Assembly: GCA_903855945.1 (NCBI GenBank)
Contig: CAIOAK010000194.1
Span: 1 to 48,777 of the forward strand
DNA: 48,777 nucleotides
Origin: an uncultured Anaeromyxobacter sp.
Lineage (GTDB): Bacteria; Myxococcota; Myxococcia; Myxococcales; Anaeromyxobacteraceae
Reading direction: 5' to 3'
Made by a program: the position numbers and the translations under genes. Positions 1 through 48,777 of the stretch are shown here, piece after piece; position 1 is the first letter of the stretch; every line of letters starts with the position of its first letter. Under the pieces are notes generated by a model that was not told the DNA's origin, searched no databases, and saw only the letters and a list, made by a program, of their open reading frames with translations.

Positions 1-1
1 C

Positions 2-148
2 TTGGAACTCATGCTGCCTCAACTCCGGCCGGACTTCGTACTTGCCGGTCCTTGTGGTGCTCTTCCGACGCTTAGACGCCTTGGTGTCGGTACCCCAATC
101 GAGCTTCCCGAGATCGCGGAATACCTCAAGGAAGTGGTTGAGCAGTAG
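2..148 (+). CDS. Possible 3' end of a gene entering from the left edge
   Basis: An open frame runs from base 2 to a TAG at 146-148 and encodes 48 residues ending IELPEIAEYLKEVVEQ. It could be the tail of a protein that starts outside the window, since its end looks like an ordinary amphipathic helix. I recognise no family. An ATG at 11 could also start it as a short ORF. From 149 to 355 I see no convincing gene or site. Confidence 0.25.
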   Translation: MELMLPQLRPDFVLAGPCGALPTLRRLGVGTPIELPEIAEYLKEVVEQ

Positions 149-355
149 CCGCTCGCACTGGTATGCGGACTTCTGAAATCCGGCCAACGGTGGACGGGCC
201 AAGACCGGCCGCCGCGCTTCGGGATGGCCGAAGGGATGGCAATGCCACCAGGACATCCAATGTCGAGGTGACTGATAGTCGAGGGCAGAAGTTTGGCAAC
301 AAGGAATGGGACCGGTTCGCGGTGCTCTTCGCTCACGAGACCAACCCCCTAAGGT

Positions 356-1482
356 ATCCCCTCATTCAGATGAGTCCAAAGATCTCGCGGGTGGCAGCGT
401 GCTGACGAAGGAGTTCATCGAAGCGCTGCATGAGGGGCCTGGCGCGCTCGTCCCGCATGTTGAGCAGGCAGTCGAAGTAGAAGAGCCCCTGGTCGAGCAG
501 AGAGTGCGTGCGGGTCTTCACGGTGTTCGCCTTCATCTTCCTGTCGAAGCCGAGCGCCTCCCCGGCTGCACCGAGCAGGGTCAGCAGCGAGGCCGCGATG
601 GCGCCGACGAGCAGGATGCGGTCGCGGCGCTCCGGCGACGAGATCCTCGTGTCGGTGAGCCCCATGCCGAAGCGAAGGTTCTTCAAGTCGCGGAAAGTCT
701 CCTCTATCGAGAAGCGACGACCGTACCCCTTCACGATGTCGGCCCCCGACTTGTCGCCGCGGCTCGTCGCGAGGTGCCACGGTTCGGCCATGCCCTTGGC
801 GTGCACGCACACGACCGCTGCCACCGTGCGCTGGATCTGGGTGACGCGGGCGTTCCTGATCGTCTTCGGCCTGCCGGTGTCGGGCACCCAGCCGAAGCCA
901 CGATCTGCGAGCAACGTGACCCTGGTCGTGGTCGGAACCACCTCGCGGAAGCGCTCGAGCAGCGCGTCCTCATGCTCGTTCCGCCAGTCCTTCAGCTCCG
1001 ACTTCATGACCGACTTCCACATGAGCGGCGTGGCCCGTCCGTGCTTGGTGACCAGGTACAGCGCGATCGTGGACTGGTTGTCCTGGTCGAAGTCCGTCCA
1101 GTCGAGTGCCACCACGATCTCGGGCCGCGCCCCAAGGACGAAAGGGACCCAGTTCGCGAAGAGCCCCCAGACGTCCACGCCTGTGTTCGAAAAGAGCCGG
1201 TCCACCTGCTGGATGGCGTGCTTCGCGTCCAGGTCCTTCGCGATCGCCAATGCCCGGCCAAGGGCACCCACGGCGAGCTGCGCGCCCTGGAGGGCACCCA
1301 CCGTGGCGTCGGCGAGGGAAGCCACGCGCTTCTCGTGAAGGTCGTGGTCGAAGATCGAGGAGACGAAGGCGTGCACGCGGCGGGGCCGGATCGATTGGGT
1401 TCGCATGAGCCCCGCACCATGATCCCAACCCCGCGAAACGTATACAACTTACCCAGTTCCATGACCGTGGGAATGAGGGGAT
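356..1482 (-). mobile_element. IS4-family insertion sequence, about 1.1 kb
   Basis: A 12-bp perfect inverted repeat, ATCCCCTCATTC, lies at 356-367 and again as its reverse complement at 1471-1482. It brackets one intact transposase gene. The left repeat overlaps the transposase stop codon. I could not find a clear target-site duplication outside the repeats, so the exact ends may lie a few bases further out. Insertion next to a toxin-antitoxin pair fits an accessory region. The ends are less certain than the gene. Confidence 0.6.
366..1406 (-). CDS. IS4-family DDE transposase
   Basis: The 346-residue product catalyses cut-and-paste transposition of the element that carries it. The DDE triad can be placed: the first Asp in VALDWTDFD (near residue 100), the second in LLADRGFG (near 165), and the Glu in YGRRFSIEETFRDLK (near 230). 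The last segment matches the Y-R-E-K signature of IS4 transposases. No frameshift or internal stop is visible, so the element may be active. The start is the ATG at 1404-1406; the length is normal for the smaller IS4 members. It reads away from the neighbouring toxin gene and shares no operon with it. Confidence 0.9.
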   Translation of the reverse strand: MRTQSIRPRRVHAFVSSIFDHDLHEKRVASLADATVGALQGAQLAVGALGRALAIAKDLDAKHAIQQVDRLFSNTGVDVWGLFANWVPFVLGARPEIVVALDWTDFDQDNQSTIALYLVTKHGRATPLMWKSVMKSELKDWRNEHEDALLERFREVVPTTTRVTLLADRGFGWVPDTGRPKTIRNARVTQIQRTVAAVVCVHAKGMAEPWHLATSRGDKSGADIVKGYGRRFSIEETFRDLKNLRFGMGLTDTRISSPERRDRILLVGAIAASLLTLLGAAGEALGFDRKMKANTVKTRTHSLLDQGLFYFDCLLNMRDERARPLMQRFDELLRQHAATREIFGLI

Positions 1483-1512
1483 CGGTCAGGGCGCGCGGTC
1501 CACCCCGGGGAC

Positions 1513-1917
1513 CTACGGAAAGCGACCGACGTTCCTGCGGATGAACTCCGCCAGTTCAGACTTGGTCGAGGTGCCACGAGCCACCCCCAGCACCTGCTCG
1601 GCAAGGTCCCCGGGGTCGGCGTCGAGCCAGAGGCCGTTCAACCCGAGGAAGGCGATGGCCGCCGCAAGGCCCGTGCGCCTGTTGCCGTCCGCGAATGGAT
1701 GGTTGCGAACCAGGTGGAAGAGGTAGGCGGCAGCCATCTCGGGGAGGCTTCCGTGCAGGTACTCCCGCTCGAATGTGGCCTGCGGGGTCGCGAGCGCCGA
1801 CTCGAGCCGCCCGAGATCGCGAAGGCCGCCCGACCCGCCGTATCGCTCGACCTGCTCGGCGTGGAGGGCCAGGACCTCATCGAGGGTCAGGAACTCCGGT
1901 TTCCTCCGGGAAGTCAC
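1513..1917 (-). CDS. doc: Fic/Doc-family toxin (death-on-curing)
   Basis: This is a 134-residue Fic-fold protein. Doc toxins phosphorylate elongation factor Tu and stop translation. The catalytic loop HPFADGNRRTG (near residues 75-85) matches the H-x-F-x-(D/N)-G-N-(K/R)-R family signature with every catalytic position present. It starts with GTG at 1917; the GTGA overlaps the antitoxin stop by 4 nt, so the two are translationally coupled. Doc usually pairs with Phd, but here the partner looks AbrB-like. Expression should depend on the upstream antitoxin promoter. No inactivating change is visible. Confidence 0.9.
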   Translation of the reverse strand: MTSRRKPEFLTLDEVLALHAEQVERYGGSGGLRDLGRLESALATPQATFEREYLHGSLPEMAAAYLFHLVRNHPFADGNRRTGLAAAIAFLGLNGLWLDADPGDLAEQVLGVARGTSTKSELAEFIRRNVGRFP

Positions 1918-2141
1918 TCGGCGAGTCGCTTGAAGGTGCCGGCGTACCGCTCGTGCGCCCGCTGCATCACCTTGCGCACGCGGTCGGATCGCTTCGCCGA
2001 GCGGACCGGGGACACGACGATCACGTCCCCGTCCGTGGACACTTCGAGCGGGGTGCTGGCGTCGATCCCCGTCGCGGCGAGAAGCTGGCGGTCGAGGATC
2101 AGGGCCAGGCTGTTCCCGGTGCGCGTGAGCTTCTTGGTCAT
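1914..2141 (-). CDS. AbrB/MazE-like antitoxin of the Doc toxin
   Basis: This 75-residue protein begins MTKKLTRTGNSLALILDRQ, the swapped-hairpin AbrB (SpoVT/MazE) DNA-binding fold, followed by a basic C-terminal tail that would contact the toxin. The ATG is at 2139-2141. A longer in-frame extension upstream is unlikely because it would run through the operator and promoter. The gene precedes and overlaps doc. There is no recognisable Shine-Dalgarno, and an extended -10 (TGCTATGAT) sits just upstream, so the mRNA may be leaderless. The protein probably represses its own promoter through the adjacent palindrome. Confidence 0.82.
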   Translation of the reverse strand: MTKKLTRTGNSLALILDRQLLAATGIDASTPLEVSTDGDVIVVSPVRSAKRSDRVRKVMQRAHERYAGTFKRLAE

Positions 2142-2142
2142 G

Positions 2143-2172
2143 GTACGAACATCATAGCACATCCGTTCGTAC
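2143..2172 (-). promoter_or_regulatory. Operator/promoter of the AbrB-Doc pair
   Basis: A perfect 8-bp inverted repeat, GTACGAAC (2143-2150) and GTTCGTAC (2165-2172), is separated by 14 nt. The minus-strand extended -10 TGCTATGAT (TATGAT at 2151-2156) lies between the arms. Binding of a symmetric repressor would cover the promoter, as expected for toxin-antitoxin autoregulation. The -10 is only about 9 nt from the ATG. Confidence 0.65.
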
Positions 2173-2186
2173 GGGGAGGTGGGGCA

Positions 2187-2265
2187 CCCTGCGTCAGACC
2201 GCCGGGGTATGAGACTCGCCCACCCGGAGCCCGACCTTGCACAAGCCAGCGCCATCGCCGAATCT
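2187..2265 (+). repeat. 79-bp structured repeat, copy A (5' end of the TPR gene)
   Basis: This copy aligns without gaps to 5606-5684 with 6 mismatches in 79. It contains the arms CCGGG (2202-2206) and CCCGG, a GGAG ribosome-binding site touching the second arm, and the TTG start of the gene at 2237. The first codons of that gene (HKPAPxPNL) are part of the repeat. In copy B the middle stem pair changes from G-C to C-G, so pairing is preserved. Confidence 0.85.
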
Positions 2266-3193
2266 GCAGACTCCCGAGCAGGCCATGGACCTGTCGATGG
2301 GGGAGCCGCTCGTGCTCGAGCTGAAGTGCAACCGCTGCGGTCTTGGCCTTTCCCGGAAGTTCGAATGGGCCTGCTTCACCCCGGTGAAACTTGCCGAGCA
2401 CGACGACTGGGATGGAGCGCTTCTCTCCCGCATCGTGGAATGCGACGGCTGCGGCGCCATCGACGACTACGCGCTTGCGCCGAGCGCCCTCCGCCAGCTG
2501 ACCGCGGGCATCGTGCGGCGGGCCGATGGAGCGCCCGTCCACAGCCGGGTCTTCCCCGGAGTCTCGCTGCTCTGGGACGGCTCGGTTGGCCGCCGGCCCG
2601 CCCAGACGCTCGAGCGATTGCGCCGCCTCGCCGCCGAGCACCCGGGAAAGGCAGAGGCCTTTCGGCGTCTCGGAAACGCGTGCGAGCGCCTCGGCCTGAT
2701 GGAGGAGGCGGTCCCTTCGTGGAAGAAGGCGCTCGACCTCGACCCGGCAGACATCGAGGCCGCCTACTCGCTCGGTTCCCACTTCCTGTGGGGGTCCGGA
2801 GCCAACCTGGCGACGGGGGTTGCCTACGTGCGACGAGGCGTCCGCGCGATCTCCATGGCGTCGGTCCTGAAGAGGGACGTGCGCGAATGGGGCGAGCAGG
2901 TCATGCGCCTCGTGCACCACCTGGTCACGAACCACGATTTTCCTCTCGCACTCCACGCGGCCTGGTTCGAAAGCGGGAAGGGCGACGACGTGGTCGCCCA
3001 TCTCAGTTCGGTGGACCTCCACAAGGTGCGGGATTTCGATCTCCTGACCGCCTTCGCCCTCCTGCCCGAGGTGACAGGCCTCGACATCACCGACGAGCTT
3101 CCCGAGGAGGAGCCCACCATCCTCCAAGCCTTGCTGTCGCGCAGGCCGGCCGGCGCCGCCCGGCTGGGGTTGCATCACGGCTTCAGCTTGTAG
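2237..3193 (+). CDS. Zinc-ribbon and TPR-like protein of unknown function
   Basis: The product has 318 residues. Two CxxC pairs (C31/C34 and C69/C72) near the N-terminus suggest a small zinc ribbon. Residues of about 125-165 (AFRRLGNACERLG, EEAVPSWKKALDLDP) look like tetratricopeptide repeats that mediate protein contacts. The C-terminal half is helical and unrecognised. Translation probably starts at TTG 2237, because GGAG lies 7 nt upstream and the equivalent TTG in the second repeat copy is used in the same way. Its last 19 nt overlap the end of the convergent SEC-C gene. I cannot assign a reaction; a scaffold or regulatory role is a guess. Confidence 0.7.
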   Translation: MHKPAPSPNLQTPEQAMDLSMGEPLVLELKCNRCGLGLSRKFEWACFTPVKLAEHDDWDGALLSRIVECDGCGAIDDYALAPSALRQLTAGIVRRADGAPVHSRVFPGVSLLWDGSVGRRPAQTLERLRRLAAEHPGKAEAFRRLGNACERLGLMEEAVPSWKKALDLDPADIEAAYSLGSHFLWGSGANLATGVAYVRRGVRAISMASVLKRDVREWGEQVMRLVHHLVTNHDFPLALHAAWFESGKGDDVVAHLSSVDLHKVRDFDLLTAFALLPEVTGLDITDELPEEEPTILQALLSRRPAGAARLGLHHGFSL

Positions 3194-5550
3194 GTGCGCT
3201 CGATGATGGCGGCGAGATCGGGCCCCTTCCAGTGGGGCGCTATCCAGCGAAGGCTCCTGTCCACCCAGTTCGGCGCAGCCCTCCGCCAGTGGCCGCGGAC
3301 CATGAAGCGCCGGAGGACCTCGCGGCCGTCGGGGATCCGCTCGAGCGCCTGCATCCGGCGCAGGTGGCTTATCTCGATGGTGCCGGGGAGGAAGTAGACG
3401 CTCTCCGAGCTGACCTTCCGCGGGGGGGTGCTCGCCCTGGAAGAGGTCGCGGGCGCGGCTCGCACCGCCGCCTCCACGCCGGCGCTGGTCGCGTACAGGA
3501 TCGCGTTCAACACGATGCGGGCGAGGCCTCGCAGCGGGTCCGTGTCGGGAGGCAGGGGCTCGATGGCAGGGCGCGGTGCGACCCGGTCGAGCCAGTCCTG
3601 CACGGCCACGTCGTCGGACAGCGGGATGTCGTGGCGCAGCAGGCCGGGAAGGTCGGCGCCGAGCGCATCGGGGGCGAACGACACTTCCAGCGTCCGGGCC
3701 TCGCCGTCCTGGGTCTCGGCGACGTACACCGTGAGGACCCGGAGGAGCTGCCCGCGCAGCGGCGAGCCGGCATCCCTCGCGACGAGCCGCTCGGCCAGCG
3801 ACAGGACGTGACGATCGGTGAAAACGAGCGCGAAGGACGGGAAGGGGACGCGAAGCTCGCGCCCGACCACGTCGAGCTCGGTGTGGTGGAGCATGAAGGA
3901 GAGCGCCTCGTCCACCCAGAACGCCTTGCGACGGTGAAGCTCGAAGTCGGTCACGAGGCGCAGCCACTCGAGGACGACGGCGGCGGGCGCGGACTCCTCG
4001 CGAAGGAGCCTCTGCACGTCCAGGCTGGAGCGCAGGTTCCCTTCGCTGCCAGGCTCCCGCCGGCGCTGCTCGGCCAGCGCGTGGCACAGGGGGCCGCTGC
4101 CCGGCACGAGCTCCGCCACCCGCTCGTGGGCGAGCGGGGGAGGGTGAGCCGGGGCGGCGCGATCCTCCAGCCCGAGCTCGCTCCACATCCATGACGGGTC
4201 GAAGGCCGGGATGTCGGAGCGAAGCGACTCCTGGTACATGCGCTCGAGCTGGTGCAGGATGTCCACCAGGGCGCCGCGCCGCGCGGGGTCGCTCGCCGCC
4301 TCGCGAGGGGTCCGGCCGTCGAGGAGCGGGACGGGCTCGTCGAGCCAGGCCCGGTAATGACGGGCGTAGTGGTTCTGCGACAGCTGCTCGGCGACGTCCC
4401 GAGGGATCTCGGTCGCTCCGGGGCGTGCGGGACCGGGCGTGCCCCTCCTCTCCGCCCGGATCCCCTCCCGGATCCGCATCGTCAAGTCCTCGTGGGTGGT
4501 GGAGCGGTGGCGAGTCCCTCCTGCGCCGAGCCCCTCCACGAGCAGGCGCCCGCGCTCTCCGCGCGCCGCCGAGTTGCTCTCGATGAGGAGGCCGTTCCCG
4601 TCGAGCACGAGGCGGCCGAGGGAGACCGAGGCGCCGCGGGCATTGTCGCCTGACCAGGACCACTCGGTCGCGCCCGTGCCGTCGCGCGTCAGCCCGGCAC
4701 AGTCGTCGAGCGCGGCGGAGAGGGCGGGCGCATCGCCGACCTCGAAGTGGACGCGGGTCATGAGGAGCGGCTCGTCGTCGGTGTTGCGTATCTCCGGCAC
4801 GACGGGGTCGAGGACGGCGTTGGCCCACGCGCCGTGGAAGAAGGGCGCCATCTCCTTGTAGAAGGAGAAGACGTCGGCGCGCGGCCTCTCCTCGAAATGG
4901 CCGGCGCGGTGGGCGGCCAGTTGCCGGGTCACGCTCTCGTTCAGGAGGGGCGGAAACTGCAGAAACCCGGCCTCGATCTCCGGCTGCCCGGAGGCGCCCC
5001 GAGGTGCCACCCGCGCGGCCACGAGGTCGAACCGGGAGATGAACCGGGAGCCGGACTGCTCGTGGACCGTCACCCGATCGCCCTCCATCACGTCACGCAG
5101 CGTGATGGAGACGCCCGGCACGGCATCGACCACCTCGTAGAGGCGCATGGTGGTGCCGCGCATCATCTCGAGGAAGGCCCTCCCGCCGGCGGGTATCTCG
5201 CAATCCTCGAGGAAGCAGTCCACCGGGGAGAGGCCGTCCTTGACCGGGTGGTCGAAGGCGAACCAGAAGTCGAAGGCCTGGTCGCTCGCGATCTTCAAGC
5301 CGCCGTCGAGGTCGTCGAGCTCGTCGAGTTCCTCGGCCCGGTCGGCGAGTTCTCCCCAGAACACCCGGTGGGCGGCGAGGAGATCGTCGCGGAATTCGCC
5401 ACCCACGAACCGGGTGAGGGCGGCGATCGCGATGGACCGATCGGTCCGGGAGAAGCTCGGAACAAGCTTGTCCTGACAGCACTTCTTCCACTTGCGACCG
5501 CTTCCGCAGGGGCAGGGGTCGTTTCGGCCAGGGCCGGTCACGGGGGTCAC
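3175..5550 (-). CDS. Large SEC-C motif protein of unknown function
   Basis: The product is 791 residues from a GTG start at 5550. Residues 8-25 (GRNDPCPCGSGRKWKKCC) form a textbook SEC-C zinc motif with Cys 13, 15, 24 and 25; in SecA this motif binds SecB and zinc. Here it is N-terminal, which is common in stand-alone SEC-C proteins. The rest is acidic to neutral, without transmembrane segments or a catalytic motif I know. A second GTG three codons in is an alternative start. It is convergent with, and overlaps by 19 bp, the zinc-ribbon/TPR gene, and both sit between the two 79-bp repeats. Confidence 0.75.
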   Translation of the reverse strand: MTPVTGPGRNDPCPCGSGRKWKKCCQDKLVPSFSRTDRSIAIAALTRFVGGEFRDDLLAAHRVFWGELADRAEELDELDDLDGGLKIASDQAFDFWFAFDHPVKDGLSPVDCFLEDCEIPAGGRAFLEMMRGTTMRLYEVVDAVPGVSITLRDVMEGDRVTVHEQSGSRFISRFDLVAARVAPRGASGQPEIEAGFLQFPPLLNESVTRQLAAHRAGHFEERPRADVFSFYKEMAPFFHGAWANAVLDPVVPEIRNTDDEPLLMTRVHFEVGDAPALSAALDDCAGLTRDGTGATEWSWSGDNARGASVSLGRLVLDGNGLLIESNSAARGERGRLLVEGLGAGGTRHRSTTHEDLTMRIREGIRAERRGTPGPARPGATEIPRDVAEQLSQNHYARHYRAWLDEPVPLLDGRTPREAASDPARRGALVDILHQLERMYQESLRSDIPAFDPSWMWSELGLEDRAAPAHPPPLAHERVAELVPGSGPLCHALAEQRRREPGSEGNLRSSLDVQRLLREESAPAAVVLEWLRLVTDFELHRRKAFWVDEALSFMLHHTELDVVGRELRVPFPSFALVFTDRHVLSLAERLVARDAGSPLRGQLLRVLTVYVAETQDGEARTLEVSFAPDALGADLPGLLRHDIPLSDDVAVQDWLDRVAPRPAIEPLPPDTDPLRGLARIVLNAILYATSAGVEAAVRAAPATSSRASTPPRKVSSESVYFLPGTIEISHLRRMQALERIPDGREVLRRFMVRGHWRRAAPNWVDRSLRWIAPHWKGPDLAAIIERTYKLKP

Positions 5551-5605
5551 CGTAGCCGCAACCGCCAGGCGACGCCAGAATGCGTCGGAACGCCAAGGCC
5601 CCCCC

Positions 5606-5684
5606 CCCTGCGTCAGACCACCCGGGTAAGAGACTCGCCCACCGGGAGCCCGACCTTGCACAAGCCCGCGCCATTGCCGAATCT
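5606..5684 (+). repeat. 79-bp structured repeat, copy B (5' end of the SNF2 gene)
   Basis: This is the second copy of the element at 2187-2265, 92% identical and in the same orientation. Its stem arms are CCCGG and CCGGG. The GGGAG ribosome-binding site overlaps the distal arm, and TTG at 5656 starts the helicase gene. The copies are about 3.4 kb apart and flank the TPR and SEC-C genes. Confidence 0.85.
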
Positions 5685-8679
5685 TCTCGAACGGCTGACT
5701 CCCACGGCCCTCCACCGGGCCTTCCCGGAGGAGGCCCTCGCCGCGGGGCGAGAGGCGGTGGAGCGGGGGCGGGTCGCGCGCCCCGCCATCCATGCGGCGC
5801 GTGCGGAGGCGGTCGTGGTCGGAGCCGGCCGGCGGATGCACCGCGCCCGGCTCTCGCTCGTGGACGACGAGGTCAGGCCCTCCTGCACCTGCGGGCAGAA
5901 GCCGTGCGAGCACGCCGCCGCGCTCGGGTTGCTCGTGCTCGGAGAGGCGCGGGCCGCGGAGGCCGACGAGGAGGACGAGGAAGACGAAGCCGCGCCGCCG
6001 CGGGAGGTCGAGCGCCGCCGCCGCGAGTCGAGGGGCGCCTCCGAGCTCTTCGAGATCCGTCGCCGGCTGGGCGGGCAGGGAATTCGCGGGGAGTACGAGG
6101 TGGCGTCCCCGTCCTCGCGCGCCTATCTCGTCACTCTGCGTGAATTCGCCCTGCCTCACAACGGGTGTACCTGCCCCGACTTCGCGACGAACCTCATCGG
6201 GACCTGCAAGCACGTCGAGGCCGTCCTTCACCACCTGCGAACCGACGCGCCGCGCCGGTGGAAGCGGGCCCTCGGGGAGCCGGCGCCGGCCAGCTACCTG
6301 CACCTCGTCTTCGAGCCCGAGGAGTCGGTGGGGATCCGGGTGGCGGAGGGCGCGCGCCCCGCCGTGCGTCGGCTGGCGGCGAGGTTCTTCGACGCGGGCG
6401 GCCGGCTGCGCGGTCCGCTCGAGGAGGCGTGGCCGGAGCTCTCCCGGTCGGCGGTGGAGGCGGGCGTCGAGGTCCCCGGCGAGGTGGTGAGGCTGGGCGA
6501 GCGCGCCATCGACGCGGCGCGCAGCGAGATTCGACGGCGCACCGTGGAGGCCGAGGTCCGCGGCGCCGGCGCCGAGCAGCCCGGTCTCCGCCGCAAGCTC
6601 TACCCGTACCAGGTGGAGGGGGTCGCGTTCCTCGCCTCGCGCGGGCGCGCGCTCCTCGCCGACGAGATGGGTCTCGGGAAGACGGCGCAGGCCATCGCCG
6701 CCATGGTCCAGCTCCGGCGACGCGGCGAGGTGCGCAGGACCCTCATCGTCTGTCCGGCGTCGCTCAAGCACCAGTGGCTGCGCGAGATCCGCGAATTCAC
6801 CGGGATCGGGGAGGAGGACGTCCTGGTCGTGGGCGGGCCGCGGGAGGTCCGGAAGGCGGCCTACGCCGAGGCGCCCCCGGTGCTCGTCACGAGCTACGAG
6901 CTCGCGCGCGCCGACGAGCGGGAGCTCGAGGACCTCGCGCCCGACCTGCTCATCCTCGACGAGGCGCAGCGGGTGAAGAACTGGCGGACCCGGACCGCCG
7001 CGGTCGTGAAGGGGCTGCGGACCCGTTTCGCCTTCGTGCTGACGGGGACTCCGGTCGAGAATCGCCTCGACGACCTGTACAGCCTCATGCAGGTCGCGGA
7101 TCCGCACCTCTTCGGGCCGCTCTGGAAGTTCAACGACGAGTTCACGACGCTCGACGGAAACGGGCGACCCACCGGCTACCGGAACCTGGACCTCCTGCGC
7201 GAGCGGATCGCGCCGGTGATGATGCGTCGCCGCAAGGAGGAGGTCTTGAAGGACCTCCCGGAGCGGATCGTGTCGCGCCTCACCGTGCCGATGACCGCGG
7301 AGCAGGCGTCCATTCACGATGAGTCCGAGGAGGCGGCCGCGCGGCTGCTCGCCGTCCTCCGGCGGCGTCCGCTCACTCCGGTGGAGGAGCAGCGGCTCAT
7401 GCGCGCCTTCCAGCGGATGCGCATGGCCTGCGACGCGGCCGGGCTCGTGGACAAGAAGACGAAGGGGGCGCCCAAGCTCGAGGAGCTCGAGCGGCTCCTC
7501 GAGGAGATCTGCCTGGGGGACGGCCGCAAGGTGGTCGTCTTCACCGAGTGGGAGCGGATGCAGGCCATGGCCGCCGAGGTCTGCGAGAAGCTCGGCATCG
7601 GGTACGTCCGGCTTCACGGCGGGGTGCCGGCGGCCTCGCGTGGCCGGCTCATCGACCGGTTCCGGGAGGACCCGAAGTGCCAGGTGTTCCTCTCCACCGA
7701 CGCCGGCGGGGTGGGGTTGAACCTCCAGGTGGCGAGCCACGTCGTGAACCTCGACCTTCCGTGGAATCCGGCGGTTCTGTCGCAGCGGATCGCGCGGGTC
7801 CACCGGCTCGGGCAGCGGGAGGCCGTGAACGTGGTCCTGCTCGTCTCGGAGGGGAGCTTCGAGCAGCGAATGGAGGGCACCCTCGACGGCAAGCGGGCCC
7901 TCTTCGCCGCGGCGACCGGGGACGACACCGAGACGGTGGAGCTCGAGCGGTCGTCGATGGCGCGGCGGATCGCGACGATGCTCTCCGGGGAGTTCGCGGC
8001 CACGACCGGGAAGCCGGTTCCGGCGGAGGGCGTCGCGGTGGAGGAGGGTGTGAGGCCTCCTCGAGACCTGCTGCGGGAACTCAAGGAGCGGGCCGGGGCG
8101 AACCTCGTCGAGGTGGTCCGGCTCGCCGACGGGCGGCTGGTGGGAGTGGTCCGGGGCGAGGCTCCGGAGGGTTCGGAGGACGGCTCGATCCTCATGCCCG
8201 CCGCGGCGGTCGCGGCCATGGGGCGGCTGGGGAGCGCGTCGCCGCTCGCAGGTGCGGAGGTTCTCTTCCGGTCGCAGATGGGGGAGGGGGAGGCGGCAGA
8301 TCCGTGGCGGGCGGCGAGGCGGGGACTCGTGGCGCTGGCGGAGCGGAAGCGGGCCGGCGCCGTCGCGCTCCTCGCGGCGGGCCAGCCGGGCGAGGCGCTG
8401 CCGCTCTTCGGTGAGGCGATGGCCTTGGCGTGCCGTTCGCTGGACCCGCGCGGTGACCCGGGGGCGGACCCCGCGGCGCTCCTCGCCGCGATCCACGGCC
8501 ACCTCCTGCCCGAGGGAATCCTGAGCGCGGGGGAGGGCGCTGCGCTGGCGGGTGCCGGGGAGGCGGCGAGGGCGTTCGGTTCGTCCACACTGGTGCCGCC
8601 GGAAAGGCTGGTGGCGGCGATCGCGGATGGCGCGGCGTCGCTGCTGGCGCGGGCGAGGGGGGCGGCGGGGGTGGCGTGA
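5656..8679 (+). CDS. SWIM zinc-finger SNF2-family helicase
   Basis: The 1007-residue protein is a Swi2/Snf2 DNA translocase that would remodel protein-DNA complexes using ATP. Two SWIM-type zinc sites lie at the N-terminus (C77/C79/C84/H86 and C171/C173/C184/H186), separated by an acidic linker. The helicase core follows: Walker A DEMGLGKT (about 336), DEAQ box (about 435), TGTPVENRLDDLYSLM, FTEWERM, and motif VI SQRIARVHRLGQ (about 709). A 200-residue C-terminal extension is unassigned. The TTG start at 5656 lies inside the repeat and has GGGAG upstream; an open frame extending further back is a shadow of the opposite SEC-C gene. The next ORF overlaps by GTGA. Confidence 0.93.
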   Translation: MHKPAPLPNLLERLTPTALHRAFPEEALAAGREAVERGRVARPAIHAARAEAVVVGAGRRMHRARLSLVDDEVRPSCTCGQKPCEHAAALGLLVLGEARAAEADEEDEEDEAAPPREVERRRRESRGASELFEIRRRLGGQGIRGEYEVASPSSRAYLVTLREFALPHNGCTCPDFATNLIGTCKHVEAVLHHLRTDAPRRWKRALGEPAPASYLHLVFEPEESVGIRVAEGARPAVRRLAARFFDAGGRLRGPLEEAWPELSRSAVEAGVEVPGEVVRLGERAIDAARSEIRRRTVEAEVRGAGAEQPGLRRKLYPYQVEGVAFLASRGRALLADEMGLGKTAQAIAAMVQLRRRGEVRRTLIVCPASLKHQWLREIREFTGIGEEDVLVVGGPREVRKAAYAEAPPVLVTSYELARADERELEDLAPDLLILDEAQRVKNWRTRTAAVVKGLRTRFAFVLTGTPVENRLDDLYSLMQVADPHLFGPLWKFNDEFTTLDGNGRPTGYRNLDLLRERIAPVMMRRRKEEVLKDLPERIVSRLTVPMTAEQASIHDESEEAAARLLAVLRRRPLTPVEEQRLMRAFQRMRMACDAAGLVDKKTKGAPKLEELERLLEEICLGDGRKVVVFTEWERMQAMAAEVCEKLGIGYVRLHGGVPAASRGRLIDRFREDPKCQVFLSTDAGGVGLNLQVASHVVNLDLPWNPAVLSQRIARVHRLGQREAVNVVLLVSEGSFEQRMEGTLDGKRALFAAATGDDTETVELERSSMARRIATMLSGEFAATTGKPVPAEGVAVEEGVRPPRDLLRELKERAGANLVEVVRLADGRLVGVVRGEAPEGSEDGSILMPAAAVAAMGRLGSASPLAGAEVLFRSQMGEGEAADPWRAARRGLVALAERKRAGAVALLAAGQPGEALPLFGEAMALACRSLDPRGDPGADPAALLAAIHGHLLPEGILSAGEGAALAGAGEAARAFGSSTLVPPERLVAAIADGAASLLARARGAAGVA

Positions 8680-8894
8680 AAGCCAGGAAGACGGCGGGAA
8701 TCCCGGAGGAGGCGAGGGCGCCCCTGATCGTGAAGCTGGAGCGACGGGCGCGAACGAGATGGGGGAGCCGGGTCGAGGTGATCGTCCGGTTCAGGGGGTG
8801 GTTCGCCCACGTGGACGTCCTGGACCGGGCTGCGGGGCGCGGTTCACGGAAGGCGGCCGACCCGGAGCCCTTCCCGATCTGCCGCCCGGGGTAG
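8676..8894 (+). CDS. Small protein coupled to the helicase, possibly truncated
   Basis: A 72-residue ORF starts at GTG 8676, overlapping the helicase stop by 4 nt. The segment VEVIVRFRGWFAHVDVLD...EPFPICR resembles a family of small bacterial proteins that continue after PxCR with a further 20-30 conserved residues. Here a TAG at 8892-8894 interrupts the frame, and the same frame then continues GVDGSGYLRYAPWG. A TGG-to-TAG nonsense change would explain this. The family resemblance is from memory and weak. It could equally be a genuine short protein, and I assign no function. Confidence 0.45.
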   Translation: MKARKTAGIPEEARAPLIVKLERRARTRWGSRVEVIVRFRGWFAHVDVLDRAAGRGSRKAADPEPFPICRPG

Positions 8895-9001
8895 CTGGGC
8901 GTCGATGGAAGCGGGTACCTCCGCTACGCGCCGTGGGGCGGGCCGGCGGGGACGGCGCTGGTGACGCCGGGTGTCAGGGGTACGTGCGATCCTCTGAACG
9001 T

Positions 9002-10642
9002 ATGCGCAGCGGTGACGCACAGTGCATGGATGCCGGGCGAGGCGACGCGGGGGCGGCCGAGCGTGATTCACTTTCCGTGATGCTCGAGGAGCTGGCGCGG
9101 CGGGCCTGGGAGATCGACGTTCCGTGGGACGGGCCGGGGCCCGGGCGCGGCGCGGCGGCGGGGATCGACCGGCTGCTGGTGCGGGTGGCGCGCGGGCACG
9201 GGGCGGTGGACATTGCTCTGGGTGAATGTCTGGCGGCCATGGACGTGGGCGACCGGGCGCTGCGCCTCGGCCACGCGGGGCTCGTGGACTACGCCCGCGA
9301 GGCGCTGGGCATGGCCGGGCGCACCGCGCTGGGGCTGGCGCGGCTGGCACGGGAGCTGGCCGAGCGCCCCTTGCTGCGGGCCGCGGTCCGGCGCGGCCAC
9401 GTGAGTCCGCGGCTGGCGCAGGAACTCCTCCCGGTGGCGAAGGGCGAGGCCGAGGCGGTGTGGGTGGCCCGGGCGTCCAAGTTGACCGTCCGTGAAGCAG
9501 CTGCCGCGGTGCGTGCCGGGGAAGCCGCGGGGCACGGGCTGCCCGACGAGGACTGGGAGCGCATCGAGTTCCCGGCGGGGGAGACATGCCGGGCCCGGGT
9601 GAAGCAGGCATTCGAGCTGGCCGGGGAGCTGCTGGGAGCCACCGCCCCCGACTGGCAGCGGCTGGAGGCCATCTGCCAGGAGTACCTGGGCGCCAACCCG
9701 GTGCCGGAGGGGCGGGGGGTCATCGAGGAGCCGGCCGCGGGGGACGACCTGGAGGCGGCGCTCGAGGCGGAGACGCGGCGCTGGGAACGGCTGCTCTGGC
9801 CGGAGCCGGTGGCGGCGCCGGTGGGCGAAGATGGGGGCGAAGATGGGGGCGGGGACGTCCGGGCCATCGACGCGCGGGTCCGGGAACTGGCTGCCATGCG
9901 GGGGCGCTGGGACGACCTCGTCGGCCACCTCGGCCTCGTCATGCAGGCCTTCCGGCTCTGGCGCCACCTCGGCTTCGCCTCCTTCCGCCACTACTGCCGG
10001 GAGCGGCTCGGCATGGCCGAACGGACCGTCGCGCAGCGGGTCTGGCTGGAGCGGCGGCTCCACGAACTTCCGGGGCTTCGCGCCGCGATGCGGCAGGGGA
10101 GGGTCACCTACGAGAAGGCCCGGCTCGTCGCCCAGGTCGCGGTGCCGCGGGACGTCGAGGAGTGGGTCGATGTCGCGGAGAAGAGCACCTGCATCGAGCT
10201 GCGGCGCAAGGTCGAGGCGGGGGAGAAAGCGCAGATGTGTGCGCGGGAGCGGGTGTCGGTCCTCGTGCCCCGGCGGATCGTGGAGCTCTTCGAGGACGGG
10301 TGCAGCGCGGTCATGCACCGGGAAGGGCGCTGGATACCCCGGGACGAGTGCCTGGCGGTGATGTGCGACCACTTCATCGACGCCTGGGAGGGCATCCGGG
10401 ACCGCCGGCGCACGCCCCAGAGGGAGGCCATCGAGCGGGACAAGGGATTCTGCCAGGTTCCGGGCTGCAGCCGGGCCGCGGTGCATGCGCATCACGTCGT
10501 CTGGCGGTCGCGCGGCGGGGGCGACGAACTGGAGAACCTCGTGTCGCTCTGCGCCGGGCACCACCTCCACGGGGTGCACCGCGGTTACCTGCGTGTGTCG
10601 GGAAAGGCCCCCGACCGGCTCGTCTGGGCACTTGCGGACTAG
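9002..10642 (+). CDS. HNH endonuclease-domain protein with duplicated helical region
   Basis: The product is about 546 residues. The C-terminus carries an HNH nuclease site: CQVPGCSRAAVHAHHVVWRSRGGG...ENLVSLCAGHH (about residues 485-525), with zinc-type cysteines and the His-Asn-His set present. The N-terminal and central parts contain two related helical units, each of the form LGMAxRT...ELPxLRAAxRxGxV...A (about 90-150 and 330-385), which suggests an internal duplication. Such proteins are scattered in high-GC genomes, often as mobile or repeated genes; substrates are unknown. ATGs at 9026 and 9080 are alternative starts. A 12-bp tandem repeat (9827-9850) adds EDGG residues in the linker. 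Confidence 0.8.
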   Translation: MRSGDAQCMDAGRGDAGAAERDSLSVMLEELARRAWEIDVPWDGPGPGRGAAAGIDRLLVRVARGHGAVDIALGECLAAMDVGDRALRLGHAGLVDYAREALGMAGRTALGLARLARELAERPLLRAAVRRGHVSPRLAQELLPVAKGEAEAVWVARASKLTVREAAAAVRAGEAAGHGLPDEDWERIEFPAGETCRARVKQAFELAGELLGATAPDWQRLEAICQEYLGANPVPEGRGVIEEPAAGDDLEAALEAETRRWERLLWPEPVAAPVGEDGGEDGGGDVRAIDARVRELAAMRGRWDDLVGHLGLVMQAFRLWRHLGFASFRHYCRERLGMAERTVAQRVWLERRLHELPGLRAAMRQGRVTYEKARLVAQVAVPRDVEEWVDVAEKSTCIELRRKVEAGEKAQMCARERVSVLVPRRIVELFEDGCSAVMHREGRWIPRDECLAVMCDHFIDAWEGIRDRRRTPQREAIERDKGFCQVPGCSRAAVHAHHVVWRSRGGGDELENLVSLCAGHHLHGVHRGYLRVSGKAPDRLVWALAD

Positions 10643-10678
10643 GCGGAGGCGCGCAATTGTGGGGGGAGGAGGTGTTCC

Positions 10679-10864
10679 ATGGGCGAAGGTGACGGACTAC
10701 CCCCGAAGGGGGACGGGCTTCGGCGTGCGCTCCAGTGGCTCGCCGAGCAGCGGCAGGTAGACCCGAAGGCCTCGCGGGCCAAGCTCATCTCCGAGGCGGG
10801 GCAGCGGTTCGACCTCTCTCCGCCGGAGGAGGAATTCCTCTTCGGCAACTGGAAGGAGGGCTAG
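10679..10864 (+). CDS. Small conserved-type protein upstream of the stress protein
   Basis: A 61-residue acidic, helical protein ends SPPEEEFLFGNWKEG. A strong GGGGGGAGGA lies just before the ATG at 10679, and the stop directly abuts the universal stress protein ATG, so both are probably co-transcribed and coupled. There is no known motif, signal peptide or membrane segment. I cannot assign a function. Spacing and the good ribosome-binding site make it a real gene rather than a chance ORF. Confidence 0.65.
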   Translation: MGEGDGLPPKGDGLRRALQWLAEQRQVDPKASRAKLISEAGQRFDLSPPEEEFLFGNWKEG

Positions 10865-11314
10865 ATGGCCCTCGAATGGAAGAAGATTCTCTGCCCGGTC
10901 GATTTCTCCGACGCGTCGCGTGATGCGCTGCGGGTGGCGTGCGAGCTGGCCCGCCGGTTCGACGGCGAGGTGACCGTGTTCCACGCCTATCCGCTCCCCG
11001 GGTACACGCTGCCCGAGGGCACGGTCCTGCCGGCCACGGGCATGCTCCAGGAGCTCGCCGCGCAGACCGACGCGCTGCTCGAGCGCTGGAAGGCCGAGGC
11101 CTTCGCCGACGGCGCGCCGCGCGTGGCCGTGGCCAAGTCGATCGGGGAGCCGGCGGTCGAGATCGTAGCGGCGGCCGAGGACGGCAAGTTCGACGCCATC
11201 GTGGTCGGGACGCACGGACGCACGGGGCTGGCCCACGTGCTCTTGGGTTCCGTCGCGGAGCGGGTGGTGCGGCGGGCGCCGATGCCGGTCGTGACGGTGC
11301 GGCCGAGGAGCTGA
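10865..11314 (+). CDS. Universal stress protein (UspA family)
   Basis: The 149-residue cytoplasmic protein has the UspA alpha/beta fold. The N-terminal strand ILCPVDFSDAS and the C-terminal GTHGRTGLAHVLLGSVAE match the ATP-binding signature G-x2-G-x9-G-(S/T), so it is likely the nucleotide-binding class. These proteins help survival under starvation or oxygen stress. It follows the 61-residue gene without a gap. The downstream permease gene is convergent, ending 17 nt away. Confidence 0.93.
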   Translation: MALEWKKILCPVDFSDASRDALRVACELARRFDGEVTVFHAYPLPGYTLPEGTVLPATGMLQELAAQTDALLERWKAEAFADGAPRVAVAKSIGEPAVEIVAAAEDGKFDAIVVGTHGRTGLAHVLLGSVAERVVRRAPMPVVTVRPRS

Positions 11315-11331
11315 GAAGCGGCGGCTGGGCT

Positions 11332-12216
11332 TCAGTCGAGCGGATCCACCGCGGGAACGGGCTCCCGGCGGCGGGCCTTGCCGATGGCGTCCACGGTGTA
11401 CAGCGCGAGCCCCGACCAGATGAATGCAAAGGTGACGGCCTGTGTGGCGCCGAACGGCTCCCGGTACAACATCACTGCGAGTGAAAACTGGAGCGTGGGG
11501 GCCACGTACTGGAGGATCCCCACGGTGGAGAGGCGCAGCCGGTGGACCCCCACCGTGAACCAGACGAGCGGCAGCGCCGTCACGAGCCCGGCGGAGAGCA
11601 GCAGAGCCGACATGCTCCAAGAGGTCCCGAACTGCCCCTCGCCGCGGGAATGGACCCACGCGAGCCAGCCCAGGGCCAGGGGGGCGAGGAGGGAGGTCTC
11701 CACGAGCAGGCCGGCCACCGCGTCGATGGCCGCCTTCTTCCGGAGCAGCGTGTAGAGGGCGAAGGAGAGGGCGAGGGCCAGCGAGATCCAGGGCAGCCGG
11801 CCCAGGGCCACGACCATCCAGGCCACGCCCACCCCGGCGAGACCCACCGCCACCTTCTGGCGACGGTCGAGCCCCTCCTTCAGGAACCCCACCCCGAGCA
11901 GGATGGTCACGAGCGGGTTCATGAAGTAGCCGAGCGATGCCTCGAGCAGGTGGCCCGAGTTCACCGACCAGATGTAGAGGAGCCAGTTCACCGTGATGAG
12001 GAGCGTGGTCGCCACCAGGGTGAGGGCGCGGCGCCCATCCCGGAGCGACCGGGCCACCTCCGCCCCCCGCCCCATCACCACCGTCATGGCCCCCAGCAGG
12101 GCCACCGAGGCGATCACCCGCCAGGAGGCGATCTCGAGGGGGCCGGCGGGCCGGAGCGCCTTGAAATATATGGGTGAAAGCCCCCAGGCGAGGTAGGCGG
12201 CGAGGGCGTAGAACAC
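11332..12216 (-). CDS. rarD: RarD-like EamA-family permease
   Basis: This 294-residue inner-membrane protein has about ten hydrophobic segments in two EamA halves. It opens MFYALAAYLAWGLSPIYFKAL and contains a long hydrophobic stretch ending NWLLYIWSVNSGHLLEASLGYF, typical of RarD proteins. Members of the drug/metabolite exporter superfamily move small metabolites; the RarD substrate is not established. The ATG is at 12216, and no partner gene is adjacent. The family is clear and the substrate is not. Confidence 0.9.
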   Translation of the reverse strand: MFYALAAYLAWGLSPIYFKALRPAGPLEIASWRVIASVALLGAMTVVMGRGAEVARSLRDGRRALTLVATTLLITVNWLLYIWSVNSGHLLEASLGYFMNPLVTILLGVGFLKEGLDRRQKVAVGLAGVGVAWMVVALGRLPWISLALALSFALYTLLRKKAAIDAVAGLLVETSLLAPLALGWLAWVHSRGEGQFGTSWSMSALLLSAGLVTALPLVWFTVGVHRLRLSTVGILQYVAPTLQFSLAVMLYREPFGATQAVTFAFIWSGLALYTVDAIGKARRREPVPAVDPLD

Positions 12217-12280
12217 CGCGGACTCCTACCCCTTCCGGAAGTCCTTCACAAGCCGCCCGGATTCCGCGAGGATGCCCCCC

Positions 12281-13267
12281 ATGAGCGATCTCTCCACCCG
12301 GTACATGGGGCTCGAGCTCCCCAGCCCCCTCGTCGTCGCCAGTTCCTCCATCTCCAACCGGCCCGAGAACTTCCAGGCCGCCGAGGCGAGCGGTGCAGGC
12401 GCCATCGTCCTCCGGTCCCTCTTCGAGGAGCAGATCGAGGCCGCCGAGACCGCGCTGGAGGAGGCGGTCAGCTTCCAGGCCGACTCGAACCCCGAGGCGC
12501 GCAGCTACATGCCGCCCCAGCGCATCGGGCCGCGGGAGTACCTGCGCCTGCTCGACAAGGCGAAGAAGTCGGTCCGCATCCCGGTCATCGCGAGCCTCAA
12601 CGCCGCCGCCGCGGGAAGCTGGAGCGAGTACGCGAAGCAGCTCCAGGACTCGGGCGCCGACGCCATCGAGGTGAACATCTACCAGGTGGGGGCCGACGCC
12701 ACCGTCACCGGCGAGCAGATCGAGGCCGAGTGCATCCAGATCGTCCGGTCGGTGCGCAAGGCCGTGAAGGTGCCCATCGCCCTCAAGGTCTCGCCCTTCT
12801 TCACCTCGTTCGCCAACGTCGCGAAGAAGTTCGACGGCGAGGGCGTGAACGGGCTCGTCCTGTTCAATCGGTTCCTGCAGCCGGACATCGACCTCGACCG
12901 CATGGCGCTCAACAGCTCCATGCAGCTGTCCCACCCGTGGGAGATGCTGCTGCCGCTGCGCTGGACGGCCATCCTCTACGGGCGGGTGAACGCGGACCTG
13001 GCGGCCTCCACCGGCGTCCACGACACGGCGGGAGTGGTGAAGATGCTGCTCGCCGGCTCCACGGTCGTGCAGCTCGCCGCGTCCCTGCTGCGGAACGGCA
13101 TCACCCACCTCACCACGCTCAAGACCGGTCTCGCCGACTGGATGGAGCGGGGCCACTACTCGGCGCTGGCCGACTTCCGCGGGTCGCTCTCGCAGAAGGA
13201 GGCGCGCGACCCCCGCGCCTTCGAGCGCGCACAGTACGTGAATCTGATCCTCTCGCAGAACATGTAG
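12281..13267 (+). CDS. Dihydroorotate dehydrogenase-like flavoprotein
   Basis: The 328-residue product has a TIM-barrel of the class 1 dihydroorotate dehydrogenase family (SDLSTRYMGLELPSPLVVASS at the N-terminus, VPIALKVSPFF, and a glycine-rich phosphate site near VVKMLLAGSTVVQL). The position where true PyrD enzymes carry NxSCPN with the catalytic Cys/Ser reads EVNIYQVGAD, so the normal base is missing and pyrimidine synthesis is doubtful. ATG 12281 is preferred over 12272 because GAGG lies at a proper distance. It is 10 nt from the dehydrogenase gene, probably in one operon. Confidence 0.85.
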   Translation: MSDLSTRYMGLELPSPLVVASSSISNRPENFQAAEASGAGAIVLRSLFEEQIEAAETALEEAVSFQADSNPEARSYMPPQRIGPREYLRLLDKAKKSVRIPVIASLNAAAAGSWSEYAKQLQDSGADAIEVNIYQVGADATVTGEQIEAECIQIVRSVRKAVKVPIALKVSPFFTSFANVAKKFDGEGVNGLVLFNRFLQPDIDLDRMALNSSMQLSHPWEMLLPLRWTAILYGRVNADLAASTGVHDTAGVVKMLLAGSTVVQLAASLLRNGITHLTTLKTGLADWMERGHYSALADFRGSLSQKEARDPRAFERAQYVNLILSQNM

Positions 13268-13277
13268 GCCAAACCAC

Positions 13278-14381
13278 ATGAGAGCCGTCGCCGTTTTTCC
13301 CGAGGAGCGTGCGGTACGCTTGGTCGATCACCGCGAGCCCGCCATCCTCGCGCCCACCGACGTCGTCGTGAAGGTCCTCGACGTCGGCTTCTGCGGCACC
13401 GATCGCGAGATCGCCGCCTTCCGCATGGGCTCGCCGCCCGCCGACTCCCCGTACCTCGTCATGGGGCACGAGGCGCTCGGCGAGGTGCTCGAGGTGGGGT
13501 CGTCGGTCCGGCGCATCCGCCCCGGCGACCTCGTCGTCCCCACCGTCCGGCGCCCCTGCCGCCGCGAGAGCTGCCGCGCCTGCCGAATGGGTCGCCCCGA
13601 CTTCTGCCTCTCCGGCGAGTACCTGCAACGCGGCATCAAGGAGGCGCACGGGTTCCTGGCCGAGCGGTTCGCCGACGACGCACGCTGGCTCCAGCCGGTC
13701 CCCCGCGAGCTCCGCGAGGTGGCGGTGCTGACCCAGCCGCTCGCCCTCGTGGAGACGGCCATCACCGAGCTCGACCAGGTCCAGAAGCGGCTCCCCTGGG
13801 CGGCGCTGGGTGAGACGGGCGGCAGCGGGAAGCGGGCCCTCGTCCTCGGCGCAGGTCCGGTGGCGCTGCTCGCCTCGATGGCCCTCGTCGTCCGCGGCTA
13901 CAAGGTGACGGTCTACTCCCACGCCGGCCGCGGCGAGAAGGCCGACTTCGCCGAGTCGATCGGCGCCCAGTTCGTCACCGCCGAGGAGGAGAAGCTCCAG
14001 ACGCTCGCCGGCCACCTGGGGCGCATCGACGTGATGTTCGAGGCCACCGGCGCCTCCCCCGACGCGCTCGCCGCCATGGAGCACCTGGGGCGGAACGGGG
14101 TCTACCTGCTCACGGGAGTTCCCGGCCTGCGCGGCGCCTTCACGCTGGACGCGGGATTCCTGCTCCACGGCATGGTCCAGAAGAACCAGGTCATCATCGG
14201 GCCGGTCCACCCGAACGCCGAGGCCTTCCGGGCGGCCATCCAGGACCTGGGGCTCTTCGCGCGCCGCTGGCCGGGCGCGCTGCAGCGGCTCATCTCGAAG
14301 CGCGTGTCGATGGAGGACGCGCCCGACGCCTTCGAGCACCCCGCGTCGGGGCTGAAGCAGGTCGTGACCGTCTCGGAGTAG
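13278..14381 (+). CDS. Zinc-dependent glucose/alcohol dehydrogenase (MDR family)
   Basis: This 367-residue medium-chain dehydrogenase most resembles glucose 1-dehydrogenases. Catalytic zinc ligands lie in GFCGTD (about 38) and GHEALGEV (about 65). A structural zinc lobe has four cysteines in PCRRESCRACRMGRPDFC. The Rossmann motif VLGAGPVALLA follows near residue 190. The enzyme would oxidise a sugar or polyol with NAD(P). It follows the DHOD-like gene closely and ends 6 nt from the convergent FKBP gene. The exact substrate cannot be read from sequence. Confidence 0.88.
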   Translation: MRAVAVFPEERAVRLVDHREPAILAPTDVVVKVLDVGFCGTDREIAAFRMGSPPADSPYLVMGHEALGEVLEVGSSVRRIRPGDLVVPTVRRPCRRESCRACRMGRPDFCLSGEYLQRGIKEAHGFLAERFADDARWLQPVPRELREVAVLTQPLALVETAITELDQVQKRLPWAALGETGGSGKRALVLGAGPVALLASMALVVRGYKVTVYSHAGRGEKADFAESIGAQFVTAEEEKLQTLAGHLGRIDVMFEATGASPDALAAMEHLGRNGVYLLTGVPGLRGAFTLDAGFLLHGMVQKNQVIIGPVHPNAEAFRAAIQDLGLFARRWPGALQRLISKRVSMEDAPDAFEHPASGLKQVVTVSE

Positions 14382-14387
14382 CCGCTT

Positions 14388-15059
14388 CTACTTCCCGGGC
14401 GCGCCGATCCCCACCAGCTCGACCTGGAACACCAGGGCCGCGTTGGGCGGGATGGTCGGCGGACGGCCGGTCTCGCCGTAGGCCAGCTCGGCGGGGCAGG
14501 CGATGGTGGCCTGACCGCCCACCTTCATCTTCTGGATCCCCTCCTGCCAGCACTTGATCACCTTGTCGAGCGGCAGGGAGGCTGCGTCGCCGCGCCGCCG
14601 GCTGGAGTCGAAGACGGTGCCGTCGGGGAGGCGGCCCTCGTAGTGGACCTTCACCGTGTCCTCGGGCCCGGGCTTGGCCCCCTCGCCGGGCTTCACCTCC
14701 AGGTACACGAGACCGGTCGCGGTGGTGACGGCCCCCTTCTCGGCGCCGTAGCGGGCGAGGAGAGCCTTGCTCTGGGCCACGAAGCCCTTCTGCGCGAGCG
14801 CGTTCACCTTGGGCCGGTAGGTCTGCATGTCCACCTTCAGCGGCTTGTTGTTGAGCGCGTCGGAGAGGCCGCGGGACAGAACCGCCACCTCCTCCGGCTT
14901 GAGCTCGAAGACCTTGAAGCTCTCGGCGGCGGACACGCCGAGCGCGTAGACGGTCTTCTGGCGTTCCGTCATCCCGGCCGCCGGAGCGGCGGGCTTGGAC
15001 GGGGCCTTGGCCGCCGGATCGGCGGCGAGAGCGAGCAGGAGGAGGGCGGCGGCGTTCAT
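14388..15059 (-). CDS. Secreted FKBP-type peptidyl-prolyl isomerase
   Basis: The 223-residue product begins with a short hydrophobic export segment (MNAAALLLLALAADP). An FkpA-like N-terminal helical dimerisation domain follows (about 30-110), then one FKBP domain (about 118-220) with VKVHYEGRLPDGTVFDSS and TIACPAELAYGE. It would speed proline isomerisation of exported proteins in the periplasm. The start is 1 nt from the stop of the longer FKBP gene upstream, so the two form an operon and look like a tandem duplication. Confidence 0.93.
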   Translation of the reverse strand: MNAAALLLLALAADPAAKAPSKPAAPAAGMTERQKTVYALGVSAAESFKVFELKPEEVAVLSRGLSDALNNKPLKVDMQTYRPKVNALAQKGFVAQSKALLARYGAEKGAVTTATGLVYLEVKPGEGAKPGPEDTVKVHYEGRLPDGTVFDSSRRRGDAASLPLDKVIKCWQEGIQKMKVGGQATIACPAELAYGETGRPPTIPPNAALVFQVELVGIGAPGK

Positions 15060-15060
15060 G

Positions 15061-15996
15061 TCACTTCCCCGCGGGAGCGGGCGCGCCGGGGGTCACGCCC
15101 AGGAGTTCGACCTTGAAGACGAGGGTGGCGTTGGGCGGGATGGCGCCGGGGGCGCCGCGCTCGCCGTAGGCGATGGAAGGCGGGCAGACCAGGGTGGCCT
15201 CGCCGCCGATCTTCATCTTCTGCACGCCCTCGGTCCAGCAGGGGATGACCTGGTTCAGGCCGAACTCGATGGGCTGGCCGCGCTTGTAGGAGCTGTCGAA
15301 GACGGTGCCGTCCATCAGCTTGCCCTCGTAGTTCACCTTCACCTTGTCGGTGGCGGCGGGCTGCGTGCCCGTGCCCGCGCGGACCGGGATGTAGATGAGC
15401 CCCGAGGCGGTCTTCACGGCACCCGGCTTCTTCTCGTACTCGGAGGCCTGGCCCGACTCCTTGGCCTTGCGGGCCTCGGCGGCGGCGGTCACCCGGTTCT
15501 TGCCGAACTCCTGGACCTTTGCCTCGTACACGGCGAGGTCCACGGCGAGCTTCTTGCCGGCGACGCCGTCGGAGAGCCCCTTCTCCATCATGGCCACCTG
15601 GGCGGGCGTGAGGGCGAGGTCGGTCAGGTTCTTCGAGGCGAGCACGCCGAGGCCGTAGAGCACTTCGTTCGACGGCACGGGCTTCGCCTTGTCGTCCTTC
15701 TTGTCGGCCGCCGGCGGCTGCCCCTGGTGCGGCGGCGTGTAGGCCTTCAGGAACTCCATGACCTTCGGAGTGGCCTTCTCCATGTCCACCGCGAGCTTCT
15801 TGCCGGTGAGGGAGTCGGTGATGCCCTTCTCGACCTGCTCCACCTGCTTGGCGGTGAGCTTGAACTCCTTGAAGTTGCGGGAGACCAGGGCGCCGAGCGC
15901 GTACATGGTCTTGTCGTCCTCGGTCTTTGGGTCCGCGGCGAGGGCGAAGGCCGGGGCCAGGAGGGCGATCAGTACTGCGGCGGCGACGGTGCGCAT
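15061..15996 (-). CDS. Secreted FKBP isomerase with two N-terminal dimerisation modules
   Basis: The product has 311 residues. A clear signal peptide (MRTVAAAVLIALLAPAFALA) precedes two successive FKBP_N-type modules: KTMYALGALVSRNFKEF...DSLTGKKLAVDM and EVLYGLGVLASKNLTDL...DGVAGKKLAVDL. The catalytic domain follows, with VKVNYEGKLMDGTVFDSS and ATLVCPPSIAYGE. Standard FkpA/Mip proteins have one such module, so this one was internally duplicated. It is first in a two-gene operon, about 90 nt downstream of acs. Two probable Cys in the catalytic domain are shared with the downstream paralogue. Confidence 0.93.
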   Translation of the reverse strand: MRTVAAAVLIALLAPAFALAADPKTEDDKTMYALGALVSRNFKEFKLTAKQVEQVEKGITDSLTGKKLAVDMEKATPKVMEFLKAYTPPHQGQPPAADKKDDKAKPVPSNEVLYGLGVLASKNLTDLALTPAQVAMMEKGLSDGVAGKKLAVDLAVYEAKVQEFGKNRVTAAAEARKAKESGQASEYEKKPGAVKTASGLIYIPVRAGTGTQPAATDKVKVNYEGKLMDGTVFDSSYKRGQPIEFGLNQVIPCWTEGVQKMKIGGEATLVCPPSIAYGERGAPGAIPPNATLVFKVELLGVTPGAPAPAGK

Positions 15997-16086
15997 GGAT
16001 TCTCCTTGAGGGTTTCGGGGTATCTACCTCGAAACCGTCCGGGCCGGAAGGGAAGTCCCGCCGGAAGCCCTTTCCTTCAGAAGTGG

Positions 16087-17982
16087 CTACTCCTCGAGTG
16101 TGGAGACGTCCCCGTCGGGGAGCCCCTGTGCCCGGGCCTTGAGCACCCGGCGCATGATCTTGCCGGAGCGGGTCTTGGGCAGCGAGTCCACGAAGGTGAT
16201 CTTCTCCGGCCGGACGATGGGGCCCATGTGCTTGCCCACGTGGGCCTTCACCTCGTCGGCCAGCTCCTCGCTCTCCTTGAAGCCCTTGCGGAGGATGCAG
16301 TAGGCGTAGATGGCCTGCCCCTTCACCTCGTGGGCGACGCCGATGACGGCCGCCTCGGCGACGGCCGGGTGGCTGACGAGCGCGCTCTCCACCTCGGCGG
16401 TGCCGAGACGGTAGCCCGCGACCTTGATGACGTCGTCGGTGCGGCCGATGACCCAGAAGTAGCCGTCCTTGTCCCGCTTGGCCGAGTCGCCGGCCATGTA
16501 CTTGCCGGGGTACTTGGTCCAGTACTGGTTCACGTAGCGTTCTGGGTCCTTGTAGATGGTGATGGCGGCGGCCGGCCAGGGGTTCTTGAGCGCGAGGAAG
16601 CCCTCCTCCCCGTCGGGCACGGCGTTGCCTTGCTCGTCCAGGATCTCGGCGTCCTGCCCGAAGAAGGGGCGGGTGGCCGAGCCGGGCTTGAGCGGGACCA
16701 CCGGCGTGGGGGTGAGCTGGAACATGCCGGTCTCGGTCTGCCACCAGGTGTCCATGATGGGGCAGCGACCCTTGCCGATGACCCGGTGGTACCACTTCCA
16801 GGCCTCGGGGTTGATGGGCTCGCCCACCGATCCGAGGATGCGGAGGGTGGAGAGGTCGTGCCGGTTGGGCCACGACTCGCCGAAGCGCATGAGCCCGCGG
16901 ATGGCCGTGGGCGCCGTGTAGAGGATGGTGATGCCGTACTTCTCGACGAGGTGCCACCAGCGGTTCGGGTAGGGGTAGGTGGGGGCGCCCTCGTACATGA
17001 AGGTGGTCGCACCCATGAGGAGCGGCCCGTACACGATGTACGAGTGGCCGGTGACCCAGCCGGGGTCGGCGGCGCACCAGTAGCGGTCCTCGTCCTTGAG
17101 ATCGAAGACGTACTTCAGCGTGGAGTGGACCCCCACCATGTAGCCGCCGTGGCAGTGGATGAGCCCCTTGGGCTTGCCCGTCGTGCCCGACGTGTAGAGC
17201 ATGTAGAGCGGGTCGTAGGCGTCCATCACCTCGGTGGCCGACACGCCGCTGGCGAGCGGCAGCTTCATGAGCTCGTGGTACCAGTAGTCGCGGCCGGCCT
17301 CCATGCGGACTTCCTGGGCGGTGCGCTGGACGACGATGACCGTCTCCACCGTGGGTGCGTGCCGGACCGCCTCGTCCACGATCTTCTTCAGCTCGACGAC
17401 CTTGCCGTTCATGAAGCCGCCGTCGGCGGTGACCACCACCTTCGACTCGCTGTCCTCGATGCGCCCCTGCAGCGCGTCCACGCTGAAGCCGCCGTAGACC
17501 ACCGAGTGGATGGCCCCGATCTTGGCGCAGGCGAGCATCGCGATGACGATCTCGGGGATGCGCGGCATGTAGATGGTGACCCGGTCGCCCTTGCGGACGC
17601 CCATGGCCTTCAGCACGTTGGCGAACTTGCAGACGTCCCGGTTGAGCGCGAAGTAGGAGTAGGTGCGGACCTCGTTGCGCTCGCCCACCCACACGAGGGA
17701 GAGCTTGTTCTTGCGCCAGCTCTTCTGGTGCCGGTCGAGCGCGTTGTGCACGATGTTGCACTGCGCGCCGGCGAACCACTTGTAGAAGGGCTTCTTGGAG
17801 TCGTCGAGGACCTTGTCCCACTTGCGGTACCACTCGAGCTCCTCCGCCTCCTTGGCCCAGAAGGCCAGCGGATCGGCCAGGGCGACCTTGGCGAACGCGT
17901 CCCAGTCCTTCACGCGAGCCTGGGCCACCACCTCGGGGGTCGGGTAGTACGTTTCACCGTCGGGCGAGATCCTGTCGGTCAT
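16087..17982 (-). CDS. acs: Acetyl-CoA synthetase
   Basis: The 631-residue enzyme makes acetyl-CoA from acetate, ATP and CoA through acetyl-AMP. Signature segments are YTSGTTGKPKG (P-loop), WWQTETG, YGITILYTAPTAIR and the C-terminal RSGKIMRR, whose Lys is the usual acetylation control site. The ATG at 17982 has GAGGA upstream; longer frames reach into the divergent ldcA gene and are not real. Length and motif order match the AMP-forming ACS family closely. Acetate assimilation is the likely role. Confidence 0.97.
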   Translation of the reverse strand: MTDRISPDGETYYPTPEVVAQARVKDWDAFAKVALADPLAFWAKEAEELEWYRKWDKVLDDSKKPFYKWFAGAQCNIVHNALDRHQKSWRKNKLSLVWVGERNEVRTYSYFALNRDVCKFANVLKAMGVRKGDRVTIYMPRIPEIVIAMLACAKIGAIHSVVYGGFSVDALQGRIEDSESKVVVTADGGFMNGKVVELKKIVDEAVRHAPTVETVIVVQRTAQEVRMEAGRDYWYHELMKLPLASGVSATEVMDAYDPLYMLYTSGTTGKPKGLIHCHGGYMVGVHSTLKYVFDLKDEDRYWCAADPGWVTGHSYIVYGPLLMGATTFMYEGAPTYPYPNRWWHLVEKYGITILYTAPTAIRGLMRFGESWPNRHDLSTLRILGSVGEPINPEAWKWYHRVIGKGRCPIMDTWWQTETGMFQLTPTPVVPLKPGSATRPFFGQDAEILDEQGNAVPDGEEGFLALKNPWPAAAITIYKDPERYVNQYWTKYPGKYMAGDSAKRDKDGYFWVIGRTDDVIKVAGYRLGTAEVESALVSHPAVAEAAVIGVAHEVKGQAIYAYCILRKGFKESEELADEVKAHVGKHMGPIVRPEKITFVDSLPKTRSGKIMRRVLKARAQGLPDGDVSTLEE

Positions 17983-18126
17983 GTCGGCGGTCCTCGTGGG
18001 CTGCGGGCGCGGTTGCCCGAGCAGGGAAAGGTAACAAATCGAGCGGGTCGTAGCCCGGTGAAACCATTGTGCGCCGCGCGATCGTGACGCGTTGCGGCGA
18101 TCTCGACCGGGGGGGGCCGGGCGGAT

Positions 18127-19089
18127 ATGCTCCGCCGCGTGATCAAGCCGCCAGCCTTGAAGAGGGGGGACGTCGTCCGGATCGTCGCCCCGTCCGGGCC
18201 GTTCGACCCGGAGGCCTTCGAGAAGGGGCTCGCCGTGATGCGGGACCGGCTGGGGCTCGTTCCCCGGATGCGGGACGACATCCGGACGCGGACCGGCTAC
18301 CTGGCCGGCGACGACGCCCGGCGGCTGGCCGAGTGGCACGAGGCGGCGAGCGATCCCGAGGCGAAGGCGGTCTGGTGCGCCCGGGGAGGGTACGGGTCCA
18401 CGCGGCTCTTGCCCCGGCTCGAGGCGGCCCGGATCCTCCATCCTCCCAAGGTTTTCGTGGGGTTCAGCGACATCACGGCGCTCCACGTGCTGCTCAACCG
18501 GAGCGGGCTCGTCACCGTCCACGGGCCGGTCGTGACCCAGCTCGGGCGGCTCGGGCCGGAGGCGCTCGCCCACCTGGAAGGGCTGCTCTTCGGGGGGGCG
18601 CCGCCGCTCGCCGACCGTCGGGCTCCCGTGCCGCCGCCGGGCCGGGGGGTCGTCGGGCGGGCCACCTTGCGGGCCGGGGTGGCGTCGGGGCAGCTCCTGG
18701 GCGGGTCGCTCACCATCCTCGCGAACCTCTGCGGGACCCCCTGGCAGCCTCGGTTTGCGGGGGCGATCCTCTTCCTGGAGGACGTCGGGGAGCGGCCGTA
18801 TCGCATCGATCGGATGCTCGTGCAGCTCCGACTCTCCGGGGCGCTCGACCGGGTGGTGGGGGTGGCCCTCGGGCAGTTCACCCAGTGTGACGATCCCGAC
18901 ATGGACGGCGTCGAGGTGGTCCGCCGGGTGGCCTGGGACCTGGGGGTGCCGGCCGTGGAGGGGATCCCCGCGGGGCACGAGGACGACAACTTCGCCCTGC
19001 CTTTCGGGTCGATGGTGACGGTCGTGGCCCCGCGGACGGCCGAGGACGGGCCGCCCCGGCTCACCTTCGAGCAGGGCGCGACCACGTGA
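18127..19089 (+). CDS. ldcA: LD-carboxypeptidase (murein tetrapeptidase, S66 family)
   Basis: The 320-residue cytoplasmic enzyme removes the terminal D-Ala from murein tetrapeptides. The S66 triad is visible: Ser in GFSDITALH, Glu in LFLEDVGE, and His in PAGHEDDN. The N-terminus IKPPALKRGDVVRIVAPSGP is typical. GTG at 18139 is an alternative start. Its stop overlaps the next gene by GTGA, and mpl follows, so the operon makes and then re-uses the tripeptide. There is no signal peptide, as expected for a recycling enzyme. Confidence 0.94.
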   Translation: MLRRVIKPPALKRGDVVRIVAPSGPFDPEAFEKGLAVMRDRLGLVPRMRDDIRTRTGYLAGDDARRLAEWHEAASDPEAKAVWCARGGYGSTRLLPRLEAARILHPPKVFVGFSDITALHVLLNRSGLVTVHGPVVTQLGRLGPEALAHLEGLLFGGAPPLADRRAPVPPPGRGVVGRATLRAGVASGQLLGGSLTILANLCGTPWQPRFAGAILFLEDVGERPYRIDRMLVQLRLSGALDRVVGVALGQFTQCDDPDMDGVEVVRRVAWDLGVPAVEGIPAGHEDDNFALPFGSMVTVVAPRTAEDGPPRLTFEQGATT

Positions 19090-20228
19090 AGCTCGGTTAC
19101 GCGGTGCCGCCCGAGGTGGCGCAGGCCTGGGATGCGGCGGTCCTCCACGACGGGGTGAACGTCTACGCGTCCCGGGGAGGGGTTCCCGGGGAGGCGGCGG
19201 GTGGTCCCCGGGCCTCGCCCCCCGTCCTCTTCGACGTGGCGTCGCTCACCAAGCCGCTGGTGGTGGGGACGCTCGTTTCACTATTAGTGAAAGAGGGGGC
19301 CGTCGGGCTCGACGTCCCGGCCGTGGAGTGGCTTCCGCGCTTCACGGGGGGCGGCAAGGAGCGGGTGACGGTGCGGCAGCTGCTCGCGCATTCGAGCGGG
19401 CTTCCCTGGTGGAGGCCCTGGTTCGAGCAGGCCATGGCCGATCCGGTGGCGGGGAGGGCGTTCTTGCCGCCGGTGGAGCGGCCGGCCGATCTCACGGAGG
19501 CCTTCGCGCGCGGGCGGGAGATCGTGGAGGAGGCGCTCTGGGCGGAGCCGCTGGAGGCGGAGCCGGGGGCGCGGGCGGTCTACGGGGATCCGGGGTACCT
19601 GGCGCTGGGGTTCCTGCTCGAGAAGGCGGGGGGCGCGCCGCTCGACCGGCTCTTCGCCGAGCGGGTGGCGGCGAAGATCGGGCTCGGCGATACCTTCTTC
19701 GTGACGGCGGGGCGGCTCGCCACCGGGCAGGGGCCCTGCACGGGGCGGAACTACGCGCCCACCGAGAGGTGCGAGCACCGGCACGAGGTGAACCAGGGGA
19801 CGGTGAACGACGACAACGCCTGGGCCGTCGGGGGCGTGGCGGGGCACGCCGGCCTCTTCTCCACCGCGTCCGACGTGGCGCGGCTCGGGCAGGAATGGCT
19901 CCTCGCCATGGAGAGTCACGGACGGATCCTCGACCCCCGCGTGGCCCGGGAGTTCGCGCGCCGGGACCCGACGCCGGGGAGCGAGCGGGCGCTCGCGTGG
20001 GACACGCCGAGCGGCGAGGCGTCGTCGATCGGCTCGAAGCTGGGGCGCGGACCGCTCGGCGCGATCGGCCACCTGGGCTACACGGGGTGCTCGCTCTGGA
20101 TCGACCGGGACCGGCGGCTCGTCTGCGCGCTGCTCACGAACCACGTCCATCCGGGCGGGCGGCGGCCGGCGGAGATGTTGGCGGCGAGGCGGGCCTTCCA
20201 CGACGCGGTGGCGAAGGCGGTGGGGTGA
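19086..20228 (+). CDS. Serine hydrolase of the beta-lactamase/esterase family
   Basis: The 380-residue protein has the class C/PBP fold: SxxK in VASLTKP (about 55), Tyr in VYGDPGYLALG (about 165), and HxG in GHLGYTG (about 330). It has no obvious signal peptide, so it may act in the cytoplasm. It lies between ldcA and mpl with overlaps at both ends (GTGA on the left). A peptidase or amidase step on murein fragments is a reasonable inference, but related proteins hydrolyse many esters and amides. Confidence 0.85.
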   Translation: MKLGYAVPPEVAQAWDAAVLHDGVNVYASRGGVPGEAAGGPRASPPVLFDVASLTKPLVVGTLVSLLVKEGAVGLDVPAVEWLPRFTGGGKERVTVRQLLAHSSGLPWWRPWFEQAMADPVAGRAFLPPVERPADLTEAFARGREIVEEALWAEPLEAEPGARAVYGDPGYLALGFLLEKAGGAPLDRLFAERVAAKIGLGDTFFVTAGRLATGQGPCTGRNYAPTERCEHRHEVNQGTVNDDNAWAVGGVAGHAGLFSTASDVARLGQEWLLAMESHGRILDPRVAREFARRDPTPGSERALAWDTPSGEASSIGSKLGRGPLGAIGHLGYTGCSLWIDRDRRLVCALLTNHVHPGGRRPAEMLAARRAFHDAVAKAVG

Positions 20229-20233
20229 ACGGG

Positions 20234-21682
20234 ATGGGGATCGACTGGTCGAAGGTGAGGCGGGTGCACCTCATCGGGGTGGCGGGGACGGGGATGGGCT
20301 CCTTCGCCGGCATGTTGAAGGCCGCCGGCTACGAGGTGACCGGGTCGGACGAGAACGTCTACCCGCCCATGTCCACGCAGCTCGAGCGCTGGGGCATCGA
20401 GGCGATGCAGGGCTACCGGGCGGAGAACCTGGACCGGGCGCGGCCGGACGTGGTGGTGGTGGGAAACGTGGTCCGTGCGGTGAATCCCGAGGCGGCGGCC
20501 ATGCGGGAGCGGGGGCTGCCCCACGTGTCGTTCCCCGAGGCGCTGGGCGAGCTCTTCATCGGGCCGAGGCACGGCGTCGTCGTCGTGGGGACCCACGGGA
20601 AGACCACGACGAGCGCGTTGATGGGGTTCGTCCTCCACCACGCGGGGCGGGATCCGTCGTTCCTGGTGGGAGGGGTGACCCGAGACTTCGACTCCAACTT
20701 CCGGCTGGGCGGGGGGGAGGCCTTCGTCGTCGAGGGGGACGAGTACGACACCGCCTACTTCGACAAGGGGCCGAAGTTCCTGCACTACCGGCCCCGGACG
20801 GCCATATTCACTAGTTGTGAACTTGACCACGCCGACATCTACCGGGACGAGGCGCATTACCGGAGCGCCTTCGAGCGGTTCGTCGAGATCCTGCCGGAGG
20901 ACGGGTACCTGGCGGCCTGCTCGACCTGGCCGAGCGTGGTGGAGATCGCGCGGAAGGCTCGCTGCGGGATGGAGACCTACTCGGTGGAGCGGCCGGCCGA
21001 CTGGGAGGCGCGCGGGCTCACGCTGGGGGCGGACGGGGCGCGGTTCCGGCTGGTGCGGGCGGGGCGGGAGCTCGGGGCGGTGCGGCTCTCGGTGGGCGGG
21101 GCGCACAACGTGGAGAACGCGCTCGGGGTGGCCGCGGCGGCGACGCGGCTCGGGCTGTCGTTCGGGGAGATCGCGGCGGGTCTGGAGGCCTTCCGGGGCG
21201 TGAAGCGGCGGCAGGAGGTGCGGGGGGTCGAGCGGGGCGTGACGGTGATCGACGACTTCGCCCACCACCCCACGGCGGTGGAGCGGACGCTGGCGGCCAT
21301 CCAGGGGTCGTATCCGGGGGCGCGGCTGCTCGTGGCGTTCGAGCCGCGGTCCAACACGTCGCGAAGGAACCTGCATCAGGAGGAGTACGGGCGCAGCTTC
21401 GGCTCGGCGTCGCGGGTGTGGCTGCTCACGCCGGCGCCGACCGACCGGGTGCCGGAGGAGGAGCGGCTCGACGTGGCGCGGGTCGCGGCCGATGTGGCGG
21501 CGCGGGGCGTGCCGGCGCGGGCCTGCGGGACGGTGGAGGAGATCGTCGCCGAGATGGTGGCCGAGGCGCGGGCGGGGGACGTGGTGGTGGCGATGTCGAA
21601 CGGGGCGTTCGGGGGGATCTGGGGGAGGGTGCTGGGGGGCCTCGTCGGGGTGCCCTTCCGTGGTGCCGGCGGTCCGGGGTAG
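20234..21682 (+). CDS. mpl: UDP-MurNAc:murein tripeptide ligase
   Basis: The 482-residue Mur ligase attaches recycled L-Ala-gamma-D-Glu-meso-DAP to UDP-MurNAc in one step. Visible motifs are the Rossmann start GVAGTGMGS, ATP loop GTHGKTTT, VEGDEYDTAYFD, DDFAHHPTAV and FEPRSNTSRR. EGDEYDTAYFD and a tripeptide-specific family layout point to Mpl rather than MurC. The start is either ATG 20234 or the overlapping GTG 20225. It completes the ldcA - hydrolase - mpl unit. The protein implies meso-DAP peptidoglycan. Confidence 0.94.
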   Translation: MGIDWSKVRRVHLIGVAGTGMGSFAGMLKAAGYEVTGSDENVYPPMSTQLERWGIEAMQGYRAENLDRARPDVVVVGNVVRAVNPEAAAMRERGLPHVSFPEALGELFIGPRHGVVVVGTHGKTTTSALMGFVLHHAGRDPSFLVGGVTRDFDSNFRLGGGEAFVVEGDEYDTAYFDKGPKFLHYRPRTAIFTSCELDHADIYRDEAHYRSAFERFVEILPEDGYLAACSTWPSVVEIARKARCGMETYSVERPADWEARGLTLGADGARFRLVRAGRELGAVRLSVGGAHNVENALGVAAAATRLGLSFGEIAAGLEAFRGVKRRQEVRGVERGVTVIDDFAHHPTAVERTLAAIQGSYPGARLLVAFEPRSNTSRRNLHQEEYGRSFGSASRVWLLTPAPTDRVPEEERLDVARVAADVAARGVPARACGTVEEIVAEMVAEARAGDVVVAMSNGAFGGIWGRVLGGLVGVPFRGAGGPG

Positions 21683-21741
21683 GGCGCGACGAGGCCAGCC
21701 GGGCGCGATGCTCCGAGGTCCCGATCGGTCCCGTTGACCTC

Positions 21742-22074
21742 TCAGCCGTGCGATGGGCGCAGCTTTCCGGTTCTGTCGCTTCGGTGCGCCGGCACCCGAG
21801 ATCGCCCCAGGCGATGCTCGGCGTCCCAGAGATCCACAGCGATCTGGAGATTCAGCCAGAGGGCCGGGGTGGTTCCGAGGACGCGAGAGAGCAAGATGGC
21901 CGTCTCTGCCGTGACGGCTCGGCGTCCGGCGATGACGGCGTTGACCCGCTGGATCGGAACGCCCATGCGAGCGGCCAGCTCGACCTGGGTGATGCCCGCG
22001 GGACGGAGGAACTCCTCGAGGAGCATCTCACCGGGGGGCGTTGGGCGACGCTTCATGGTGGCGGTGGTGAGCAT
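21742..22074 (-). CDS. higA: HigA-type antitoxin (XRE helix-turn-helix)
   Basis: The 110-residue protein has a HigA-like helix-turn-helix: TPPGEMLLEEFLRPAGITQVELAARMGVPIQRVNAVIAGRRAVTAETA. It neutralises HigB and represses the operon. It lies 9 nt after higB, in the toxin-first order typical of hig modules. The C-terminal tail (RSRVPAHRSDRTGKLRPSHG) is longer and more basic than usual. The probable target operator is upstream of higB. Confidence 0.93.
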   Translation of the reverse strand: MLTTATMKRRPTPPGEMLLEEFLRPAGITQVELAARMGVPIQRVNAVIAGRRAVTAETAILLSRVLGTTPALWLNLQIAVDLWDAEHRLGRSRVPAHRSDRTGKLRPSHG

Positions 22075-22083
22075 TGTCTCTCC

Positions 22084-22383
22084 TCAGTGGTAGTCCACGA
22101 GCTGGACCTGGGACGCGTTCCCGCCGTCGAACCGGAAGGTGATTCGGAACTGGTCATTCACCCGGATGCTGTAGAAGCCGGCGCGGTCCCCTTTGAGCCG
22201 CTCCAGCCGGTTCCCGGGCGGTACCGTCAAGTCACGGATGTCGCCGGCCGCACCGATGAGGTCGAGCTTGCGCCGCGCCGCCCGGCGGACGTCTTCCCCG
22301 AACCGACGGGCCGCACGGGATTCCGTTCCAACGTGGACAACGTGGACGTCCCGGGTGGCATCGTCCAGGTAGCCGACGATCAT
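22084..22383 (-). CDS. higB: HigB-type mRNA interferase toxin (RelE superfamily)
   Basis: The 99-residue toxin cleaves mRNA on the ribosome. The C-terminal half has the family pattern: RRAARRKLDLI, DLTVPPGNRLERLKGDRAGFYSIRVNDQFRITF and VDYH. Basic residues near Arg/Lys 37-40 and the C-terminal His are in the usual catalytic places. The first third (YLDDATRDVHVVHVG) differs from the commonest HigB proteins. No disruption is seen, so it is probably functional. Confidence 0.93.
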   Translation of the reverse strand: MIVGYLDDATRDVHVVHVGTESRAARRFGEDVRRAARRKLDLIGAAGDIRDLTVPPGNRLERLKGDRAGFYSIRVNDQFRITFRFDGGNASQVQLVDYH

Positions 22384-22406
22384 GCGAACAAGGTAGCCAG
22401 CGTCCT

Positions 22407-22435
22407 AATGAACGTCAAGCGTTCAAGTGTTCATT
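22407..22435 (-). promoter_or_regulatory. higBA operator: Probable HigA operator
   Basis: Just upstream of the higB start is a 6-bp perfect dyad with a 5-nt spacer, TGAACGTCAAGCGTTCA (22409-22425). It is nested in a wider dyad, AATGAAC (22407-22413) and GTTCATT (22429-22435). This nested symmetry suits a dimeric helix-turn-helix repressor. From 22436 to 22515 I see nothing else. Confidence 0.6.
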
Positions 22436-22515
22436 CGGTCTTCCGGTCTTCGCGTACGCCGGCGTGGCCTCGTCGGGGCGCCCTTCCACGGACGCGGCGC
22501 CGAAGGCGATCCCCG

Positions 22516-23538
22516 TTACGTCGTGTGACAGATCAGGCACATGGAATTGCCCCCGATCTGCGCCCGCGTTCCCTTCCACCCCGGCGGGTGCGGATTCACG
22601 CGCCCGGTGCTGTGGCAGGCCACGCAGATCGACTGCGCGCCCTGGTTGTGGCAGGCCGCGCAGGAGAGGATGTTCTGGCGGGCCGCCTGGCCGTGGATGG
22701 AGATCCAGCCCTGCGGGTGCGGACGCAGCGAGTTCGCGCTGCCGCCCGGCGCCACGTTCTGGAAGGCGTGGCAGCTCTGGCAGTAGCCCGTGCCGTGGCA
22801 CTTCGTGCAGCTCGTGGGGTCGGCCTGCTGCTCGATGGCGTGGCGGGAGATCCAGTCGCCGCGGTGGATGAACTCGGCCGTCACCTTCTCCGGGAACTGG
22901 ACGGAGGGCGGCATCGGACGCGTGGTCGCCGTGTGGCACTGCGAGCACATGGTCTGATCGTGGCAGGCCGTGCAGGTGTTCACCGACGCCTTGGCCCACT
23001 TGCCGTGGGTCTCGAGCCAGGCGGCCTCGTGGGAGTAGTTCTGGAGCGGCTTCTCGTAGGCCTTGAGGTCGCGGTGGCAGGGCGTGCAGCGACCCACCGC
23101 GTAGTCCTGCTTGTGGTTGTGGCAGTCGGTGCAGACCGACATCGGCGGCGTCAGCACCTTGAAGGTGCCGGGCTCGGCGATCTTGGAATGGCAGACCAGG
23201 CACTCGTCCTTCACCCCCTTGAGGCGGGGAAGGTGGGCCGAGTGGTCGAAGCGAACCACCGGGGCGAAACGCTGCACCGGCTTGTAGTCGGGAACCGGGT
23301 CGTGGCAGCCGAGGCAGAGCTCGTTCTTCAGCGGCAGCGCCACGTCGACGACGTTCTCCTTGAGCACCGAGGCCTTGAGGATGGGCGCGTGACACTCGGC
23401 GCAGGCCACCCCGGACTCGATGTGCATCTGGTGCGGGAACTTGTAGGGCTGCGGCGCGGGCGCCTCGGCCTTCTTCGCCCCGTTCTGGCAGCCGAGGGCG
23501 GCGATCGCGAGAGGCAGGAGCAGGAGCCGGGGGTTCAT
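22516..23538 (-). CDS. Dodecahaem (12 CXXCH) cytochrome c lipoprotein
   Basis: The 340-residue protein has a lipobox ending in Cys17 (LPLAIAALGC) and twelve CxxCH haem sites, from CAECH near residue 47 to CLICH near the C-terminus. The high haem density indicates an electron wire. The ATG overlaps the stop of the porin gene by 4 nt (ATGA), so they are coupled. Together they resemble Gram-negative porin-cytochrome complexes that carry electrons across the outer membrane to metals or other extracellular acceptors. Orientation (inner or outer leaflet) cannot be read from sequence. Confidence 0.93.
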   Translation of the reverse strand: MNPRLLLLPLAIAALGCQNGAKKAEAPAPQPYKFPHQMHIESGVACAECHAPILKASVLKENVVDVALPLKNELCLGCHDPVPDYKPVQRFAPVVRFDHSAHLPRLKGVKDECLVCHSKIAEPGTFKVLTPPMSVCTDCHNHKQDYAVGRCTPCHRDLKAYEKPLQNYSHEAAWLETHGKWAKASVNTCTACHDQTMCSQCHTATTRPMPPSVQFPEKVTAEFIHRGDWISRHAIEQQADPTSCTKCHGTGYCQSCHAFQNVAPGGSANSLRPHPQGWISIHGQAARQNILSCAACHNQGAQSICVACHSTGRVNPHPPGWKGTRAQIGGNSMCLICHTT

Positions 23539-24887
23539 TCGTACACCTCGCGGGACCGGTACGTCGCGTTGTAGGTGAGCTTGACGAGCCCGTTCACGTA
23601 GCTCGTGTAGTAGGGGGTGGAGCCGCCCTGGAGCGCGCCCACCACCGCGAAGCCGCCGCCGACGTCGTAGCCGAGCGTGGCCGAGCCGATGATCGACTGC
23701 TTGACCAGGTTCACCACGTCGTCGAACCAGTAGCCCTGGAAGTCGAGCGTGCCGGTGAAGCCGTAGGCCTTGGCGGAGGCGAAGGCGCGGGCCTGCCAGT
23801 AGCCCTGGTCGGGCATCCAGAGGCGCGAGGTCTCGGCTCCCACCGTGGTGGTCTTGGTCGGCCGCCAGGTGGCCCGCAGGAAGTAGCGGTTGCCGCCCGT
23901 GTCGGTGCTGCCGAAGGTGCTCCACTCCTCGAAGATGTGCCGGTAGCCCACCTCGAAGTCGAGGGGGACGTGGACCTTGAACTGCTCGAGTCCGACCCGC
24001 GCCGTGGCCCCGACGTACTGGTGGGTGTTGTCGGAGAAGACCCAGAGGATCGAGTTGTAGGGGAGGGCCAGCGACGGCACCGAGTAGGTGTACTCGGCCG
24101 TGAACTGCAGGAACTGGGTGACCGGGAAGACGAGGCTCAGGTTGGCGTCGGCGACCTGGCCGCCGAAGCCGGAGTAGTAGTCGCCGGCGAAGAGGCTCCA
24201 GTCGAGGTAGCCGAGCAGGTAGGCCCAGGAGACCGGCGAGAAGCGCAGGTCCACGGCCAGGTCCTCGCGGGTCGCGGCGCCGTCGTTCCAGGAGAAGGCC
24301 GCCGAGGCGCCGACGTTGAGCCAGGAGGTCCAGGCGAAGCCGAGCCGGCCGCCCACGGCCAGGTTCCCGATGGTGGGGGCGGCGGAGAAGATGCTGCCGT
24401 AGGCCGTGAAGCGCTGGGTGGTGGGGGCGCCGACGTAGGCGTCGAGGGTCACCATCTTGTGGATGACCAGCTGGAGGGCGCCGCCGTCGAGCTGCAGCAT
24501 CCGGGAGTTGCCGTAGCCGATGGTCTGGCGCCCCAGGGTGACGCGGAGCTGGTTGTCGAGGAAGCGCCCCTGCACCCAGGCGAGGTTCAGGTCGGCGCTC
24601 AGGGCGCCCGTGTTGGTGTAGCCGTTCCACCAGGGGTTCGAGCCGAGGTTCGCGGCGCCCCAGCCATCCACCTGGAAGTAGAGCTTTCCGCCCGGGATGT
24701 CGACCTCACGCCCGGTGAGCGTCAGGAACTCGTAGAGGGGGACGACCTCCGTCGTCGCGCCGGCCCGCCACTGGGACTGGATGTTGAGCTGCGTGCTGGA
24801 GGTTGCCTCCAGCTCGCTCGCGCGACCGGTCGCCGGCGCGAGGAGCGCGGCGGCGGCGAGGTAAGCGATGCCGAGCCTGAGTCTCAT
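23535..24887 (-). CDS. Outer-membrane beta-barrel protein paired with the cytochrome
   Basis: The 450-residue protein has a signal peptide (IAYLAAAALLAPATGRASE) and a pattern of alternating hydrophobic/polar segments with many aromatic ends (about 14-18 strands). No cysteine is present, unlike MtrB-type porins with a CxxC. The sequence is DUF-like and I recognise no exact family. Coupling to the 12-haem cytochrome implies that it forms the barrel sheath of a conduit. It is first in the operon. An alternative is a general porin expressed with an unrelated cytochrome. Confidence 0.8.
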   Translation of the reverse strand: MRLRLGIAYLAAAALLAPATGRASELEATSSTQLNIQSQWRAGATTEVVPLYEFLTLTGREVDIPGGKLYFQVDGWGAANLGSNPWWNGYTNTGALSADLNLAWVQGRFLDNQLRVTLGRQTIGYGNSRMLQLDGGALQLVIHKMVTLDAYVGAPTTQRFTAYGSIFSAAPTIGNLAVGGRLGFAWTSWLNVGASAAFSWNDGAATREDLAVDLRFSPVSWAYLLGYLDWSLFAGDYYSGFGGQVADANLSLVFPVTQFLQFTAEYTYSVPSLALPYNSILWVFSDNTHQYVGATARVGLEQFKVHVPLDFEVGYRHIFEEWSTFGSTDTGGNRYFLRATWRPTKTTTVGAETSRLWMPDQGYWQARAFASAKAYGFTGTLDFQGYWFDDVVNLVKQSIIGSATLGYDVGGGFAVVGALQGGSTPYYTSYVNGLVKLTYNATYRSREVYE

Positions 24888-25036
24888 GTGGAGTCCGTCC
24901 GGGTTCGAGTCAAGGCCCGATGGAATACCCCATCAGGAACGATTTTGACAGGCCCTGTCGGTGGATCAGGAGACAAGAACCTCTTGCCCGTTCGGGGGGT
25001 TCGGGTATGGGTGGACCCCCTCCGGAGGGCCTCCCT

Positions 25037-26827
25037 TTGATCGCATCCCTCACCCTCGCGCTGGCGCTCGCCGCCGACCCCGCCGTCCCCCCCACCCAGG
25101 CCGAGGGCCAAGCCTTCATGAAGCGGCTCGACGCCGACTTCCGCCGCCTCTCCGTGAAGCAGGCCACGGCCGACTGGGTGTCGAAGACCTACATCACGGT
25201 CGATACCCAGCGGCTCGTCGGCTGGGCGAACGAGGACCTGATGGAGTTCCTCTCCCGCTCGGTCCGGGAGTCGCTCCGCTACGGAAAGACCGACCTCGAC
25301 CCCTCGTCGCGAAGGCAGCTCCTGATGCTGCGCCTCGTGAACGAGCCGCCGCCCGCCCCGGCCGACCCCACGAAGCGGGCCGAGCTCGCTTCCATCGCCG
25401 CCCGGCTCACCGCCCTCTACGGCGAGGGGAAGTGGTGCGGCAAGGACGGCAAGGGCGTTTGCCGGGACCTGGGCCAGCTCGAGGAGGTGATGGCCGAGAG
25501 CCGCGACTGGGAAGAGCTCGTCGACGCCTGGGCCGGGTGGCGCACCGTGGCCCGGCCCATGCGGCCTCTCTACGAGCGGATGGTCGGGCTCTCCAACGAG
25601 GGGGCGCGCGAGATCGGATTCCAGGACGTGGGGGAGCAGTGGCGCAGCGGCTACGACATGCCGCCCGAGGCCTTCGCCGCCGAGATCGACCGGCTCTGGG
25701 GGGAGCTGCGTCCGATGTACGAGCAGCTCCACTGCTACGTCCGATCGCGGCTCCAGGAGCGCTACGGCAAGGCGAGGGTGCCGGACCGCGGCCCCATCCC
25801 GGCCCAGCTGCTCGGGAACATGTGGTCGCAGAGCTGGGAGAACGTCTACCCGCTCGTGGTGCCCTATCCGGGCGTGGGGGACACCGACGTCACGGCGGCG
25901 CTCGTGGCCGGCAAGTGGGATGCGACACGCATGGTGAAGACCGGCGAGTCCTTCTTCACCTCGATGGGGCTGCCGCCGCTTCCGGAGAGCTTCTGGACCC
26001 GGTCGATGCTGGTCAAGCCCCGCGATCGGGAGGTCATCTGCCACGCCAGCGCCTGGGACATCGACTACCGGTCCGACCTGCGCGTGAAGATGTGCATCAA
26101 GCCCACCGAGGACGACCTCGTCACCGTCCACCACGAGCTCGGGCACAACTACTACCAGCGCGCCTACGAGGGGCTGCCGACGCTGCTCCAGACCGGCGCG
26201 CACGACGGGTTCCACGAGGCCATCGGCGATGCGCTCGTGCTCTCCATCACCCCCGACTACATGGTGAAGCTGGGGTTGCTGAAGTCGGCGGCGAAGGACG
26301 AGCGGGCGGTGGTGAACGCGCAGATGAAGAAGGCGCTCGAGGAGGTGGCCTTCCTGCCCTTCTCGGTGCTCATGGACCGCTGGCGCTGGGACGTCTACGC
26401 GGGGCGCATCGCGCCGGATCGCTACGACGCCTCCTGGTGGGAGCTCGCCGCGCGCTACCAGGGCATCGTGCCGCCCGTCCCGCGCAGCGAGGCCGACTTC
26501 GACCCGGGCGCGAAGTACCACATCGCCTCGGGCGTTCCCTACGCGCGCTACTTCCTCGCCGGCGTGCTCAAGTTCCAGTTCCACCGCGCCATGTGCCGGA
26601 TCGCCGGCGACGAGCGGCCGCTCCACATCTGCTCGATCCAGGGCAGCAAGGAGGTGGGGCGCCGGTTCGGCGAGATGCTCGCCATGGGCGCGTCGAAGCC
26701 CTGGCCGGATGCGCTCGAGGCCCTCTCCGGCGAGCGGCGCATGGACCCGTCGGCGATGCTCGAGTACTTCGCGCCGCTACGGGCGTGGCTTGCCGATCGG
26801 ACCCGCGGCCAGGCTTGCGGGTGGTGA
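25037..26827 (+). CDS. M2-family peptidyl-dipeptidase (ACE-like zinc peptidase)
   Basis: The 596-residue protein removes C-terminal dipeptides. The zinc site is HHELGHNYYQ (HExxH about 371-375), and the third ligand Glu is in HDGFHEAIGD. I choose TTG 25037: GGAGG at 25024-25028 is well spaced, and the following MIASLTLALALAADPAVPP is a signal peptide. Longer starts add a non-conserved stretch. It is probably periplasmic or a lipid-free exported enzyme. Its last 51 nt overlap the convergent deacetylase-like gene. The divergent gap 24888-25036 contains a TTGACA at 24945 but no clear -10. Confidence 0.92.
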   Translation: MIASLTLALALAADPAVPPTQAEGQAFMKRLDADFRRLSVKQATADWVSKTYITVDTQRLVGWANEDLMEFLSRSVRESLRYGKTDLDPSSRRQLLMLRLVNEPPPAPADPTKRAELASIAARLTALYGEGKWCGKDGKGVCRDLGQLEEVMAESRDWEELVDAWAGWRTVARPMRPLYERMVGLSNEGAREIGFQDVGEQWRSGYDMPPEAFAAEIDRLWGELRPMYEQLHCYVRSRLQERYGKARVPDRGPIPAQLLGNMWSQSWENVYPLVVPYPGVGDTDVTAALVAGKWDATRMVKTGESFFTSMGLPPLPESFWTRSMLVKPRDREVICHASAWDIDYRSDLRVKMCIKPTEDDLVTVHHELGHNYYQRAYEGLPTLLQTGAHDGFHEAIGDALVLSITPDYMVKLGLLKSAAKDERAVVNAQMKKALEEVAFLPFSVLMDRWRWDVYAGRIAPDRYDASWWELAARYQGIVPPVPRSEADFDPGAKYHIASGVPYARYFLAGVLKFQFHRAMCRIAGDERPLHICSIQGSKEVGRRFGEMLAMGASKPWPDALEALSGERRMDPSAMLEYFAPLRAWLADRTRGQACGW

Positions 26828-28591
26828 GGCGGGCGGGGCCGCCGCGGCGGCCGGCAGCACCGTGAAGTGGCAGCGCTCCTGCTCGAGCGCCTCCTCGCCG
26901 CGCTCCTCGGGGTGCTCCCGGAGCCACATCACCATCTCGTCCGGCTCCCAGGCGTAGGGCTTCCCGTCGAGGAGCACGCGCCCCTCGTCGATGGCGCGGG
27001 TCGCATCGAGGAGCGGCATGCCCTTGAGGTCGCGGACGAGGGCCTGGAAGCGCCCCTCGCGCGCCGCGTCCACGAAGGCGAAGTGGTGGCGCCCCGCGAA
27101 GGCGGTGTGGAAGTGGGCCGGGCGGTAGGCGACGCCGGTGAGCTCGAGCCGGAGCGCCATGAGCGCGAGCATCTCGCCGGTCTCGCGCGCGAGACCCAGG
27201 CCCGGCACCTCCTGGCCGGGGAGGCGGGGCCTCACCAGGCTGAAGACCGCCTTGGGGTGGCGCAGTGACAACCAGTGAACGTAGAGGACCGGGTGGCCGG
27301 CGACGCGCTTGCGCTCGAGCACGAGCTCGAGGAGCACGTGCTCCTTTCCTTCGGCCTCGCCGTAGATGCGGATCCGCTCGCCCGGGTGCTGCTGGCCGAA
27401 CTCGGCGCGGAAGTGGTCGTAGCCGAGGCGGCGGAGCTGGTCGAGGATGCCGAAACGCTGCAGCGCGAACTCGATCCCGACCTCGGTGTAGAAGCCGAGG
27501 AGGAGCCGCTGCCGGGTGGGGCGGAGGCCCAGCGCCTCGGCGAGGTCGGAGTCGGTGAGGTCGCCCGAGTCGGAGAGGTGGGCGCGGTCCAGCTTGGCGG
27601 CGATCCGGGAGAATCGCTGCCCGATGGGATCGTAGCTCTCGGGGATGGGGTCGAGGGAGCCGGTGGAGAGGGCGAGGCCGATGCCGGCGAGCGCCTTCCA
27701 GGCGTTCTTGCTGTAGCCGCCCCCGGGCAGCCACACCGACGGGACTCCCTCCAGATGGGCCGCCACCGCCACGTTCCGCCGGCGCGTGCCGTCGAGGGTG
27801 AGATCGAGCTTGCCGAGGCGGTCGCCGTGCAGGACGTCGCCGCCGGCGATGACGAAGACGAGACCGGCGGGCGGCATGCGGTCGAGGAGCGCGCGGAGCG
27901 TCTCGAGGTACGGACCGTCGCCGGTGCCCTCCGGGAGCACCACCTCGTCCACCCCTGCGAGCGGGCCCCAGGTGGAGCCGGAGATGGAGCCGATCCAGTG
28001 GTTCGGGTCGCGGACGAGGCAGGCGGCGATGCCGTCGGGAGGGTGGGCGTCGAGGTCGAGCACCGCCACCATGCCGGTGAAGCCGTCGGCCCGCACCGAT
28101 GCGATGGCCGCCGCGATGTCGTTCACCGGGCAGAAGCCGCCCGCCGAGGCCGGCCCGGCGTGGTGGAAGCCGCCCACGAGGTTGAGTTGCGGCTTGTTGC
28201 GCCGCAGCGCCTCTCCGGCGGCCTGGATGGTGCCGCCGGTGGCGAGCCGGACGGTCCGCATCACCTCGTCCACCGGCACGTCGGAGGGATCGACGCCGAA
28301 GACCGCGGCGAGGGTGGCCGGGCGGGCCATCGACTCCAGGAAGGAAGTATCGTGAACCCGGGAGAGCTCGGCGAAGGAGGCGCGGCGGGGGGTCCGCCAC
28401 CATCCCGGCGCGATGGCCCGGCTCTGGCGCAGCCACCAGGCGGCGAAGTCGGCGCGGCGCGGGTCGAGGCCGGAGAACTCGACTCCGGTGAAGGGGAGGC
28501 GGTACGCCGGGTCGTACCAGACGTCCACCTCCCGCCGCTTGAGCAGGCAGCGGAGGCGGTAGAGGAGGGCCCGAGGGCCGATGCCCATCAC
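26777..28591 (-). CDS. Histone-deacetylase-like amidohydrolase with long C-terminal extension
   Basis: The product is 604 residues from GTG 28591 (ATG 28588 is possible). The N-terminal 330 residues have the arginase/HDAC fold with complete active-site features: GGFHHAGPASAGGFCPVND (His pair), LDLDAHPPDG (Asp/His zinc ligands), AGGDVLHGDRLG (third Asp) and PGGGYS (Tyr). The usual second His of DxHHG is Pro. Residues of about 340-604 form an unrecognised domain with HFHTAFAGRHHF. It would deacetylate small amines or lysines. The long tail is unusual because bacterial homologues are usually 300-380 residues. It is followed on the opposite strand by the M2 gene. Confidence 0.85.
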   Translation of the reverse strand: MMGIGPRALLYRLRCLLKRREVDVWYDPAYRLPFTGVEFSGLDPRRADFAAWWLRQSRAIAPGWWRTPRRASFAELSRVHDTSFLESMARPATLAAVFGVDPSDVPVDEVMRTVRLATGGTIQAAGEALRRNKPQLNLVGGFHHAGPASAGGFCPVNDIAAAIASVRADGFTGMVAVLDLDAHPPDGIAACLVRDPNHWIGSISGSTWGPLAGVDEVVLPEGTGDGPYLETLRALLDRMPPAGLVFVIAGGDVLHGDRLGKLDLTLDGTRRRNVAVAAHLEGVPSVWLPGGGYSKNAWKALAGIGLALSTGSLDPIPESYDPIGQRFSRIAAKLDRAHLSDSGDLTDSDLAEALGLRPTRQRLLLGFYTEVGIEFALQRFGILDQLRRLGYDHFRAEFGQQHPGERIRIYGEAEGKEHVLLELVLERKRVAGHPVLYVHWLSLRHPKAVFSLVRPRLPGQEVPGLGLARETGEMLALMALRLELTGVAYRPAHFHTAFAGRHHFAFVDAAREGRFQALVRDLKGMPLLDATRAIDEGRVLLDGKPYAWEPDEMVMWLREHPEERGEEALEQERCHFTVLPAAAAAPPASPPASLAAGPIGKPRP

Positions 28592-28604
28592 GGCGGCGGA
28601 TCGG

Positions 28605-28874
28605 CTACTTCGCCGCCCCCGGGGCGCCCGAGGGGGCCTCGCGCTGGCGGCGCTGCAGGGCGAGGCCGAGCCAGGCGTCCACGCCGATCCAGGCCACCGC
28701 GAGCCAGGTCGCGACGGTGAGCGTCCGGAGCGCCTTCAGCACGTCGCCGGTGGCGAGGAGCACGCCGTCGCGCGGGAAGAATACGAGGTCGATGTACTTC
28801 CACGGCATCGCGTAGAGGGTGTAGGCGGCGAGCAGCACGAACACCACGGCGCGAACGACGGCGAGGGCTTTCAT
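28605..28874 (-). CDS. Small membrane protein
   Basis: The 89-residue product has two hydrophobic stretches (VVRAVVFVLLAAYTLYA, and VATWLAVAWIGVDAWLGLAL). ATG at 28874 is preceded by GGGAGGAAA, a good ribosome-binding site. It sits 13 nt upstream of the deacetylase-like gene in the same direction and is probably in its operon. I do not recognise the family. Confidence 0.65.
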   Translation of the reverse strand: MKALAVVRAVVFVLLAAYTLYAMPWKYIDLVFFPRDGVLLATGDVLKALRTLTVATWLAVAWIGVDAWLGLALQRRQREAPSGAPGAAK

Positions 28875-28926
28875 CCGTTTCCTCCCTCGGGGAACTTAGC
28901 ACGCGACGTGGGCGGCGCTATGTTCC

Positions 28927-28959
28927 CGGACGGGTTCCGGACGGGTTCCGGACGGGTTC
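28927..28959. repeat. Three perfect 11-bp tandem repeats
   Basis: CGGACGGGTTC occurs three times without gaps between the small membrane protein gene and suhB. The 11-bp period is close to one helical turn, so it could be a protein-binding array, or simple slippage. Confidence 0.9.
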
Positions 28960-28982
28960 TCTCGAGCAGGCACGGAGGCAGG

Positions 28983-29792
28983 GTGACGGCGATCGGCGAG
29001 CTGCGAGAGGCGTGTGCGGAGGCGGCCCGGCGGGGCGGTGCGGTGCTGCGCGAGAAGTGGGGGACGAGGAGGACGATCGACTTCAAGGGCGGGATCGACC
29101 TGGTCACCGACGCGGACCGGGCGAGCGAGGAGGCCGTGCTGGGGTTCGTGTCGGCGCGGTTCCCGGGGAGCGCGGTGCTGGCCGAGGAATCGGGGGCGCG
29201 GGGGGCGGTGCCGGACGTGGCGGGGGACGGGCTCCGGTGGTACGTGGACCCGCTCGACGGGACGACCAACTACGCCCACGGCGTGCCCCATTTTGCGGTG
29301 AATATCGCGGTGACGGACGCGGCGGGGATCGCGGCCGGGGCGACACTCGACCCGCTGCGGGGGGAGCTGTACGTGGCGGGGCGCGGGGAGGGGGCGTGGA
29401 TGGGCGGGGAGCGGCTGCGGGTGTCGGAGACGGCCGAGATGGGGCGGGCGCTCCTGTGCACCGGGTTCCCGTACGACATCCAGGAGAACCCCGACCCGCT
29501 CGTCCGGCTCTTCCGGGCCTATCTGCAGCGGGCCCGCGCGGTGCGCCGGTTCGGGGCGGCGGCGCTCGACCTGGCCTACGTCGCGTGCGGGCGGTTCGAC
29601 GGGTTCTGGGAGGCGAAGCTCAAGCCGTGGGACGTGGCGCCGGGGATCCTGCTCGTGCGGGAGGCGGGCGGGGAGGTGGCCGACTTCCTGGGGGGGGATG
29701 ACGTGCTGCACGGCGGGACCATCTGCACGGCGAACCCGGTGCTGCAGCGGCAGCTGCTGGCGGTGCTGGCGGAGGTGCGGGGGGAGGGGTAG
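28983..29792 (+). CDS. suhB: Inositol-1-monophosphatase family protein
   Basis: The 269-residue Mg-dependent phosphatase has LAEES, WYVDPLDGTTNYAHG and LKPWDVAPGILLVREAGG, which supply the three metal sites. It would cleave inositol phosphate or a similar sugar phosphate; SuhB proteins also bind the rRNA transcription complex. GTG 28983 has GGAGG 4 nt upstream. A longer open frame runs back into other genes and is not real. It carries the first copy of the GTGCCGGAC 13-mer (29206-29218), translated as VPDV. Confidence 0.94.
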   Translation: MTAIGELREACAEAARRGGAVLREKWGTRRTIDFKGGIDLVTDADRASEEAVLGFVSARFPGSAVLAEESGARGAVPDVAGDGLRWYVDPLDGTTNYAHGVPHFAVNIAVTDAAGIAAGATLDPLRGELYVAGRGEGAWMGGERLRVSETAEMGRALLCTGFPYDIQENPDPLVRLFRAYLQRARAVRRFGAAALDLAYVACGRFDGFWEAKLKPWDVAPGILLVREAGGEVADFLGGDDVLHGGTICTANPVLQRQLLAVLAEVRGEG

Positions 29793-29809
29793 GGCGTCAG
29801 GGTGCGGCG

Positions 29810-30736
29810 TCAGGGTGCGGTGCCGGACGTCGTGGCCCCAAACGGGGCGGAGAAGGCCAACCGGTAGACCGAGTCCGGATCGACGTAGATGTCGATCACC
29901 TTGATCCCGAAGTGCAGGTGGGGGCCGGTGACGCGGCCGGTGGCGCCGACCTTGCCGATGACCTGTCCGCGTACCACGTGGTCTCCCGGGCGGACGTCGA
30001 AGCCCGACATATGGAAGTAAACCGAGAATAGGCCCCCGCCGTGGGCGATGGCGATGCTCTTCCCGGAGGCGAAGCAGTCGCGGACCAGGGCGACGACGCC
30101 GTCGTTCGTGGCCCGGATCGGTTCGCCCGTGGCGCCGGCGAGGTCGGTGCCGTAGTGCTGGCTCTGCTTCTTGCCGTTGAAGGTTCGCCGCTCGCCGAAC
30201 TGGCCCGTGACCTTCGCCTCGCGGGGTGGGGCGAACGCGGCCGTGAAGAGGGGGGGCTCGAAGGGGCGGGAGAAGGCTTCGCGGAAGGCCGCCTGGTCCT
30301 CCTCCATCTGCTTCTTGTGGGCTGCGGAGGGAGCGATGAACTTGGGCTCGACGGAGAGCTTCGTCTCCGGGAAGTGGGGATCGACGATCTCGACGGTGGC
30401 GACGAGTGGGTCCTGGCGGCCCGGAACGCGGACCTCGAGATTGACCGTTCCGGGGTCGAGCTCGATGGGGAGGGCGAGGACGGCCTGGGCGCCGGTGGGG
30501 GTGGGGTAGAAGCGGAATGAGCGCTGGGAGGGGAAAAGAGCGGTGCCGGACATCGAGGGGAGCGCGGAAGAAGCCACCCCCTCGAGCGTGACGAGCAGCG
30601 CATCGCCGGGGCGCGCGCGGGCGGGCGAGACGCGGACCGAGGGGCCGTTCGACGGACGCGGGTCAGCCGGGAACGCCGGGAGCGCGAGGACCGCAAGCGC
30701 GCCGACGGCGAGAGTTCTGAAGTAATGTCGAGCCAT
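29810..30736 (-). CDS. M23 (LytM-type) zinc peptidase
   Basis: The 308-residue exported protein has a signal peptide (MARHYFRTLAVGALAVLALPAFP), a beta-rich middle region, and a LytM domain with QHYGTDLAG (His-x3-Asp), the His of YFHMSGF and GPHLHFG. All metal and catalytic positions are present, so it probably cleaves peptidoglycan peptides. ATG 30736 has GAAGG seven nt upstream; a TTG four codons earlier is less likely. Its ATG overlaps the hisC ATG on the other strand (CCATGG). Two GTGCCGGAC copies lie inside it. Confidence 0.9.
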   Translation of the reverse strand: MARHYFRTLAVGALAVLALPAFPADPRPSNGPSVRVSPARARPGDALLVTLEGVASSALPSMSGTALFPSQRSFRFYPTPTGAQAVLALPIELDPGTVNLEVRVPGRQDPLVATVEIVDPHFPETKLSVEPKFIAPSAAHKKQMEEDQAAFREAFSRPFEPPLFTAAFAPPREAKVTGQFGERRTFNGKKQSQHYGTDLAGATGEPIRATNDGVVALVRDCFASGKSIAIAHGGGLFSVYFHMSGFDVRPGDHVVRGQVIGKVGATGRVTGPHLHFGIKVIDIYVDPDSVYRLAFSAPFGATTSGTAP

Positions 30737-31787
30737 GGACGCCTTCAAACCGCACCTTTCCGGACTGGCCGCCTACCCCTACCGGAAGGTCGACGCGGCA
30801 ATCAAGCTGGACCAGAACGAGAGCCCATGGGACCTGCCCGAGGAGATGAAGAATCGGGCGCTCGAGAAGATGCGCCACTCCGCATGGAACCGCTACCCCG
30901 ACATGCACGCGGAGGGGGTCCGGGAGCTGGTGGGGCGCTACCTCGACTGGCCGGCCGACGGGATCGTCGTCGCGCCAGGGTCAAACTTCCTGGTGCTCGC
31001 TCTGGCCGAGGCGGCTCGGCGGATTCTCGACACGTCGCCCTCCTTCGCGTTCTACGAGGGCGCGGCTCGGCTTACCGGGACTCCGTACAAGGGCGTGCCT
31101 CTCGGTCCGGACTTCTCCCTTCCCGTCGAGGGGCTTCGGGAGGAGATGGAGCGAGGGGAGCCGGGCGTGGTGTTCGTCGCCACGCCGCACGCGCCCACGG
31201 GCACGACTTTCCCGGTGCCGGACGTGGAGCGGATTGCCGAAAAAGCGAGGGATCGCGGATGGGTGCTCGCCATCGACGAGGCCTACTGCCAGTTCTCCGG
31301 CACCGACCTCCGGCCGCTCGCCCGGGGGAATCCGCACGTGGTCGTCCTCAGGACCTTCTCGAAGGCTTTCGGGCTCGGCGGCGTCCGCGCGGGCTTCCTC
31401 CTCGCGGTGCCGGACGTCGCCGCGAAGCTCCAGGCCATGCTCCCCCCTTTCGACGTCCCGGTGCACACCGCTGCGGTTCTGGAGACGGTTCTCGAGGCTC
31501 CCGGCCACGCCGAACGGGTCGCCCGTCAGCTCGCGGTCGAACGGGACCGGGTGATCGCGGCCCTCTCGCGCCATCCGACGTGGAAGCCACACCCGAGCCA
31601 GGCGAACTTCTTCCTGGTCCGAACCCCGGACGCCGAGACCGCCTGGAAGTCGCTCCTCGCGAAGGGGATCCTGGTCCGGCGCCAGGACCATCTGCCCGGG
31701 CTGAAGGGCTGCCTCCGCGTCTCGGTGGGCACACCCGCTGAGAACGACGATTTCCTGGCGGCCGCGTTCGCTGCAGCCGGAGAGTGA
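30735..31787 (+). CDS. hisC: Histidinol-phosphate aminotransferase-like enzyme
   Basis: This is a 350-residue fold-type I PLP enzyme. LDQNESPWDLP at the N-terminus, DEAYCQFSG, and RTFSKAFGLGGVRAGF (PLP Lys) are HisC features. It would transaminate imidazole-acetol phosphate in histidine synthesis. No other his gene is nearby, so a related aromatic aminotransferase is possible. The start at 30735 has no strong ribosome-binding site; transcripts for it and the divergent M23 gene must overlap or be leaderless. Confidence 0.88.
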   Translation: MDAFKPHLSGLAAYPYRKVDAAIKLDQNESPWDLPEEMKNRALEKMRHSAWNRYPDMHAEGVRELVGRYLDWPADGIVVAPGSNFLVLALAEAARRILDTSPSFAFYEGAARLTGTPYKGVPLGPDFSLPVEGLREEMERGEPGVVFVATPHAPTGTTFPVPDVERIAEKARDRGWVLAIDEAYCQFSGTDLRPLARGNPHVVVLRTFSKAFGLGGVRAGFLLAVPDVAAKLQAMLPPFDVPVHTAAVLETVLEAPGHAERVARQLAVERDRVIAALSRHPTWKPHPSQANFFLVRTPDAETAWKSLLAKGILVRRQDHLPGLKGCLRVSVGTPAENDDFLAAAFAAAGE

Positions 31788-31842
31788 ACGGCACGCCCCA
31801 AACAGGCCTGCGCCGGAACGCTTCCCTCGCTAGAGACTCGCT

Positions 31843-32268
31843 ATGGCCATTCCGTGGACCCCGGCGCTCGCGATCGGCGTTCCCGAAATCGACCATCAGC
31901 ACCAGGAGCTCTTCGTTCGCATCGAGCGGCTGGTGCAGGGCATCGGGAAGGGGAACGCTCCGGACATCGAGCACCTCCTCGAGTTCTTGAGCCAGTACGT
32001 CGAGAGCCATTTCGGCGCCGAGGAGCGCTGGATGCTCCGCAGCGCCTATCCCGAGTACTCGCGCCACAAGGGCGAACACGAGCGGTTCATCCGCGACTAC
32101 GACCAGATGACGCGCGAGTTCCAGGAGAAGGGTCCGGGTGTCCTCTCGGGCATCCGGATGAACAACTGGATGGCGACGTGGCTCGTCCAGCACATCAGCC
32201 GCTCCGACATGGAGCTGGGCCGGTTCCTGGCCGACAAGATTGCGAGCGGCGACCTCGACGGGCCGTGA
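31843..32268 (+). CDS. Bacteriohemerythrin
   Basis: The 141-residue four-helix O2-binding protein has all seven di-iron ligands: H20, H56, E60, H75, H79, H117 and D122. Such proteins store, sense or deliver oxygen and are common in motile microaerobic or anaerobic bacteria. ATG 31843 starts at the usual position (IPWTPALAIGVPEIDHQHQEL). It is a stand-alone domain with no sensor fused, and convergent with the dodecin gene. Confidence 0.95.
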   Translation: MAIPWTPALAIGVPEIDHQHQELFVRIERLVQGIGKGNAPDIEHLLEFLSQYVESHFGAEERWMLRSAYPEYSRHKGEHERFIRDYDQMTREFQEKGPGVLSGIRMNNWMATWLVQHISRSDMELGRFLADKIASGDLDGP

Positions 32269-32298
32269 CCCGTCGGGCCGCCGCGCGGACTTCGGGTA

Positions 32299-32502
32299 CT
32301 ACTTCTCGACCTTGAAGCCGAGCCGGACGGTCACCTGGAACTCGGCGACCTCCCCGCCCTTCACGGCGCCGCGGATCTCGGCGACCTCGAACCAGCTGAC
32401 GTTACGGACCGACTTGCTCGCGCCAGAGACGGCGGACTTGATGGCGTCCGCGACGCTCTTCGAAGAGGTACCGACGACCTCGATTTTCTTGTAGGTGGCC
32501 AA
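32299..32502 (-). CDS. Dodecin
   Basis: The 67-residue protein matches dodecins: YKKIEVVGTSSKSVADAIKSAV and VSWFEVAEIRGAVKGG...FQVTVRLGFKVE. Twelve copies form a hollow sphere that binds flavin or CoA. The conserved Trp of the flavin site is present (SWFEV). It diverges from spt, with the tandem GTCCGGCAC array between. From 32503 to 32738 there is no other gene. Confidence 0.95.
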   Translation of the reverse strand: MATYKKIEVVGTSSKSVADAIKSAVSGASKSVRNVSWFEVAEIRGAVKGGEVAEFQVTVRLGFKVEK

Positions 32503-32583
32503 GACTTGCTCCCTTTCCGGGGTGCCCCGCTGGGGTGAAAAGACCTGAATCGGACGAGCGGGATGTAACGAGGCGAACCGTTT

Positions 32584-32619
32584 CCGGCACCACGTCCGGC
32601 ACCACGTCCGGCACCACGA
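32584..32619. repeat. Tandem array of CCGGCACCACGT (three units)
   Basis: Three 12-bp units lie head to tail (32584-32595, 32596-32607, 32608-32619; the last ends in A). Two contain exact GTCCGGCAC. The array is in the gap between dodecin and spt. It is one of three intergenic arrays of this motif. Confidence 0.9.
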
Positions 32620-32738
32620 CCCTGCAGGGTGTATCCGCCCGACCAGGCTAGACGCGCTGCGCCACTTGACTCGTCGCGCCCGCGGCCGGTAGGTACACCC
32701 GGGGGAGCGCGTCTTTTCCCGTGGTTCGACGAGGACAA

Positions 32739-34277
32739 ATGGCTGATCTCTTTGACAAGTGCGCCAACTGGAAGGACCCCCAGGTCCTGAAGCTCGCCGG
32801 ACACTATCCGTACTACCGGGTCATCGAGGAGACCGAGGGTACGGAGGTGGTGGTCGACGGCAAGCGCCTCATCATGGCTTGCTCGAACAACTACCTGGGG
32901 CTCGCCAACGATCCCCGCGTGATGGAGGCGGCCGCCGAGGCCGCACGCCGCTGGGGCGCCTCCACCTGCGGTTCCCGCGTCCTGAACGGGACGATGGCGC
33001 TTCACGACGACCTCGACCACCGGCTCGCGAAATTCCTGGGGAAGGAAGCCGCGGTGGTCTTCTCCACGGGCTTCGGGACCAACCTGGGGACCATCTCGTC
33101 GCTCGTGCTCCGGCACGACATGATCTTCGCGGACCGGATGGTCCACGCCTCGCTCGTCGAGGGCATCCAGGCCGCCTACGGCGAGACGAAGCGCTTCCGG
33201 CACAACAACATGGAGGACCTGGAGCGGTTGCTGGCTGCCGCCAACCCCGAGGCCGGGAAGCTCATCGTCGTGGACGGGGTCTACTCCATGGAGGGGGACC
33301 TCGCGAACCTGCCCGCCATCGCGGAGCTGAAGCGAAAGTACGGAGCCAGGCTGATGGTCGACGAGGCCCACGGCTTCGGCGTCATGGGGCCGAACGGCAA
33401 GGGAACCGGCGAGCACTTCGGCGTGCATGAGGACGTCGACCTCATCATGACGACGTTCTCCAAGTCGCTCGCGTCGATCGGCGGAGTCATCGCCGGGCCC
33501 GCGGACGTGGTGAACTGGATCAAGCACAAGGCCCGGGCGCTCGTGTTCAGCGCGTCGATGACCCCGTCGGCTGCGGCCGCGGCGCTGAAGGCCCTCGAGA
33601 TCATCCAGGCCGAGCCGGAGCGGCGCGAGCGGCTCTGGGACATCTCGGAGCGGGTGCACCGGGAGCTCCGCGGGATGGGCTACGACACCCAGCCGTCGGT
33701 CTCGCCGGTGGTGCCGGTGGTCATCGGCGACCAGGCCCTGGCCTTCAAGCTCTGGCGAAAGCTCACCGATCTCGGGCTCTTCGCGAGCCCGGTCGTGAAG
33801 CCGGCCGTGGAGAAGGAGCTCGTCCGGACCGTATTCATGGCGACCCACACCGACGACCAGATCGACCGCGCGCTGGAGATGTTCCAGAAGGCCGGGCGCG
33901 ATCTCGGGATCATCCCGGCGGAGCGGCCGCACACCCGGGTCGAGGTGAAGATGGCCCGGCCGGGGGTCACCGGCTTCTACTCGTCCCACGAGGGGGCGAC
34001 GACCGCGACCGGGAGCCAGGACGGGGGCGTTCGCCTGGAGATCGTGGATGTGCTGACGCAGGGGGACGAACCCTGGTCGCGAAGGTTGTCGAATGCGGCG
34101 GAGATGATCACCTGGCGCGCGATAAACGCGGGGCCGGACGATGTAAAGAACTTGAAGGAGCTGCCGCTCAAGCTCTGGGAAAAGCGGCGCCAGCTCCCCA
34201 CGATGCTCCTCTCGGCCGGCATGAACTTCATGACGCGGCGACAGCAGAATTCGAGCAACGGCCAGCGGGACGCCTGA
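32739..34277 (+). CDS. spt: Serine palmitoyltransferase-like enzyme
   Basis: The 512-residue alpha-oxoamine synthase joins serine and an acyl thioester to give 3-ketosphinganine. The PLP Lys is K242 in TFSKSLASIGG; DEAHGFGVMG (about 208) and SNNYLGLANDP are typical. ATG 32739 has GAGGA at proper spacing. After about residue 400 there is an extra C-terminal region of about 110 residues not found in the compact bacterial enzymes. The following bCerS- and CerR-like genes argue against KBL or BioF. Soluble but membrane-associated is likely. Confidence 0.88.
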   Translation: MADLFDKCANWKDPQVLKLAGHYPYYRVIEETEGTEVVVDGKRLIMACSNNYLGLANDPRVMEAAAEAARRWGASTCGSRVLNGTMALHDDLDHRLAKFLGKEAAVVFSTGFGTNLGTISSLVLRHDMIFADRMVHASLVEGIQAAYGETKRFRHNNMEDLERLLAAANPEAGKLIVVDGVYSMEGDLANLPAIAELKRKYGARLMVDEAHGFGVMGPNGKGTGEHFGVHEDVDLIMTTFSKSLASIGGVIAGPADVVNWIKHKARALVFSASMTPSAAAAALKALEIIQAEPERRERLWDISERVHRELRGMGYDTQPSVSPVVPVVIGDQALAFKLWRKLTDLGLFASPVVKPAVEKELVRTVFMATHTDDQIDRALEMFQKAGRDLGIIPAERPHTRVEVKMARPGVTGFYSSHEGATTATGSQDGGVRLEIVDVLTQGDEPWSRRLSNAAEMITWRAINAGPDDVKNLKELPLKLWEKRRQLPTMLLSAGMNFMTRRQQNSSNGQRDA

Positions 34278-34311
34278 GGCGTCCCCCCCCCCACTCGCCA
34301 GGAACCCGCCC

Positions 34312-35499
34312 ATGACCATGAACAGGCCCGTAGTGGTGCCGGACGTCACAGAGGTGGCGCAGCCTGCCAAGGACGTCGAGGTGAGCCTCGTCTCCACCGG
34401 CATCGACAAGGACCGATTCGTCCGGCTCCCCTTCGAGATCTACCGGGATGACCCCTTCTGGGTGCCGCCCCTCATCATGGAGCGTCACGAGTTCCTCGAC
34501 GCGGCGAAGAACCCGTTCTTCCGGCACGCCGAGGTGGCGCTCTTCCTCGCCCGCCGCGATGGCAAGGTCGTGGGGCGGATCGCGGCCGTGGAGGACCGAA
34601 ACTACAACGCCTTCCACGGGTGCAAGGTCGCGTATTTCGGCCTCTTCGAGTGCATCGACGACCCGGGCGTGGCTGCCGCGCTCGTCGCCGCGGCGAAGAA
34701 CTGGGCGCGGTGGCGCGGGCTTCCGCAACTCATCGGGCCGATGAACCTGTCGACCAACCAGGAGTGCGGCCTGCTCGTCGACGGGTTCGACTCGTCGCCC
34801 TACGTGATGATGTCCTACAACCCGCCCTACTACGCCGACCTGCTCGAGGCCTGCGGGTTCCGGAAGGCGAAGGACCTTTTCGGGTTCGAGCGGTCCGCCA
34901 GGGTTCCGCCGCCGGAGCGGTTCATTCGCATCGCGGACAAGATCCGGGCGCACGAGGGGATCACGGTACGCCCGCTGGACGTCGCTAACTTCGACGCGGA
35001 GGTGGTCCGCATCAAGTCGGTCTACAACTCGGCCTGGGAGAAGAACTGGGGATTCGTCCCCATGACCGACGCCGAGTTCGACTGGCTGGCGAAGGATCTG
35101 AAGCAACTGGTGGTGCCGGAGCTGGCGCTCATCGCGGAGGCGCATGGGGAGCCAATCGCCTTCGCATTGACGGTGCCGGACATCAACCAAGCGTTCAAGA
35201 AGGTGGGCGGGAACCTCACCACCTACGGGATACCGATCGGACTGGCAAAGCTGCTCTGGTTCCAGAAGCGGATCACCCGCATCCGACTCATGGCCCTCGG
35301 CATCAAGGAGGGCTGGCGCCGGCGCGGAATCGACGCGGTTTTGATCGTCGAGACCATCCGCCGCGCGGACCAGGCCGGCTACGAGGGAGGCGAGGTGAGC
35401 TGGACCCTCGAGGACAACACCCTCATCAACAAGGCCATCGAGTCGGCGGGGGCGAGGCGCTCGAAGGTGTGGCGCCTCTACGAGATGCCGGTCGAATAG
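34312..35499 (+). CDS. bcerS: GNAT-like bacterial ceramide synthase
   Basis: The 395-residue protein has a two-lobed GNAT-like fold: RDDPFWVPPLIMERHEFLD at the start and the acyltransferase region ELALIAEAHGEPIAFALT...RIRLMALGIKEGWRRRGIDAVLI...GYEGGEVSWTLEDN. In Caulobacter, a GNAT-type protein next to Spt N-acylates the long-chain base; gene order and family match here. It follows spt by 34 nt. Assignment rests on family and context. Two GTGCCGGAC copies lie inside it. Confidence 0.8.
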   Translation: MTMNRPVVVPDVTEVAQPAKDVEVSLVSTGIDKDRFVRLPFEIYRDDPFWVPPLIMERHEFLDAAKNPFFRHAEVALFLARRDGKVVGRIAAVEDRNYNAFHGCKVAYFGLFECIDDPGVAAALVAAAKNWARWRGLPQLIGPMNLSTNQECGLLVDGFDSSPYVMMSYNPPYYADLLEACGFRKAKDLFGFERSARVPPPERFIRIADKIRAHEGITVRPLDVANFDAEVVRIKSVYNSAWEKNWGFVPMTDAEFDWLAKDLKQLVVPELALIAEAHGEPIAFALTVPDINQAFKKVGGNLTTYGIPIGLAKLLWFQKRITRIRLMALGIKEGWRRRGIDAVLIVETIRRADQAGYEGGEVSWTLEDNTLINKAIESAGARRSKVWRLYEMPVE

Positions 35500-35502
35500 G
35501 CC

Positions 35503-36495
35503 GTGCGCTGGCTCGTCACCGGGGCGACCGGCTTCATCGGGACCACCCTCGTCGAACGGCTCGTCGCTCGCGGCGACGAGGTGCGGGCGCTCGTGCGGGA
35601 TCCCGGGAGGGCGGGCGAGCTCAGGAAGCTGGGCGCGAGGTTGGTGAAGGGGGATGTCGGCCAGGCCGAGACCCTCGCGGGTGCGGTGCCGGACGTGGAC
35701 GTGGTGGTCCACCTGGCCGGGCTCGTCAAGGCGGTGACGAGGGACGAGCTATTCGCCGTCAATGCGGAAGGAACGCGGTCCCTGGCGAAGGCCGCGGCGC
35801 GGAGCGGTCGGACGAAGTTCGTCCTCGTGTCATCGCTCGCGGCGGCAGGGCCTTCAACCCCTGGACGACCGCGGGTCGAGAGCGATCGTCCGGCACCGGT
35901 CAGTTCCTACGGCCAGAGCAAGCTCGCAGCGGAGGAGGCCCTCCGTTCGCACGTGCACGAACTCGAAGCCGCCGTCATCCGGCCGCCGATCGTCTACGGC
36001 CCGAGGGACAAGGAGTTCCTCCCCTCCCTGTTTCGCCTCGCCAAGATGGGAATCGTCGCCAAGTCGGGCCTGGCGGACAAGCGCTACAGCCTGATCCACG
36101 TGGACGATCTCGTCAATCTGATCCTCGGTGTCGCGGAAAGAGGTTCCCGTCTCACGGATGCGGGCTCCGCGGGCATCTACTTTGGTTCCGACGGGATCGA
36201 GTACACGTGGGAGGCGCTGGCGCACGGAGCCATGGCGGCCCTCGGGCGACGCGGGGCCGTCGTGCCGGTGCCGGAGTTCATGACCTGGCTCGCGGCGGGC
36301 GCATCCTCGGCGGTGGCTCGCGTCACCGGAAGGCCCGCCATCCTGTCACTCGACAAGATGATGGAGATTCGCGAGGCGGCCTGGACCTGCTCGCCGGACA
36401 AGGCGCAGCGCGAGCTCGGATGGAAGGCGCGCGTGGACTTCACCACGGGTATGAAGGAGTCCGCGCGCTGGTTCCGCGACCGCGGGCTCGTCTGA
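35503..36495 (+). CDS. cerR: NAD-dependent epimerase/reductase, ceramide reductase-like
   Basis: The 330-residue extended SDR has the cofactor motif TGATGFIG, VSSLAAAG and the active-site SSYGQSKLAAE (Tyr-x3-Lys). In the bacterial ceramide pathway CerR reduces the ketone made by Spt. GTG 35503 starts 3 nt after the bCerS stop, so the genes form a tight operon. CerR-like proteins are hard to tell from other SDRs without context. It contains two repeat motifs, at 35696 and 35888. Confidence 0.82.
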   Translation: MRWLVTGATGFIGTTLVERLVARGDEVRALVRDPGRAGELRKLGARLVKGDVGQAETLAGAVPDVDVVVHLAGLVKAVTRDELFAVNAEGTRSLAKAAARSGRTKFVLVSSLAAAGPSTPGRPRVESDRPAPVSSYGQSKLAAEEALRSHVHELEAAVIRPPIVYGPRDKEFLPSLFRLAKMGIVAKSGLADKRYSLIHVDDLVNLILGVAERGSRLTDAGSAGIYFGSDGIEYTWEALAHGAMAALGRRGAVVPVPEFMTWLAAGASSAVARVTGRPAILSLDKMMEIREAAWTCSPDKAQRELGWKARVDFTTGMKESARWFRDRGLV

Positions 36496-36503
36496 CGGTC
36501 CGG

Positions 36504-37172
36504 TTATCCGCTCGGTAGCCCCTCGAGACCTGCGAGGACCGAGGCGATCCAGTACGCCGGGCCGATGAATGGCTTCCGGATGAAATCGGGCCGGCGGCGG
36601 AGCACTCGCTGGATGATCCGCCGAGTGAAGAGGCGCAGATAGGCCCGCTGCCGCTCGCCCGGGCTCCTTCCCAGCGAAAGGTAGGCCGGAGAATCGGCGA
36701 TGAGCGGATTCGTTCGGCCGAGCGCGTAGTGGTCGTGACTCGACCACGGCCACTCGCGGGGCCAGCGCACCATGCCTGCGCGGACGGGGTTCATGTCCCC
36801 GTAGAGCATCACCTCGAGTTCATGCCTTCCCCCGTGGCGGATTCGTGGGGAGCCGAGCCGTTCCATGACGACCTGGCCGCGGCCTCCGGTCCGCAGATTG
36901 GACCACCGGGCGAAGCACTGGTTGACGACCTTCCAGAATGCGCTGAACTCCCGCTGGCCGAGCGTCGAGCGACAGACCACGTGCGGGTGGGTCGTCATGA
37001 GGCAGTAACTGCGGATCTCGATGCCGTACCGCTCCTTGTACTTCGCGAGAAGGCTGAGGAAATGGTGCCTGGCCTCGTCCACATCGAAGACGGGCGAGCC
37101 GTTGTGGCTCCGCCAGAAGCAGTGATGGGTCGTGCCTGCGCCGACGAGGCGCGAGCGAAGGATGCGCGGCAT
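36504..37172 (-). CDS. RAYT / REP-associated Y1-type transposase
   Basis: The 222-residue protein has the HUH single-strand nuclease motif MTTHPHVV (near residue 60) and the MLYGDMNPVRAGMV element typical of RAYTs. The family normally has a Tyr in QxYxRYxN; here the matching segment reads NQCFARWSN, with Phe, so the nucleophile may be lost or lie elsewhere. It sits between cerR and the hydroxylase on the opposite strand, near the middle of the GTGCCGGAC cluster. RAYTs mobilise short extragenic palindromes. Confidence 0.85.
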   Translation of the reverse strand: MPRILRSRLVGAGTTHHCFWRSHNGSPVFDVDEARHHFLSLLAKYKERYGIEIRSYCLMTTHPHVVCRSTLGQREFSAFWKVVNQCFARWSNLRTGGRGQVVMERLGSPRIRHGGRHELEVMLYGDMNPVRAGMVRWPREWPWSSHDHYALGRTNPLIADSPAYLSLGRSPGERQRAYLRLFTRRIIQRVLRRRPDFIRKPFIGPAYWIASVLAGLEGLPSG

Positions 37173-37238
37173 GCGACCGGTAGAAGCAAATGCCGGGCCG
37201 ACGCGAGTGGGTTGAGGAAGTTGCTCGCTATCGAGTGG

Positions 37239-37910
37239 CTATCGTCCGGCACCGGCCGTTGAGCGGTCGTCGCGGGGAAGGGTTCGGAACACGACGTCCC
37301 AGACGGGTGTCGACACCCCGTACCGGGCGTCGGGAGTCTTGAAGTGATGGAGGTAGTGGTGCTTCCGGAGCTTCGCTCCGGTCTCCGTCCGAGGCTTCAC
37401 ATGGTGCACGACATAGTGCGTCATGTCGTACCAGAGGTATCCGGTCACGAGCCCGGCGAAGAACGGATCGAAGAAGCGCGCGCCCACGATCAGGTAGATC
37501 GGAAAGCCGAGGACGATCGCGAGCAGGATCGACATCACCGGAGGCATGACCAGCCGGTCGGGGTCGTGCGGCCAGTCGTGATGGACGCCGTGGATGAGGA
37601 AGTGCACGTCCTGGGCGAACTCCGAGTTGGGGCTCGGAGTGAAGTGGAAAGCCCAGCGGTGCAGGACGTACTCGAGAAGGGTCCAGAAGGCGATCCCACC
37701 CACGAACGTCCCGGCGAAGGCGCCGAGGGAAAGGCTGCCTGCCTGGAGTCCCCGATAGATGAGGTAGGCGATGAAGGGCACCCAGACGATGAGCACCTGC
37801 CAAGGCTTCACGCGAGAGAGGTGCTTCTCGATCCAGTCGACGCGGAACATCCGCGGACTTCCATTCTGCGGGGCGGGGTGGCCGGGAGGGCGGGGTATGA
37901 GCCAGAACAT
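37239..37910 (-). CDS. Fatty-acid/sterol hydroxylase family membrane protein
   Basis: About 223 residues with four membrane helices and the histidine clusters of di-metal lipid hydroxylases: HRWAFHF, HGVHHDWPH, HYVVHH and HHYLHHF. FA2H-type members put a 2-hydroxyl on the N-acyl chain of ceramides. ATG 37910 is preceded by AGGAG; ATG 37850 would give 203 residues and better family length, so the start is uncertain. Closeness to spt-bcerS-cerR supports a ceramide-modifying role, though a sterol or other lipid substrate is possible. Transcribed opposite to the operon. Confidence 0.85.
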   Translation of the reverse strand: MFWLIPRPPGHPAPQNGSPRMFRVDWIEKHLSRVKPWQVLIVWVPFIAYLIYRGLQAGSLSLGAFAGTFVGGIAFWTLLEYVLHRWAFHFTPSPNSEFAQDVHFLIHGVHHDWPHDPDRLVMPPVMSILLAIVLGFPIYLIVGARFFDPFFAGLVTGYLWYDMTHYVVHHVKPRTETGAKLRKHHYLHHFKTPDARYGVSTPVWDVVFRTLPRDDRSTAGAGR

Positions 37911-38071
37911 GGGAGCGACTCCTGAGGTTCGGGGGTTCCGAGAAGCCCGGTGCCGGACATCGTAAAGGACATCGTGAGGATATCGTAGGTCGGCGGCCTT
38001 CCTCTCGCGGAGATTCTTCGTCTTGTCAAGGGCTTGAAGCAGGTCCGGGTACATGGCAAGACGCTCGCCCC

Positions 38072-40105
38072 GTGGTCGACCTATCCCGACTCAACCCGCC
38101 ACAGCGGGAGGCCGTCACCAGCGGTGACGGTCCCGTTCTCGTCCTGGCGGGCGCCGGATCGGGGAAGACGCGCGTCATCGCGCATCGAATCGCCTGGCTC
38201 GCCGAGCGACGGGTGGACCCGGAGTCGATCCTGGCCGTCACCTTCACCAACAAGGCCGCCGAGGAGATGCGAGAGAGGGTGGGGGTACTGTCCCGGTCGG
38301 CCGGAAAGGAGAGCCTGATCGCGACGTTCCACGGGTTCGGGCTCTGGTTCCTCCGGCGCGAGCATGTGGCGGCCGGGTTGCCGAAGTGGTTCTCGATCTG
38401 CGACGCCGGTGACCAGACGAGCCTGCTCAAGCGCTGCCTCCAGGGCATCCAGATGGATTCCCGGCGGTTCGATGTCCGTCGACTCCTTTCCGTCATCTCG
38501 AGGAGGAAGAATGAACGGGCGGGGAACGCGGCACGGCCGGTGCCGGACGACGACTCCGACGACGACTACGAGATCATGGCGTCGGAGGTCCTCCCTCGGT
38601 ACGAGCAGGCGTTGAGAGCTCAGCGCTCGGTGGATTTCGACGACCTTCTCGTCCGCCCGGTGGCCCTGCTGTCCGCGGACCGGGCGCTCCGGAAGTCCTA
38701 CCGCGACAGGTTTCAGCACGTGCTCGTGGACGAGTACCAGGACACGAACCGGGTGCAGCTCGCCCTGCTCGAGCTCCTCTGCGCTCCGGAAAGGCGCGCG
38801 CCGGGATGGAAGGGGCGGAGCCTCTGCGCTGTCGGCGACGACGACCAGGCCATCTATGGGTGGAGGGGAGCGGACGTTCGAAACATCCGGAAGTTCGAGC
38901 GGAACTTCCCCGGGGCGACGATCGTCCGGCTCGAGCAGAACTACCGATCGACCGGGCGGATCCTCGACTGCGCGAACGGGGTCATAGCAAAGTCGGCCGA
39001 TCGGCGGCCGAAGCGGCTTTGGACGGATGCAGGAGCGGGCGACCCGGTCCGGGTGGTCTCGCTCCCCGACGAGCAGGAGGAAGCGCGGTTTGTCTCGGGG
39101 GAACTGTCGCGTGGGCTCGCCGATGGGCGAAAGCCTTCGGATTTTGCGGTTCTCTACCGGCTGAACGCCCAGAGTCAGCCCATCGAAGAGGCGCTGCGGG
39201 AGGTCGGAATCCCGCACCGGGTCAGGGGCGGCCCGGCATTCTTCGATCGCAGCGAGGTCCGGGATGTCATTGCGTGGCTCAAGATCTGCGCGTTCCCGGA
39301 GGACGACGTCTCGCTGGCGAGGGTCGCGAGCGTTCCACCGAGGGGCATCGGGGACGTGGCGATGGAGCGGCTCGGGGTGTGGGCGTCCGAAAACGGGATG
39401 TCGATGTCGGCCGCCCTGGGCTCCGCGGGGTCGGTGCCGGACGTTCCGAGGGGCGCGCCCGAGAAGATGGCGCAGTTCGCCACACAGCTCGACATGTTCC
39501 GGAGTCGCTTCGGCCCAGGCCTCTTGGCGGCGCCCGCCCGGGCGATGATCGAGGATCTCGACCTGAAAGGATGGCTTCGCCAGAGCGTCGTCTCCACTGC
39601 GGCCGCTACCCGGAAGGTCGAGGCGGTGGACTCGGTACTCCAGTCGCTCGAGTGGCACGAGCAAAGGGACCCGAAGGCGACGCTCCGGACCTTCCTCCAG
39701 CGGCTCGCGCTCGATTCCCGTGACGAGGAGCCGGACGACGCAGAGGGTGTCACGCTGATGACCCTGCATTCCGCGAAGGGGCTCGAGTTCCCGGTCGTGT
39801 TCCTGATCGGAGTGGAGGAGGACCTCCTGCCGGTTTCCGGGATCCAGGGTGAACTGCGGGACCTCGAGGAGGAACGCAGGCTCGCCTACGTCGGAATCAC
39901 GCGAGCTCGAGAGGTTCTCTGGGTCACGGGAGCGTCGTCCCGGACGCGGCGGGGACGCATCGAGCAACGAGCGCCGAGCCGTTTCCTGGCGGATCTTCCG
40001 GATGGGGCCCACGTCCGGCACGACCCGGTCGCGTCCGCTGCGGACTCTGGCCGGCCGAGCGAGGTCCTGAAAGCCCTTCGTGCGAAGCTTGCCGGACGGG
40101 CATGA
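38072..40105 (+). CDS. UvrD/PcrA-type 3'-5' DNA helicase
   Basis: The 677-residue superfamily 1A helicase has AGAGSGKT (Walker A), VDEYQDTN, DDDQAIYGWRGA, TLHSAKGLEF and RRLAYVGITRAR. It unwinds DNA during repair or replication restart. GTG 38072 starts at the family-typical position (LNPPQREAV). An acidic insertion (DDDSDDDYE) and a Rep/UvrD-like length suggest a Rep-type enzyme, but UvrD or PcrA cannot be excluded. Three GTGCCGGAC copies lie inside (38540, 39434, 40013). Confidence 0.94.
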   Translation: MVDLSRLNPPQREAVTSGDGPVLVLAGAGSGKTRVIAHRIAWLAERRVDPESILAVTFTNKAAEEMRERVGVLSRSAGKESLIATFHGFGLWFLRREHVAAGLPKWFSICDAGDQTSLLKRCLQGIQMDSRRFDVRRLLSVISRRKNERAGNAARPVPDDDSDDDYEIMASEVLPRYEQALRAQRSVDFDDLLVRPVALLSADRALRKSYRDRFQHVLVDEYQDTNRVQLALLELLCAPERRAPGWKGRSLCAVGDDDQAIYGWRGADVRNIRKFERNFPGATIVRLEQNYRSTGRILDCANGVIAKSADRRPKRLWTDAGAGDPVRVVSLPDEQEEARFVSGELSRGLADGRKPSDFAVLYRLNAQSQPIEEALREVGIPHRVRGGPAFFDRSEVRDVIAWLKICAFPEDDVSLARVASVPPRGIGDVAMERLGVWASENGMSMSAALGSAGSVPDVPRGAPEKMAQFATQLDMFRSRFGPGLLAAPARAMIEDLDLKGWLRQSVVSTAAATRKVEAVDSVLQSLEWHEQRDPKATLRTFLQRLALDSRDEEPDDAEGVTLMTLHSAKGLEFPVVFLIGVEEDLLPVSGIQGELRDLEEERRLAYVGITRAREVLWVTGASSRTRRGRIEQRAPSRFLADLPDGAHVRHDPVASAADSGRPSEVLKALRAKLAGRA

Positions 40106-40125
40106 CCCCCGGTAGGGTGCAGATC

Positions 40126-40192
40126 GTCCGGCACCAGCGCGAGCGCGGCGCGGCACCACCAGCGCGGGCACCAGCGCGGGGCACCACCTCGA
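40126..40192. repeat. Degenerate GC-rich GCACC array upstream of rplM
   Basis: Starting with GTCCGGCAC at 40126, the gap contains repeated GGCACCAGCGCG-like units, apparently a decayed version of the same motif. It lies between the helicase gene and the rplM promoter; the whole gap is 175 nt. Confidence 0.6.
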
Positions 40193-40215
40193 TCCAGGCC
40201 CGATCCCGTCCTTCC

Positions 40216-40250
40216 TTGACAACCCCGGGGGGTTCCGATAGGAACGCCCC
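40216..40250 (+). promoter_or_regulatory. rplM promoter: rplM promoter with overlapping dyad
   Basis: A perfect -35 TTGACA (40216-40221), a 17-nt spacer and TAGGAA (40239-40244) form the likely promoter. A dyad, GGGGGGTTCC (40227-40236) and GGAACGCCCC (40241-40250), with one mismatch, covers the spacer and -10. Similar TTGACA-N17-TAGxxx boxes precede the tRNA genes. Confidence 0.6.
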
Positions 40251-40280
40251 CTCCAAATAGCTCGCAACCTCAGGTTTTCC

Positions 40281-40727
40281 ATGAACAAGGCAACACACAG
40301 CACCACCCAAGCGGAAGCGCTTCGGGCGCGGAAGTGGTGGGTCATCGATGCCACCGACCTCACGGTCGGCCGGGCCGCCACCCGCATTGCCACCCTCCTC
40401 AAGGGAAAGCACAAGGCGTCGTACACGCCCTCCCTCGATACCGGGGACTTCGTCGTCGTCGTGAATGCGGAGAAGGTCCGCTTCACCGGCAAGAAGGAGC
40501 AGGAGAAGCTCTACTTCTCTCACACCATGCACCCCGGCGGCGCCAAGTTGACGCCGGCGGCCAAGGTGCGCGCCCGCCACCCCGAGGACATCCTCGGCAA
40601 CGCCGTGAAGCGGATGCTTCCGCGCAACGCGCTGGGTCGGGCGATGATGACGAAGCTCAAGGTCTATGCCGGGGCGGAGCATCCGCACACCGCGCAGAAG
40701 CCCGAAGTCCTGAAGCTCTCCGCCTAG
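40281..40727 (+). CDS. rplM: Ribosomal protein L13
   Basis: The 148-residue 50S protein is recognisable from [28 protein letters not shown] and [13 protein letters not shown]. The length and the following rpsI gene are standard. It is first in the two-gene ribosomal operon and is preceded by a TTGACA-based promoter and dyad. The N-terminus ([17 protein letters not shown]) is a little longer than the E. coli protein. Confidence 0.99.
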
Positions 40728-40737
40728 AGGAACATCG

Positions 40738-41130
40738 ATGGCCACCACGCAGAACATCACCACCGGCCGCCGCAAGGAGTCCGTCGCGCGCGTCCGCATC
40801 GCGCCCGGCACCGGGAACATCACCGTCAACAACCGCCCGCTCGACGAGTACTTCGGCCGCGAGACCTCCAAGATGATCCTGGTCGAGCCGCTCAAGCTCG
40901 TCGATCAGATGGGGAAGCTCGACATCCACGTGAACGCGAACGGGGGAGGGCTCTCCGGCCAGGCCGGCGCCATCCGCCACGGCATCTCCCGCGCCCTCGT
41001 CGCGTTGAATCCGGAGTGGCGTTCCGCCCTCAAGAAGGCGGGATTCCTCACCCGCGACGCGCGCGCCGTCGAGCGCAAGAAGTACGGTCAGCCGGGCGCC
41101 CGCAAGCGCTTCCAGTTCTCGAAGCGCTAG
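40738..41130 (+). CDS. rpsI: Ribosomal protein S9
   Basis: The 130-residue 30S protein contains [31 protein letters not shown] and the universal C-terminus KRFQFSKR, whose last Arg touches P-site tRNA. It starts 10 nt after rplM, and AGAGGAA provides the ribosome-binding site. A terminator-like hairpin follows at 41152. Confidence 0.99.
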
Positions 41131-41151
41131 GTCGCATCCCGACGTCGCCCA

Positions 41152-41191
41152 CGCCGTCCGCGCCTCCGGGCCCGGGCGGCGTTCGCGTTTT
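41152..41191 (+). terminator. Hairpin after rpsI
   Basis: CGCCGTCCG (41152-41160) pairs with CGGGCGGCG (41173-41181), with one G-U pair, followed by TTCGCGTTTT. It could end the rplM-rpsI transcript before pilT, although the T-run is interrupted. Confidence 0.5.
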
Positions 41192-41221
41192 CCCGGCGGG
41201 GTGGTACGATCTTCGGACGTC

Positions 41222-42544
41222 ATGGAGTTGAACGAGATCCTGCAGGTCGCGCTCCGATCCGGGGCGAGCGACATCCACCTCAAGGCTGGATTGCCGCCCA
41301 TGTTCCGCATCGACGGCGCCCTCATCCCGCTGAAGGACGCCCGCCGGCTGCCGCCCGAGGAGATCGCGCGGATGGCGCTCGGCATCATGAACGAGTTCCA
41401 GCGGGAGAAGTTCAAGCAGACGAACGAGGTCGACCTGGCCTACGGGGTCCCTGGCCTCGGCCGGTTCCGCGTCAACGTGTTCCAGCAGCGCGGATCGATC
41501 GGCGCGGTCCTTCGCGTCATCCCGTTCCGCATCCAGACCATCGAGCAGCTCATGATGCCGAAGGTGCTGGAGAAGATCGCCGCCGAGTCGCGCGGCCTCA
41601 TCCTGGTCACCGGCACCACCGGCTCCGGCAAGTCGACGACGCTCGCCGCGATGGTCGACTTCATCAACGCCACCGAGACCTGCCACATCATGACGATCGA
41701 GGACCCGATCGAGTTCCTGGTCCGGGACAAGCGGTCGATCGTCAACCAGCGCGAGGTGGGCGTCGACACGATGAGCTTCGGGCAGGCGCTGAAGAGCGCG
41801 CTGCGCCAGGACCCCGACGTCATCCTGGTGGGAGAGATGCGGGACCTCGAGACCATCGAGACCGCGCTCACGGCGGCGGAGACTGGCCACCTCGTTCTTT
41901 CGACCCTGCACACCCTCGACGCCACCGAGACCATCAACCGGATCATCTCGGCCTTCCCGCCCTACCAGCAGAAGCAGGTCCGGCTGCAACTGGGCGCGGT
42001 GTTGAAGGCGGTCATCAGCCAGCGGCTGGTCCCGCGCGCGGACGGGCACGGACGCGTTCCGGCCGCCGAGGTGCTGCTCGCGACCACCCGGGTTCGCGAG
42101 CTCATCGAGGACAAGGACCGGACGAAGGAGATCCACGACGCCATCGCCCAGGGGCACGTGACCTACGGCATGCAGACCTTCGACCAGTCGCTCATGGGGC
42201 TCTACCGCTCCGGGCTGGTGAGCTACGAGGAGGCCCTGCGCCAGGCGACGAACCCGGACGACTTCGCGCTGAGGGTTTCGGGCATCTCCGGCACGAGCGA
42301 TTCCAAGTGGGACAATTTCGAGGCGGTGCCGGACGTCGGGGCTTCGGGAGCGGCGGGTCAGCCCGGTCAGGGGCGAGCGGCTGCGCCGCGCCCGGCAGCG
42401 GCTCGCCCGGCAGCCCAGCCGGCGCCCCGCCCCCCCGGCGGTCCTCCTCCCGGTCCGGCTGTCCCCATCGGCCGCGTCGCGGCCCGACCGGCCGAGCCGG
42501 AGCCCCCCGCTGCGGACGACGACTTCCAGATCGAGCGCTTCTAG
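41222..42544 (+). CDS. pilT: PilT-type twitching motility ATPase with Pro/Ala-rich tail
   Basis: The 440-residue hexameric ATPase retracts type IV pili. GASDIHLKAG at the N-terminus, GTTGSGKST (Walker A), DLETIETA in the Walker B region and LSTLHTLDA (His box) are present. ATG 41222 is preferred to an upstream in-frame GTG. The core ends near residue 365; a 75-residue Pro/Ala/Gly-rich tail ending in DDDFQIERF is an extension not seen in the standard enzyme. The GTGCCGGAC motif lies at the junction (42326). Confidence 0.95.
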   Translation: MELNEILQVALRSGASDIHLKAGLPPMFRIDGALIPLKDARRLPPEEIARMALGIMNEFQREKFKQTNEVDLAYGVPGLGRFRVNVFQQRGSIGAVLRVIPFRIQTIEQLMMPKVLEKIAAESRGLILVTGTTGSGKSTTLAAMVDFINATETCHIMTIEDPIEFLVRDKRSIVNQREVGVDTMSFGQALKSALRQDPDVILVGEMRDLETIETALTAAETGHLVLSTLHTLDATETINRIISAFPPYQQKQVRLQLGAVLKAVISQRLVPRADGHGRVPAAEVLLATTRVRELIEDKDRTKEIHDAIAQGHVTYGMQTFDQSLMGLYRSGLVSYEEALRQATNPDDFALRVSGISGTSDSKWDNFEAVPDVGASGAAGQPGQGRAAAPRPAAARPAAQPAPRPPGGPPPGPAVPIGRVAARPAEPEPPAADDDFQIERF

Positions 42545-42568
42545 CTCCCGGGCCGTCGAGGTCGAGGC

Positions 42569-43045
42569 GTGAACGAGTCACCGCAGTCCCGCGCCCGGGC
42601 CCGCGCGCTGCGCATCCTCGCCGCTCGTCCCCGCACCGAGGCCCAGATGCGGGAGAGGCTCGTCCGGGCCGGCTTCGCGGATGAGGCGGACGGGGTGGTG
42701 GCGTGGCTCCGGGAGCTTCGCTACCTGGACGACGCAGCTTTCGCCCGGGACCGGGCGGCCAGTTTGACGGCTGTCGGAAGGCTCGGACCGAGGCTCGCGG
42801 AGCGGCGGCTCGTCGCCGCAGGGATCGCCCCGGAGGACGCCCGGCGCGCGGTGAGGGAGGCGATCGGGGGGGACGAGATCGCCCGGTGCCGGACGATCGC
42901 CCAGCGGCGCGCCCGCGGCGAACTCGGGAAGCTCGATCCCCGCGAAATGGCCAGGCTTTCCCGGTTTCTCCTCGGGCGGGGGTTCTCGGGCCAAACCGTC
43001 TCGGCGGTGCTCAGGGTGTACGTGGACGACGCCGAGGACCGCTGA
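42569..43045 (+). CDS. recX: RecX regulator of RecA
   Basis: The 158-residue helical protein has three-helix repeats, with RARALRILAARPRTEAQMRERL and LRELRYLDDAAFARDRA matching RecX. It limits RecA filament growth. GTG 42569 is the start. It sits between pilT and bamD with short gaps, probably in one operon. A GTGCCGGAC copy encodes CRT here, unlike the VPD of most genes. Confidence 0.92.
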   Translation: MNESPQSRARARALRILAARPRTEAQMRERLVRAGFADEADGVVAWLRELRYLDDAAFARDRAASLTAVGRLGPRLAERRLVAAGIAPEDARRAVREAIGGDEIARCRTIAQRRARGELGKLDPREMARLSRFLLGRGFSGQTVSAVLRVYVDDAEDR

Positions 43046-43046
43046 T

Positions 43047-43880
43047 ATGTTCCCCCGCCCGATGCGCTCCCGGAACCGAAGCTGGGCTCTTGCCGCGGCT
43101 GCCGCCCTCCTCCTCGGGGCGTGCGCCAAGAAGGCGCCGGCCGTGAAGTACGACTCGCAGGCCGAGCAGGAGTACACGGCCGGAGTTGGGGCTCTCGAAG
43201 ACCGGGACTTCACCGACGCCCAGAGGATCCTGGAGCGGGTGCGCACCAAGTACCCGTACTCGAAGTACGGCGCCCTGGCCGAGTTGCGCCTCGCCGATCT
43301 CAAGTACGAGCAGGGGAAGTTCATCGAAGCGGCCGATGCCTACACGGGGTTCGTGAAGATCCATCCCTCGAGCCCCCAGGTGGACTACGCGGCCTACCGG
43401 GCAGCGATGTCGCGATGGGCCGACGCGCCGAGCGAGTTCTTCCTCTTCCCGCCGATGTACGAGCGCGACCTCACCCAGTTCATCAAGGCGACCGAGGGGC
43501 TCGTCACGTTCCTGGAAAAGTTCCCGAATTCCCGGTATGCGCCGGATGCTCGGGAGAAACTCGATAAGGCCAGGGGAGTGATGGCGGAGCGCGACTGGTA
43601 CGCCTTCGAGTTCTACAAGAAGCGGGAGAAGTGGCAGGGGGCGGCGTACCGGCTCGAGCGGATCATGAAGGAGTTCCCGAGCAGCCCGCGCGAACCGGAG
43701 GCCCTCTGGCAACTGGCCGACATGTACGTGAAGCTCTCCGAGCGGTTCAAGGCCCAGAAAGCGCTCCAGACCCTCATCGTGAAGTACCCTGCGAGCTCCC
43801 AGGGCAAGAACGCCGAGAAGCTCCTTGCCGACCTCCGGACCCAGCCCGAGCACCCCGAGCTCTGGAAGACCCCCTGGTAG
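43047..43880 (+). CDS. bamD: BamD outer-membrane assembly lipoprotein
   Basis: The 277-residue protein has a signal and lipobox (ALLLGAC) and five TPR-like units such as YTAGVGALEDRDFTDAQRILERVRTKYPYSKYG. BamD binds BamA in the machine that folds outer-membrane barrels, including the porin in this window. ATG 43047 may be replaced by ATG 43062, which leaves the signal peptide intact. Only 1 nt separates it from recX. Confidence 0.9.
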   Translation: MFPRPMRSRNRSWALAAAAALLLGACAKKAPAVKYDSQAEQEYTAGVGALEDRDFTDAQRILERVRTKYPYSKYGALAELRLADLKYEQGKFIEAADAYTGFVKIHPSSPQVDYAAYRAAMSRWADAPSEFFLFPPMYERDLTQFIKATEGLVTFLEKFPNSRYAPDAREKLDKARGVMAERDWYAFEFYKKREKWQGAAYRLERIMKEFPSSPREPEALWQLADMYVKLSERFKAQKALQTLIVKYPASSQGKNAEKLLADLRTQPEHPELWKTPW

Positions 43881-43881
43881 C

Positions 43882-44646
43882 GTGATCGGGCGCCGCCGCC
43901 GGGTCCGGTTCCGGACCGGGGCGCCCTACCTCGTGCCGTTCCTGGCGGCCGCCGTGGCCGCGGCCGGAGCCTGGTTCTGGCGAGCGGAGATCCTTTCGGC
44001 GGGGTCATCCGCGACCCTTCAGAGCCCGGAGACCCAGGTGCGGAAGGCGCTCGCCGCCCAGGGGCGCGCGCACCTGGAGGATGTCTACGGGTGGAAGGCG
44101 GGGGGAACCTTGGAACTCGTTCCCGTTCGCTATTCGGACGTGGTGCCGGACGTGGAGGGGGGGCGTGCCACCGTCGTTGCCCTGCTCGACGCCGAGGGGA
44201 AGGCGGTCTGGCGCGACCAGGCGGCGATGGTTTCCTACGTCGGCCGGGAGCGGTTTCACATGAAGCCCTGCAAGATCGCGCTCTGGTGCGCCGAGGGGGA
44301 CCAGTTCGCGCGCCTGAGGTCCGTCCTGCGGACCCTCTTCAGGAGACTCGACGCGGTCCACGGTGGCGATGCCGCTGCAGTCGCGTCGCTCGCGGCACCC
44401 GACTACCGGGACGGGCAGACTGACCGAGAGGCGCTCCAGGCCCGCCTGAAGAGCGAGCTCGCGGCGCCCCGGCCAGGCGTGCGCGTCCTCGGATGGCAGA
44501 TCCGGGTCGACCGGGACTCCGCCGAGGTGGGGGAGGACTACGAAGACCCCGACGTCCGGCACCAGGGGGGAGGCCGGGGGGCTTTCCGCGCCCGGTACCG
44601 CCTGGAACGGCGGGGCGAACGCTGGCTTTTCGCGTCGGGGCTGTAG
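43882..44646 (+). CDS. Membrane-anchored protein with NTF2-like domain
   Basis: The 254-residue product starts GTG 43882, one nt after bamD. A basic N-terminus and one membrane span (LVPFLAAAVAAAGAWFW) anchor it. Residues of about 145-250 (LFRRLDAVHGGDAAAVASLAAPDYRDG, then AFRARYRLERRGERWLF) resemble an NTF2-like fold. The middle has a pair of cysteines (MKPCKIALWCAEGD). I do not recognise the protein; adjacency to bamD hints at an envelope role. Confidence 0.7.
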   Translation: MIGRRRRVRFRTGAPYLVPFLAAAVAAAGAWFWRAEILSAGSSATLQSPETQVRKALAAQGRAHLEDVYGWKAGGTLELVPVRYSDVVPDVEGGRATVVALLDAEGKAVWRDQAAMVSYVGRERFHMKPCKIALWCAEGDQFARLRSVLRTLFRRLDAVHGGDAAAVASLAAPDYRDGQTDREALQARLKSELAAPRPGVRVLGWQIRVDRDSAEVGEDYEDPDVRHQGGGRGAFRARYRLERRGERWLFASGL

Positions 44647-44697
44647 CGCGGACCGAGGGTCCACGGTTCATCCGCTCCATTGCGTCGATGGACGATC

Positions 44698-44733
44698 GTC
44701 CGGCACCGAGGTCCCGGTCCGGCACCGAGGTCC
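44698..44733. repeat. Two-unit GTCCGGCACCGAGGTCC repeat
   Basis: CCGGCACCGAGGTCC occurs twice (44700-44714 and 44719-44733), each with GTCCGGCAC. It is in the gap about 20 nt before the GTG start of the TPR gene. Confidence 0.85.
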
Positions 44734-44753
44734 GAGGTGGTAGACTTCCCCCC

Positions 44754-45536
44754 GTGGACGATGTCACCCGGGAAAAGCTGCAGCTCGGCCGGTACCACTA
44801 CGAACGGCGCGAGTTCGCCCGCGCCGCGGAGTGCCTGTCCCGGGTCGTCGAGGCCAATCCGACCTTCGCCGACGTTCACAACATGCTGGGCGTCTGCTTC
44901 CACGAACAGGGCGACCACGAGAAGGCGCAGCGCGCCTACGAGGCCGCGCTCCGGCTCAACCCCGCCTACACCGACGCCGCCCTCAACCTGGTCATCACCT
45001 ACAACGACACCGGCCGGTACGAGGAGGCGAAGGAGACCTACCAGCAGGCGGTCCGTACCTCCGGCGCCGCCCCGGGGCAGCTCGACAGCTTCGCCCGCGG
45101 CAAGCTCGCCAACATGTACGCCGACATCGGCGAGGTCTACCGGTCCGCGGGGCTCCTTCCCGAGGCCATCGCCGAGCTGAGGCGCGCCCTCGCCCTCGGC
45201 CCCGCCTTCGTCGACATCCGCGCCCGGCTGGCCGCGGCGCTGCGGGACTCCGGGCGGCGCGACGAGGCCATCGTGGAGTACGAGGAGGTGGTGCGGCAGA
45301 ATCCCGCCTTCCTCCCCGGGCGTCTCCACCTGGGGCTCTCCCTCTACGCGGCCGGGCGGAAGGCCGATGCGGTGGAGCAGTGGGCCGAGGTGCTGCGCAT
45401 CGCGCCGGGCAACCACAGCGCCGAGCTCTATCTCGAGTTCGCCGGCATCGCGCCGCCGGGCGCGTCGCCCCTCGCGCCCCTCGCGCCCCCCGCACCGCCG
45501 GACGCGCGGATGGACTCGCTGATGGACGCAACATGA
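44754..45536 (+). CDS. Tetratricopeptide repeat protein
   Basis: The product has 260 residues with about six TPRs (for example EFARAAECLSRVVEANPTFADVHNMLGVCFHEQGDHEKAQRA) and a Pro/Ala-rich end. There is no signal peptide. It starts at GTG 44754, without a strong ribosome-binding site. Thirteen nt separate it from selD, so it may be co-transcribed. TPR proteins bind partners; none can be named. Confidence 0.82.
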   Translation: MDDVTREKLQLGRYHYERREFARAAECLSRVVEANPTFADVHNMLGVCFHEQGDHEKAQRAYEAALRLNPAYTDAALNLVITYNDTGRYEEAKETYQQAVRTSGAAPGQLDSFARGKLANMYADIGEVYRSAGLLPEAIAELRRALALGPAFVDIRARLAAALRDSGRRDEAIVEYEEVVRQNPAFLPGRLHLGLSLYAAGRKADAVEQWAEVLRIAPGNHSAELYLEFAGIAPPGASPLAPLAPPAPPDARMDSLMDAT

Positions 45537-45549
45537 ACAGAGGAGAACG

Positions 45550-46599
45550 ATGAGCGAGAGCCCCCCGAGGCTCACCGCGCTGTCGCACGGCGCCGGTTGA
45601 GCCTGCAAGATCCGCCCGGCGGAACTGGCGCAGGTCCTGCGCCATCTACCCAGGGTGAATGATGCGCGCGCCCTCGTCGGTCACGAGACGCGCGACGACG
45701 CGGCCGTGTATCTGCTGTCGCCCACCGAGGCCATCGTCGAGACCGTGGACTTCTTCACGCCGGTGGTGGACGACCCGTACTGGTTCGGCCGCATCGCCGC
45801 AGCCAACGCCTTCTCCGACGTCTGGGCCATGGGCGGCCGCCCCATCTTCGCGCTCAACCTGGTGGGCTTCCCGGTCCACACGCTCCCGATGGAGATCCTG
45901 GGGGAAATCCTCCGGGGCGGCGCCGAGACCGCCGCCGCCGCCGGCGCCCCCATCCTGGGCGGCCACAGCATCGACGACCCGGAGCCGAAGTACGGGATGG
46001 CCGTCACCGGCCTCGTCCACCCCGACCGCATCCTGCGCAACGTCGGCGCACGGCCCGGGGACCAGCTCCTGCTCACGAAGCCGCTCGGCTCGGGAATCAT
46101 CACCACGGCCATCAAGCGAGGGATCGCGACGCCCGGGCAGATAGCGGGGGTCACGGCGGTCATGGCGGAGCTCAACCGGGCCGCCGGCGAGGTTCTGGCG
46201 GCGAGCGGCGCCGTCTCCGCCCTCACCGACGTCACCGGCTTCGGCCTGCTGGGGCACGCCTGGGGGATGGCCGAGGGCTCGAAGGTGCTCCTCCACCTCG
46301 ACGCGGCCGCCGTCCCGCTGCAGCCCGACGTCCTGGCGCTCGCGGAGAAGGACGTCGTCCCCGGCGGGAGCAAGGCGAATCTCAAGTGGGTCGCCCCCCA
46401 CGTCCGCTTCGCCGACGCCGTGCCGCACCCGTTCCGGGTGGTCCTGGCCGACGCGCAGACGAACGGCGGGCTCCTCGCGGCGGTGCGTCCGGAGCGGTTC
46501 CTCGCCGTCCAGAAGCTCCTCGCCGACCGCGGCGTCACGGCCGTCCACGTGGGCGAGGTCCGCGCCGCGCCGGAGGGGCCGGCCATCGAGGTCGCCTGA
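45550..46599 (+). CDS. selD: Selenophosphate synthase, itself a selenoprotein
   Basis: The enzyme makes selenophosphate from selenide and ATP. From ATG 45550 the frame meets TGA at codon 17 (45598-45600) in the context HGAG-U-ACK, exactly where E. coli SelD has catalytic Cys17 followed by Cys19 and Lys20. I therefore read it as selenocysteine, giving 349 residues. A start at 45655 would remove the active-site loop. [21 protein letters not shown] and the C-terminal [18 protein letters not shown] complete the family pattern. AGAGGAG lies before the ATG. Neither selA, selB nor tRNA-Sec is in the window. Confidence 0.93.
45601..45634 (+). promoter_or_regulatory. Putative SECIS hairpin in selD
   Basis: One nt after the UGA, CCTGC (45602-45606) pairs with GCAGG (45630-45634), and inside it TCCGCC (45611-45616) pairs with GGCGGA (45618-45623), leaving a tight loop near 15-19 nt from the codon. 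Bacterial SECIS elements lie in this range. The apical loop does not match the E. coli sequence. Confidence 0.6.
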
Positions 46600-46639
46600 C
46601 CCTGCACCCGCGCCGCCGCGCGGTTATGATGCCCGCCCC

Positions 46640-47371
46640 ATGCGCGCCCACGGCAGGAAGGCCGGCCAGCTCCGGCCCGTTTCTCTCGAAGTGAACGTCT
46701 CGAAGCACGCCGAGGGCTCCTGCCTCGCCCGCTTCGGCGACACCCACGTGCTCTGCACCGCCAGCCTCGAGAACCGGGTCCCGCCCCACGTGCTCGGTAC
46801 CGGCGCGGGCTGGGTCACCGCCGAGTACGGTATGCTCCCCCGCTCCACCAACGAGCGCATGGCCCGCGAGGCGGCCCGGGGCAAGCAGGGCGGCCGAACC
46901 CTCGAGATCCAGCGGCTCATCGGCCGGGCGCTGCGCGCCTCCATCGACCTCTCGGCGCTCGGGCAGCGCACCCTCACCATCGACTGCGACGTCATCCAGG
47001 CCGACGGCGGCACCCGCACCGCGGCCATCACCGGCGGCTTCGTGGCGCTCTCGCTCGCTGTGGAGAAGCTCCGCAAGGCCGGCGTCGTGAAGGGCGCCCC
47101 CGTGAAGCGCCACGTGGCGGCGGTGAGCGTCGGCGTCGTCGATGGCGAGGTCCGACTCGACCTGGAGTACGAGGAGGACTCCACCGCCGAGGTGGACATG
47201 AACGTCGTCGCCACCGGCGACCTCGACCTCGTCGAGGTCCAGGGCACCGCCGAGGGGAAGCCGTTCGGCCGCACCCACCTCGACGAGATGCTCGACGCGG
47301 CGCTGGCCGGCATCGCCGAGCTGAAGCTCCTCCAGGAGAAGGCGCTCGGGGTTCCCGCGAAGGCTCCCTGA
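46640..47371 (+). CDS. rph: Ribonuclease PH
   Basis: The 243-residue phosphorolytic exonuclease trims tRNA 3' ends. [42 protein letters not shown] and [23 protein letters not shown] are typical. It lies ahead of rdgB and the tRNA genes. Upstream, 46600-46639 holds no other feature. Function is secure. Confidence 0.97.
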
Positions 47372-47379
47372 CACCCGCC

Positions 47380-48021
47380 GTGGACCTGCTCTTCGCCACC
47401 CGGAATCCCGGGAAGCTCCGCGAACTCCGCCGCCTCGTCACCGGCCTCGACGTCCGGGTCGTCTCCCTCGACGACCTGGGGCGCGACATCCCCGAGGTGG
47501 AGGAGGACCGCTCCACCTTCGCCGAGAACGCCGCCAAGAAGGCCTGCGAGTACGCCCGAGCCGCCGGGATGCACGCGCTGGCCGACGACTCGGGGCTCTG
47601 CATCGACGCCCTCTGGGGCAAGCCCGGCATCCGCTCGGCCCGCTGGTCGGAGGACGAGCGCCCGGGTCTCATCGGAAGGGACCGGGACCAGGCCAACAAC
47701 GAGAAGCTGGTCCTGGTCATGAACGGGGTCTGGCCGGAGCACCGGGGGGCCGAGTACCGCGCCGTGGTGGCTCTCGCCGCGCCCGACGGGACCCTCCTCG
47801 CATCGGCCGAGGGAGCCTGCCGCGGGACCCTCGGCGACGCGCCGCGCGGGGAGGGGGGCTTCGGCTACGATCCCTACTTCCTGCCGGAGGGGGCGCCGGG
47901 CAAGACCATGGCCGAGCTCACGCCGGCCGAGAAGGACGCCCTCTCCCATCGGGGGGAGGCGCTGCGCCGGCTCCTGCCCGACCTGCGCCGCCTGGAAGCG
48001 AACCCGGGAGCGAGCCTTTGA
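47380..48021 (+). CDS. rdgB: dITP/XTP pyrophosphatase (RdgB/HAM1)
   Basis: The 213-residue enzyme hydrolyses non-canonical purine nucleotides. TRNPGKLRE, ADDSGLCIDAL and GGFGYDPYF are the family motifs. GTG 47380 follows rph by 8 nt; the two are commonly linked. The stop codon overlaps the -35 of the tRNA promoter. Confidence 0.97.
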   Translation: MDLLFATRNPGKLRELRRLVTGLDVRVVSLDDLGRDIPEVEEDRSTFAENAAKKACEYARAAGMHALADDSGLCIDALWGKPGIRSARWSEDERPGLIGRDRDQANNEKLVLVMNGVWPEHRGAEYRAVVALAAPDGTLLASAEGACRGTLGDAPRGEGGFGYDPYFLPEGAPGKTMAELTPAEKDALSHRGEALRRLLPDLRRLEANPGASL

Positions 48022-48046
48022 CAAAAGCCCGGGGGAACGCTAGACA
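48018..48046 (+). promoter_or_regulatory. Promoter of the tRNA cluster
   Basis: TTGACA (48018-48023), a 17-nt spacer and TAGACA (48041-48046), 40 nt before tRNA-Pro. The -35 overlaps the rdgB stop codon. Confidence 0.6.
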
Positions 48047-48085
48047 CGGCGCTCTCGGGCCGGGGCGGACGAGATTGTAAGGTGC

Positions 48086-48159
48086 CGGGGCGTAGCGCAG
48101 CCTGGTAGCGCGCCTGCCTTGGGCGCAGGAGGTCGCGGGTCCGAATCCCGCCGCCCCGA
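48086..48159 (+). tRNA. tRNA-Pro (TGG)
   Basis: The acceptor CGGGGCG pairs with CGCCCCG, with discriminator A. The anticodon loop CTTGGGC gives TGG at 48120-48122. CCA is not encoded. Confidence 0.93.
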
Positions 48160-48226
48160 CTCTTTGACAGCAGAATCGGATGGCCGGGGAAGGAACGTCC
48201 CGGCGGACGGAGGACGGGGCCGGCTT

Positions 48227-48300
48227 GCGCCCGTAGCTCAGTTGGATAGAGCAGCGGCCTTCTAAGCCGCGGGTCGGGGGTTCGACTCCCTCCGGGCGCG
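48227..48300 (+). tRNA. tRNA-Arg (TCT)
   Basis: The acceptor GCGCCCG pairs with CGGGCGC. The anticodon loop CTTCTAA gives TCT at 48261-48263, with stem GCGGC/GCCGC. CCA is not encoded. Confidence 0.93.
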
Positions 48301-48314
48301 CAACGAATTTTTAC

Positions 48315-48391
48315 GGTGAGTGTAGCTCAATCGGTAGAGCACTGGACTGTGGATCCGGGGGTCGTGGGTTCGAACCCCATCACTCACCCCA
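48315..48391 (+). tRNA. tRNA-His (GTG)
   Basis: The acceptor GTGAGTG pairs with CACTCAC, and an extra G at 48315 (G-1) faces C73, the tRNA-His identity pair. The anticodon GTG is at 48349-48351. CCA is encoded. Confidence 0.94.
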
Positions 48392-48425
48392 TCTTCTTCA
48401 CGGGTGGCGGACTCGTCCGCCGCTC

Positions 48426-48502
48426 GCGCCCGTAGCTCAGTTGGATAGAGCGTCGGCCTTCGAAGCCGCAGGTCGGGGGTTCGATTCCCTCCGGGCGCGC
48501 CA
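48426..48502 (+). tRNA. tRNA-Arg (TCG)
   Basis: The acceptor GCGCCCG pairs with CGGGCGC. The anticodon loop CTTCGAA gives TCG at 48460-48462. The outermost anticodon-stem pair is a T-C mismatch (48453/48469). CCA is encoded. The body resembles tRNA-Arg(TCT), suggesting duplication. Confidence 0.9.
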
Positions 48503-48531
48503 TTGACAACCTCGGGGGTGGCTGGTAGATC
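48503..48531 (+). promoter_or_regulatory. Probable tRNA-Lys promoter
   Basis: TTGACA (48503-48508), a 17-nt spacer and TAGATC (48526-48531) lie 50 nt before tRNA-Lys. Confidence 0.5.
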
Positions 48532-48580
48532 GGCCGCCCTCGCCAGAGGCCATCCGAAGTCGAAGTTCCCCGATGTTTCC

Positions 48581-48656
48581 GGGCGCATAGCTCAACTGGC
48601 AGAGCAATGGACTCTTAATCCATAGGTTGAAGGTTCGATTCCTTCTGCGCTCACCA
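48581..48656 (+). tRNA. tRNA-Lys (CTT)
   Basis: The acceptor GGGCGCA pairs with TGCGCTC, with one G-U pair. The anticodon loop CTCTTAA gives CTT; discriminator A and CCA are encoded. Confidence 0.94.
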
Positions 48657-48659
48657 AGT

Positions 48660-48712
48660 CCCCCGGAAGACGGGGGCGGAAAAAGGCCGACCGGCAACCC
48701 CGGTCGGCCTTT
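48660..48712 (+). terminator. Double hairpin terminator after the tRNAs
   Basis: The first hairpin is CCCCCG-gaaga-CGGGGG (48660-48676). The second has a 13-bp perfect stem, AAAGGCCGACCGG (48682-48694) and its complement at 48700-48712, ending in TTT. The A/T-ended second stem could work in both directions. I see nothing in 48713-48777. Confidence 0.8.
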
Positions 48713-48777
48713 CGCTTGTGTGCAGCCCCGGTACCGCCCCCTTCCGCTGGGAACCGAACTGGGCCATGACAGGGGCC

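Follow-up and report, generated by a model that had tools for sequence, protein, structure and literature searches.

Ceramide is a lipid characteristic of the membranes of animals and plants. Bacterial ceramide synthesis has been described as a three-step pathway in Caulobacter, where Spt and bCerS are cytoplasmic, where fusions place CerR in the periplasm, and where acylation is proposed to come ahead of reduction (PMC11087976). The E. coli BL21 genes yghO, ECD_02852 and ECD_02854 are orthologues of CC_1154 (CerS), CC_1164 (CerR) and CC_1162 (Spt), and delta-proteobacterial SPTs form an established subgroup (PMC9386255). Bacteroidetes SPTs use acyl-CoA, and those of alpha-, beta- and gamma-proteobacteria use acyl-AcpR (PMC11324152). 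In myxobacteria, FA2H-like enzymes that make 2-hydroxy fatty acids have been linked to sphingolipids (Ring, Schwar and Bode 2009, as cited in PMC10002949), and ceramide phosphoinositol is known from Myxococcus xanthus (as mentioned in PMC9246714). Because myxobacterial ceramides and FA2H-like 2-hydroxylases are already published, the locus described here is largely expected and belongs to a known kind.

The window, meaning the whole 48,777-nucleotide stretch analysed, is contig C194 of a draft genome of 4.07 Mb that is 99% complete. With a probability of roughly 0.8, it carries a Spt-bCerS-CerR dihydroceramide operon accompanied by fah, an FA2H-type hydroxylase gene transcribed on its own. The genes spt, bcerS and cerR form a tight operon at 32739-36495 on the plus strand, with intergenic gaps of 34 bp and then 3 bp. 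An earlier note had placed Spt, a GNAT and an SDR consecutively here and likened them to the Caulobacter-type three-step ceramide set; the genes do lie in a row and in one direction at these positions, and all three proteins match the E. coli B/Caulobacter enzymes. All four genomes of the host genus have the order spt-bcerS-cerR-RAYT-fah-uvrD, while spt-bcerS-cerR itself is retained in most of the Myxococcales loci that were inspected and turns up again in many phyla. These gene matches and this conserved order lie far beyond chance.

In the proposed pathway, Spt would convert serine and an acyl thioester into 3-ketosphinganine. Homology makes it very probable that bCerS then N-acylates 3-ketosphinganine and that CerR reduces the ketone, producing dihydroceramide. 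Fah, supplied with O2 and an outside electron donor, likely 2-hydroxylates the acyl chain destined for ceramide, as its own homologues suggest, and its candidate substrates are the free acyl chain, an acyl thioester or ceramide. What is seen directly is the identity and operon spacing of the genes, the conserved histidines, the phylogeny and the repeated neighbourhood, and from these we infer every catalytic step in the organism.

The spt gene (32739..34277, plus strand) encodes a serine palmitoyltransferase of 512 aa whose catalytic core covers about residues 1-392. Among solved structures, this core matches the Sphingobacterium multivorum SPT best (3a2b/8guh, E 3e-114, 386 bits), and Foldseek also ranks 3a2b first, with a TM-score of 0.95 over the target, 46% identity and an rmsd of 1.6. 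In this fold-type I alpha-oxoamine synthase core, H136, D208, H211, K242 and R363, a set of active-site residues with the PLP lysine among them, are invariant in the alignments. The sequence could in principle belong to a KBL or BioF enzyme in a cluster unrelated to sphingolipids, since the Pfam match is to a generic aminotransferase fold alone and all NCBIfam SPT models score below their cut-offs, although one of them is still the top scorer there at 494 bits. A maximum-likelihood tree of 60 rows, which included E. coli BioF and Kbl and the genome's own two other alpha-oxoamine synthases, contradicts that assignment. The protein falls in the Spt clade (100/95) and in a Myxococcales Spt clade (100/99), with BioF/Kbl outside at 97/87. 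Its companions in the tree are Spt enzymes encoded beside bCerS, as it is itself beside bCerS and CerR, and the genome's separate KBL-like and BioF-like paralogues stand apart. Grouping with BioF/KBL had been named beforehand as the outcome that would speak against a ceramide locus, and the tree makes a KBL/BioF identity extremely improbable.

A second alternative accepts the operon but changes its product to a related amino lipid, either a 1-deoxy-ceramide made from alanine or a sulfonolipid made from cysteate. The alpha-oxoamine synthase family does include solved cysteate acyltransferases (28eh, 7u7h), and a link has been drawn between sulfono-1-deoxyceramides and bacteria that have Spt-like proteins (PMC11334938). 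However, the window Spt scores 386 bits against the S. multivorum SPT and 250 bits against the cysteate enzyme, and the ceramide phosphoinositol reported from M. xanthus (PMC9246714) also points to ceramide, so that a non-ceramide product seems quite improbable. Three Spts from Actinomycetota (L137, Streptoalloteichus; L176, Actinomadura parvosata; L192, Bailinhaonella) fall within the Spt clade of the Myxococcales and suggest lateral transfer. Divergent from spt lies a small ORF at 32299-32502 on the minus strand, judged by eye to be dodecin-like.

The two genes downstream of spt are consistent with dihydroceramide as the operon product. The bcerS gene (34312..35499, plus strand) encodes a tandem-GNAT N-acyltransferase of 395 aa that is 36% identical to YghO of E. 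coli BL21 over its full length (E 5e-78), and its AlphaFold2 model is a confident tandem GNAT fold (pLDDT 90.8). The cerR gene (35503..36495, plus strand) encodes an extended SDR of 330 aa for the ketone-reducing step; it matches SDR families, is 33% identical to the SDR encoded in the spt operon of E. coli BL21 (E 1e-38), and is linked to spt in most relatives. For comparison, the window Spt and its E. coli BL21 counterpart are 38% identical. The CerR ORF begins right at the Rossmann strand and so leaves no room for a signal peptide. One paper states that cerS is always in a different operon from spt (PMC11324152); bcerS sits between spt and cerR in the window and its relatives, which runs counter to that statement. 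The genes for the acyl carrier (acpR) and the acyl-ACP synthetase (aasR) that are dedicated to the pathway in Caulobacter are both missing from the locus, a point against the ceramide reading, and the only clear FAAL+ACP pair of the genome is on a 3 kb contig.

Beyond its catalytic core of about 390 residues, Spt carries a C-terminal tail of about 120 residues (residues 393-512, encoded at 33915..34274, plus strand). The earlier note had remarked on an extra region of about 110 residues, and the region is real, but it is a Myxococcales-wide feature rather than a peculiarity of this gene. All 20 aligned Myxococcales Spts conserve it with the motif E..TWRA.N..PED, though families f6 and f9 show a weaker form of the motif. 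The tail is absent from other phyla, where Spts encoded beside bCerS end at about 390-427 residues; the three Actinomycetota Spts within the myxococcal clade also have no long tail. AlphaFold2 predicts a disordered or flexible linker followed by low-confidence helices at 446-463, 466-481 and 483-506. A search of Pfam and the PDB returned no known domain, and an amphipathic membrane anchor is not supported, as the best helical moments of the tail (0.45-0.49) do not reach the 95th percentile of those in the core. As a tentative idea, the helical tail might serve specifically for docking or regulation, with bCerS, an acyl carrier or a control protein as its partner, and so couple the first ceramide step to the next. 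Such a coupling device for a bacterial SPT was not found described in the literature searched. The Myxococcales-only tail lends itself readily to testing.

Past the operon lies a RAYT-like (REP-associated tyrosine) transposase gene at 36504..37172 on the minus strand, between cerR and fah. Its match to NF047646 (E 1.7e-11, 44 bits) stays below the curated cut-off of 80 bits and justifies the name RAYT-like only. Recent mobility can be set aside, because the gene is present in one copy, occupies the same site in four genomes and has no notable flanking repeats. In the four members of the host genus it has been kept in place at about 74% identity and is perhaps domesticated; it probably stands outside the ceramide pathway. 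Elsewhere in the window, a SelD-like protein is encoded at 45550-46599 on the plus strand with an in-frame TGA at 45598-45600 (context GAG-U-ACK), which suggests that it is probably itself a selenoprotein.

The hydroxylase gene fah occupies 37239..37910 (minus strand) and probably starts at 37910, preceded by an AGGAG-like site. It had been described as following the operon within 0.8 kb; the distance is right, at 743 bp beyond cerR, but the gene points the other way and the RAYT-like gene intervenes. Its opposite orientation means that fah shares no transcript with the operon and forms a separate transcription unit. The protein belongs to the FA2H/Scs7-type fatty acid (ceramide) 2-hydroxylases (PF04116, E 1.7e-17), and a sequence search of the PDB gives Scs7p (4zr1, E 1.5e-27) alone, the yeast ceramide fatty acid hydroxylase. 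All ten histidines that bind the di-metal site of Scs7p are present, and the four histidine boxes that hold them, already noticed in the first reading, are invariant across 22 homologues. The capacity for lipid 2-hydroxylation suggested at that stage gains from this specific match to the sphingolipid 2-hydroxylase family, from which the activity is predicted.

Yeast and animal FA2H/Scs7 enzymes carry a fused N-terminal cytochrome b5. A fused cytochrome b5 domain gave no match in the 271-aa fah ORF, so electrons would have to come from a separate protein. To our knowledge, plant FAHs also have no fused cytochrome b5, and the fusion is therefore not a defining feature of the FA2H/Scs7 family.

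The position of fah beside spt bears on what the hydroxylase serves. Within the host family the two genes are neighbours in two ways: fah is downstream and convergent in all four members of the host genus, and in another genus (genome G009) it is found upstream of spt in divergent orientation, 219 bp away. Under uniform placement, the chance that one gene falls no more than 1 kb from the cluster is about 0.0014 per genome. In the genome collection, 10 of 80 bCerS loci have an FA2H-type hydroxylase in the fetched flanks (seven from Verrucomicrobiota, one from Eisenbacteria, one from Bailinhaonella of the Actinomycetota, and the record of G009); these ten cases do not count as independent of one another, and the Spt of Bailinhaonella derives from the myxococcal clade. 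Adjacency in both family arrangements, in Verrucomicrobiota and Eisenbacteria and in one actinomycete supports a shared pathway.

The operon could instead make ceramide while fah mainly yields free 2-hydroxy fatty acids, destined either for other lipids or for shortening to iso-even acids by alpha-oxidation, with its place beside spt being incidental. Several observations fit this possibility. The gene has its own start on the opposite strand, and in most Myxococcales that have both, the hydroxylase is unlinked to the ceramide genes. It was not found in the spt-bearing relatives G007 (near complete) and G012, whereas in family f7 the hydroxylase occurs although a close Spt is missing and the bCerS-like GNAT matches at only 39-44%, indicating that the enzyme can serve other acyl lipids. 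Even so, a free fatty acid role as the main one appears unlikely, given that no solved structure is closer than that of the ceramide hydroxylase Scs7p and that adjacency to spt recurs in differing arrangements and phyla. Co-occurrence points the same way: across 126 genomes of the class, bCerS is present in 64 of the 67 genomes with a hydroxylase and in 39 of the 59 without (Fisher p 1.8e-5, a value inflated by relatedness and shared ancestry). Hydroxylation of the ceramide acyl chain thus stays the preferred role for Fah.

Distribution within the host family is uneven. Two genera, g4 and g6 (G006, G008, G011, G013 and G015-G021), have no bcerS, close spt or hydroxylase, and the pathway is accordingly patchy there. 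Further afield, Verrucomicrobial clusters (L143:3971-12810, also L144, L147, L151, L156, L169 and L186) combine an FA2H-type hydroxylase with a bCerS-like GNAT and an Spt-like enzyme on a long branch. L143, whose neighbours were scanned, also holds a CDP-alcohol phosphatidyltransferase, a KDSR-like SDR and an FA_desaturase that bears the motif of sphingolipid delta4-desaturases (PF08557, E 3e-7), which amounts to a eukaryote-style sphingolipid kit in bacteria.

Neighbouring genes also offer hints about head-groups. In G009, the region L102:6913-10627 places the hydroxylase, a myo-inositol-1-phosphate synthase, a PAP2_3 protein and a HAD phosphatase beside spt, which suggests ceramide phosphoinositol in that organism. 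PAP2_3 genes occur near spt in Myxococcaceae as well (L107, L118). An inositol head-group modelled on G009 was considered for the host and rejected, as the host genome has no myo-inositol-phosphate synthase.

Taken together, the analysis locates ceramide-making potential in a family where another genus, g4, lacks the pathway. The operon and its FA2H-type hydroxylase would also provide a testable gene pair for 2-hydroxy-ceramide synthesis outside eukaryotes. Neither the Spt tail nor the adjacency of fah and spt was found described in the literature searched, in which some of the primary myxobacterial sphingolipid work is represented through reviews and later papers.

Compared with the five-gene set of Caulobacter and E. 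coli B (aasR, cerR, acpR, spt, cerS), the window shares homologous Spt, bCerS and CerR, but its Spt differs in having the C-terminal tail. The hydroxylases differ too: the ceramide hydroxylase of Caulobacter is assigned to the DesA-family protein CC_0202, whereas the window hydroxylase is of the FA2H type. With the S. multivorum SPT (3a2b, 8guh) the window Spt has the catalytic core in common, yet the former stops at about 398 residues without the tail of about 120. With yeast Scs7p and human FA2H, the window hydroxylase shares the ten ligand histidines and the motif HGxHHxxPxDxxRLVMPP, while the cytochrome b5 domain is fused only in the yeast and human enzymes. The resemblance extends to sphingolipid synthesis as known from myxobacteria, with the same gene order, the same enzyme families and 2-hydroxylation tied to sphingolipids; the difference is that the hydroxylase of the window stands beside the operon, whereas its Myxococcaceae homologues, 33-42% identical, are unlinked.
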